Translations under genes and position numbers: made by a program | Shown: piece after piece, positions 1-64,000 of the stretch | Layout: each line of letters begins with the position of its first letter | Numbering within the stretch: the stretch's first letter is position 1 | Source of the DNA: Neelides folsomi | Lineage: Eukaryota; Arthropoda; Collembola; Neelipleona; Neelidae | Length of the DNA: 64,000 nucleotides | Reading direction: 5' to 3' | NCBI GenBank assembly: GCA_034687125.1 | Contig: JAQGBZ010000303.1 | Coordinates: 1-64,000, forward strand | The notes under the pieces: model-generated | The model's database searches: none | What the model was told of the DNA's origin: nothing | What the model saw: only the letters and a program-made list of their open reading frames with translations

Positions 1-3000
1 TTGCCAAATGTTAGAAAAATTGGTTAAAGATTAAAAGAGATACGAGCTGATTAAAAAAAAGAAAGATACTTATGGCCTTCCCTGTACATGGTGTGGTTAC
101 GGCTAGCTGGAACTATATTTATTATGCTACATCTCAAAAGATGTCTGTATTCGTGTAAGGGAATAATAATGTGTTTGTACTCCGAGCTGAGTTCTTTTAA
201 AGATCCCCATCTTCCTCCATATTTATCCGTCGAGCCATCAGCTACACTAAACATTCATTTTCTGCTCATAACGACAGCGTAAGAAGACATAAACGGATTC
301 ATTACTTCCCTTATTATTCCCCACCAACATGCCAATCCGAAGGAACCCTCGCCTGACTTTCGCAAATTTTCAATCAGATATACCCATTTAAATCCCTCAT
401 TCCCTTCGGCTCATAGGGGGGTTCATGACAGGCAGAATGGAAGGAAACCTCATTCCCCACGAAACCTCCTCCACATTTAGCAAATAGTTAAACTATTAGC
501 TCCGAATTATTCCTATAATGCCCACGTTGACTCTTTCAATGAACTCGGCCCATTTTCCCAGAGTTGATATTCGGTCATATAGGAATTTAAATAGGTGGGT
601 ATTAGAGGCATTTAACCTCCTCGATACACAAAGTTTGCTTACAAGCATTTTGAATGTTCATGTTCAGAATATTTATTTCTTATCGTTTCTAAAATTTAAT
701 TTTACCCACATTCTCCCCATTTAAACCATGTTCCATCTCTGGGTTTATCTATTAACAGGAATGAGAGTAAATTATTATGGTGTAAAGGGGCAATTATGGA
801 ACAAATTGCGTGAATGGTTTTTGCCAATCCGTCGTTACCTCCCGATGATTAGTCTAATAGAATTATTTTCAGCCTTCCTCTTTACACACATTTTATCATC
901 AAATTGTAACGAGGGAATTAGGAGGTGTAGGTTATTCCCTTCTTTTCAATTTATTACGAATTCCCATCATCATCAAGCCGCGTTAATCCCTTTTACATAA
1001 TAATGAATTTTCCTCATTGGCCAAAAGCACCATCACAATCTAGATACAATGTACCTAAGTTAGCATACATAAGCGTTTTTCCTTTTGAATGGAAAGTTTG
1101 GGAATAAACGGATATTAGAGAGAATAGATACGAGATTTCCCTCAACTATTAATTTAAACTGCTAATACACACATTTCCCTTCCGTGTTAGTAATAATGGG
1201 GAGAGATCTCTTGTAAAAGGTGGGTGAATTCTCTAAATATTTCTCTCGGGTCTGGTGGATTAGAGTGGATTAGACTCTGGGTGCTTTCCAACCCAGCATA
1301 CAGCCCCGTATCAAAGGCATAGAGTTTAAGTGTGTGGGACTCTACGCATGGCGTCCCGTTCGCTGCAGCTCCCTCAAAATACGAGTTGATCTCAAGGAAG
1401 GAAGGCAATCGGGACGGAGAGGTAAAGGAAGGACCATCGAGCCGGTTCAACTCCAACTCCGATATTTTGAAAACCCAAACGCCCATACAAACATTCTTTC
1501 ACCTTTTACAATTTTACACATTCTCCCCTTAAAAAACATTCATTCTTCCCTTGAAAAACATTCCCTCATTGTTCATCTCCCTAATAATAAAACTTTATTG
1601 GGGAAAAAAGTGAGAAGTGATTTATAATTGTGGAGCGTAATAAGGTGAAATTAAAAGTGTAGTCAAAGGTGCCGACGAGGAAAGGAAAAAAACAGAAGAG
1701 AGACCTTAAAGAAAAGAAGGGGTGAGACACTCAAAAGGTTCATTACTTTCAAGGTGCGAGGGACTTCACCTCATTTCCCTTCAACCTTTCATCGTCAAGT
1801 AAACCCTCACCTCATCCGCCACCACTTGAGATTCTTCGTGGTGGTTCTGGGAAGATTAGGAAAAGCCTTTAATAATTGACATCTCTTATTATACCCTCTC
1901 GAGTAGGACAGATACAGAACGGTCTTTGAATTTTAATATTATTCTCTGATGCACAAAGTTGTATGTTCAATTTATGGACTCAAGATTCAATTAAACCAAG
2001 CGGAAAGTTGAGTATTAAATTGTATAGAGCGGATAATTAACTCAGCTATTCTGAAACAACACTGAAATTATACGAGAAGTTTTAATGGACAAGTGAGAAA
2101 TGTGATTTGTTCGTTTAAAACAATGTAAATGTGTTTTCCAACTCACTCAAACTGTTGACGGGTACATAAGTGGAAAAAGAGCTTCCCTGTCTCCCTCTTG
2201 TTGTTTTTTGTCCATCATCCTCGTGGGTAAATTGAGGGTTTTAAAGGAACATCTTTCATCGGTTCATCGAGGATTGGAAAGCCACTTAATATTCAAACAC
2301 CCTCAACATTTTCGACCCAAGAATTGCAAGTAAACAATTACAGTTGCGGGAATTCGTCACGGACTTCACCCTTATTCTTGACAGACATCCTGGGCGAGGA
2401 AAGTGAAACTCCAGAGTGTGTAATTGAATATTGTGAAATCAGAGGCGTCTTTTCAACAACATCTCTCTCGGTTGGTAAATTTCACTCACTGACCTCCGTC
2501 ATCTTCCCTTCCCTTGACTCTTCTCCGTCAATGTCACTTGGCTGTGTTTAGCAGACTCCTCATGTAGCTCACCATTGAGATTTACGTTGACAGCACGCAC
2601 AAGGGAGAATAAATCTGAGATGGAGATAAGATACGCTCCAATTCTCTCCCCCTACGACTTCCTTATATCCAACTCAATGGAGTTGATAAGACGAGCAGTA
2701 TCGAAATCCATGCACGCGAATTGTTTCTCAACTTCTTTGTTGACCTTATCAGAAAGGCTTATCAATGAACATAGTAATAAAGTCCATTCATAAGGGTCAT
2801 TTGAATTTTCTCTATATATTTCCGGTCAATTTATTGCTATTACTTTAAATATAATAGTTATTTTATATAATGGGCAGACCATTTCAAACTAATAATATTT
2901 AAAAGTTTTGCATATTTATAATTAAATATAAAATATTTAATGGGAATAACGTGAAGCGTAGGATTATACTCGCAATTTACTAAAAGCTGTTTACAGCGAC

Positions 3001-3970
3001 ACGTTAAACTCAAAGTACCCGAACGTTGTGATCTCCTCAAAAGAGGAATTCATATTAAAGTGGAGAAAATTGGTCATAAAGTTTTAAAAATAGGTAAGAA
3101 ATTAATTTTTCGTCTTTTACAACGTCTTGGCACCATCAACCACTAGTGACGGAAATAAATGAAGGCACATTGTACAAGGGAAAAGACAAAACAAAGAATT
3201 GTTTAAGGAAGAATTTCCCATTTGCCTCACCAATTAAACCCCCCAATTCTGTCATCGAAGAATTAAAAGAGGAGCAGCTGGAAGCGGTGAATAATAAACT
3301 TCCTCGGAAGTGCAGTGACAGAAACCGTAAAGTAGGAATCGGCCAGGAGTCCCTACAACATATTTTCACTCATCAACAGGAGCCATTTCTCCTTGTGAGC
3401 TTCACACGAGTGATTCACTTCAAGTCGAGGAGGCGTCTGAGGCAAAGAAACATCATTGTACTTCGATGCACTTTCCTCCTATACCCTCCCTTTTAACACT
3501 CTTCTATGTTTAATGTGCGAATTTTTTTGCGGCTCCCCTCGTTTCATCTCTTCGACCGCTTATTGCTTCTTTCAAATAAACTTCCTAGAAGTTTCCCGTA
3601 CCGTTAAGACTAATAGGGAAGGTTCATATGCTGAATAATACATGTTACAACTTGGATTATTATATAACTGGTTAGAAGTCGGACCAATGGTGTTTGCATA
3701 GCTGAGATGAAAGTAGAACTAATATATAATCTATAGGTGCAGAATGTAATGTAGATATAAGAGCCACGAAGTTTGGAATTCTGGTGAGAAAACATTCACT
3801 TGTTTCTTCTTTTTGAAAGGAAAGGCAAAGAATTCTTCGATTCTCAACTGGAGAGCATCAAAAGACGCCCGTTTTGTCCGTTTATGCGTGAATCGACCAA
3901 CTGGCCGCCTTCCGAATACCCCACTGATGGAGCGAAGGCGCAATTGTAAATCCTAACTTTGGAAGTCAAC
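1..3970. other. Upstream flank of robo, no gene recognised
   Basis: No ORF in this stretch resembles a known family, and none joins to a neighbour through consistent splice sites. It should contain the promoter and 5' UTR of the robo gene that begins at 3971, but I see no convincing TATA box or initiator. The sequence has many short pyrimidine-rich and purine-rich runs, a texture shared with the robo introns downstream. Confidence 0.5.
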
Positions 3971-4016
3971 ATGGTTCTCTTCCTCCTTTTCGCCGTTGTC
4001 CTCCTTGGGAGTCCAG
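3971..4016 (+). CDS. robo: robo exon 1: start codon and signal peptide
   Basis: The exon encodes [16 protein letters not shown], a compact hydrophobic signal peptide, and ends in phase 1 at a GTAATT donor. Joined to the acceptor at 22148 it gives Gly-Glu-Gly-Gly-Gln and then PPRIVEHP, the usual start of Robo Ig1. The ATG lies in a favourable context (CAAC before, G after), and an in-frame TAA at 3947 closes the frame upstream, so this start is preferred. The following intron is 18.1 kb. Untranslated sequence must extend upstream, and an alternative first exon inside intron 1 cannot be excluded. Confidence 0.8.
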
Positions 4017-7000
4017 GTAATTAAACTTGAACAAAAGACTTTTCCCCTCTCATTATTCCACTTCTTGGTGCGTGTAATAGAGGAGAAGAAAGCAACCTTT
4101 GATGATTTGAGGAGACAATCTTTGAGAAGTCAAAGCTTAGCAAGCAATACAATATAAAGGAACATCGGAATGAAATTTCCCCTTTCAGGAAGAGAGGGAG
4201 AAATAAGAGATATAAAATAGGGAGTTTTCCTCACAGGGAGGAAATAAATGAACAAGGGCGAGTGTCATCCGTAGCTTATGGCTCCATTGTCTCAATGGGC
4301 AATTATCGGTCGAAATGAATGGAGGATGAGGAATGCTATATAGGAAGTGTGTATGATACATAAAGAAAGGTATACTATTGACATTAAGAGAAACTCGTCC
4401 AATCCTCCAAAAAGAAACGAAATCATTCATCAAACGGGGGAATTGGGGGAGATTTCTTGGGCTGGTCCCTTTATGAGTTTCCTCATCGCTCTCTTCAGAT
4501 TATTGTTTGCCTCCTGTCCTTACGACGCCTTTGGATCCTCCCATTCATTACGACCCAATGGTCCATTTGTCTTTGGTAGGAGCCGGGAGAGATGAGCTCC
4601 GTCGTCCCTCTCTCACTTCATCTCCTCCCTATTGTCCGGCAAAATAGTCGAATGGCTTTCACTCGTCCTACTCTTTGTTTTACCTTTCTATGGGGACACC
4701 CCCAGCGAATTTCAAAATTGGAGACGGAATTTGACGTCAAGAACATTATGGAGTTTATCGTCATTATTCAAGCCCATCTCCTCCTCCTCTTTTTGAAAAG
4801 TTCTTTGTTCGGGAATTGGATTTCCTTCCTCCTCGTCAGCCTTGCATAACCCGTTATGTATACATATATTTATATGAAATTAGATTTTGCAAAATAATCA
4901 CAGCCTCTCAAAGGAAATTTATGAGGATGAGGAAAATATTGCTATTTTCGCCCTTGCACTGTAAGCCCCTAGTGAAATTTATACTCACGGAAAGCGGAAG
5001 TTTTCCCCCTCGACATGTCAGGTATAAATTCTGAGAATCGGATTACGCCACTTTCCGCTCTTGCTCCTCTTGGATCGGTGGGATTAAGTCGAGCTCAGCC
5101 TCGTCTGCCACATTAAGAGTCGAAGTGCCCAAACTTTTAAAATATCCCTCCAGAAAGAGGATGTTAAGGAGATCTAGACGGGTTTTCTTTTCCTTCTCAT
5201 CTTCATCGATTATTCAAATTGGGGTTAATTAACCAAGTGTGATGGCATGCGGAGTCTTTGGGGTTTCAAGGTGATGATTCCAGCTTTTGCTTTTTTCAAA
5301 TCATCGTAATGCATATGGTTATGGAAAATGAGAATTAGAACCTTTGGTCCCCCACGCCTCGTATTGAAACTTGAGCTTCCGAGGTTTATGTTAAACAGTC
5401 TGGAAACATGTTTAGTATCTCATATGGATTTTTTACTCCGTGTGTTCCTTCGTGTGAAAGGGGAAGATCAAAGCGTGCATTGTGATTAGACCCAAACTGT
5501 GGTTTCCCTAGATGAAATAGACTTAAATGGGCGCGTTCCACGACCCCCAAGAGCTTCTTCCCACTAAATTAACGCAAAAGTCAATCTCTTCCCCTTCTTA
5601 ATGTTCACCTCTTACCCTTCTCTTGCTCCAGAAGGGAATGGAGCCTTAGTAGTGGATTAAAAGATTCATTCCCTTATCTCTTCAAGATTCTCCTTGTAAT
5701 GTGAGTACTCTGCGAAATGACAATGAGCTATAGGAAGCAAGAATCATTCCAGTGTTTATTATACTAACTTTAAGAATCCTTGGACTCAAGGAACTGTCGC
5801 ATCATATCGAATCTTCCTCAAAAGGATAACTATTAACCTTAATTAATTAACCATCTAAGAATCTCATTTATTTTAACTGTAAGCCCGGAGATTAATTCTT
5901 AAGGAATCTTATCGCTTGGACCATTGGGGTAAATTGGAAATCTGCGCTAATCAAGACTAATTGAATGTTTGGCCTCTTCGCTTCCAATTTCATTTGCCCT
6001 TTGAGTCAAAGAGGAGTTGAGAGGGGAATTATTAGCGAATTAGGGAAATTGGAAAAGGATGACACGGATGATATGATTGCCATGCACCAAGCTCTATTGT
6101 TTATCATATGAGTTGATTCCTCTTGGCTCTCGTTCCTCTCCCTTCAACGACGTGTTGAAAGAGAGACGGAGATGATGAGTAAAAGCTTTTCTCTCAAAGT
6201 CAACATTCATTACATTATACCTCTTATTATTTTACACGCGCTCTCCTGGTTATGAATAAAGCCGGTTCTTCTTTGCCGAGTAGATTATTATTATGACCAG
6301 TCATATACACCGAGATCAAAACATACAAACATTTCTCAATTCCTTTTTGTCTGTTCGGTCGTAAATAGAGATTTGTTGAGGAGGATTGTTTAGTTTTCGC
6401 ATTTAATTAGAAGGGAGCTGCTGGTTGGGAAAAAGGTTTCCAAGTGTAAGAGAATTAAAGTACACAAGCGTTGGTCGTCCTTTGAGCCCCGCAGTGAAAT
6501 AAGTGGGGATTTGGGCAAACAGTGGAGGCGGGGGGAATCTGACGCTATTTCTCTCCCAATATTTCGCTTATCAATATTAGCTTTTTGAGTGTCACACAAG
6601 GGAACCCATTCACTTCTGCGGCCCTTCTCATCTTCATTCCTCTCTCTTTGACTTTTTTTATTTGAAATCGTTAAGTGGGAATTGCCCTCGCGGAGTTCGT
6701 TGCCTCCTTTAACTTGTGGATTCCCAATTACCTTCCAATCCAAACTATAAACAAGTTTACAACTTATATAAACTGTTTTATTTATAAATGGTCTGCTATA
6801 TCTATCAGTTCACCATTAGTCGTAATACTTAATAGATATCCCTGTAAAATTCTCACATTTAGAGTTTTCACCCCTTGGAGTATTTATTAAATTACTTGAT
6901 GCAGTATCCTTGTTCCTTTCACCCTCTAAGCGCTCAATCATCTAAATTGTAAATGCAAGCCTCGAAGCTTCCTCCTCCCCGTCAAAACGAATTCAAAAGT

Positions 7001-10000
7001 CTCGAGTGGAAGAAGGAGCTTACAATTAATTCTTTCCTTGTAATCAATTTAAATTTGAATTTGAATTAATAAAATGAAAATGTTTAAGAGAATTTTCTGA
7101 GCAAGAAAGAGCTTCCAATTTCTTCTTTATTAAACACCAAATCTGGTTATAAGGTCCTCTATACGAAATCAAGAACTATATATAAAAGAACATATAACTA
7201 TAGTAGTAAAAGTAGTAGTAAGAAAATAGGGAAGAATTTGTAAAAATTTGCAATTTAGAGTCACTAGAGATTAAAATGAGTAGAATGGAAAAGTATGGAA
7301 TGAATGTGAATAGAAATGAAAAGGGTAAAAGTCGAGAGAATGTAAAGGATATAAGGAAGCAGTGAAGTGAAAAATATCGTGAGAAAAATAGAATTTGTGT
7401 GTTTGGGTCCTTCAAGATTAATTTTCTTATTAGTCTAATACTCCTTTGTCTATGAACTCCCTTCCCTTCCTTCTGCTGCGTATATTTGAAAGAAGGAAAT
7501 TTAAAGGGAATTTAAACCCCCACTCAACGGAATTTTATGATGAGGTATTAATTCATCGAGACGACGCTGGTTCCTATCTTTTACTACCCTTCTGCCCAAG
7601 TTCTACCCATGGCGGGTAAAAAATTCCCATGCATTACTTTAATGCCTTCTTTACACATGAATTGGCTTGAAGAGGTTGAAGATGATTATTCCTCATCTTC
7701 CGCCTTCGTCGCAAGAACGCGATGAGTCGTTGGGAAGCTAAGTTCATGGAAGTTTAATAAAATTGTTTATTTATAGTTAAAAGGGAATTTACTCTGAAAG
7801 AATTTCTCGTTCATCCGGAGAGATCCGAATGAGTTGTGACATCAAATGAGCTCCCTTGAGTTCTCCAAATGCTGACTTAAATCACACTTATTTAGTCGGA
7901 AAAATTTTATTGGAGGATCCCATTAGCTTCGGAAGTGGATGAAATCGGGTGAGGAAATGTTGAGAAAATGGGGCCAATGGCCCTCAACATCCATCTCATC
8001 CACCTTCACCAGACTTGAAACAAAAGGAATGTTATTCCGAATCCTCATTTGCTTCATAATTTAACGAACCTCTCAGCAGAATTGAATTTTGATTTATTGA
8101 TCCCCCGTTTATCTCTTCCACTTTCCTTGTAAAAATAAACTTTCCTTTTGAGACTTCACGGTTGATGGGACTCAATTTCCATTCTTATGCAGTCAAACTT
8201 CCCTCGTTTGATTTCGACCAGTTTGGGCTGCTTCTATTTACAGACTTCTATAAATTTAAATACTTTTTAAATATTTATACATTCATTCTACCAACTACTA
8301 GGTCAAAATTTACTCCTTGTCCTCCGTTGAAATATTCTATGCATAACAAATTTTCTCATTGAAGAGGAACATATTTCCACTGAATATTTACACTTCAAAA
8401 AACTAGGTAGTAATATCTACAATTTACTGAACCTTCATATTCTTTGAAGTTGGGAAATAAATTGTAATTTGCATACACTAACATTAAGCAGAATGTAAAT
8501 ATATATAAATGTTGATTAAAACTTTGTGAATAAACATGATCCTGCTTCATGTTATCTTTGTTTACAATCAGAGTATTTTGCAATTTACATACTTTATATT
8601 TAGAGTTTTTCTAAAATTAATGTCTTTATAATTAAAAAATAACGGTAACTCATGTTTAAACTTATGTTTCTTTCGAATGTGGAAAACCTTTTAATTTGTG
8701 AAGTGGAGGCCGGAGGGTTAAAAGGAGTATTATTAAGATGAGCTCAACTGAAAAGCGCCCCATTCAGAAAACATACATAGATTCTATTACAAGCCCCGAC
8801 TTAAAAAGGGCTGAGGGGAAAGATGGAAATAATTTGTCAAAACTGCTAATTATGTTAATGTAGAACAGGCATCCTCTCCTTGTGCTCTTCAATTCTTCCT
8901 ACGCAGGCACATCCTTCTCTCCCTTTTTCGAAGAGGAAGAGGGAGAGAAAGAGGGATTATGTTATCAAGCCTACTATTACGAGGATAAACATGGTATTTA
9001 TTCTCAACGGGTTTGAGGCCGAAGACCTTCGACGTAATTATTTTTTCTCCTTAAGAGAAAACGACGAGATCTCAGCTGAATAAGCATGTGTAGTTTTTCA
9101 AGATGGGGAAATTATTGAATCCTCAACGTATCTCCATTGTTCGGCTCATTCTCTTCAAGTTGAACCAGAGTTCCGATTCTGTCCAAGAATTTTTATTGCC
9201 GTGGCGAACCACATTAGGGTAATGAATAGCTCTTTAATTATATGGTACCGAAAGGGGTTTGGAGAGCCAACGACTTTTTTCTCTCTTCACCTTCACTTCG
9301 GCCCTTTTGGAAAACAGACGTAAGGAATTAGTCGTGGGATCCGAGTTTTCTTATGAATAACTCCCTTTCTTTCATAAGAAAGAACGAGCGGAGCGGAGCG
9401 GCACATGGAAAGCGTTCGTTGTAAAAATGCCAAAATGATCTTTCTTGTCCTCCGCTTTGTTGATGATGAAGGGCGTCTACGCCTTTGGGAGAAAAAAACT
9501 CTAAGCAATAATTTGTATGTTTGAGGGGCCAAATTGGTTTGGTGTGATGTGACCCATCTTATTATACTGACTAAAGAATTTATCCTCACCACTTTTCATT
9601 ATTCGTATCATCACCATATTTTTCCGATCTTCTTCCCGATTTCCTTCTACATTTCGCCAAATTAAACTCGACAAATATAAGAATTAAGAATGAAGGCTGA
9701 AGCCCTCTTTAAAGTTGAAGGGATTCTCCCCCAACCCGGATTTACGGAATTTGATTACAGGAGGAGAGAGAGAGGAAATGTGTAAAATCAAGAAGGGGAG
9801 TAAGTGAGTTAGGAAGTAAGTGGATTTGTGGGTGATTCGCCATATACCCTATAGATTCTCAAGTCTATTTTTGCATACTCATTTTTTCCTTCCTCGATCT
9901 TTTTAAAGGGCTCTTGAAAATTGGATGTGTTATTTGTATGGGCCATGGTGAATACATGCATGTTTCTTCATCTCCTTCAATGGAATGAAAGAGTTATGGG

Positions 10001-13000
10001 ATGAGTTTGAGTATTGAGCTCCTTGGAATTCATAACCTTCCTAGTTTTCTCTTTAAAACTGAGGAGTTGTTGGTCGGAACAACTACAATGGCTGCTCTTC
10101 CTTTACATATTTGTATAGATCCTTATGATGTTCATTTCGAAAAACTCAATATCCAAATGCGTACATGGTATGGATGTGCTTGAGGGAGATAGGGATACGC
10201 CATCGTCTTTTTAAAGGGACTCTTGTAGCAAATGCGTTGTTCTGTACTTTACATAACTCATGTTTTCCTACTCATATTTTTTCGGGTGGAGATGAGAAGG
10301 GCCGGCAGTGAAGGAGATTGTGGAATAAGAGTTGTAGGAAAACGGAAAGAAAACAAACGGAACCAACTCCGCCGACAAGAGGAGCGTAGAGAGAGAAAAA
10401 GAAAGGCCTTTCATCATCTTCCTCGCTCCCTCCCTTTTCCTTCCCAATCAACTCGAGGAGGAATTGAGCACACATTGTTCTTCTCTCGACCCTTTTCCTA
10501 ATTTTTATTCCCCCCCCCCCTTCTCTCCCACTTATACTTATGATTATTATGTAAGCAGGCTCCCGAGCTTTTACCAAATTGCTCCTTTCTTCTTAAATCA
10601 ATGTGATTCCACTTTCACTCAACTTCTCTCAGCGGCGGGTATTCTTAATCAAAGCCTGAACTCTCTTGTTGCTCCTTTGCCTTTTTATTCGATTTGCTAC
10701 AATCATAAATTCATGTTAAGGAAAGTCGTTATTTTAGCTAATGAATTTCATCATGTTTGAGTCCTAATGAATTGGAGAAGCTATTCTTTTTTGTGAAGTT
10801 GCTTACTTATGTTCAATGTTCACTTTGAAGTGGAAACTTTTCCTTTAAGCCTATTTTATTGCTAATAAATTGAGGATCTTTTTGGTAAAGAGCATTTAGA
10901 TAATTTAATGCTATTTGGATTCACATTTTATTCTTCCAATTTTCACCTTTCCAATGCAACTGGTCAGTATAGTGACCAAAATGGAAAACGTTAAACGTGC
11001 AGATGGTCAGTATACTCACCATTTCAAAATGTCATGTAAACTGCAAATGGTCGCTATTCTTTCCCTAATGTTTTTGCATGTAATCTGCAAGTGATGCTGA
11101 CCAAAATGAAATGGCATGAAAACTGCGAATAGTCATACTGACCAAAAAACCTTCACTTTTAATTCTTAAATTCCCACTTGTTTTTTAAATGAAATCGATC
11201 TTTTAAACACAATTAAATATTGCCAATCGCTCAAATAATAAAATAAACGTCTTAAAGGTAATAAAATTTTATCGTGCTTGTGTTTAATCTATCTGGTAAT
11301 TAAGACATTATTGAAACATTGAAATTATTAATGTTTTAAATAAAATTTCAACGTTAAACTGGGAAATCGAATCGGATATCTCATCCGAGAGAGACGACGA
11401 TGGGGATTTTCATTTCTTATGAAATTGATAATCCTCAAAGTTTTGATTGGAATGAACGGAATACTTGAGGAGGTGAATTTTTTGGAGCAAATTCCTCTCC
11501 AACACGAGTCTCAAGATGAAAGTGATGGTGGATTTGAGACGAAAGAATAAGACGCACTGCCGCCACGACCTCTCAACTTCCTCATCCAACAATCGGCTGG
11601 GCTTGGATTAAAGCAGAAGACCACGAGCCCGAGATTGAACCATTTGATGACTTCATCGGGATTTCAACTTTCAGTCGAGGATCTCAATGCGGAACTTGAA
11701 TGTTTCCTAACTCTCTTCACTGAATAAATGTTGGATTTAATTATGATTAAAACAAACCGCTACGCATCGCAATACTTCACATCAGCATCTGACAAGACTC
11801 GATTCCTCTTGGATGCAATAGCAAAAATATACAAGGGGAAACGGAAATTCAAAAGAATGGATATGGCGGGGAAGTGGTTCTGAACTTGCTTTACAGATGT
11901 CACGGTTTTAACAAGGGTTTTAACATTTGGCGGTTAGGGGTATAATGGGACATTCGGATTGGCAATTGGTATAAACTCTAAACTTTTGTGGAATTATAAG
12001 TGGGAATTATAATTTGTCGGATTTTTATTTTCATTTCTCGTCTCAAATCTTGCAGTTTTGAAGATTACATTGATTTTGCTTTGCATAAATATGAGGCATA
12101 TAAAACAATTTGCTTTGCATTTTAATTAATTAATCGCTGCTAACGATGTGCACGTTTGTAAACATTTAAGAAAAACTGGTTGCATTGGAAAATTGTAACC
12201 TTTTAAAAATCTTTGGCTCTTCAAATAAACTTATCAAAGTTTGTTAAAAGAGTAGTTGGAAGAGAGGACTTATAAACTACTTTTAAAGTAACATCAATTT
12301 ACTCTTTTCAAAGGATTAAGGATTTCCAAATAAAATGCCCATGAAGTTATTTTTTGTAAAGTGGATTTAAGCCTCTCTCGATTGAATAAGGTAAAAGTAG
12401 TGGCTAATACTCAATTGAAAGTAAAATAAAGTTTTAATAACCCCATTCAGAGATTTTGATTTTATTTTTCAAATACTTATTAAAAAATTATTTACCACAG
12501 ATCATTTGTTTGGCTTTTTTATTCTTGAACCTATGGTATTAGCCATCTTGGTTTACTTAGGAATAGGAATTTTATGCTTTGAATAAAAGCATGAATCCAA
12601 TTCTCCATCCAAAAGTTTCTTATGGCGAGTTTCTTACGACATTATTCCTTTATTAGGTCTATAAGTTAGGTTGGGGGAGTGAAGGTAGCCGAGTTAATTT
12701 AGGAGGGTGTGGAGGCAGGTAGCGTTTATTTGTGCAAGATTGAGAGCCACACTCCCTTAAGAAGGGGAAATGAAGAGACGAGGAGGGGAGAGGAGGAATT
12801 CTGAGTTGAGGACACGAATCGTCCTATTCTCGATTCCAACTTCTAAATTTTTGAGCCTTCAAGTGGCAGTGAAGTCATTAATCTCAGCCCAGGCTCGAGT
12901 CACCTCCTATTTATTCCCTCTTGTTGTTTGATGATCCAGAACACAATAATGCACAAGACATTTGCAACGCACAATCCCGCCATGATCACGAGAGTGAAAA

Positions 13001-16000
13001 GATGATATCAAGTGGTTAGAAGTTGAACATTTCCCGCGTCGGGCGATGTAATAAGGAAGCTCCGGTTTCCTTCCTAATCTTCGGTCAAACAATTTCAACT
13101 TCCTAGGATAAAACTTTTCTTTTTTACCCACCCTTGTCATTCCCACTTACGCTCTCGCGTTGGTAGAAAGATCCCAAGAAACTCCAACTTTATACTTTCA
13201 AGTTCACATTCTACTTTATTAAATGGAAGTTCTCATCCTTCTCCCTCAACTTCCTCCTTGACTGTCAATCACTTCCAGCCTTTTCCTCTTATGTTCCTCC
13301 CCTCGCATTTCTCGGCATCCCAACTGCTGGTGCTGTTCAATTGTTCCCGTATTGATCCCCATTTGGAAAAGAGCTATGATAGATATATGATAGTTGTAAA
13401 TAACTAGCTTGATTTGTTATACGAGACGTTCCTCGTTAAATTTAAAATTTCATATTTCCAACTTATTTACGTACAATTCATGTGCCGTCTTCTTCCACAT
13501 GCTCTCTCCATGGCCAAAGTTTGTGTATAAAGGTTCCATAAAGAAGTTGAGAGAATCACACGTCCAGTTTTCCCCTTCTGTCTCTTCTACTATTTGCTTT
13601 CTATGGAGGGGGACGAGCAGCTCTATGCCCCAACCAACTTTTCGGTTAATGATCTTCAAACATTGATCTCGCTCCTACGTGGAAATAAGGAAATTCAAAT
13701 AATTATTTTATCTGTCCTCAACTTGGAAACTTCAAGGATTCCCTCTAAAACTCCTCTCACCCATAAGAGCCCAATGGACCTTCATTTCCATCTATTAAAT
13801 GTTTCTTTGTTCTTCTCTTCAATTTTCCGTGTTTAAGATTATTTTAACCATGGCTTAAATGTATAGACGGCAGAGATAGAGGAATTGTCAACAGTCGTTT
13901 GTTTGCCTCGTTCGACTTTCGAAACTTTCCACGTTTATTAAACTTGAGGGATGGAAGACAGAAGGACTGGGGTTTTTAAGGGTTTGAGGGGCCAATAAAT
14001 GAATATGCATTAACCACTACTGTTTTTAATAAATCATTAAAATGGGAACCATTTTTGTTTATTTAAACTGAAGGCTCAAATATTAGTTGAGTCATCCTCT
14101 CACCTCCTTGAGACTTGCGGTAATCAAAAGAGATCCCAAGAGGGTCAACAGCAAAGTAAAACAACTTGAGATTTTAAATTTCTTTTAAATCCCTTTGGAC
14201 CCTACACGTGTTCGGTTAAGATTAAATCTCTAATTTTTCTCCATACTAACACAGTTTCAGAGGAATCTTCATAAATTTCCATATCCTTATGTCATATAAC
14301 TTCCCATTTCCCTCTCCTCCTCCCTTCGTCCTTTATGATGAGAAAATGGTGCGGAGTCATAAAGGATCCAAAATTTGGACGATGCCGTAAGTTGAGATAA
14401 AACCTCGACATTTCTTATTTACCAAGAACCGAACCGAACCTTCCACATGAACGGATCGAATATGTATAGGGAAATTTCCAATAAAGCCTTAAATTTCATG
14501 CAAATGAAGAGGCGCGGAAGGAGGAGAAATGTTGAAGGGCCGGAACATTAAAAGACTTTATCGTCCATAAGAGTGAGGAATGTGGCCATTTGGGCCAATG
14601 ATGGAACTTTCACCTGAAGATCCCCACCAGCTGAGCCTTCCCAATCCACGTGTGGGAAAGGGCGAAAAACATATATTCTATGCATTTCACATAATCTCGG
14701 ATTTGGCAATATTTCCTCCTGACGTTCGCATTTTTCATGTACGGAAAAATGAAGTGAGAGATGAAGATTTGAGCGGAGTGGCAAAAAAATAAAATTAATG
14801 TGCGAAAGACTCGCTGGGATCATCGGGGTGGTAAATGAGGATTTCCCAATCGGTCGTCATGTTGCTATCGGCCATCGGCCAGTTTGTGTATCGATCCACG
14901 CCCGTTTGGATGGAGGAGGATCTGAAGAGCCTTCATATCCCCAATTCCCAGTTTACTCTCCAGGAAACGAGGGAGAATTTCTCGCCAAAATATTTTTGAG
15001 ATCCTTGAGCAAAGAAAGTTCTTGGCGAAGGTTGTTGAACATCTCCTCGAGTTTTACTTCACGGATCGAATTCAAATCCTCTTTGGTCCGATATGAGAAT
15101 TGGAAGGTGTCGGATCTTCGGGGTATTTTATAGTCGCGGAGAACAAACGGAGAATTTCGACCATCTCATCAGTGCGAAAGGGCTATAACATCAAGTAGGG
15201 AGAAGACAAGGAAAGCTTTTGCTCCAATTTAAACTTCCATGTCGAATACACAACTATTTGGAGATAGGGGCAGGGGCGATAAACGTTGCCCTCCGTCTCT
15301 TCGCCGTCACTATCTCCACAATGAAGGGCCGCCCTTAATTTCACATGTCGCAAAGAGCCCTTCACCGTAATTGCTTTTCCCCTCAATTACATCCGGATCA
15401 TCACCCACACTTGGAACTGACTTTACAAATAATGGTTCACCATTTATGCAAACAATGGTTCTTAAACATAATTATTATGCTTTCACAAACGTCGATTTAC
15501 TTCTCATAGAATTTATTTCAATTTATTTTTAACAATATTAAGTGTTTATGGCAGACACTCTACTGTTAGTTAAAATAATTGATATATATAAATTATATTT
15601 AATATTTAAATATATTTTTATTTTGCGGAATAATTAAAAAATACCAAAACAGGATTTAAAATATAATAGGGGTGATTCAATATACAGCTGAGCACGTTCT
15701 GAGCAAATGAAATGCTCAACATTTGCCTAAACCAATTCAATATCGTGCCTAAGTTAGGATTTGCTCAGCCAACCTAGGATTTGCTGAGACAAGTTTAGAA
15801 ATGAATTGGGAACGCCGAAAGCATGCGCGATGCCCAAACCAATTCAATAAACAATTATTCCTAACTTGGGCATGCCTAAGTTAGGCCATTCAAAACAGCC
15901 TTAAGATTTGCATAACTTCCTATTCTAATTTAAAAATGGTTGTACCTCTATTTTGAACAATCATAATAGAATATAAACGAAGAAACTACCTTGAAAATTT

Positions 16001-19000
16001 ATCAGAAACAGAAGTAGAGTTTTTTGAAAAAGCGAATATTCCAAATATTATTGGAGCGATCGACAAGTCTCACATTGCCATTCAAGGACCATATCTTAAC
16101 CCTGAAATTTACTTTTGTCGAAAGCAATTTCATAGTATAAACACGCAATTTGACCTATTTTGTGAGACGACCCCATCTCACAAAATAATCGACGTTGTTG
16201 CAGAATGTCAGGGTTCAACAGCTTTATATGGAGATTCAAAATTAATGGGTATTGAATTTTTTCAATTATTTCGTCTTATGCAAATTTACTTGTTTAATAT
16301 AAAAAAATTTTATGTATATAAATTGCATATTTGATCAATAGGAGACTCAGGGTATTTAAATGAAATTAATCTATTGACTCCATTCAGAAAGCCAATTGAC
16401 GAAGCCCAAGTAAATTTTAATAATGCGCATCGCATTACAAGATGAAGCTTTGGAAGGAAGTCCAGATTTAGATGCTTAGACAAGTCAAAATCTATTATTG
16501 ATGTATAAAGTTTTAAAGGAAATATTTATATTAATGCAATGATTAATTCACAGATCAGGTGGCCATTTATGTTACGCGCCATTAAAAGTATGCAAAATCA
16601 TTATTGCAGCTTTAGTGATGCATAATTTCGCACAAGAAAGAATGAATTTAATTTAAGAAGATCAAAATGATTTAGAAAATGTGTATTTACCTCAATTACA
16701 AATAGAGTTAGAAGAGAATAAATTAATCATTTTTTATACGCCAATTGCTCCCTCAATAATTCATTATGTTGTCTTTTCGAAGAATTTTTTTCTTCTAATA
16801 AATTTGCGATGATATTCAGTCTCATTTTGGGTTTCAAGCTGTTGAATTTATTGAAGTAGGTACAATGGAGAGGGCCTTGTACCATTAGAAGTAGAGTTAG
16901 TTTGAGTTGTGAATCGAGGAACATTTGACTTCATGGGTTCAGTTTGAATTTTGTTCCAAGTTCCTCTCTTGGGTCATTTCCTCATGTTTCCTCATGTCTC
17001 ATGTTTATAAGAATGTGTATTTATTTAATTGACTATTTGAATATTTATTTAACAATCATAAATACTAAAATTCATTTATCTAAATATTTAAATTACCATG
17101 CTGCTCGAACTTGGCATTACAACTGCTAACTCCGCACATTCATCGTTTTTCACACACTCTGAAAAATTATTTGGATAATATTTGATATTTTGTATTTGTA
17201 TTTATAGTTTCATTATATCATAATTTACAATTTAATATTTTTCTATTATAAAAATATGAATTTTTAAATTATCTGACATGTCAAACCCCCCAGGTACTCC
17301 TTGTACGGCGTCAATTAGAATAGCAGAACGAATCTTTTCATCGTTTTCCGAAAGAGGAATTATTTTCCGAAACCTCCACCTGTGATTCGCATTTCAACGC
17401 GATTACTTGCTTCGATTTTCTTAACTGTATCTTTCAGTTTGCTACTTTTTTTTACCTGAAGAGTTTTTTACCTGTTGTTTGAGACCGAATTGACTTCGTT
17501 CCAAATATCTCCAGCCACTTTCACTTTTAAAGGTAGTTAAACTTGAAAAATGAGTTTCAAGACCAGCTGTATATCCATCTATCAAAGCCGACTCTGTCCA
17601 ATTAACACTTCTAGCTTTTGACTTTTGACTCATAATGGTAATTTTCCATTAATTAAATGTGATGAGGGAATTCAACGTAAAGATTATCTCACAATCTCAT
17701 AAAAATTCAAAATAAAATGAACGCGGTTCATCATACGGTTTCAGCTTTCCTAAAGTTAGAAAATGCTGAGCAAGCCAGAGTCTGAGCAAAATTGTATATT
17801 GAATCTCACGATTCGTAAGTTAGGCATCTAGCTGAGCAAATCCTAAGCTAGGCAAAAGCTATGCAAATGTTATTGAATCACCCCAAATATACCTAACATA
17901 TCGGTATTTATTATATGTACTTTGTATTAAATATTTTGCAACTGGAAATTTATAAAGGTATTGGAGTATTGAAAGCCTTCAAAACATGTACAGTGTGATA
18001 CAAATATTATGTATTAACAACAAAGATCAAGAAATTGTCTCGTATGAAAGCCTTGGTGTATTTCTTAAAGGCGTTTGAATTTGAAGAGAACCAATTTAGT
18101 TGAAAGGCTCAAATGTCCCGAGGGCGAGGAAGATCGTGAAATTTACTTATGATTTGCGGTCGCTGTCTTTTAGCCGTCTATTAAGAGAATTAGAGGGTCG
18201 GCTTTTCCAGAAACAAAAAGTAGCAAAAAGAACCCTCAAGTTGATTTTGAAGTAGGATAAAGAAATAAAAAATATGGCTCGTTTGCCCTTTGGCTATTTC
18301 GCAACATCAAAGTTTCTGACGGAAAAAACACTTTCAATTCATCTTGATAAGAAAATTCACCCGGCCTCTAAAAAAATTCACAAATCTCCTTTTTCTTAAG
18401 ATAGAAAAGATAAACTTTCCTCGGGTGAATTTTCCAACATAATAAATATCAAAAACCTAAAGTTTTGCATAAGCAAATTCGCATTAGTAAACAATATTAT
18501 GTTTTATTGTGCAAACAATCTGGTCCGATGCAGAACTCGGCATTTTTCAAACATAACCACCGCGAACTTCCTACTTTAACTAACACGAGTGGTTAAAGTG
18601 ATGTAAATTTTGTAAGCTTGCCAGATAACTTTATAGATTTGCAAATTAATCAAACTCCAATTTAAAAATGTATCCAGAATGGGACTGAGGGATGAAACGT
18701 AAATTATAGGTGTGGTACATGTGTAGCCAGGAGTCTATAGTTTATAGTGAAAGGGACACCTTTGGGATCCTCTGGTTTCCACCTCGGTGGGTTTTATTAT
18801 AACCATTACTTTCCTTTATGCTTTCCATGGTCGGCTGACATGTGGTTTCTCCAACTATCTCCTTCCCGCCCATAACGAGTTTTTGTCATATTTCCCATTA
18901 AAGAACCTTCCTGACAACCCTTCGAGACGACGGGTAAGAAAGTGTCATCAAGAAAGGCATGAATATGTAAAACCCAATCCTGGGTTTCCTTCTATCATCC

Positions 19001-22000
19001 CGAAGGATAAGAATAATAGATTAGAATATTGGAGGGTTAAGTTCCCTCAAGGGCCGATAACCACGACCGCCCGCTCCACTCATCCATGGAAAGGAGATAC
19101 CTGTCAGCAGTCTGTCCCTTTCAAATGCACTTCATCTCCTTTGAACCCATTTCCCTTCTCTACTTCCGTTGAGAGCAAAGAAGATTTCCTCAATATCCTT
19201 TTTAAATCTCATTCAAAAGAACAAAAATTTCTTTCAATGATTCCCAATTTGATTTTGTACGGGAAATAATTCTCCAGGAAGGAAGGACAATATGGGAGAA
19301 AGAAGGAAGATGAAAGGAAAAGGAAAGCGAAGGAGAAACCCAGATGTGAGCAGTTTGGCCCTGAAGTTGAGCCAAAAAATAGAAAATTGATCTCTTCCTT
19401 ATGTTTAAACCTCCCTGTCTGTCTTCTTGTAATATGCATACATAACATATACATAGTCTAGAGCTGAAGAAGAAAGTAAAAGGAGTTCCAATCTTTCTTC
19501 GCAGTTTTTCCCTTCTTGAATTTTTAATCAGGAAAGGGCATTTTAGGTGTCTTTTATATACATTAATAAGGAGCAAATCCCCATTATGAGCTAGAGCTTT
19601 AACCTTCGAACCAACAGTTTATTCTCATCCTTCTTCAAGGAGAAAGGAAACCCCTGCCGTTCTTTGAACATACGAGACAAAGACAGAGATCCCCTTCCTC
19701 CCTCTTCATTGAGTGTAATCTAAATGGGAATCAGAATCGTATTAAAAGACGCATATTACACATGGGGGTGAAGGTACGAGTGCGAGGGACCCCTTCTGTT
19801 ATATAGTTAAATATACCTGATGGCTTCCAATGAAAGCTGAATGAGTGCCTTGAACTTCATCTGCAAAGCCCCATATGCTACCTCAATATTTGCTTACAAT
19901 CTCTCTCCCTATATCGTACGTAAACCCTGTTGTTCTATTTGGTATAGTATGTTTGAAGGAAGGTATAATGTATCCGTATATATTCATATATGCGTTACAC
20001 CTTTGTAGGATCATGATGCGAATAAAATGTATTTATGCAAGAAGGGGGAAATCGGACCCGAAGTTTAACTTTCTCTTTCCTATAGGGAATTTCGAAGTCA
20101 AAAGTTGTGGCTGATGGATGGTATTAAATAGGAAAGGTTTTCAAACTGTTTAACTATACCATTTACAATACAAGGTATTCATGATGGAGTAGGAATGCAT
20201 TTATTACAAACGTTGTTCCCCAACACTTTCCCATCTTTTACCTCATGAATAGCTGAACGTTGCATGTTGAGTTTTAATTGAGGAAAAACGATAAGAATTT
20301 CTACTTCCTTTCATAAAGAACTTTGAATCATTTTTTGAAAATAACGAGTTCTTTTCCGGAGACCTCAAGGCCATTTTTATTTTGGGAGAATGCAGAATGA
20401 GATTTTGAGGAATGAATCCCACTGCATTTTTTATTAACGAGAAAATTAGTGTTTGCTATAAGTTAGGTATAGCGGGAGGCCAAGGAGGTGGATGGTATAT
20501 TATTAATGGCAACTTTCTACTTCTTCATGTATAATAAATTGATCTGAAGTGGTGGTAGGTTACGTGACACACGTTGGGTGCCGAGAGAACGAGCCGTTGG
20601 GAGATGTATGGATTTTGTGATGTAACGATACTTTCGTCTCCCCTTCAGGAATATTACGTGAGGAGTCGGGAATATTATTCTTGGGATTCCTCCACCCTGG
20701 AGGAGCAGCATAATTTATCGGGCCAGGCAGGATTGGAGTGGGAGCCTTTAGAGGCGAAGGAGCAGCAGCTTCCACTTTTTATCACTTACAACCCCTGACA
20801 TTTCATTCCTCAGAAGTGTCACGAAGTTCGGGCGAGAGATGAAAAATCTGGATGATTATCCTCTGAGAGGCATCAAGGAGTCTGAGCCTCTTCTGCAGCA
20901 TCTTCGTTAAAGTAATTCTCCAGCCCCCTTCTTCATTCCTGGAGAAAATTGAGACAAATGAGGGGTGGGATGATGAGAGGCAGAATTTCCATATGCTCTC
21001 TGTCCCTCAAACGCGGTGAACAATTGAATTCGCAAAGTTCCGCAACTCCATTTTTCAATCTCATCTTTTTTATCCTCTTCGCATTCCTTTGTGCGTTCTT
21101 TTCTCTCCAATCCCCAGATGGTATTTCTCTGGTAAAAATTGACAAATTTGAATTCAAATCTCAAAGAGATTGTAATCTCAGAGAAAGTATTTGATGGCTT
21201 GAGGCTATGTTATACCATAGATATTTGTATATCTTCCCATTGTCCGTTCTTGGCGAATTCATAACTGACAATAAGACGAAGATGAAGTTTGATAAAGGCC
21301 CATATTTTCCTATGCCATCCCGCTCGAATATAAAATATTTAATAAGGATGCCAAAGAGTAAATATATAAGAGCTCAAGGCCTGGAAAAACACATTGTGTT
21401 TAAGGATGGGATAAAGAGTTATTTTGAACGGGAAATTTCCAAGGTTTTGAAACTCTTCACCTACGAAGTCCTAAGTGGAAAGTTTTATTCGGGGAGCTGA
21501 GCGAGGAATTTTGAAACCTCAGAGATGCGAATCCTGGGCCGATCCATCTTATAAACCGCTCTCGTATCTCATAATATGAAAAATATTTGATGAAGGGTTC
21601 GAGAAGAGACACGTTCATTTTCTGCCCGATTTTCCCTCTTCCATACAAATGAATCGGGATTCCGGGGATTCCTCCGCTCGCCCGATGAAAAAGTTAATAT
21701 TTTAAACTTCCTCCCCCTTTATCACTTTAATCATACGAGTGGAGAAGGGGACTCGGATATGGAGAGTTTGTGTGGGAGCTGGAAGGCCGTAATTAACATG
21801 AGGATAATTGCCATTTGGGGGATTCCTTAACGCATGTGAGGTACCCTTCATGCATACTTTATATTTTCAAGATTCTTCGGCCAACGGCCTCACCGGCCCT
21901 CCTAATCTCACACCAAGGGGAAATGAGGGGAAGAAGTTTGAAAAATTCTTTTGGCCGAAATTCCACCAAGATGTTCGAAATAAAATCCAATTATAAGAGT

Positions 22001-25000
22001 CAGAGAAAACCCGCAGACCCAGAAGGCTCTCGCAATATGTCGTACCAAAATGACAGAAGGAGATAATGGAGAAAGTTGATCTTAATGAGAGCGTTCTTCC
22101 TCTTCCTTCATATAACATATCTCTAATAACTCTGCTTGGCTTTGTAGGTGAGGGCGGGCAGCCACCGCGGATCGTCGAACATCCTGCCGACTCACTCGTA
22201 CCCAAGAGCGAACCTGTGACTCTTAACTGCCGAGCAGAAGGCGATCCGCAGCCGGAAATCACTTGGTTCAGAGACGGGAAAATGATCCGGAGTGAGAAAT
22301 CCGAGCAACGGTCGCTTCGCACAGTTCTCCCATCCGGTTCTCTGTTCTTCTTAAGGGTGAGTTCAAATAAGGTTTTTTCACAAAATTACTCAATTACCTC
22401 TAGAGGATGTAATGAAAGGGAAATTTCCTATAAAATAATCACATTCTTCCATATTATCATCTTTCCTTGGGAAATTTCATGATTTCCTCCTCCTATTCAT
22501 TTTATGACTCAACTCCCTCCCTTCCCTTAAGATCAATTTATGTACATAATACAGGAGATATTTCATGTCATAAGCTCCTTCGTGTATTTTGTGAGGAATC
22601 GTGAATCATTGGAGTTAATGTAAATAGGAATTTCCTTATGCTTCAGGAGCCTCACAATCTCGCCCTCGTTGATGCTATTATAGGAAATGAAATCAACTTC
22701 TGATTTCAATTGGTGTGAGAGTGGCGCCTGAGGCGACGTCAATTCATTGACTTTTAAATTCTGGAGGCTGAGGAATTAAGATTGCTCTTTTCCTCATTGT
22801 ATTCAATTCTCCCTTCCTTAAGTAGTGGAGGGGGGAGGGGGATAATGTTATGTATGCCCATGTACACCATTGATTAGCCACTCGAAAGCTCTTGGAAGTG
22901 TAATGTTCTCATTCCCTTCCCTTCCTTCTCTCCTTCGTCCGGAAATGAAATTTTAATGAAGAGCAAGGTGACATTGCAAGCGAAGACTCTCACCCTCCCC
23001 TTCCAACTTCCTCTCCTTCATTCTCTCCAAGAAATGAGCTTTCTCTTTTCAATGTCCTGAATGTAAAAGAAAGTAGCTAAAGCTCCTCATCCGTTCTCAG
23101 GTGCGGAAAGACGATGATGCCGGAGTTTATGCCTGTGTGGCCCAAAACCAATTTGGGGAAGTCACGAGCCGGAACGCGTCTCTCGAAGTTGCAAGTAAGT
23201 ACCTCTTGCATTTTACCGCTTTTTATAGTCATCTGTATGCAAAATGCATCTGGAGTCCGTCATTAGGAAATTACTCTTTAACCATCCATCATTTTTTATA
23301 ACAAGTTTGCTGATAGGGCTTTGAGGGCTTATTTATGAGTTCTTGATCCGTGATGATCTTATTCCGTGTGGAGAAAGAAAGGAGTGGACATTTAAAAAAT
23401 GTGAAATCCCCAATCTGGACTATCGGCGGCGAGAGGCAGGCGTGCGAAAATGAAAAATCATTCTGTCAGCCCCATGCAGTTGGCGTAGACAACGCGGAGG
23501 CCTCCACTCCGATCCATTATTTTAAATCGAGTCAAACAAGCAATTAATCTTGTAGTTGAGCCCAATGGGCCAACTGGGCCAAAACTCACATGTCTCACTC
23601 AACTGACTCCCCGTTTTCAATTTCTTTCCCCGTTTCACCACGACATTAATTCCCTTTCCTATGGATGTAACTGAAATGTTAACTCCTTCAGAATTTAAAC
23701 CCATTAGGGTCCAAAGGACATTTGTAATGCAAACATGTAAATACAAGACTCGAAATAACATTCGAGCCAATTCCGAACATGCATTTATATAAATAATCTA
23801 TTGTATCAAATCCCATACATTCAAAGTAACTCGAGATGTCCTAACTCATTGGACAGATTAAGAGGAATTTCCCTCAATTGCATTGCACATCTGGAAATCT
23901 GAATGCGAGGTCTCATCAAGTGGGAATTCAAAGTTTGCATCGATGGGTTGGGAATTGGCAAGCCCCATCGACGCAGACACGCAGTCACGTCCCAAGTGAA
24001 AGCCTGATTTCCCTCATTAAACATTTTCCTCTCTCAACCCAACATTTTGTATACACGAAGGGTGAAAGTCATTCCGGGTTTGATGAGCGACCCGTTCATG
24101 TCTACACATGACCTCTCAAGTTTAGATCCGATAATGAAGAGTGGTTTACGGAGGGAAAATTATAGGATGAGTGATCGTTACTCTCAACCCTACCATCACC
24201 CTTCATTTACATGTCCGTTGCCAGGTTGACGGGGCAGTAAGTGGTTGAAGGATATCTTCAACATCTTTACGAGATCCTGTCATTTCTGTCACCATTATAT
24301 ATCCTGGTTTAGCTTAGACATATAAAGCATAGTCTAACTAACTTTGTTGCACCTCCAGCCTCAGGGTATTCAATCATCTTTCAAAAGTTTTAAGCAGGAG
24401 GTGAGGATCGTCGAAAGTACAAACTTGTTTAATTATTCCATAGTGAGAATTATTAATTGATCGCAAATGAACCAATTTATCGTTGTAGAATGGGCCTGGA
24501 ATCCAAGTTTAATGCCTTTTCTGCAGGTTCATAATTAGAGATGTGGTTTGAAGAACGCGGTTTTCCCGTCGATAAAGGCTTTAACCAATAAATCACCGCC
24601 TGGAATGATTATTAATGTCTTCCTCCCCGGCGGGAGCGGTAATGAACAGATGTTATAGACGAGATCGATTCAATATTCACTCTCTATATACTTTGGAACA
24701 ATGCAAATTGTGTGAAAGTGAAGAACACGGCAGCTCCTGTCATGTACCTTCCATTTACCTCATCATCCCCTTGCTAAACTATTTAATTTTGATTAGTCGG
24801 CACGAGTCAAATGTATTTATGTATCGTAGATAGGAAAAAGGGGAAATCGCATTCTCTCACCGAATATTGATCTGGTGATTAGTAATAAAGATAAGCCCTT
24901 CGTAATAAACTCACCAAAAAATCCTTTAATTTATTGAATATTTACATGAACTTTGTCATTCACTCTGCATGTGTATTTATGAGTTCATGTTCAAACATCC

Positions 25001-28000
25001 ACGTTCACACAACTCCCATGTTACATTTATCCATTTTATCCATTGCACTTTCAATTTGCGTATTTGTTTGTATCGGAGTTGTTGTATTGTTGTATGCAAT
25101 AAGGGCTTTATTAGAAATCAATTCCAATTTCTTGTCATAATGTTTCGCTTTTCCGTTCTTGCCTTTTTTTATAAGAATTGAACCTAATTTTTTCCAATCG
25201 TTATTTTGACCCAAAAAGTTTCATGGCGGAATTTTATCGCATTTAATAAAATTTGATGCAAGTTTACTAATGAATTTGGTTTTATGAATAAAATAAAAAA
25301 GGAAATTGGATAAAAAGAAATTGTGCGATATCACGTCAATCTCAAGAATTTTTCTCATTACCAATAAAAACAAACTTATAACCTTTTACATTTACAAAAA
25401 ACAGATGTACAGAAATTTACGTTTTGTAAGTTTCAAAAGTTGAGCAAAATAAGAAAATTGCATGGGATAACTTTAATGAAATTTCAAAACATTGTGCATT
25501 TTTATTTATTACTTTAAACTCGGGTTTTCTGTACGTGTGCATTTGCCCTTATTTGATAGGCGAATGCTAATTTTCACAGTTATTGCGTGAACGGTTGGCG
25601 ACAGGCGAGACGGTAAATCATTTAATCCACACAAACTTGTGAGAAACTGTGAGAGAAGACCTCATAAAAAAATTATATATATTAAAAATATCTACACGTA
25701 GGAAATAAGGAATAGTTATAAATTAAGTGAATGAAAAGAGTGAGCACTAAGGTCCTCATATAATTTATGTCTTTAAAACCAACGGGGCAAGTCCTGAGTC
25801 ACGTTTAAGAAGGCTGTGACTGATATGTCCATTGCGTGCTAATACCAATTAATGCAATCTCCTTGTTATGACTTTCACATGTAAGGCGAGGAAAGGAGTT
25901 AAAGAAAATAAAATACATTCAAAAATTGCAGCTACAGTTTATCTCTTCCTCAGAGCCATTTGAGTAAAGGAAGGTAATTTTGTTTCAAAGGAAGATTAGC
26001 TGTTTCTCTACGTTGTAAATTAATGGCAATTCACAGGGAAGGAGTTAATGGCTGTTATTTAAGAGTCTCCTTTTCTCTTCCATTCTCTCTTATAACTCAC
26101 CGATTTACTTTTTACGACTGAGGTTTTACCGAAAGGAGTATGGGTTTGACCTGTATGTTTGTCTGTATGTCTGCGTTTTCTTTGGAAGCTATCTCCTCCC
26201 TAACGCCTTAACCGATCAGACCACATAATACATCAATCGACAGGGTAAAATTTCAGGCAGTACGTAGGCAGTAATTTTACAACGATCAATTAATTAGCCA
26301 TGATTAACCATAGAAAAAAATTGAAAATCCATTAGAAACACAACTATAGTTAATTCTCACTGGGAACACGCGTGAGTTTTAATCGAATTATTTAAAATGC
26401 TTAAGCGGGGCTTATCTGGTAACGTGCACAAGCGTTACCTGTGCATATTTAAGCGGTTAGTTCAAACTTACGCGTGTTCGGAGCTCGAATCTACTATAAT
26501 AATAAATAAAATTTCTATAAAATAATTTATAATGTGATCGGCAATTTCGTTAAACTTTGTAAATGGAAATTATGATTTTGAAACTTTAACTACTTGACTT
26601 GCCATCACTCTCGAGATGGCAAGTTTACTCGAGTTTACTCGAGTTTACTCGAGTTTACTCTACAATCTTTTAATTGTCATTTACTATCCATTTTAAAAAT
26701 CACTTTTTAAGTCAAACAACGAATTCACTCCTTTCGATTAAAAATCATGAAATAAAACCAAATTGAAAAATTGAAAAACGACAGGCATGGGTAATAAAAA
26801 GCATTGCAAATTAGAACAGATATATAAATTGTAATCATATTCACACTTATTGTTAGCAAATACATCTAAACTTATCAGTAATAGGTAAGCGAGTTTTGGG
26901 TTCTGATATCTGATTAATGTTTAACAATGATCAACGTTCTTCAGCGTTTGTGTAATTCTTCTCATAGGTTATTGTTCTAACAAAGACTATGAAGCTAATG
27001 TATTTCTCCACAAAACACCCAAGACTCATCACACTTTGGGATGATATAAGCGTCTGACACTTGAAAGTGTTCACCATTGTTCAAGATATGGAGTATTAGA
27101 AATTAGATTGTAATTTCCCCACGGGTAATTTAAACGATATATTCTATAGAATTTGAAGGTCTTGTATGCCTCTATAAATGACCTAAGACTCATTAGGCTG
27201 GGTTATGATACAAGTGTCTGACGCTTAAGTGTGTTCTCTATTATAATTATAATAGAGTTAATAAAGTAAGAATTTTTAACCTATCCATGATTGAATTTAA
27301 CTAGATTAATTGTAAAATACTTGAAGAATTTGCGACGAACTCAGCAATCATTTGTTGAGGTTATTTCATGCTTTTTATTACCAATGACTCAGTCGTTTTT
27401 CAATTTTTCAAATTGGTTTTTGTATTTACTTTTACACCAAGTGAAATACATTTTACACATTGTTTATCCTATCTACTCTTCCAATGGCAGTTTCAGAGAA
27501 TCAGATTAGATTCAAGTTGGAGAAAATTTGAATATTAAAAAGTTATTCGAGCTGAGGGGGAAATTCAGAGGAGATATGACCGTGCTTTACGAGTCGAGCA
27601 AAGGTGAAGGAGGCGAGGAAATATGCAATATTTTAGTATAAATGGAATTTCTATCTTCCCTCGGATTCCATTTCCTCATATTCGGGCGGATCTGCATGAA
27701 TCGAAACGTGTGCCCGAGTCCCGTGAAATATGACCGTCTGAAATTATCGTGAGTAAATTGAGGAAGTTGTGTCCGTGTGGTCCAGCGACCCTTTCCCGGG
27801 GAGTAAGATTTCTGAAGAGGTCATAAAGGGAAATAGAACTCCTTTTTATAGTTGGTCATCATGCCCTTGAATGATTGGCCAATTTATGCGACAGTTATTG
27901 TGATTTCCTGACACCAGAGGAAATCGAAAATTTCACGAACTAAAATTACAGGAGGCGAATGAAGGGGAAATATAATTCCTATCCTCCTTTTTAATCACGA

Positions 28001-31000
28001 TAAAATCTCCGTTCCCCAACCTCGCCTCCAGACAGGGATGAAAGTAAGTTCCCTATTGATTTCCCCTTACCTATGAACTCTGTGAATAAGGTCTACACAG
28101 GCGAATGCCGTACATTACTCGAATCTCTTTATTTCCAACCCCAACTTTCCTGCTAATGCCCCCAAATTCCCATTTTCATTAAGGTAACTTTCCTCCCTTC
28201 TCGTCGGTCGCCGAAACTCCGTGTAAATGTTACAAATGAATCGATTAAATGGGAATTAAAGCGCGACTCTTCGGGGAAGATAAGAGGAAGCTCAAAGTGA
28301 AAGACCTCAGTAGAGGACGAACATAGGAAAGATGAAGAGGAAAATCTCTTTAAATAAATGTCCTCTTTAGAAGAAAAGTAAACTCAGTTTTCAATCACAT
28401 TATTCAATTTTAATGCTCTTAGAACATTTAAGAGAATTTAATTGGAATTTTTCAACTTCGTCGGTTTGAAATTCCCATTAATTTCGGGTCCCACAGGGCT
28501 CTTCGTAACACTTCCCCTCGCAATGCCATTCTCTTCGTAAACAATTTAATTGTACAAAACCCTTCGTAATACTCATCTGATCGTACAATCTATTCTTCGT
28601 ATTAACTTTTCATCTTATTCAATATCTGATAAGTGGATGTTTTTCGATCAGAAGCCAGGACGTATAAGCATGGATAAACCACGCCATCATTAATGGTATG
28701 TAAAGCATATAATTGTTCGAAAAATGGAGGGGATGATTTGAATGTTCCGTCCGCAAATAAATGCCGAGATTTTGGTAGCATTTCTAATCCAGAATTAGTT
28801 CCAAAAATTACGAGGCGGTCCTTTAGTTGAAAATCAGGATTGTCAACTGAATCGTATTGAAGGAATTTTTCTCCACCCCCATCGTCACTTTTTTTCTGAT
28901 AGATTGTTCATCCAAAACCAATTCTTACTCTAAATGTAAAGTTTGTTCCACTAGGATTAAAGCTAATTGTAAAAGGTTTTACATAAGTGAAGCAATAAAG
29001 TTAGTGGCCATTGAATAGAATTATTTTTTTATTCTAGCAACTTTCTCTAAAATCTCGTATTACATTTTGTATGAGTTTATAAAATGTATACTTATTTCTC
29101 GGATTATCTGCGGTGAACCAATTTTATATCGGTTTTACCATTGGTTTACCCTTGTCGAAATCAATACATTACAAGCACGATTAGATTATAAAAAATGAGA
29201 TTTGAGGCTACCTGGTTCACCGAAAAACTTTATTATTTTCCCATTTTGAGGAAAGAGCATAAAGTGAGTCGAAGTTGCGTGTGTACACGAAATAGGAACA
29301 AATGGGAACAAAATAGACGTCGTCACTTCCACTTAATGGATTCCTCACATGAATCCTCTGCCTATCTCCCTCCCAAGTGAGGAGGAAGATGAAGGAAGGA
29401 GTTACATGAAACGTTTGTTATGACATTCCTTTCATTTTTCTTCTTCTTCGAAGACCCATTTTAATGAGATTCCATTAAATGGGAAGACTCGGCCTTAATT
29501 AGCCTTTAAATTCGTCTGACGTTTGGCGTCTCCGGAGAGCAACGCATTCATTTCTAGTCTTATCTCCTGAGACGGCCCTGGCAGGGAAAGATGAAGAGAG
29601 GGCGAAAAGAAAGAAAAAGACTTATAGCCCCATTGACTCTTGAGATCCGCAGGTTCAGGAATCCAATTCCGCCCCGTCCCACTCGAGGTATGAGAAGGCT
29701 GGAGAGACTTCTTTTTCCTGATTTTGATTGAATTTTTCCATCCACGGCTCTCCGCTCCCTCCTTAATTGACACATTTTTCATTCAAGATCAATTCTTTTG
29801 TGGGAGGAAGGCTCCCATTGTTTTCCCTTCTTCTCCCTTTGACTCTTCATTAGGAAAAGATAAAAAAGGAGGAAAAGAAATGATGGACGCGGTTGGAATT
29901 TCGATCACCTCAATCATTTCTTTTTCTTCTTTCTCTCAAACGGACAGGGAGTGACGGGAGAAGATGTAAAGAAACAAAGGGAGAATTCAACCATGGGCTT
30001 TCCTTTTTTTTCTTTTTAAAGTGACGAGGGGATGAAAGGCTTCTCAGTTTCTTATGCAAATGTAAAGAGGAGATTATGCAAGAGTAATGTATAATATTCA
30101 CCCTAGTCAATTAATAACTGCGGGGTGCTTATGAAATCCTTAGTAATAAATGATACATTCGTATATCTTTAATGTGAAGAGAGAAAGATGAAGCAATTAG
30201 AGCTGGCTTTCCCTCGTTGGGCTCAAAGAGTGGAGACAGATGGGGATGAAGATGGATTGAGGAAATGGGGAAATAATTATGAAGAGAGGAATTTAAAAGT
30301 TGCCTCTTATGAGTGGTGACTCGATTAAAGCCGATGATTCATCTGATTTTCACTCAAGTGCGAATCCCTTCGTCCCCTTTGGACTCAATCCATCGGTCCC
30401 GATGAGTGAAGTGCCGAATTCAACGACGTTCTTGAGCCTTTTGAGAAAGAGCAGTCAAATCCAGGGAGCGGATCTGAACCCAACAAGGGAAGATACATTC
30501 TGTGTACGTCAGTTTCTATCTTTCCATCCACATCTCCTCCCACCCTCAATCTCCCACATTCAGTTCCAGGAGAGAGAACGATGTTCCGCCCATTTCCAAC
30601 CACCCTCCTTTCCCCATTCTTCCCCATGTGGAGAGGGGAAAGAGAGAAATCTACACACATGTCATGCCGCCGCTCCTTCCGCTCCGATCCACCTGAACCT
30701 CCTCATAAAAAACCTTTGATGCTCGGTTGAATGAATAATTTATAATTGAATTAACTCCAAAGGGAACTTCCCTTTACGGAAGGAACTTTGATTTTCAAAA
30801 TCTTTGCAAAACTCTTTCAACTCCTTTTCCTTTAGCGATGAATGAATGCATGTATTGGAATTTATTTGGCAAATTCGTTTGATGGTTTTACAAATTCAAA
30901 ACAAGTGGAGAAATCTATAAGTATGTAAAAATAATCTTGTCTAAGGTATAATAGGATTGGAGTCGTTAGAGATAATAATGTTCGAACATGAAAGGAATTT

Positions 31001-34000
31001 TAATCAGTAAGTTCATAATACGTCAAAGAAATTATTTTCCCGCAACCGCACCCGCACCCTTTTGTCTACATCTGTTAAATAGGCGGTCAATTGGGTTGCA
31101 AAAGATGATTTCCAAAATTCCTGTCACCAATCCGCGTACTGGCTCTGGTGCTCGAATTCTAAGAGATTCATCGACAATTCCTACAATGTTCCCACCAGCC
31201 ACATTATTCAATATTTTGTCAACTTGGTTGAGAACATGGCCTGGGTCGACTGTCGGCCTTCTTGTTGCTGGGATGGTTGTTGCTGCAACCGTAGAAGCTT
31301 CGGTAGACGCTGCTTCTGTTGCTTCATAGACAGCTGCTGTAATAGGAGCGTTTGTGATGGGTGCGACTGTATTTGGAGCTCCGGTTATAATGTCAACAAC
31401 GGATTCCCCTTTTACAGTCCCTGTGTCACAATTTGTTGTTGGAGCTTCTGTGGTTGCAATTGCTTGTTGAACAGATAGGGATTGCTTCAATCTTTCTGAA
31501 AACGATAAGTCTGCCAAATACTAAAAATCAAAAAATTCAATTAAATCTTTCAATACACGAACAAAATAATAAAAAGGAGATTGATTTACCCTTGCTAAAA
31601 CCTCTTTAGTTTGACTTTTTAAAGCTTCATCATAAATCATTATTTTCTCTTCGAGCTTTTTTGAAAGCATTTTCTCAATAGAACTTATTTTCTTTGAATC
31701 CATATGTTTCACATCCTCAACAAATAAGATTTCACTTAATTGAAATGCAGCTAACTGAAATTGAGCAAATTATACAAAAAATCAGCCAAGGCAAATAAGT
31801 ACCATTACACTGTACTTGGTATTATATAAATATTTAAATCTTACGTCTTGCACAAGAAAAAATCCAATTGTTACAAATATTAAATAAGCCATTTTTTATT
31901 TTGAATTAAAATAATATTATTGGTTATAATTAAACTTTTAGATCATTCAGTAATAAATTTCTGTATTTTGTATAAAAAACCAACTAATAAAAGTTATGTG
32001 AGACTAAGCGCTACATTAGTCAAAATAACCTTTTTATTGTACAATTAGGTTGTTTTACATATCTTTAAGCCTCGTTTATTACAAAGGGTTTAGAAATCAT
32101 AATTTGATTCCACTTGATGCATTTGAATTATATATGTTTTCCTCAATTATAATAATCCTTCAAACTTGCATGCCCGTTAATACAATAAGTAATTGAATGT
32201 GCGATTACATTAATGATCTAATTGCAAGAGCAATGAACTCGAGATAATCCATTAATATAATCCGACCAAACTTTCTCCGATGCTACATAAAATGCATAAG
32301 CGGCACATGGTGGTTCCATTGTTTCAATCCACTGCCCTAGAATTTAATGATCGAAGCCACTAAATAATTTTTAACCGATTTCATTTAATGGTTCAAGCTC
32401 AATTAAGTAAATTAAAAGATTTTCCACAAAGTGTTTAAAGAGCCGATTTGACCCACGCAACTCTATTTACTCTCTTCAAGTCCACTCAACAAATGGAGCG
32501 AATGAAAAATAAACGTTCACTCTACGAAACATATTTAGCCTATAGTAAAGTACCATGGGTCGTATTTGATTAGCTAATTACAGGATTTTGGTATGAAAAA
32601 CAAGGAAGAGCGGATGAGTTTAATTAAATTTCCTCACATATCTACTTTATATTGTATTTGTACATGGGCAAGAGTTGTCGGCAATTCTTGGCCACGTATA
32701 AATTCCCAAGGCATATGCATGAATGTTACGATTTGGGGTAGGAGAAATGTGTAAAACCTTGTTTTGACTTACCATATGTTAATCAAGCAAAGGGGAAGGA
32801 AGAATGTTTCTCGTGGGGGAGGAACGACTGTTTAATTTGGTAACTTTGATAGAGAAGGTATTTGCATCCGCGGCTGGCTCTCCCTCATAAATGTAGATAA
32901 CCTCACATGGGCTCATGCATCATCCCCGCATTATGTTTATCAGGAGCTCATAATGGGCCTGCTGAGGGAGGCGGAGGATAAAAGAGACACACACCCGCCC
33001 AATAAAGATAAGAAGGCAAGGAAAATGAGGAAGAAATATGGACAAATGAGGAAGCGTGTGTGGGCTTGGTTGATCCCAAGTCAAAATTACTTATTTTTAA
33101 GGGAAAGTAAATACGGAAGAAGATGAGAAAATCATGTTTTTCTCTACAATTCTCACGAGTTTTCCTTCATCCTCTCTCTGTGAGAGGTTATCTGAAAGGC
33201 AAAAGGTACTGAAAATTCTCCTTTCCCTTGAGTTCCTTTATCAAACTTTCTTCTCTTGGACCTTTATGGAATTATCTATTTAGTTATAAAATAGAATCAC
33301 CATCTATGGAACCTACAAATGAGTGAAGATAAGAAGTATTTACATTTAATGTCCATATTTCCTACACAAAACCAAGCATTACTTTTAATCAAAACATGAG
33401 ACCAAAACATTTTTATTCATAATATAAAGAAATAAACCGCATAAACCTACTTGTTCAATTTTTTATAGTAAATGTGCACAGATTTGAGGAAAATATATAA
33501 TGGGCACTTTTGATTTTAGAAATCTGGTCGTAAAACAGACTTTATTAAATCCTTATAAATAAGAGCCATTAAGGAAAAAATAAGTTCTAACGTGAAATTT
33601 TTGTTTTGTAGCACTCCGGGACGAGTTTCGGTCATCGCCTCAAAATACGTGGGTGGCCCAAGGAGAAACGGCAGTTCTCGATTGCGAGCCTCCAAAGGGA
33701 AACCCCGAGCCCAAGGTATCGTGGAAGAAGAACGGACACCCCATCGATGTGAAAGCAAACGGGTAATGGACACATTTTTCATCTCCGGCTCTTCAGGAGC
33801 TTCGAGTAATGCTGATACAGTGGAACTAAACTGCCTCCTTCTTTCTAAAGAATCCTCTCTAACGAGAAATGAGTAGATATGGTGTTAAGGCCTTTAGTAA
33901 AAAAGAGCTCCTTTCAAATCCAAATACACCATCACACCACCCATGTAATATTGAAGGTCTCCTTTGAGCCACTGTGGTTGTGTTATATGTTCAAAATCAT

Positions 34001-37000
34001 GGTCCACTTGAGTTACTAAACCTTTTGACCAGAAGAGACCCAGGGAGTCTTCTTTTTTCTTACCATGTTTGAGAAGCCCACCAACTCCCCCCATTGATTT
34101 TGATGGGATTGAAAGGATTGAGGTTGTAATTTAAAGAAGGGAAAGATGTGTGATCCGAAGCATGTATTCCTTTTACGGCCTCAATTACCACCCAGCCTAA
34201 TTTGTGATATATTTCAGTCGATATCGTCTGGTTGGAGCCGGGAGCCTGAGCATTTCCCAAGTTCGACCCACCGACGAGGGCCGCTACGTTTGTATTGCAA
34301 AGAACATCGTGGGACTTAAATCGTCAAACACTGCCCTGCTTCGTGTCACAGGTAATCAATCATTCTACGTGGCAATCAAAGGACCTTTTGTTCCTCTTCG
34401 ATAAACCCAAGTGGGGTTGGAGGCTTATCATCGAATGGTGTGCGGATAAAAAAAGCGTTTTTCCATGTGTAAAAAATACATCTTCTCTTGATTCCGTACT
34501 AATTCTTAAGGAGTCAAAGGGAGGCTTCTGTGTTTATTTAAGAACCCGAACGTCTTTCTCCCACCCATCCATCTCCCTCCATCACTCTCACTTTTTTATT
34601 CCTCAATGTAATCTACGGAGGATCTGAACAGCTTAATGGGAGATTCAATCCCCGTTACTGCTCTGTTAACGAGAAATGGAATTCCCAATGATCAAATATT
34701 TAGGAAAAAACATGAACACGAAGCCCCACCTGATCCAAGACATGTAATTAGTAATTAGATTGGAAGTATTTAAGTAAGTGGGAGAGGAATGCCTGAGCCC
34801 TTTGAGGAATTGGATGAGCAAAAATAGCTCGGTTCCTCTCTGAGGAAAAAAATCGGGGTAGGCAGGTGGAATCAATAAAGTGGAAGTGATATTGAATACG
34901 TTCCACAATAGACTCCCTGGTCCCATATGAAATATTCAATGCGCTCCTTTCCCCTTCGTCCCAATCAATCAAAAACTCAAATGTTGGTTCTAACAATGAA
35001 ATATCCTTTCACTACCTTTAACCCGCTTTCGCTCTCTTATGGAACTTTCCATCAATTTTCATTTTCATATGGATCACGAAGGGAGAAATCACAATATTAA
35101 CTTTTTTAACTTTAGAATCATAATCTAAATAAATGAGAAGTATGATGAAGATAAAATTGAACTTCAAAATAATAAATATCATTTAAACAAATAAATAATT
35201 GACATCAAATTGTAATATTTTTCTAACTAAAAATATCTGAATATTTTTACAAAACAGATAATATCTCTTCTACTACTTGTTTATAGGTTAATGCCCTCCT
35301 GAGAAAACCCAATATGCCACAAACCGATTTTCTTAGAAATAAATTAACTCGTTATTTTTACACGAAACGAAGATAATAAATTAATAGACCTTTCGGAGCT
35401 CACTATTTAAGGGGGGAGTGTATTCCAATGAATTGGATTGTCATATCCAGACACATGGGTTTAGATTACTAGGACCGTTGTTGAGAAATTGATTTTAATC
35501 TCACTTGCTGATACATCATTTGTGACATGTGCCGTGACACGCAATGATTATCATTTTCAATGACAGTTCCTCCCCAATTCACCATCGCACCGGCCAACAC
35601 GTCGACTCTTCTCGGGAGTGACATTTCCCTTGCTTGCGTCGCACGTGGCGTCCCTCCGCCTGAAATCGTCTGGACGAAAGCGGTACGTGTTACATTACAT
35701 CATGTTATTACAATTTTTCTTAATCATCCTTGGATGTCTCTCAAATCCCTCCCTTTCACTTCCTATACAAATCCATAAATAATATATGAAACTAATTCTG
35801 TGTGCGATATGCTCAATGTAAATTTTTATATTTGATCAGGGAGGATCATTGCCTCTCAAACGAGGCCATTTCGACGAGGAGCGGTTCCGAATTTCAAATG
35901 TGACGGAGTCCGACGCCGGGGTTTACATGTGTGTAGCAGAGAATCGCGGAGGTTCTATTTTCGCTTCGGCCCTTGTAACAGTATTAGGTATGTTTTATTC
36001 AATATAATATAGTAATAAATAGTCAAATACGCGTTTCCGACCTTCTTAAATGGACCCGAACGAGCAGAATGGTTAAACGTTTTTTGCTTGGCTTTCCAGC
36101 ACCACCAATTTTGACAGTTTTACCACAAAATGTTCAAATTCCGCCAAACACCACGGCATACTTTGGGTGTGAGGCGAGCGGGGATCCAGAACCTACAATA
36201 TTTTGGTCACGAGAAGGAAGCCATTCTGTCATCTTCCAAGGGACAAGGCTTCAAAATTCCCGAGTGACTCCAGAAGGGACATTGCAGGTAATGAAGGCAA
36301 TTTCAAAACTTAATTCCAATTTCCTCCATCCAATAATGCTCGACCCTGTGTATGCACTATAGTTATATTGGGGGCTTTTGAACGTAAGAGCTTCCCAATT
36401 GGATTTTGGAAAGAGGAACTTGTAATTTAATAATAAGGCAATAAGGAGAGTTAATAAACTTTCAGATTGACAACGTGACGGAGAGAGACGAAGGTTTCTA
36501 TTTCTGTGCTGCTGTGAGCCCTGCTGGATCTGTCATACATCGTGTTCATCTCAAAGTTCGTTTCTTAATTTCATTTAAAGGAAATCGAGAAGGGGAATTA
36601 AAAATGAATGGGCGAATGTTCCACTTTCCAGGTAACGCGGGTCGAGGATCTCCCGCCTCCTGTAATCAATGTTGGACCTTTTAACCAAACTAGCCCCATT
36701 GGATCCGTCGCCGTGTTTCCCTGTCTCGCTGAAGGGAATCCAATTCCAATCATCACTTGGTACAAGAACGGAAATTCGTTCATCCTCAACCACCGGATAT
36801 TCACCGATGACGCCGGGACGTTGAGGATCAACGGTGAGAGAACTTTGCTTTAAAACTTTTCCTCTTCTAAGGCATTTTCTTCGAGTTGTGTCGGGGGAAT
36901 CAAGTCCTTTTCCAAACCGTTGGAGTCGAACTTTCCTCAAGATTTCTTAATCCTATGAGATTCATTAAACTTTTATTCTTGGCCTCAAGCCGGGCGACCG

Positions 37001-40000
37001 GAAGAAACTCTTTTTTCAACTTTTACCTCCATTTCCAAAATCAAGGTTTCTCCTAAAGTTCATTGGTTCATACGTTGTTAGAATTTAAGAGCAATTTCAT
37101 TTAAAGATTTATGCCACTTGAGAGATTCTTTGGAGAATGGAAGTTGAAATCATTAAAGTGGCTTAAGGAATAAAAATGATATTGAGCAGATCCTGTTTAG
37201 TTGGACGAAGGGAGGATTTCATTCTTTGGATTTTTGCACGTGCAAAGTGGATTTACAATGCCTCTTTAAATTTTTTATTCTTTCCCTTACTTCTATTTTA
37301 GTCATAAGGAATATAAATTGTTCTCAGGAGATTTACACGTAGGGGCGGCCAATCGCAGGAATTTGAAATAGGATGAAACTTTTAACTGAGCTCATTATCT
37401 CTTTCAATGCCTCATGTCTCATTATTGGGTTTGGGTATTGTAGAGCTCGAGAAGGGTGACAGTGGGATGTACGAATGCGTCGCTTCATCGAGAAGCGGAA
37501 AATACGTGTGGCGGGCATTCCTATTCGTTGAAGATCAAAATGATCCGAATGTTATATTCCGACTCACCGGGGTAGATCTTGGCAGTTTGCGTCCGCGAGA
37601 GCCGCCAAAACCTCAAGTTGTGAAGGTCGACGCGACATCAGTGACAATCGCATGGCATCCGCGCTATTTTTCCTCACCCGAAGTGATTCAATCCCAGGAG
37701 TTGGATCTTTTTGAGAGGAGAAAGGGAGAAAATGAGCAATTCCCTCCAAAGAATGAGGAGAAAGAAGAAGACGATGATGATGATGACAGTGACAATGAAG
37801 ATCTAATGCTCGACGATGATCCTTTCACATTTTCTCGAACGAGTGACAGTTTCGCCTCTGTCAAAAACTCATTCATTCCACGAGCCAAACCCGAGGAGGA
37901 ATTCAATAAGCCATTCTATGAAGGAAATGAGGAAAGTGAAGAGGAGGACGGAGGTCCTCATGACGGGTTCGACGAGGACGAGGAGGAAGAAGAGGAGGAT
38001 TACGAGTCTGGGCCTTCGTCCAACTTTGGAAATTCATTTGGAGGCGAGGAGGAGAACAGGACGAACAACCTCATCATTCAGAGTACAAAGAAGACAAAAT
38101 CGGAGGGGAAGGTTCTCAAGGAAGTTCCGTCATTTCCTCCAGTTAAAAGTACAACGACGGCAGCTTTAACTACCACTACGACTACAGAGGTGACCACGAC
38201 GAGGAGCCGTCCTGGACCAAATAATCTTTTAAAGCAAGGGAGCACAAGGCCGAATCAAATCACGTACAAAGTGGAGTATTACAGCCCCAATGAACTCAGA
38301 TCCGAATGGCTCTTAGGAGCCACCAACGTGCCCAATGAAGTTTTCAGGCTACAGTACCTCAAGCCGAATACGGAATATGTGTTCTTCGTCCGCACTGTCA
38401 CTGCTGACGGCTTCACGTCCGCCCCAAGTCCCATTTCAGACCCTGTAAAAACCCTCATGAGTGGAAATCGGAACAGAGATGTGGAATTGGCCGCTGCAAG
38501 GAAAAAACTCGACTCTTCAATCGTCGTCATTTTAAAACAAGCCTATCCCACGTCGTTCACAGCCATAAAGATAGAATGGCAGGTAAATATACATTTGGAC
38601 CATATTTATTTTGTTGCCTTAAATTCACCAAAATTACATTTTCCTTTTAAATGAGTTTGAATGCTTGTAAAATAGTGCTATTCTTTGTATTTAATACTGT
38701 TTGTATTCCTCACTGGTAAAACTGGTAAGTATTTCAATAATGCCCTAACTTTGTATTCGTTTTCATTGAGGCGAAAATCGAAGGATGAATTAAAGATTCA
38801 TGGAGCGTAGAGTCTCTTTATTTACTAAACCCACGTATTATAAAGTAGAGCTTGCAAACATTTCGTCAACGGATAAAAGATTCGTAAGTAGTCCTTGTGT
38901 ATACATTCGGGTTTTCATTTTAGATTGTGAATGCGGGCGAATATATTGAAGGCTTCTACATCTACTACCGGAAGCTGGGACAACGAACTGAAGGCACCTA
39001 CCAAATGCTAACTGTCCTCAACGCGGGCTCCACGACCTTTAACATCGTGAGCCTCGACAAATACACAACGTATCAAATATTCCTTTTGCCGTTTTATAAA
39101 AACGTGGATGGCCGCCCTTCCAACTACTTTAATGTGACAACACTTCAGGATGGTAAATTCTAAATAAATTCCTTCATAAGCAGACATTAGTAGAATTTTG
39201 TATGAAAATAGCTTGCGAGAATTTTGCTAAATCGTTTTAATATATCTGTAATATATTGATAGATATTAGTATATTAGGAATATAAGTCTATTCATTAGTA
39301 GAGTAATATCGCATTTTTCTTTTATGATACTAAAAGTTAGGTTTAATAAATTACAGTTCCATCGGCGCCACCGGAAATTGTCGACACAATTACAGTAAAT
39401 GGAACGGCGTTGGTTGTTCGTTGGAAACCTCCGCCTGTCCGACACCAAAATGGTATCATTCTCGGCTACCAGGTTCGCAAACTCAGCTTTCTTTTCAATT
39501 ATACTCAATTCAACTCCTTTACTGCTCGAATTGAACGAAGAAAGGAGTGAATGAATAAGAAGGAACATTAGATAGACCTCAAAGGATGAATAGAGACTTA
39601 AGTCGTAAATGAAGCTGTAGAAATGAAGGAAATTGAAATTTATTACCACAATGACTTTTATGCCGGCATAAAGGAGTTTAAACTGCATGTAATAAGTGTG
39701 TGTTGGAATTCCTAGCTTCGAGTCTGGTCTGGAGCAACGCTCGCTGGAAATATGACTGTCAACGGATCAACCGTGTCTTTGCTCCTGAATAATTTGAATC
39801 GAGGGGAACGTTACAGTCTCCAGATTGCTGCCTTCACATCAAAAGGCCTCGGAGTTTTTTCTTCCATGAAGAGCGTCGAGTTTGGAGGCGAAGATGATAA
39901 TGAGATGAGCAACATAGTGATTCCCGACCTTCATCCAAAAGGGACAAAAAGAGGAGGGAAGGGTACGAATGTCATCGATGAGCCGGAAGGTCGCGTGAGG

Positions 40001-42543
40001 TCGTTTGAGGGCTCTGCTCCTGAAGGGCTATTTTCCGAAGCATGGTTCGTCGCCCTCATTGGAAGCATCGTGTTGGCGATGTTGCTCGTCTTCGTTTTTG
40101 CCCTCTATTTGCGGAGATGTCAGCTGGCGAGAGACAGTGACAAACTGAAAGGTGAGGCAAACACACGACTTCATTTATTTCAGCTCTCAGAAAGTCTTCA
40201 GGCGGAGCGGAAGGCATAATCGCCTTCATTTGTCAACTTTTTAAGATTCATAATTGATTGACGTCCTCATGGTTTATTCATTCTGGGTGCAATGAATGAA
40301 GGAGACGCCACGTTTGAAGACATGGAATTATTCTTTTCCTTTTTTCCACTCCTTCACTCTCATCGCTCCCATAATTTGCAAAAGAAAGAGATGAAAATAT
40401 TTCACTCACACGTTCGCATATTAATTTCATTCCTCCCTCATTTTTCTTTTATTTCCACTCACCACTGATTTTTTCCTTTGGAAATGCAAGAGATGTTCAT
40501 TTGATTAATAAAACTTCTAAATCTATTTTAAATTCTCTTTGGAACTCCATGTGCAAAGTGCGAAATTGGGCTTTGAAGCGAAATTAATGTGTCGACGTGT
40601 AAGATGAAGTATGCATAATGATGTCGAGCCAAATGAGATTATTCAATAAGGATTTTGCAGAGGGAATTTCTTAAAAATGTTTTCATGCGTAATAGTATTA
40701 CATTGGATTTTTTACCTGCCCTTTACCTATGTAAACTATTTTATTGCAAATACAAAATATTTTCGACACAGAAGAAAGTATTAAAGGATTGAGTTAATAA
40801 CATTGGCTTACTTACAGTGTCCACAACGGAAATTCCTGACGGGTCGATGCCGCCTCATTACGAAGGAGAGAATCTCTGGATCGATCCTTCTACCCAGAAA
40901 CACCTTTCGCTGAAGTCGGTGAAGGCAAATGACTTGAACGAGTACGAGAACGCGAACAATTATGCCGTTGTGGAAGAACGTCACTCTCCAATTCCCTACG
41001 CCACCACGACCCTCATCAATGGAGAGAAACATGTAAGGGAATCCGTTAAGGTTTCAATTCCCTATTCATTCCGTCTTTAATTATTTCACCACTTGGCCAA
41101 ATACCGGGCCGAGATTGGGCCAATTTGTTGTAAGAAATATTAAGGGGAAGAAAGTTTTAAGCTGAAACTCCAAAACTTTCCTCATTTGCATCACTTAAAT
41201 TCCGGGATTTTGTTTCTTATAAAAGAGTAATCATCTTATTCACAATTTATCAATCTCCCTATAACAAATATAGTATTTATCTCTCTCAATCGATAGTTTT
41301 ATTATTTCTTATGCGAACTGCAGCAGCTAACCATTTCCAATAAAGAAGCCAATAAAACTTTGTTTCTCTTTCTGCATTGTGAAGATGGGAAAAGAAACAT
41401 TCAATGAATGTCTTGTATTTTCTTAACAAGTTCTCAAACTTTCTTTATTAGAAAAGAAGTGTGAAGCTTGAGATTACTGATTCATATTGGACTAATGTTA
41501 TTTTATCATTGCAGAAGTCGAGCTACGGCGGATATGAGCACGGGATGATGAAGCCGCCTGGGCATCACTCCCGTCCACCCGCTGACTTTGGGATGATGGC
41601 TGGCCCTAAGATGATGGGATGGGGTGCGGGAGTTCCACCGAACAATAAAACGGGATCTCTCAATATTTGCTCTCAAGATATGAAAAAGGTCCGTGTGTTC
41701 ATAATCATATTACGGCTCTCTCAATGGTCGCCCCACTCGTCGGGCCATTTCAAGCCCTTTTTATCTTCCCCATATGTTCTACATGAGTTCTCTTTCTTCT
41801 CCCACCCAGAGCGACGCTCGGTTCATGGTCAGAGTAAATGGGAGATTTTTATTCTTCTCCTTTCAGCTCCTTTCGATTATTTCGTCCGTTTAGAAAGATC
41901 GTTAGTCGTTTAGCCCCGTTCAGTCCCCAATTTATTTCTCCTGTATTATTTAACATTTTACGGCTTCTCCTTATAAAAGTCGTAATGTGATGGAGGAAAA
42001 TCATCAAAATCATTTCTTACTTTGAGGCTTTGAGCTAACAGAAATCTATTACTTGTACACTTACTTATATTACTATATTTCTGATAAAACTCTTCCTTTT
42101 CTGTGGTGTATCCTCTACATTAACTTTGATGCAATTGCATTATCTAGCCAGATTCTGGAAACCCATATTGGACTATTTGATCAATAAAATGCATATTCAA
42201 TGTAATTTTGACATGATCATTGATGCATTGAGTGATTACTTTTTATTGTATTCCATTTGTAATATTAAAATTTTATTTTATATACTTAATTCTTCTATAA
42301 ATTATAAGATATATGAAATTTCATGAATGCTAATTAAACATTTTCCAGGATATGGGGAAAGTTGGTTCTTTGAACGTATTGACGACATTCCAGACTCCGC
42401 TCCCGGGACGGAAGCACATGATAGTCGATTTCAGCAATGGTGCAAGTGTCAACAGCATCCTTCACTACCACGAGCCAAGACTGAACATACACAATAATTA
42501 TAATCATTCACTTCTCAACGGTCACAACCACAATGCGTTCTGA
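3971..42543 (+). CDS. robo: Roundabout (Robo) axon-guidance receptor, 17 coding exons
   Basis: Single-pass receptor for the secreted ligand Slit, acting on the axonal growth-cone membrane. Coding exons are 3971-4016, 22148-22356, 23101-23194, 33612-33762, 34218-34351, 35567-35682, 35840-35987, 36100-36287, 36466-36555, 36632-36833, 37444-38582, 38924-39152, 39357-39472, 39716-40151, 40818-41032, 41515-41688 and 42349-42543. All junctions are GT-AG and in phase, summing to 3882 nt (1293 aa plus stop). Domain order is signal peptide, Ig1 (about 17-115), Ig2 (116-211), Ig3 (212-299), Ig4 (300-392), Ig5 (393-500), FN3-1 (512-790, interrupted), FN3-2 (805-915), FN3-3 (916-1010), membrane span (1064-1086) and a cytoplasmic tail of about 207 residues. 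This is the canonical 5 Ig + 3 FN3 Robo architecture. Odd points are a large acidic insert in FN3-1 and a tail without visible CC2 or CC3. Which Robo paralogue it is cannot be told without a tree. Confidence 0.93.
4017..15668. other. robo intron 1, 5' part
   Basis: This long intronic stretch is free of recognisable genes. The many short ORFs on both strands lack domain similarity and compatible splice partners. It has abundant pyrimidine/purine runs, a run of 11 C at about 10510, and short TAG/GTA microsatellite-like sequence near 7200. One clear structure, a 43-44 bp degenerate tandem repeat at 10956-11150, is listed separately. First introns of this size commonly hold enhancers, but I cannot identify sites. 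Confidence 0.55.
10956..11150. repeat. Degenerate tandem repeat, about 5 units of 43-44 bp
   Basis: Successive units begin with GCAACTGGTCAG, GCAGATGGTCAG, GCAAATGGTCGC, GCAAGTGATG and GCGAATAGTCAT at 10956, 10999, 11043, 11087 and 11125. The spacing is 43, 44, 44 and 38 bp. Each complete unit carries a dyad close to TGGTCAGTATACTGACCA followed by an A/T-rich spacer with AATGG and CATGTAAACT. Copies have diverged, and the fourth and fifth have lost part of the left arm of the dyad. It lies within robo intron 1. Confidence 0.75.
15969..16735 (+). pseudogene. Harbinger (HARBI1-like) DDE transposase remnant
   Basis: Conceptual translation shows the family's blocks in order. They are [15 protein letters not shown] near 16040 (first catalytic Asp), [31 protein letters not shown] (where PGSTHDS is usual, so that block is degraded), [18 protein letters not shown] near 16342, [17 protein letters not shown], and [13 protein letters not shown] near 16600-16632. 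There are in-frame stops, for example TGA at 16443 just where the Glu-bearing VER motif should be, and TAA in the C-terminal part. A TTGATCAATAG before the GDSGYL block could be an intron acceptor. The copy cannot make active transposase. Confidence 0.85.
17360..17633 (-). pseudogene. Harbinger-associated Myb/SANT-like protein remnant
   Basis: Read on the minus strand from an ATG at 17633, it begins [17 protein letters not shown] and continues to [19 protein letters not shown], the pattern of a Myb/SANT-like DNA-binding domain (tryptophans spaced as in trihelix folds, basic C-terminal helix). The frame stops at 17442. In another frame it continues with [24 protein letters not shown], and the TGGG block is typical of this protein in Harbinger elements, so a frameshift has occurred. 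In active elements this protein recruits the transposase to the DNA ends. Confidence 0.6.
17885..22147. other. robo intron 1, 3' part
   Basis: No supported gene. The longest open frame (18787-19269, plus) has a hydrophobic start but no domain, no family resemblance and biased low-information composition, so I treat it as chance. The stretch ends at the exon 2 acceptor, where CTTTGTAG precedes 22148. Confidence 0.5.
22148..23194 (+). CDS. robo: robo exons 2-3: Ig domain 1
   Basis: Exons 22148-22356 and 23101-23194 encode Ig1, the main Slit-binding domain in Robo receptors. The first exon reads [18 protein letters not shown] and carries the B-strand cysteine (TLNCRAEG), the core Trp (ITWFRDG) and [10 protein letters not shown]. 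The second has the F-strand [15 protein letters not shown] with the partner cysteine, then ASLEVA. The 743-bp intron between them (22357-23100) is pyrimidine-rich and holds nothing else I recognise. Exon 3 ends in phase 1 after GCA A and joins 33612, giving LRDEF, a typical Ig2 start. Confidence 0.93.
26136..26235. repeat. Possible transposon-derived fragment
   Basis: The run GACCTGTATGTTTGTCTG followed within 60 bp by CTAACGCCTTAACCGATCAG resembles a non-coding signature common in arthropod dispersed elements, where TGTNTGT repeats precede an 'aac-gcc-taaccga' block. I see no ends, no coding capacity and no second copy in the window, so it is only a candidate remnant. Confidence 0.3.
26364..26479. 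repeat. Imperfect long inverted repeat (hairpin)
   Basis: The outer arms GAACACGCGTGAGTTTTAA (26364-26382) and TTCAAACTTACGCGTGTTC (26461-26479) are reverse complements with three mismatches. A shorter inner pair GGTAAC/GTTACC flanks GTGCACAAGC. The whole could fold into a branched hairpin of about 115 bp. It may be a MITE-like element or the structured end of a larger one; no target duplication is visible. Confidence 0.5.
26597..26660. repeat. 10-bp inverted repeat followed by 10-bp tandem repeat x4
   Basis: ACTTGCCATC (26597-26606) and its exact complement (26615-26624) form a hairpin with an 8-bp loop. It runs directly into four copies of the decamer (G/A)AGTTTACTC at 26621-26660, the first with one mismatch. 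The repeat unit creates CTCGAG palindromes at each junction. Function unknown. Confidence 0.75.
26985..27245. repeat. Two diverged copies of a sequence of about 80-100 bp, 160 bp apart
   Basis: The segment around 27009-27078 (CCAAGACTCATCACACTTTG, then GATATAAGCGTCTGACACTT and GTGTTC) recurs at about 27171-27241 (CCTAAGACTCATTAGGCTGG, then GATACAAGTGTCTGACGCTT and GTGTTC). Similarity also extends some 25 bp upstream (GAAGCTAATGTATTTCTCCA against GAAGGTCTTGTATGCCTCTA). They look like old tandem or dispersed copies of one element. Confidence 0.6.
31032..31892 (-). CDS. Small secreted Thr/Ala-rich protein, nested in robo intron 3
   Basis: Three exons on the minus strand, 31845-31892, 31590-31754 and 31032-31520, joined by GT-AG introns in phase 0, give 233 aa. 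The start [16 protein letters not shown] is a clear signal peptide. A Lys/Glu-rich helical segment follows ([20 protein letters not shown]), then a Thr/Ala/Pro-rich centre with recurring AP-x-T motifs (about 95-161), probably O-glycosylated. The C-terminus is hydrophobic, [15 protein letters not shown] to [21 protein letters not shown]. Three cysteines lie at 102, 212 and 222. A possible ATTAAA polyadenylation signal lies at 30999-31004. I recognise no family. The gene is antisense to robo and wholly intronic. The signal peptide, two clean introns and a 162-codon last exon make chance unlikely. It is probably lineage-specific; a silk, cuticle or saliva role would be speculation. Confidence 0.75.
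31893..33611. other. robo intron 3, 3' part
   Basis: No gene seen. The AT-rich portion just above 31892 should contain the promoter of the nested minus-strand gene. A TTTTATACAAAA stretch around 31970 is a weak TATA candidate on the minus strand. The rest runs to the robo exon 4 acceptor (TTTTGTAG before 33612). Confidence 0.45.
33612..34351 (+). CDS. robo: robo exons 4-5: Ig domain 2
   Basis: Exons 33612-33762 and 34218-34351 encode Ig2. [10 protein letters not shown] opens the domain, [20 protein letters not shown] holds the first cysteine and the core Trp, and [15 protein letters not shown] holds the second cysteine. The split codon GG|T joins the two exons (ANG-RYRL). The order and motifs match arthropod and vertebrate Robo Ig2, which supports Slit binding by Ig1 and helps fix the membership of this gene. 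The intron at 33763-34217 is unremarkable. Confidence 0.92.
34352..35566. other. robo intron 5
   Basis: A 1.2-kb intron between Ig2 and Ig3. Open frames on both strands overlap each other and have no family resemblance. The second half is strongly AT-rich. Confidence 0.6.
35567..36833 (+). CDS. robo: robo exons 6-10: Ig domains 3, 4 and most of 5
   Basis: Five short exons (35567-35682, 35840-35987, 36100-36287, 36466-36555, 36632-36833) encode Ig3, Ig4 and the N-terminal part of Ig5. Ig3 shows [16 protein letters not shown] and [11 protein letters not shown]. Ig4 shows [21 protein letters not shown] and [17 protein letters not shown]. Ig5 starts with [15 protein letters not shown], the characteristic Robo Ig4-Ig5 junction, then [11 protein letters not shown] and ITWYKNG. 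Introns here are 78 to 178 bp. Exon 10 ends in phase 1 after ATC AAC G and is completed by exon 11. Confidence 0.93.
36834..37443. other. robo intron 10
   Basis: A 610-bp intron splitting Ig5, donor GTGAGA and acceptor TATTGTAG. Nothing else recognised. Confidence 0.7.
37444..38582 (+). CDS. robo: robo exon 11: Ig5 end, FN3-1 with large acidic insert
   Basis: A single 1139-nt exon (residues 460-839). It begins with the end of Ig5 ([19 protein letters not shown]), then FN3-1: [20 protein letters not shown] (strands A-B). About 190 extra residues follow (roughly 534-731) before the domain resumes with [24 protein letters not shown] and ISDPVKT. The insert holds two Asp/Glu-dense blocks, an N-glycosylation sequon (ENRT) and a Thr-rich run near 695-714. 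The open frame is continuous and the acidic codons look coding, so an unspliced intron is unlikely; I saw no good in-frame GT-AG pair that would remove it. The exon ends with the start of FN3-2. Confidence 0.92.
38924..40151 (+). CDS. robo: robo exons 12-14: FN3-2, FN3-3 and transmembrane segment
   Basis: Exons 38924-39152, 39357-39472 and 39716-40151. Exon 12 finishes FN3-2 ([27 protein letters not shown]). FN3-3 follows with [29 protein letters not shown] and [16 protein letters not shown]. After a polar juxtamembrane stretch of about 50 residues, [20 protein letters not shown] forms the membrane span at residues 1064-1086, followed by the basic stop-transfer LRRCQLAR. The Trp-Phe start of the span is typical of Robo proteins. 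Exon 14 ends in phase 1. Confidence 0.92.
40152..40817. other. robo intron 14
   Basis: A 666-bp intron just after the membrane span, donor GTGAGG and acceptor CTTACAG. It is pyrimidine-rich in the middle. I see no alternative cytoplasmic exon. Confidence 0.65.
40818..42543 (+). CDS. robo: robo exons 15-17: cytoplasmic tail with CC0-like and CC1 motifs
   Basis: Exons 40818-41032, 41515-41688 and 42349-42543 encode the tail. LWIDP (around 1119-1123) resembles the CC0 region. [10 protein letters not shown] (Tyr1160) is the CC1 motif, an Abl phosphorylation site in known Robo proteins. Exon 16 is Met/Gly/Pro-rich. Exon 17 ends in a His/Asn-rich stretch ([17 protein letters not shown]) and a TGA at 42541. 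I find no LPPPP motif (CC2, the Ena-binding site) and no polyproline CC3, so the tail resembles the short tails of Drosophila Robo2 and Robo3. Alternative exons could lie in the introns. Confidence 0.88.
41033..41514. other. robo intron 15
   Basis: A 482-bp intron, donor GTAAGG after the CC1-bearing exon and acceptor ATTGCAG. It contains an AATAAA-like run near 41340 that could terminate a short isoform, but there is no direct support. Confidence 0.55.
41689..42348. other. robo intron 16
   Basis: A 660-bp AT-rich intron separating the last two cytoplasmic exons. Reading on through the donor gives an open frame to 41913 without Robo-like motifs, so retention is not favoured. Confidence 0.55.
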
Positions 42544-43758
42544 ATCTCCCAATGCAATGACTCCTAATTTTATATCTCTTTTTATAAAATTAATATTTAC
42601 ATGAAGACTTTCTAAAATGAATCAATTGTGCTGATTGTTATCCTTTTTAAATATTTACTATTTGTACATAACATTTATACATGAATTTATTGATCAAACA
42701 AATTGAGAATGTTTATATTGTAGATTATAGCCTTTACAAGTTAATTGTATAATATGTAAATATTCTTAATTAACTAGGAAAGCAAAGATTCGCTATTAAT
42801 GAGCAAATGATTTAATCTTGTTGATGCCATACAATGAATCAATCAGTCATTATTGATATTAGTACAATTAAGTATAATAATAATTATAACTTATTGAGTT
42901 GAAATTATACTACGTATTTATAAATTCTTGTGTAGCGTTGTTTATTTGTTATGTACACGCTAAACGATTCACTATTAACTAAACAAAGATGTATTCTACC
43001 AGGTATGTATTTATCCTATTGTGTAAATAAAAATGTATAATGTGAATAGACGTAACTTACAATAACTTACAAATTGAGTAGTTGTAGGTAGGTACATATA
43101 TTATACCTGTACATAAGTAGCATCAATAATATTATTCATATAATTGAATAATTGAATTAGGGTTATAAAAAGCAATTGTGTATAATATACCTTCCCGTGT
43201 ATACCAAATAACGATTGATTTTATGTATTTTAATGATACGCACTAACTCCAAATATTATACCAACATATTACACCAAAATATTACACCGAAATGTTGTTT
43301 ATTAATTTTGATGTATTTAATTTGATATATTAACAACTTAAAAATAAGAAGTTAATCGCAAAACAAATATTAAATATAATTAATTTTAATAGTGGAAGGA
43401 AGAAAGAAAATGGAAAATGAAATCACACAAAAAACTGTGAAATACTAAAAATGTCATATCTATCTAAAATATAAAAAATGAAAATGTATCTGATATCGAA
43501 TTGTACATATCAGAGATACAATAATAAAACCATAACAGAAGAAAATATAAAACCTGACTTTTTTTATTGCATGAACAAAACCACTACAATATCCATTATA
43601 CCATACACATTTAAAAACAAAAGTTGCAATAAAATTCAAAGGACTGAAAATAAATAAAAATTTAAAATGCAATCCATTCTCTATGAAAACATAAGTTTTA
43701 TTCAAAATTAATAAGTAGATAAGTTTATACTAAAATTTTTAAACCATCCGTTGTAAAA
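42544..43758. other. robo 3' UTR and intergenic spacer
   Basis: AT-rich sequence between the robo stop codon and the BTB gene. The first canonical AATAAA is at 43026-43031, a plausible robo poly(A) signal about 480 bp after the stop. Near 43252-43293 are three short copies of TATTAYACCAA. Otherwise nothing is recognised. Confidence 0.5.
43026..43031 (+). terminator. Candidate poly(A) signal of robo
   Basis: AATAAA, the first canonical hexamer after the robo stop at 42543 on the plus strand. It is followed by a GT-containing stretch (AATGTATAATGTGAATAG). The distance is reasonable for a 3' UTR, but the AT-rich context makes a chance hexamer possible. Confidence 0.35.
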
Positions 43759-44872
43759 ATGGATAAAAACAAAAAGAATGATAATGGCGAGTCTTCAAAG
43801 ACGCAGACGAATAAACCTGCAACAAACAATGATGCAGTTTCTGGAAATTTATCAAAGCCAGCCAGAACAGATCTCAACGAGGAAACTGGGGAAAAGCCAG
43901 AATTGAATGAAATTCGCTCCATTCTGAATAAATCTTATAATGTATTGAAACCGGTGAAATCAAGTCGGAAGCATCTTAAGTCAGAGTTCGACTCTAACTT
44001 CAGCTCATCATCAAAATCAGTCGAAGAAGGCGATATAGACTCTTCCGAGAGTTTGTCCAATTCAGACGACGAAGCTGATTTGTCTTGGTTGGTCAAAGTG
44101 AGGAACAAAACGAAGGCCGACTCTGAGAAAGTACGGAAATTCCATCTTCTAAACAGTTTCACTCGGCTATTCCCCGGATTGAGAAAAGAATTCCAAGCTG
44201 AGGCTCAGAAGCAACAAAAGGAATTGATCTTGAAAAATAAAACATCTCTTGTAAGGCGACCGACCATTGATGAAATTGGCAAGGCTTGGGGGATCGACGT
44301 GGACAAATTTAAGCCATATTTTAAGAATTTCACAATCAATGAAGCTGACAGAAAGTTTGTCATATTTAAAATTTTAAAAGTGTAAAATATTTAACATTTA
44401 ATTGAATTTAAGTTATTTAATATATTATTTAATTTATTTTCATTAAAATTAAAGGATTCACTATAATTTCTTTAATGTTGTTGGAGTAAACATGGGGCGG
44501 CTTCTTCAAACTGGACGTTACTCGGATATTGAAATCCACTGTGAATTTTTCGTCTTCAACGTTCATTCCTTTGTTCTTTCAGGTTATAATCGATAAATAG
44601 ACACAAAACTAAAAATCTAAATTACTTTTATATTCTTAATTAAAGGTCAAAGTGATGTATTTCGACGACGCTTGTTTTTCAACTCCCATGCTCGTCCCAT
44701 TGTCGTAGTCGACTTGAAGCCAATTGAATTGGCTGGATTTTTACATTTTCTCTACACGGGAGTAATTATTGAGCCATTTCAAGACCCAAAAGTGGATGGA
44801 AAACCTTCAAAACACTTCGCTTCCATTCTCAAGAATTATGAAGTACCATATTGGGGATTATTGAAAAACTAA
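43759..44872 (+). CDS. Protein with C-terminal BTB/POZ domain
   Basis: Three exons, 43759-44381, 44455-44582 and 44646-44872, joined by introns of 73 and 63 bp in compatible phases (2 and 1), give 325 aa. The N-terminal 200 residues are Lys/Ser/Asn-rich and charged (ESSKTQTNKPATNN; SSSSKSVEEGDIDSSESL), followed by a helical stretch (KEFQAEAQKQQKELILKNK). The C-terminal 100 residues form a BTB fold: GRYSDIEIHCEFFVFNVHSF, VLSGQSDVFRRRLF, IVVVDLKPIELAGFLHFLYTG. BTB domains mediate dimerisation or cullin-3 recruitment. The protein ends soon after the YTG block, so the last BTB helices are shortened, and no BACK, Kelch or zinc-finger domain follows. The first exon also reads to its own stop at 44385, so two separate products remain possible. 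A likely AATAAA is at 45033. Confidence 0.65.
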
Positions 44873-45289
44873 ATACAATAATTGTAAAAAATAATTATTT
44901 TATAATCCAATATTAATTTAATAACTCTAATCAAATATATTAATTTTTAATTTAATACAACTTTAACATTAAACAATTTATTAGTTTGAACTGTTTACAT
45001 TGAAATTATCTAAACTTCAGAACTAATTATGTAATAAAGTAAAAATTAAAATTAAAAGAAGATTTCCAAAGCTGAACATTTGATATAATTTATTTATGTC
45101 ATTTCACTGTAATAATACAAGATCTAAATATTGTTTAAACCTAATATGTGAAATACTAATCTATTGCGTATTTTTATTAAAAAATTGAAATTATAAAAAA
45201 TAAATTCTTTTAAGTTTTGACATCTGGAGAATGCAATTTGTCTGGATTAATCTAAATCATAGTAAAATAAATGAAATATTCTTCACTCT
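44873..45289. other. Convergent 3' ends of the BTB and zinc-finger genes
   Basis: The two stop codons face each other across 417 bp of AT-rich DNA. AATAAA at 45033-45038 (plus) can serve the BTB gene. AATAAA on the minus strand at 45089-45094 can serve the zinc-finger gene about 195 bp past its stop. The predicted 3' UTRs come very close without a clear overlap. Confidence 0.5.
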
Positions 45290-48200
45290 TCATTGTAAAT
45301 AAGGCATTGACTGTAGAATTAGTATTTGTGTCGACTCGTGGTTCGTTTCTTGACTTGTTTGATTATTTTCCGAAGCATCAGGAACAAGATCTCCTTTAAC
45401 TCGATGTGTTCTCATGTGCATTTGAAGATATCGTTTGGGACCAAAGGATTTGTTACATCCGAGAACGGGGCATTTGTGAGGTTTAATAATCCCTAATATC
45501 GAATGATGTGACTCATGGTGGAGCTTAAAAAGCTGTCTTGTGGCACAAACATGTCCACATTCATCACAAATTATTTTGGGAGGTTTTCGTATTGGCTTTG
45601 GATTAGGTACTTCATCCTTATGCACCCTGAAAAATAAAAATCATGTGAAACGCTTTTCAAATAAATAGGATAAAAATTACAAATATTTTAACGTATTACT
45701 TAGCATTTATAATCACGATCATTAAATCATTATATTAATTCTATAACCAATTGTAATCATATATTAAAAGTATTAATTATTGACAGCTCCATTACTTGAG
45801 TTCGTGTATCTTAACAAGGTATTTGTAACGAAAGGCCATTCCACATATATTACACTGGAAGGGTTTTTCTCCTGTGTGAATTCGATAATGTCCTTCCAAA
45901 ACGACTTTGCTTACGAACCTACAATCGAATGAATAATTGAATAATCCGTCAACTATGTATAATATGATGTAAACTACATTTAAAACTATCATATGTGAAA
46001 GATAAATGAATTATAATTTTGTAATTATTGTAATGTTAATATTGAGCATTTACATTTTCTTGCAATCTGGACATTCCCATATTTTTTCCTTATTTGCCAC
46101 TTGAGGTACCACTGTTTTATAAATCTTTCTTGGATCGGGAGGACATTCTTCTGGATGCGCATTCCAACGGTGAAATTGAAGATATCGGTTTTGAGTAAAA
46201 GATTCTCCACATGGGCATTTAAACGGGCGTTCGCCGGTGTGGATGGTAATGTGAGCTTTTAAATGGCTTGAATTGTTAAACCCACGGCCGCAGGTATCAC
46301 ACTTATACGGATGACTTCCTTTGTGATTGTTGATATGAGCCTGGTAAAATATTCACATTTAATTTTTTCAATTCAATTTTATTTTAATTAATTAATTATT
46401 AATTACTATTCGATCAATTGATTATATAAAAAGTAAACAATTACTTTTAAGAAGTCTGCAGCTCTGAACCCCTTTCCACAAATATCACAAACAAAAGGCC
46501 GTTCTCCGGTGTGAATCATGACGTGAACGTCGAGCCTATTCTTTACCTTAAAGACCTTTTCGCAATGCGGGCACTCATAAGGTTTCTTCTTTTTTTCGTG
46601 GGCCCTTTTAAAATGCATAACTAACCTCTCCTCCCCGGTCTCTCCCAATTCCGACAACCCAGGGTCAACTCTGTAACCACATTTGGGGGCTTTGCATTTT
46701 AATTGACCTTTTTTCTCCATTGGCTTAAATTTTTTCACCTTAGGATGGGCACTCAACATGTGTTTCCGAAGCAAATCCGCCTCTATCTCTGGCGTAGTAT
46801 GGGTTCTTGGCTTGGACTTATAGCTACAAGAGAGGATTGGACAAGTTATACTAGGAATTGAAGGATCTATTAATTCACGATGAAATCGCCTTTGATGAGC
46901 TCTAAGCCTGTACAATTCTATCTGGGGATCATCTGATTTGGATTTCGCACGATATTTGCATGAGGGGACCGTGCATCTAATCCCATCAGCGCTCCGTGAA
47001 GGAGGTTTAGTTGATCCAGGCCCCAATTTACTGGCTCTGTCAATTAAAATATTATTTAGCTAAAAGAAGTTTAAACTTTAAATATAAAAAATATTTTCTT
47101 GTAATTAGATTGTAAAATTACTAACAATTTATATCGTATGTTACAAGGAGGGCGCTTAATGCGTTTGGTATTTTTGTCTAATTTTTCCGTTCTAATCATA
47201 TAAGTATTCAGAGCATCAGGTCCTAGATTTTGACTGTCAAGGAATTCCAAAACGTTCAACTTGTGTAATACAAGTACTGGTTTCATCTTCAGCTTTTGGC
47301 TAATAAAAAACAAAATAAAATGAAAATGAGATTGCTAATAATTGATTTTTAGGAAGAATACTGAATAAAATGTTATAGGTGGTTGTAGAAAATATTCTTA
47401 CTCATTTAATAAGTCGGAGGAATTTCGCAGATTCGTTGGTTCTATGCATTCCTCAGCTTCCTCTGGATGTTCGATCGGATCCTTTTCAATTTCTAAAGAA
47501 GGTCGCGTGAAATCAAAATCAGTCGCATCAGAATGAATGCTGGCAGAGTCTTCTCTGTCATCACAATTATCATTGAAATCATGATCGTTTATTGAATAAT
47601 CTTCCATTTCCATTTTGACATCAATTGTTTCGATCAAATTCTCTGTGTTTTTCTCTTGTGTGTCATGTATAATATTTAATGTATTTTGATCATGAGAAAT
47701 TTCTATATCCATATTGTCAAATTCGCTTTGTTCAACAGTTTTGGGAGCTGTGAAACATTCTTTTGCTGAATTCCGGCAAGGAGGAGTAATTTGCAAATCT
47801 TAAATAAATATTTAAATATTGTATGTATGTTGAATACAATATTTAAAGTACTCTATAGCCGATTTTAAGGGTAACATATTTTTTACTCCAATAATCATAA
47901 TTTTAAATCTATTTGATCAATGTACTTTATGAATTGTAAGATATTGATTTAAATAATATTTCAATGAGTAAATTACAATTAAGAAGAGAATTTCGAAGTT
48001 TTCCTTCAAGTGCCTCAACTTGTTCCTCATTAGAAATGAGAGTCGTTTGCAAAATGCCTTCCAGATCAGCTTTGCCCTCTTTTAATTTACAGGTCCAATA
48101 GTCAATTTGTGTCATGGCCCGAAGGATGTTTTGACATCTTATTACGCATTGTTCGCAAAGAGCAGCTCGCTTCAGCTTTCCTTCATATTCCAATGGAGGC

Positions 48201-48582
48201 AGAGCAAAGAGATTGCACAAGGCACCGGAAAAACCTTTTTGGGGTTTACCTTTAAAGGCTAGTTTACGACTTCTCGTGTTTTTTTCACTCTCATCTTCAA
48301 CCTACAAAATAAGTTAAAATGACGACCAAAAGGAAATCCCATAATTTTATAAAATAGTATATTTATAATTATATTATGAAATACATAGTAGTAGATTTAG
48401 TAATTTAGGTTTATTAAATTGTAAATGAAAACCTGCTTGGAGCAAAATAGACAATACTTCGGTATTTTGAGTTCATCAGGAAAATCACCGGCAATATTTT
48501 TTGTATTCCGTTTCGATTTCCTTTGTCTTCGACTACTTCTTGGCATTAGAAATCCATCAATTTGATATTCATCGCTAGCCAT
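45290..48582 (-). CDS. ZAD-type C2H2 zinc-finger protein, 8 exons
   Basis: Probable nuclear DNA-binding regulator. Exons (minus) are 48433-48582, 47977-48301, 47402-47798, 47126-47299, 46445-47036, 46054-46340, 45796-45918 and 45290-45626. All are GT-AG and in phase, total 2385 nt, 794 aa. The N-terminus has paired cysteines YCLFC (44, 47) and LCEQC (99, 102) spaced like a ZAD dimerisation domain. An acidic linker (159-290) follows, then about eleven fingers between 365 and 770. The first three are atypical, with C-x4-C and a long insert before the histidines ([27 protein letters not shown]). Next come regular fingers with TGERPF or TGEKPF linkers, one with a shortened CPC pair, and a final C-x4-C finger ([10 protein letters not shown]). 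Two fingers are split by introns and become complete only after splicing, which supports the model. ZAD proteins are a large, fast-evolving arthropod family, so no orthologue is named. Confidence 0.88.
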
Positions 48583-51500
48583 TGTAAAATGTTATTTAAG
48601 ATGTCAATGTTGGTTGTTGGAGAATTTATGTCAATTTCGACAGCCACATGATTAAGACTTAGTTTTTATAATGTTAATTTATTATAATTAAATCGAACCG
48701 AAAAAATTAACGTCTTTTGTGTAATAAAATCAAAAATATAATGAACTTTTGCAAAAAGTTTTGATTTTCTCTTGCTCCTTCTCCTTTCTCCTGTTCTCCT
48801 TCAGACTTCCTCTTTTCATTCGCAAATAAAATTATGGTTCCTGTTGCGCACAATATAGATCATACCAGTTTTTAATTTCTCAATCTTCACTAATTCAAAA
48901 CTTCAGCATTCTCCTCAATCCAATCGTTTATTAATTACTTTTACATATATATCGCTATGTATAAATACATAATAAATTTATTATAATGAATTGCTATTTC
49001 ATAATATCATATCAGTTCTTCATATTATTATAATGAATTTCATGCCGTGCCCATATTGCAAGTCTCACAAATATTTTTAATGTTTTTCATGGCATATTTA
49101 TGATTTTCGCAATTAAAGAACAAACGCTAGAGAAGACAAAGATTTATTTAAGAATGAACACAAAACATACCGACGCACATCAGAAATATCCTGTACTAAT
49201 TAAACTATTTAATTACATTTAGATGAATTTGAATAGGAGCAAATAATTATAGGTTATATTAATATACAGTCACGTTAATAAAAAATACCGATGGTAAATT
49301 ACATTTAAAACTGGATAAGAAAATAATGCCATTAATTTATATTTGAAAAACAAAAATATTTTGATGCCTTTGCTAATGATTAATTAACTAATATTAGAAC
49401 TATAAGATGTAAGGGTGTGTAAGGGATTAACATATAATTTGAGCAGACGGTACAGGCACAGACATCGTGCAGAGAAGTTAAAATTTCAATGTTAATTAAA
49501 AGAGATTCATCCTCAATCCTAAGAGATTCATTTACAAATGAATGAGCTAAAAATGATAATCCATTTCATAGAATTCATCTTGTGCTTTTACAACATTAAG
49601 TGAATAGCTTTGTATATTTAAAGCCTTTTTACAACATTGAATAAACATTCGTTAAATAAACTAATTCCATATCTTATAAACTTTCCTTTAACCATTTGCC
49701 TTAAACATATTTATTTATTCTTAATAACTTGTACTTACACTTTATCTCCTGCAAACCAAGCACTCTAATACTTATTTTTTTGTCCATTTAATGGAAACCA
49801 AAACTTAATTACATTCCACTCACATGTAATTAATTATCACTAAATTAATATATTTAAAATGTAATTACTTACAGTACTTTCTTAAAAGTTAAATATAATT
49901 AATTGTTTTTCGTAAGTGTAGTTTACATTCATTAGAGATCAGCATCTCTTTTCGTATTTCATTCATCATACTTGCCTACACAAAATTGAAAAGTTAATCT
50001 TAATAACTTTATCAATCTAGAAAAAGATATTCCATATGAATTCTTCAAGTTTACAATGTTTAGTTTTTATGTAGTATCCACACTCAAGTTTGATAGAGTT
50101 TACTGATAGGATGAGGATAGTCTTTCTCTAAAAGTATTCAAGAAGCTATTAAATAATCGTTATATTAAGTATTATTTTTAAAACTTCCTATTTTCCCATT
50201 TGATTTTACTTAAAATATAAATGCAATATATTCTGATCAAATATTTATATAAAGTACAAAGGTACAAAGATTAATACTTGTTAAGTAAATTTGTTGTTAA
50301 AACGCGACTTAAGATATTCTTATTGTTTTAATAGGACAAAAGGTCAAACAAAAATTAATTTTGAAAACGGTCAGGCAGTTGACATTACTTGAAAAGTTTC
50401 TATTTGGATATTATAATCTACAAATGTTCTAAATGTATTTGTATATTAATTTATACGAACTACTTTACAATGTTTGTATACTATAGGTAATATTTCGGGT
50501 GAAAAATTAGTTGTATTAAAAAGTACAAGTGTTAGAAAATCTATAATTCTAAAGATTAACGACATAATGTCATTATGAGAGAAGCTACAAAAAGCTCTGC
50601 AAATATTTTTCACTATATTTTACTTATAATTAAAATTACAAGTGTGGATCGAAATCGTAAAGCTTCTTTTGTTCAGCATTGAAAAATGTATTTTAATTGA
50701 AAAGCTGATTTGTCAAGCTTTCACCGTTTTCTCAGTTTTAAAATGTAACATAGGCTCGTTTCTGAAATTTAAGTGTAAATTCGAGTAGTGATTATATTGG
50801 GTATTGAATATTTATGGGCATTGAATTGCCCAAGTCAGAGCTAAACTATTCGTAAATTGGTGAATATCCTTATCGCAATCTTCAATGGATATTGTGCTAT
50901 AAAAATTACTCTCAAACACATTTGAGTTCAACTAGTAAAAAGAGTAGTAAAATTTGATTTTTTCATTTTTATCATAAAATGTATTTTTCTTGAGATCTTC
51001 TGTAATATTGTGTATTTGTGCTCCCGCTTTGTGCTTTCTTTTTTCAATGTTTTTTGAATGTTACTAATATTGAAAGCTGAAGAGAAAAATTCATTGTCAT
51101 TTTTTTAAAATTTAACCTAATAAATACTCGTAAAATATTAAAACAAATTACTTAAATATTCCATCCAGCTGGTTGATAAATAATAATAATCGTCTAAAAA
51201 ATTGTCTAATAAATGTTAACTACAAATATTTATTAAAGAGACTGCGGTCTCTGGTTCTATTGCATTGTCAGAGTCGCTCCCAACCGACTCAATAATATAA
51301 AATTGGAACGTCAACATAAAAAATAATCTCTTCCTCCTAATGCCTAGTTTTTGGACTCTCAGGTCATTTGGTTCACAAATACTAATAAACATTTTAATTA
51401 TTTAACCTTAAAATAAAAGTTACTAAAATGATATACAAATCACTAGCTTTCTGCTCAGCTTGACTTTTGTTCATGTTCACAAAGTACAAGTTGTTTAAAA

Positions 51501-52260
51501 TCATAAAAGATAACATTTACAAAACTTTAATTATAACTTCATAACAAAACATGGTAGGGTTAATTTAAATTAATATACTTGAAATACTTGAAAGCTTGAT
51601 TTAGTTAGTAGAGAATTGAATCTTATGCAGATTAAAATGAATCTACATTGAATGAGTATGAATCATATTGGTCAACTTTAAAAGTATACATTTTGAGATT
51701 TGAATTCCTTTGAGTTATCAAATGTGAACACGCATTGAAAGCAAAAGTTGAAAGTTGAACTTTTGTAATTTGAATATTTGAATTTTCCAGTGGATTTTTG
51801 AACGCTGAAAGAATCGAATGATTTTGAACAGTTGAGAAGAAGAAGCGCGAGAAAGGAAGAAGTTTAAAACACGACTCAACACCAAACTCAACACGGCACC
51901 ACACAATCACAACTATACCGAAACCAAAATCCTTTCTTTGAAATTAAAATTCTACATTCGTCTCATTAGCTGATAACTACATATCTCTTATGTTTACACT
52001 AAAATTAAATCTCCTTCCAACTTAAAATATCTCAACTTGGCAAGTGTCAATTTAGAAGGAGAATTTTGATATATCAATTTTGAAAAATAATGGCCGCGCA
52101 GGATTTTACAATTTCACTCGTATTAAACATACATTCATATGAATATATGCTCAAATCAGTCTGTCGAAATTCCCAAGTCTTCCCCATTCCTTCCAAATGT
52201 TGAACCTCAGACGAGTCTTCAAGTGTAAAAATTATATTTTTATGTACATAATACCATTAT
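48583..52260. other. AT-rich intergenic region
   Basis: No gene recognised. It starts with the promoter side of the zinc-finger gene and ends with the presumed 3' UTR of the Fas3-like gene, whose distal stop is at 52261-52263. Several minus-strand AATAAA hexamers occur (for example 51229-51234) and I cannot choose among them. The frame at 51632-51910 is a repetitive Phe/Ser/Asn run without similarity. Confidence 0.55.
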
Positions 52261-52829
52261 CTACTTCTTGGGACTCGGAGTCGCTGGTTTGTCTTTGACT
52301 CCATTCGTTTCCTCTCCTTGAGGGACGACTCCGATGATTTCCGCATATTCCGTCTTATCATCCGCACATCGGACCACTACGGGATTTCCAGCTTCTGGTG
52401 CTCCCCGGGCAAGATCAAGTTCGGCGTAAACAATATCATCTGGCTTTTTCTCTCCATCTTCACCTTCCTTCTCCTTTTCTCCCTATTGGTCAGTACAAGA
52501 GTTAAAATATGCCAATCTATAAATGAAAAATTACCTTTGCAGCTTCTTCATCAGCTGGTGCTGTCTTGTCTCTCTTTTTCACCAAGTTCTCATACAGGGC
52601 TGAAAGACGAGATGAGAGTCGGCGTGCAACTGGTTCCGGTTTTTCTTCTCCTCCACCACCATTGCTTTCACCATCCATCCTAGTTAGAAAACGTTTATTA
52701 AATAATACAATTTCATAAAATTGATTAAGATGAATGATTTAGTTAGTGTACTACATGATTAGTTGATTTAGTATAAATTATATTTAACTATTTTTTACCT
52801 TTCTTTTTCTGAAGATGTTCCATCGTCAC
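52261..52829 (-). CDS. Fas3: Fas3-like alternative C-terminus 2, tyrosine motifs
   Basis: Three exons, 52799-52829 (31 nt), 52535-52679 and 52261-52482, enter in phase 1 from the membrane exon at 57129 and stay in frame (phases 2, 0) to a TAG. The product is GDDGTSSEKER, then MDGESNGGGGEEKPEPVARR, then a Lys/Glu-rich stretch. DIVYAELDL (Tyr codon 52426-52428) follows, then DKTEYAEIIGV (Tyr codon 52345-52347). The first tyrosine fits the ITIM consensus and the second the ITSM consensus. The perfect phase match across a 31-nt microexon is strong support for a real alternative tail. Confidence 0.75.
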
Positions 52830-55800
52830 CTTATTTTTGAGAAAAGAGAAGGATATTAGTTTAGTTTATAAATCTTTTTATTACCTACAGTCTATAGTAC
52901 ACTAAATAATGAACATATAAAATTAGAATAATAGACAAATAAACTGTTTAATATGAAATACGATCTGATAATCTCTCTTTCTTGAATTTAAAGTTAACTA
53001 TAGGTACTAACTACGCATTGCTTAATAACAATAGAGAGCTCTGACTCTCGTGATAAATAATGTTTTTTTCTGTATTTTCCTAATTTATTTTGCACTAAAC
53101 TATGTAAATTGTAAAAAATTACAGATAAGATGATTTATGTTGTTTTGACTGTGTACCTATCTTCAATGTAAAATCTTCTATACACCTCTAACTGTATGTG
53201 TCTGTAAGTTGACTGGGTTAAAAGCCAATATCCAAACAATTTCAACGACAGCCTCGAAAGTATAAAAATAAGCGTAATTCTATGAAAAATCATGAATGCA
53301 TTAAATTAAAGTATCAAACTATTTCCAATGATGCTTTGAACTTAAAATATGAGAAATACATTGAAATTATAAGAATTAAGAGAAGAGTGTGAAAAATGCG
53401 ACTTGAAACATGTTTAAGAGACGAGAACATTTTGATATTTTAAATACATTTAGCTGCTTTATTGACTTAAAATTAAATAAATATGTAGAATCATTCAATG
53501 AAATAACAAAGATAAATACATCCACGTCTCCTCTCCTATGTCGTTTTTATCAGTTAGTTATTTTCGCACACATTTATTGATCTTAGATTTAATAGCTTTA
53601 GTAGTAGCTTGCTTTTTTGGAATCAATGGAATGTATTATCTATTTTATATTTTAGCGCATCCAGACAATATGTAAAAGTTATTAATTAACATATAATAAA
53701 TATTTAATTATCTGCAATATTTACTTTTGTGTATTTTCCGTAACACATTCCACAGACGCAGGATTCATTAAATTCTTAATTAAATAAGCATATAATATTG
53801 TAAAATAACTCTAATAGTAGTCAATTAATAGGTTATAAAAATTTTTAGAAGTCGGCATATAGGATGAGATTTGATACACTCAGGTACCGTCTATGGGTAC
53901 ATTTAAATACAGTAGTACGATTAATGCATTACAGATTTTAACTATGTTAGTTAAGTTAAAGGTGTATATTCTATGTACAGAGTTCATTGTCACCCTCATA
54001 GTGAAGCATCTTCGGTCGCGTGAGGTGAGTTCATCACTCTTCACAATTACAGATGGATTTCATTTCCATTGTTTCATCCGCTCCTCACGTTCCATTAATA
54101 AAGTATTCCCTTAATTAATAAGCCCTTCCTACACAAACTACACTTGTGTTGTATTGGAGTCTTACGCATATGAAAAAAAATTGTCTCATCTAATACATAT
54201 AGCGTAGCAGAGACTCTTCATCTTGCTTACAGGAATTTGGGAATTAACAACAATAGGTGTAGGTTGTATAAAATAATGTAAATATAAGTTACATCACTCT
54301 CATTGGCACAAGTACAAAAAGTAAATACGGTTATGGTACAATTGAAATAATGAAAAACTCCTCAACCCTTTTTAATTAAACCGATAATAGGAGTAGTGTA
54401 CAAACTACATTAAAATTGTTTCCCTTTACTACGAACTAGCCCCAGGAAGATTCATTTATACTCGCCAGCATTTTGCATATTTCCTGAGGTATTTTAAAGA
54501 GACACACAACAGAGAAGAGACGCTTCTTGTAACTTACATTATATAGTGTAATATTTTAATCTAATGACAACAGTATTCTTTAAGAGATCAGTTAACAAAA
54601 ACATCTGGGTTTGTTATTCTTATGCTCCGTCTGTTAAAACATCTTACACATATTGTTTACGCATTAAACTCAATTCATTTTTTACATCAGTTACATTTTA
54701 ATAAATTACAAACTTGACAAGATGCGACTTACCACAAACTGTGTCTTACATAAATAAAATCTAATTTTTTATCTCTTAACTAATTTTAAAATTGAATAAA
54801 TTGATATTGATCTGTCTCGGTCCTACATAAGATTTAATATATTATAATTAACTATATACGTATTTACATGAACAACAAACTGATCGTGAGTTTTAAATAT
54901 GAAAATATCGATTTTCAAATTTAAAATGTATAAACTCCTTTTTAATTTTTTGCTAAAAATCTAATTGTAATGTTACACAGTTAAATGTATCTTATTAGAT
55001 CTAATGGGATATGAAGAATTCATTGTAAACATTGTCTAAATTATATAAAATAAAAAAGTGGCACTATAAGGTGAAATTAGGGAAAGTTACCCGTTAGCTT
55101 CCAGTAATAATTTCTTATTAATAATAATTGGTACAATTATATGTTATTAATTTTCTTCTTATTTTTTAAATAACCTCATTTGATATATTGTCAAGTTTGA
55201 ATGGAGTGTGAAAAAATGTAAAAAAAATGTAAAAAGCTTCGACGTGAAGCTCCACATTTGTAAATATAAAACTTAAGAGCAAACTCGTGTTTGTCATCTC
55301 TCACATGCAGGTGAACATTGAAAGGAAAGATTAAAACTCACTACAAGTCTGCTTGTTTTTAGCTAAGTGGTGGTTACAAATGTGCGGAGATACAGAAAAT
55401 TACATCTAAGGAATAATTATCATGCCAATTAGTTTGGATAAAATGAAAGCAAAGAGGATTTAAAAATCAGTCAAAAAATCTTTACATGTCTTTTACTCTA
55501 ATTTGAAAGAATAAGAGTATGTGGGCTTATTGTAAAGATATGTTAAAACAAGTTAGTTAAAAGTTTTAAAATTGTTATAAAGATAAAAAAATTGTTCCTT
55601 ATTTCACTCCTCACTTCTTGTCAATAATTTCGTAAGTAATGGAGTAAGTAGGTAGTAAATAATGTTGGTTAAAATTAGAATTGAGTTGCGAAGAATTTTA
55701 AAATGAAAATTTACGGTAAGTAGGACAAAATTGATTTTTAAACAGGTGAGTCTTTGACTGATCTTCCATTAATAATGAGCGGTTCGTCGAGTGGCGGAGG

Positions 55801-58800
55801 GGGGACTGTTGGAGCAGGAGGTGGGATATTTGAGTTCCCATTTTGTTTCCCGATCGGAGGAGTTTGAGTGGAATTTGTAAATCCGTCCCCATCATTTGCC
55901 GGGTTCTCGTTTCCTTCTCCCAGATCAGACGCTGGGCCTTCAAATTGTTTCGTCGAATGGCTGTCCGTCTCGCCTCGCCCTTTAAATTAATGGATAATTG
56001 AGAAAAACTCTCCCAACTCAAATGTCAGATCCTTTTTATATTGAAGGACTTATTGAGTTCATATATATTGATATAGTAGACAAAAGACAATAGAGGCAGT
56101 ATCTGGATATATAAATTCAAGATTCACATTTTGACCAAAAGGATTGCCTGATATACTTATTATGTATAATATACATGTAAAGTTTATTAAACATGTTGAT
56201 AATTATTCCAAGAGGTTCACGATTTGGCTCATATAATTTACAATATACACACACAAAGCAATGTACATTGTGTTGTTTCAAAAAATTAAAAATCCAAGAG
56301 TTTTTCTCAATCATTTACATACAGTTTGGGCTGAGGGTATTTAAAATACGCGGAGGTTATTCTCCTGAATTTTTATGTTCACAAATTCCCACTCACTAAA
56401 TAAGCATTTGGTATTCCAGCGAACAACAGGTTTTCTTAAGAACTATTCAACTCCTTATTAACATCAAACTCGTTGCGGAATATTAAGGAGGGATGAACAA
56501 TACAGGTAAAAATATTAACAAACTACGAATACAACCATCATGTAAAGTCGACGTGGAGGTGAACTTCAATCGAACCAATCACCAAAATAAATAAATAAAT
56601 AATTCGAATATGTCAAAAGAAAAAAACGACCGTTATTATAAATAATACAAACTCAACTTGTAAAAATAAATATACAAGTAACTCAGTATATGTACAATTT
56701 CGTAAGTAATGTAAAAAAATATCAAAAAGTAAATCTCGTTCGTTCCTGGATGTTTCAAGTCAAAGAACTCAAATTGATCTCTATAATGAATGTCAATTAT
56801 GAGGTTGAAAGTTTATGAATATCAAATTATAAGATAAGAGGCAATCTTTGGTCAACATGCAAATCAAAAAAAAGTAGAAAGGAGGTAAAATAGTGTAGGA
56901 AAGAGAGAAAGGCGAATTTTTGGAGGAATTCCAATTAAACTCATGAGCGTGCTCGCACTGTGAAAATTCATGTGATGCAGTCGAGGGTATATTTTATATG
57001 GTGATTAATGGCTTAAAGAGAGACAATAACATGTGTAAGACCCGAATGGCCATTGGATTAAATAAATGTGACAGTGTGTTTTCCCGTCTGTTTCAACTAC
57101 TAGAGATATTCTGCCTGCTCTGTCTTACCTTTGAAGCATAGGAGCCCACGGGATCGTGCGTAAACAACGCCAACTGCCACAATGATCAAACAAGCTGGGA
57201 TGCCAAGGACAAGACCAACGATTCCACCGGCACTCAATCCACCTAAAAATACAATAATCACATAGTAAAATATTGCAAAACAGGAAGTTCCATTTTTTTA
57301 AATTTTTTCCTTTTTGTACCTGAGCCAGGATCTGTTGAAGAAATTTTGATTTCAAAGTTTCCACTTCCATACTGGTTATCGACTGTAAGTTTGTAGGCTC
57401 GGTTTAAGTCACCGTCGGCAACGCTCACAATGATCAGACTTGCCTCGTAGACTCCAGGCTAATAAAAATTAACATTAATGGATTTTTCTTTCTCAGCATG
57501 GTGTAATTCATTGTTCAAGATCATTTTTTTCAACTCACTGTAATTTCACGGAGGTTTTGAGATTCAAATCGCTTGTCTGGAGATGTTCGACCTTCGTTGA
57601 TCCTCACACCATCAACATCCCAATAGACATTGGAAGGACGAGGATTTGCAGAAATATTGATTGAAAGCGGCTGGCGCATTCCAACTTCAGGAACGTAAAC
57701 CATCTTTGACGACGCTGAACTTCCATCTTCAGACCTCGGGGCGACTATTTGATTTAAATATGCAATTAAGTCTCTTTAAAAATGAAAATTCCCATCTAAT
57801 GTAAAATAATATGCATAAAATGTATTTGGCTTACATTTGAAATTAATTGTTTTTGCAATTTCCTTAGTCTCTTTTCTATCAGTGTCGGAAAGTGCCTCGT
57901 GAACCATCACACACTTAAGAGGCTTTCCATTATCTTTCCAGGTGAATTTTCTCTTGAGGATTTGGAATGTAAAATGTTGGCCATTGGACGTTGTTACATT
58001 CACCGGGCTAAGCCCTTCGGTGATGGGCTCATCTCCTAATAAATGGACATAATTCACGATAAGCACGAAACTCATTTTTCCACTTCATCAAAACATGAAT
58101 TACCCAAAAACCAATTGAATTTTGGTGGTGGTTGTCCGTTTGGTGCATAGCAATTGATTTCCGTGTCCCTCTGGTAGTCTCGTGTCTCTGTGAAATCCGA
58201 AAGCGTAGGCGGCTGGAATTGTGGTGGCCCAGGTTTTTCTATAAATTGGATTAAAAATCAATTTACATGTCGTGTCATTTCTAATTACCCTTCCATAATG
58301 ACACGCATAATTTTATTTACTTATAATAACGACACTGAATATACACACAAATACTTTTTAATATATACGACAATCAGGAGCTGATAGCGTGAGGGGTGAA
58401 GGATCTATACATTACTATGTACTTTAAAATCCTCTTTACTACACATAATCCTACAACCGCCCGAGAGCTCTGTAAAGCTCTTATCATGAGAGGAAGGAAA
58501 GAGGAACGAAACGGGAGGAGAGAAAGAATCGTGAAGTGTACACTTCCTCTCGCGCCCTACGGATGGCTGCATCCATAATCACCCGATTATAGTGGATATC
58601 TGAGAGTAAGTAATAAACCTAAGTATTGTAAGTATTGGATCCTCAGTTTTCCTCAGCCACCGATCGTCACTCTCAAACACTCCCACGACTCTTCTAACTC
58701 AGTCATCGGAGGGAAATAAGGGGCCATAAATTGTTGAAAGGTTGTTGAGGCGGAGCGCTCCCTCATTATGCGACTCACAATGTGGAGAGACCGAGAAGGG

Positions 58801-59718
58801 AAACAGTTAAATAACAAAAAAGCCTCCTCATTTCCCTGACGAGACCAACAATTCTCTCATCCTTCCCCCATCGACCCATCTTCCTTATTTTAAGAATGTA
58901 GAGTGATTGATTCTCGTTCAGATTATTGATTCATCTTGTTGGACAATAATGAGAAAATTCTTAACCTGGCTCGTGTTGCATGAAATGAAAGGGTTCTATT
59001 CATAAAATTAAAATGGAATCCATTAAGGACTTAAATGCCCCATCAATAGAAAAAGCATTACCAACAAGTTAAGCAATATTGCTATTAAAAAGGCCCTCAA
59101 TTAATTCATGTCTAGTCTACAATAATGAAACAAGATTGACTTGGAGCTATTTATGTAAGTTGTTGGTAGATAATAACTTGAGAGAAACTTGTCTGGGAAT
59201 TATTCGTACATGGTGGATAAAGAATTTAAAGGATTAAAAATGTAAATTCTTCCAATATCTTTAAATATATTGTAATAGTCGAGCAAGATGAATCGTCTTG
59301 AAGATTCCTAAGAAGCTTATACCATAGTTAGCAGATTATGATAAAAAAAACTTACTGAGGATACTGACATCAACATTTCCCCTGTAAAGCCCATTTGCCG
59401 TGATGAGAGTGCAGGACCACTTGGCATTGTCCTCTTCTTTCACATTCTTGATCCCCAGTCCACATTCTCCACGGTCAAGTCCTTGTCCCTTGTAAATATA
59501 TCCAGCTACTCCGGTTGGTTGTTCGTTCCGGACTCCAGCAGCAATTGAGATTACAAAAGGGCCTGAGCCTGGAACAGTCTTCTCCCACAAACACACGCTG
59601 ATCGGATTATTGAAGGAAGAACACGAGAGGTTTGCTGGGAAGCCAACCTTCGCCCCTACTACTGGATCGGTCACACCGGCCATACCAGGATTTTGGCAAT
59701 GTACCCATCTTGTCACTC
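52261..59718 (-). CDS. Fas3: Fasciclin-3-like Ig adhesion molecule (5' end missing)
   Basis: Homophilic cell-adhesion molecule of neurons and epithelia. Shared exons (minus) are 59356-59718, 58104-58238, 57835-58035, 57539-57744, 57320-57458 and 57129-57242. Ig1 shows FPANLSCSSFNNPISVCLWE, GQGLDRGECGLGIKNVKEED and AKWSCTL, with the extra cysteines characteristic of Fas3. Ig2 (exons 2-3) shows EINCYAPNGQPPPKFNWFL and KCVMVHEA. Ig3 lacks both core cysteines (SINISANPRPSNVYW; YKLTVDNQYGSGNFEIKI), as in Drosophila Fas3. The membrane exon reads GGIVGLVLGIPACLIIVAVG, then ARSRGLLCFKG. Two phase-1 continuations give about 465 or 517 residues beyond exon 1; Drosophila Fas3 is about 500. The signal-peptide exon is not found and probably lies above 59718 or outside the window. 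Confidence 0.88.
52830..55737. other. Fas3-like intron between alternative 3' ends
   Basis: AT-rich stretch that is intronic for the distal isoform and 3' UTR or flank for the proximal one. I see no further exon, though a small alternative exon would be hard to recognise here. Confidence 0.5.
55738..55979 (-). CDS. Fas3: Fas3-like alternative C-terminus 1, proline-rich
   Basis: Entered in phase 1 from the membrane exon at 57129, this 242-nt exon encodes an 80-residue tail. It begins GRGETDSHSTKQFEGPASDL, continues Asn/Gly/Asp-rich, then NIPPPAPTVPPPPLDEPLII and ends KDSPV at a TAA (55738-55740). The polyproline suits SH3 or EVH1 domains, and the final Ser-Pro-Val fits a class I PDZ ligand (S/T-x-V). 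The acceptor (TTTAAAG) has a weak pyrimidine tract, so use may be regulated. A longer frame overlaps it in a different reading frame, but only this one matches the splice phase. Confidence 0.72.
55980..57128. other. Fas3-like intron after the transmembrane exon
   Basis: About 1.15 kb, AT-rich, donor GTAAGA on the minus strand. No additional cytoplasmic exon recognised. Confidence 0.5.
57129..59718 (-). CDS. Fas3: Fas3-like common exons: Ig1-Ig3 and transmembrane segment
   Basis: These six exons total 1158 nt with junction phases 1, 1, 1, 0, 1 and 1. The first begins in phase 1 (..GA GTG ACA) after an acceptor TTTTATAG, so a coding exon must precede it. Ig2 is split within its C strand (FNWFLG-DEPITEG). 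The membrane exon ends AAA G|GTAAGA, so any downstream exon must enter in phase 1. Two different sets of exons do so. Confidence 0.88.
58239..59355. other. Fas3-like intron between Ig1 and Ig2
   Basis: A 1.1-kb intron (minus), donor GTAAGT and acceptor TTTATAG. Higher GC in the middle (58.4-58.9 kb) than the neighbouring introns, but no exon seen. Confidence 0.55.
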
Positions 59719-62700
59719 CTATAAAAAAGAAATATAAAAATTAATACATATCTTTCAATACATCAAATCATCATTTCATTTGATAATATTTAGTTTGTTG
59801 AAATCCGAGAGATTCTTAAAAAAGATTTCTTCCTTTTGTAATATGAAACTTTCAAAATTTCTCCCTCATTTATCTTATTTTCCATTATCCCAAATGATAT
59901 TTAGAGGCCATCGGTCTACAGAACATCAAATGATGGAAGTTCACAAGAGGATGAAATTCATGTAAGAACATTAAATTGAATAGGGAAGGAGCGTAAAATA
60001 GGAAACAGATCTTTGGCGTAGATAACCGGCCTTTAACTTAGATAACACAAAGATGAAGATTATGAGCCTCGAAAACCGTAAGCTACCTCCTTTTCAAAAT
60101 TAGGACCAGAAAACTGATGTTAAATTCGACGAAAGTCCTTACCATGTTTATGGTTCATATAAAAAATGGAATGTAAGTGTACCATGTACAGATTCCTCAA
60201 ACCAAAAAACATTTCATTTTTTTCATTACACTTGACCACTAAAAATCCCCTTTGTTATGAATCATTGTTAAATGTAATTAAGTAAAAGGATGGACCAAGT
60301 CCACGTAGACAAATAATGAAGTAAAAAGTCAGAAAGTGTTCCTCGAATCGCCAAGCCCCTCTTGGAAGAATAGTAAAGAAAAGGGTGGAAATGAGGATCT
60401 TTAATAAGCAAGCCGTGAAGAATGAGTGTCAATTAACTATGGTAAGGAATGGGAAGGCAATTAGCCCAGAGTCATTTTGGCACTATTCTCTCAACCCAAC
60501 TCTTTTTATCCAAAGTGAAATGACTGGAGTTGTTAATGTTATTTACTTCTCAAAAACTTATTTACTCCCAGAGTGAAAAATTTTATCTATTAGAATCCTC
60601 CACTTAAAGATAAGCTTTTCCCTTTGGAGTTGAGACGCATTCCAAACTAATTCTTCTTCTCCCTTCTCCGACTTCCTAATTTAGCGAAACCCTCATGTGT
60701 TTATTTTTACGCGTAGTTACACACTTTCTTATTTATCTATTTCCATTTAAACTTCCACTCCCGTCAACTCCTGTTAAGTTACTTGTAACTATTTATGCAT
60801 AGGGATTGAAAACAAATGGCAAAATATTAGGCACAAATAATGTAAAAATATATAAATAAAAGGGATCGGGGAGGATGTGGAAAATAGTGTGTTAATGAGC
60901 CCATTACTGTCGAATCCCTTTCCTGAGGAAATCCATCATTAGGAGAGTGTAAACACCTGGGCTGGAAATAAAAGGAAATTGTATATTGGGACGATAATCA
61001 ATCATCCTCTCGTCAAGGAAGGCAGAGGAATTGGGTGGCCATTCCAAGTTAAACTAGGCCCTTCTCAATTTTCTCTCGAGGAGAAGAACGCTTATCTTTC
61101 CCCCGCTCCACTTTTAGCCGCTTCTTGATGATGAGGAGCAATCAGCTGAGGTTCGCCTATAAACGAAAGATGAAAGGGAGCCTCAATTGTCAGCTGTCAT
61201 TGGAGAGTGAAGCCCTACAAGTGGATCCAGTCGACACGGATTTTTGACAATTGATACGTCTATATTTTCCTCTTTACTGAACCTTGCAAGCGCTCTTACG
61301 AACTTGGATCAATTCCACCTTTAAATGACTCACCAAATTTTTTTTAACTAACTCACATGTGAGTTAAACTGGAACAATTTAAAGTTGTAACATTTAAGAA
61401 GTGTTTGACATTTTGGAGCTCATAGTTTACACCAATATGGATTTAGTGGGTCTTATCGCTAGCCATTGTGAGATTTGTTCAGGCATGAACACACACAGAA
61501 CGAAGTACACAAATACATAAGACATAATGGTATATGTCACCAATAATATTATTGGCACATGCAATAATATAATTGATATGATATAATTATCTACCTTCCA
61601 AAATATTGACCACATGCCAGTATATAAAATTATAGCTATAAAACTAAAGTATTTTCCTCTTCTTTGTTCTTCATGCTATAAAAGAAGAATTAAAGCCTGG
61701 ATGGTTTTATAATAAATTCCCCAATATCAGTCTAATACGTCTGAATCATGTCAAGTGTCACAATTTGATAATCATGTCACGATCTCTGATTCTTTTTTTT
61801 CCACACATTGAACTCTTCTGTTTCATCTTCCTTTACATCCTTCACCTCCTCATCGTGTCCACATTCTTATCAATTCATCCGCAACAATGATTTATATATA
61901 ACTGAAATTACATGGGTTGGAAATAATAGCCCGTGTTCTTACACAAACATTATGGTCCTGAGGTTGCAGAATTCCTCCCTTTTATTAAATACTAATCGAC
62001 TTCAATGGAAAAAAAGAATATTATACTCCCAGTCAGTGGAATAGTTTGGGGACGTTGGGAAAAAGGCTTATTAGCTTTTCGCTATTTCATTCACAGATTA
62101 AGCCACCTAACTGTAATTAGTCCCCAATTTCTTCTTTCCATTCAACGAGTCTCTGCGAATTACATCTAGGCGAAAGACATTTTGAATTAAATTATAAACA
62201 GTGTTTATTAGGATGCTCTCTCAAGTAGACACAGTGCTATAGAAGAATATTCACCAGTGCCATTATGATGAATGTGCCAGTATTTATGATGTCTCATCTC
62301 CAAGCTATTTTTTATTCTTTTATTCCTTTACACATATCATCATCATATGCAGATTTGTGACTTTTCGCCCCATTCAATGCTAATCAAAGAGGGTTGGGGA
62401 GGAAAAGTGAAAGATAATAGGAACGGGGAACAACAAGGGAGATGCAGATATATTCAAAATACTTTAATACTGAATGTCTGCTAGTTATTGTATGACCAAT
62501 TTAAATTTGTGGGAACCGAAAGGCCGACTGAGTGAGCTAGGGAGACGATGGACACTTGAAAGTAAATTTGGACGACGAATTTGGCATTGATCTAATTCAG
62601 CCAGTAAATGGGTTCAATCTAAATGAGATAAAATGGCCGGGTCTTTGAATGGGGGTGAAGTAGAGCATGGGACGGACAAACTCCCTCGATCATAATCGAA

Positions 62701-64000
62701 AATAAAACAAAAGTGATCCAGACCTTTTCACTTTTTTGAACAACTTAACTTGGGGATTTCGAGGACACGAGAGATGAATGGTGAGGAGTCATAATGGAAT
62801 AAATTGAACAAATATATAGATTAAACAACTTCTTCTCGCCCTGTACATAAATAATACAATCTTTTAAAATGAGCTTTGGATTTCTACATCACAGAAAGGG
62901 ATGGCTCTCTTTTGAATATCATTCGTGGTGGAAAAAGACCATTATGATTATTGAGTGAAAGAAAAACGTCTCGTGCTTTACCAGAATGAAGATACATGAA
63001 GACGAAGAGACTCAATCTCAATTTCTTTGACTCAATGAACCATTTCCTTCTTTTAAAAGAGACTGGGCTCAATCCCTACCTAAAGCTATAAAGCTCCAAC
63101 TGTCTCATTCCCTCCATGAATTCTTTGACAAGGAAGCCGTCGTCCTCATATACAGTCGTCGACTCAATAACTTTAATATTATATATTTATTCACTTTCCC
63201 TTCTAAACAATTTGGAATAAAGAACCGGCATATGGCGTAGGCTTTTTTTCAAAATGAGGTTTTGCTTCGCCCTCTTCCCTCTCACTCATTATTTTATCTG
63301 GAAATTGAAAGGAATCAAGTCTCGTTTATTGTAAAATACAATTTGGCGATTCTCTTATTTTCAATTGGACAGCAGGTGTAATGAAGGGTTAAATCCATCT
63401 TTTATTCTCTCATTGCTTGTAAAATCATCACTTCACTTCTCATTTAAGTTAAGACTGTGAGAGATGTCCTTATCTTATTTTATTCCTAATCCAATTACTA
63501 TTGACCAAATGAGGAAGTTGTGTACAAAATACGCTTGTAGCTGCAAATCATGTAATTTAACGTCATTTAACAATCGTTTTTTAACGAGTTTTTCGCTCGC
63601 GAGCCAAAACTCAAACCTCAATTTACCGAATTTTCCCCCCGTTGACAAAATTTCTGTAATGGGGTAAATTCTATATTTAAAGAGTCATTGCTAAATATTA
63701 TATTTACATTTTTATCTGATTAACTCACTACTTTAGATTATTTTAAATTATCTTGACCCAATTCAGAAATGATAATAGGAGCAAAAAGTACTTATACCAT
63801 ATTTAAAAAATATGGCGAAAAGAATGAGCAACATTCTTTGGAATTTCTTATCTTTGTTTATGCTGAATTGGTGATAAAAATGATAAATACAGATTTGTTT
63901 AATCAATGTTGTTTTCCAAAACATGTCACATGCATGTGTATAATATTAATATTTAACATACCATATACATATTTTACTGATTACTGATTAAATAGAATAG
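59719..64000. other. Upstream intron or flank of the Fas3-like gene
   Basis: No exon can be supported. It should be part of the first intron, since exon 59356-59718 begins in mid-codon. A minus-strand frame near 60142-60211 starts with ATG and ends in phase 1 at a GTAAGG donor (MNHKHG at its end), but it is not convincingly a signal peptide. Texture resembles the robo introns. Confidence 0.45.

Follow-up and report, generated by a model that had tools for sequence, protein, structure and literature searches.

Results

A probable 200-residue loop inside FN3-1 of a Robo receptor

The Robo gene on contig C303 of Neelides folsomi carries an open-frame insert inside its FN3-1 domain, a real feature that places 200 residues between the B and C strands of that domain. 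We consider it probable that about 191 residues have been added to the B-C loop of FN3-1, and that this disordered, acidic, Thr-rich and low-complexity stretch is translated within a normal exon. The material was a 64-kb window of this contig (the whole stretch of DNA analysed), from a genome of 75 Mb in 840 contigs, the COI of which is readable with the invertebrate mitochondrial code.

The gene extends over roughly 22-41 kb of the window on the + strand, its exons being recognised by eye. The exon of interest (37444..38582, + strand) encodes the end of Ig5, the whole of FN3-1 and the start of FN3-2; it sits in an open frame of 422 codons (37386-38654, + strand), has hand-assigned splice borders (acceptor TATTGTAG|AGC, donor GGCAG|GTAAAT), and aligns with human Robo2 (6iaa) before as well as after the insert. 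Its four top matches among solved structures were all Robo chains (6iaa, E 3.2e-17), with the first non-Robo structure at E 3e-4. The Ig1 and Ig5 exons matched Pfam Ig, the FN3-2 exon remained below the Pfam fn3 cut-off (16.7 of 25 bits), and the other Ig halves were spotted by eye in the translations. Farther along, the gene encodes a transmembrane helix of 21 residues (mean hydropathy 2.8) and a cytoplasmic PYATT motif, IPYATTTLI, which resembles CC1. With an Ig/FN3 ectodomain match, a transmembrane helix and this cytoplasmic motif, the gene is a Robo receptor, as the initial annotation had stated. Plasmids gave no match to the DNA of exon 37444-38582.

Two other features of the window were observed alongside. 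One intron of the Robo gene (23195-33611) measures 10,417 bases, which is large for a 75-Mb genome in which 22 sampled myosin introns had a median of about 120; and an open frame at 15957-16331 looks by eye like part of a HARBI1-type transposase.

Position and content of the insert

We located the insert by alignment to Robo structures. The B strand, VTIAWHP (37641..37661, + strand; aligned to Robo2 6iaa and to 1uem), is followed by the B-C loop with its insert (37662..38261, + strand; 200 residues by alignment and residue count) and by the C strand, ITYKVEYY (38259..38282, + strand). On human Robo2 6iaa the two flanks fall on adjacent parts, with query residues 18-93 corresponding to chain residues 465-535 and query residues 293-398 to chain residues 544-646, which bears out the earlier placement of the insert in the B-C loop. 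From the B-strand Trp (37653) to the C-strand Tyr (38265) there are 203 residues, as against 12 in human Robo2, giving an excess of 191; the figure of about 190 residues between the strands in one uninterrupted exon, proposed from the first inspection, thus holds. The same inspection had given normal spacing as fewer than about 12 residues: short it is, but the exact limit does not stand, human Robo2 itself having 12. Likewise, its view that the flanking FN3 strands are conserved was borne out in part: both pieces align to Robo FN3-1, but the Pfam fn3 match is confined to the part downstream of the insert (model positions 30-80 of 84).

The 200 residues after WHP contain 33 Glu and 18 Asp (51 D/E), 20 Ser, 18 Thr, 15 Pro and 22 Lys plus Arg. 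Their translation holds all the elements listed in the initial annotation: two acidic blocks of 22 residues (37755..37820, + strand) and 26 residues (37929..38006, + strand), a single N-glycosylation sequon, NRT (38055..38063, + strand), and a Thr-rich run of 17 residues (38151..38201, + strand). The densest 30-residue stretch has 19 D/E; no such stretch in 15 long ORFs from this genome has more than 10. On a charge-hydropathy plot, the mean hydropathy of the insert (0.346) is below the boundary (0.465), which puts it on the disordered side, in keeping with the long charged loop described earlier. Searched alone against known domains and structures, the insert retrieved nothing (best Pfam match Nop14, E 0.38; best PDB match E 8.5). 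Tandem repetition was limited to three short, weak tracts (37970-37999, scores 31-33), which give no direct sign of growth by repeat slippage. The AlphaFold2 model, built from the single sequence, reached a mean pLDDT of 43; it is therefore uninformative on the fold, and we base no structural claim on it.

A second Robo-like gene lacks the insert

An Ig1 search revealed a second Robo-like gene on contig C114, with 50% identity over Ig1. Its exon running from the end of Ig5 through FN3-1 into FN3-2 matches Robo2 over the full length (E 8.2e-24), and its borders and phase, read by hand from the DNA, correspond to those of the C303 exon (..ACAG|AT-LRGSDSG and ISWK|GTTTGT on C114 versus ..GTAG|AG-LEKGDSG and IEWQ|GTAAAT on C303). 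FN3-1 of this paralogue contains neither an intron nor the insert, and its Trp-to-Tyr spacing is 16 residues. When the exons of the two genes were aligned with MAFFT, the insert caused the first half of the paralogue to be misplaced; the spacings were therefore counted on the HMMER alignments. We also noted that the C114 exon (L013, at about 4437-5030) has an insertion of eight residues relative to Robo2 later in FN3-1, and that the paralogue has an acidic FN1-FN2 linker, DTDDVDEE.

Rarity among the FN3 domains of the genome

We read by eye the 110 FN3 matches listed in the genome, a number that is a lower bound. At least 71 of these 110 run from model position 10 or earlier to position 70 or later, and among the listed matches starting by position 15 and ending at or beyond 70, none exceeded the model by more than 37 residues. 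Another 32 listed matches are partial on one side; 27 of them lose the open frame within 29 codons on the missing side, which is the pattern that an intron would give. That leaves five: the C303 Robo; C77:52078; C28:310917 and C205:53927, both with the A strand directly upstream; and C205:55468 (56 codons). Long in-frame inserts within the domain numbered two among the 110 listed matches, that of the C303 Robo and a shorter one on C77, with C205:55468 and three matches ending at model positions 63-68 left out of this count. At the C77 locus (L039, 52015-52678; match C77:52078), 94 low-complexity residues, 18 of them D/E, separate the C strand from the E strand of one FN3 domain within a single open frame, and by eye the protein also has Ig and Cys-rich modules. 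A TIG-domain search returned nothing useful.

The insert is likely to be coding

We evaluated the insert as coding sequence and as intron. Its 200 codons contain no stop, whereas first-order Markov copies averaged 7.1 stops and were stop-free in 4 of 5000 cases; among 1426 overlapping windows of insert length in three introns of the same gene, none was stop-free. The G+C content of the insert is exon-like at 0.46, compared with 0.23 for the 22 myosin introns pooled and 0.23-0.40 for ten hand-assigned introns of the Robo gene. Judging from the open frame, from the composition and from the intron-free FN3-1 of the C114 paralogue, the insert is likely to be coding, and we infer that it is translated. 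Codon usage was tried as a further support and dropped: in a synonymous-codon test the true frame scored +1.0 with 0 stops, and was outscored by another frame with 18 stops (+22.8).

The main competing reading is that 552 nt (37683..38234, + strand, phase 0) are spliced out as an exitron in some or all transcripts, yielding either long- and short-loop Robos or short-loop Robos only. This candidate is a GT-AG interval inside a coding exon, stop-free and a multiple of 3, and is the top-scoring frame-keeping pair in the insert region and within the exon, with ends that coincide with the insert edges. Its removal would leave 19 residues from Trp to Tyr, near the 16 of the C114 paralogue, and in FN3-2 of the same gene an intron does separate the B strand from the C strand (38583). 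PMC4484396 describes exitrons as having weak splice sites and G+C below that of exons, as being multiples of 3 in about half of cases, and as enriched in disordered regions; we counted these traits for the exitron reading, the candidate G+C (0.460) being slightly under the values for the exon on either side (0.521 and 0.481). It nevertheless exceeds the G+C of the introns measured (0.23 pooled, at most 0.40 in the ten).

The strength of the splice sites was assessed with several matrices. The myosin matrix was built from 93 of 101 myosin matches, eight being dropped because they lay outside the fetched regions or were overlapping alternatives, and kept 22 of 23 candidate introns. With it, the candidate donor (1.71) and acceptor (2.46) both scored below all 22 matrix introns, a gap that is overstated, as these introns were partly chosen by score and were scored with their own matrix. 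Applied to the Robo gene itself, the same matrix placed the candidate donor below 10 of 10 donors, and three of ten acceptors lower than the candidate acceptor. With matrices derived from the gene's own introns, the donor (3.76) exceeded one of ten left-out sites and the acceptor (2.72) five of 12; and in a leave-one-out comparison over 32 introns (22 myosin and 10 from the C303 Robo gene), the donor exceeded 3, the acceptor 6 and their sum 2. Weak as they are, the sites do not fall outside the scores of real introns in this comparison. Frame-keeping pairs of equal or higher score also occurred, however, in 11 of 45 ordinary coding windows from other long ORFs, so the candidate pair requires no explanation. 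The would-be acceptor AAG|CAA, moreover, encodes KQ, resembling the KQxxxRP of the coding loop on C114, which is a weak argument against splicing. Weighing these points, we regard exitron splicing of 37683-38234 as possible from its sequence features, yet unlikely.

As a separate observation, the intron at 38583-38923, which splits the B and C strands of FN3-2, is normal, and several other FN3 matches in the genome start near that model position just past a stop.

The insert could also be misplaced sequence in a chimeric assembly, or the gene a pseudogene. GA-rich low-complexity DNA assembles poorly, and a single assembly stands behind the insert, both of which count for such an artefact. Against it, the frame continues through 200 codons into the conserved half of FN3, searching the genome turned up no second copy of the insert (the DNA search skips simple repeats), and the remaining gene parts have splice sites, the transmembrane helix and the cytoplasmic PYATT motif. 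We consider an assembly or pseudogene origin extremely improbable.

A candidate glycosaminoglycan or tyrosine-sulfation site

Acidic block 2 leads into the motif YESG (38001..38012, + strand), a candidate only, with Tyr at 38001 and Ser-Gly at 38007-38012. The Tyr has six acidic neighbours within five residues. The single Ser-Gly of the insert has an acid at both -3 and -4 and more acid residues on its N-terminal side, in low-complexity sequence; the insert thus shows a trait of glycosaminoglycan (GAG) cores, a Ser-Gly preceded by acidic residues in a disordered stretch. Acid block 2 might accordingly be read as directing a GAG chain to this Ser, sulfation to this Tyr, or both, beside the Ig5-FN1 hinge. 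Highly sulfated human chondroitin-sulfate sites often have an acid at -4 and -3, the studied sites being in disordered or low-complexity regions (PMC10424144), and the acid placement here is the same. A rule demanding D/E at -3 and -4 and at least five D/E among the seven residues before the Ser fitted none of 53 control Ser-Gly sites (7818 residues) and 143 of 20000 shuffled inserts. The rule was, however, chosen after the insert sequence had been seen, so the candidate GAG site is only a lead, and given the acid blocks chance reaches 3.3% (660 of 20000 shuffles with acid positions fixed). The genome encodes a xylosyltransferase C-terminal domain (C530), and Slit-Robo responses need heparin or heparan sulfate (PMC5048398); against these, there is one site only, and it has Pro at +2. 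Open PMC papers yielded no report of GAG attachment to Robo, which is not evidence either way. We hold such modification to be quite improbable; as a part-time proteoglycan is compatible with the grown, translated loop that we prefer, the likelihoods of the two are not exclusive.

Discussion

A grown, disordered and acidic B-C loop translated in a normal exon is the reading that we favour, and its consequences can be outlined from work on other Robos. The FN3 fold would be kept, with the long loop extruded from it. When Fn1 is deleted, fly Robo1 remains able to bind Slit and to rescue midline repulsion (PMC5919748), which would explain how the expansion is tolerated, FN3-1 being dispensable for Slit binding and midline repulsion in the one Robo tested; the same finding weakens the idea that the insert must matter for Slit. 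The effects suggested in the initial annotation, on receptor spacing, shedding or Slit/heparan-sulfate binding, are conjectural.

The likeliest effect of the loop, if any, would be steric and electrostatic. In FN3 domains the B-C loop is found at the end that faces the preceding domain, which places the loop at the Ig5-FN1 junction. In mammalian Robos (PMC7083938), FN1 can dictate the open or closed state and oligomerisation, and NELL binding; a swapped FN1 made Robo1 monomeric; an Ig4-Ig5-FN1-FN2 hairpin masks the NELL site; and flexibility resides at the IG4-IG5, IG5-FN1 and FN1-FN2 linkers. A charged loop at Ig5-FN1 could hinder this hairpin and so favour the open receptor, and an effect of the insert on the balance between closed and open forms is possible. 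A further extension, built on motifs in the sequence and in our view very improbable, is a Robo with a polyanion of its own: at the hinge, a disordered loop of FN1 with GAG and/or sulfotyrosine attached would hold the ectodomain open and offer heparan-like charge in cis, as opposed to in trans elsewhere, possibly switchable by the exitron.

As a naturally occurring receptor with some 190 charged-loop residues at FN1, this Robo lends itself to asking whether regulation of the family depends on closing. Were the loop glycanated, the receptor would supply its own polyanion; should it be no more than tolerated growth of low-complexity sequence, it would strengthen the case for weak constraint on FN1 in invertebrate Robos. 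Among open PMC papers searched by title and the start of the abstract, we found no Robo FN3 insert in print, which is not proof of absence.

Compared with canonical Robos (human Robo2 6iaa; Robo3 FN1 6pog and 6pol), the C303 receptor shares the Ig5-FN1-FN2 order, the FN1 strands and the transmembrane helix, and departs from human Robo2 in the distance between the FN1 B-strand Trp and C-strand Tyr; a short B-C loop is an ordinary Robo trait and does not define membership. When the Robo3 NELL2 hot-spots (numbered as in PMC7083938) were mapped on the 6iaa alignment, W602 and R630 were kept, and F594, L626 and I624 were replaced by Tyr, Val and Glu, respectively. The C77 protein similarly has low-complexity sequence inserted in frame, within an exon, into an FN3 domain, but it is another protein and its insert lies between the C and E strands, with 94 residues there versus 25 in C114 FN3-1. 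The insert domain in FnIII-2 of IGF-1R and the insulin receptor is likewise a long insert within a receptor FN3, but, as described in PMC7343240, it holds the alpha-beta cleavage site, Cys and the ligand-binding alpha-CT segment, whereas the translation of our 200-residue insert has no Cys and no RxxR. Finally, Bombyx Robo1a/b and vertebrate Robo4, the known departures from the 5+3 arrangement at the date of PMC5919748, likewise indicate that the Ig5/FN1 region tolerates large change; in those receptors whole domains were lost, whereas in the C303 Robo a domain gained a loop.
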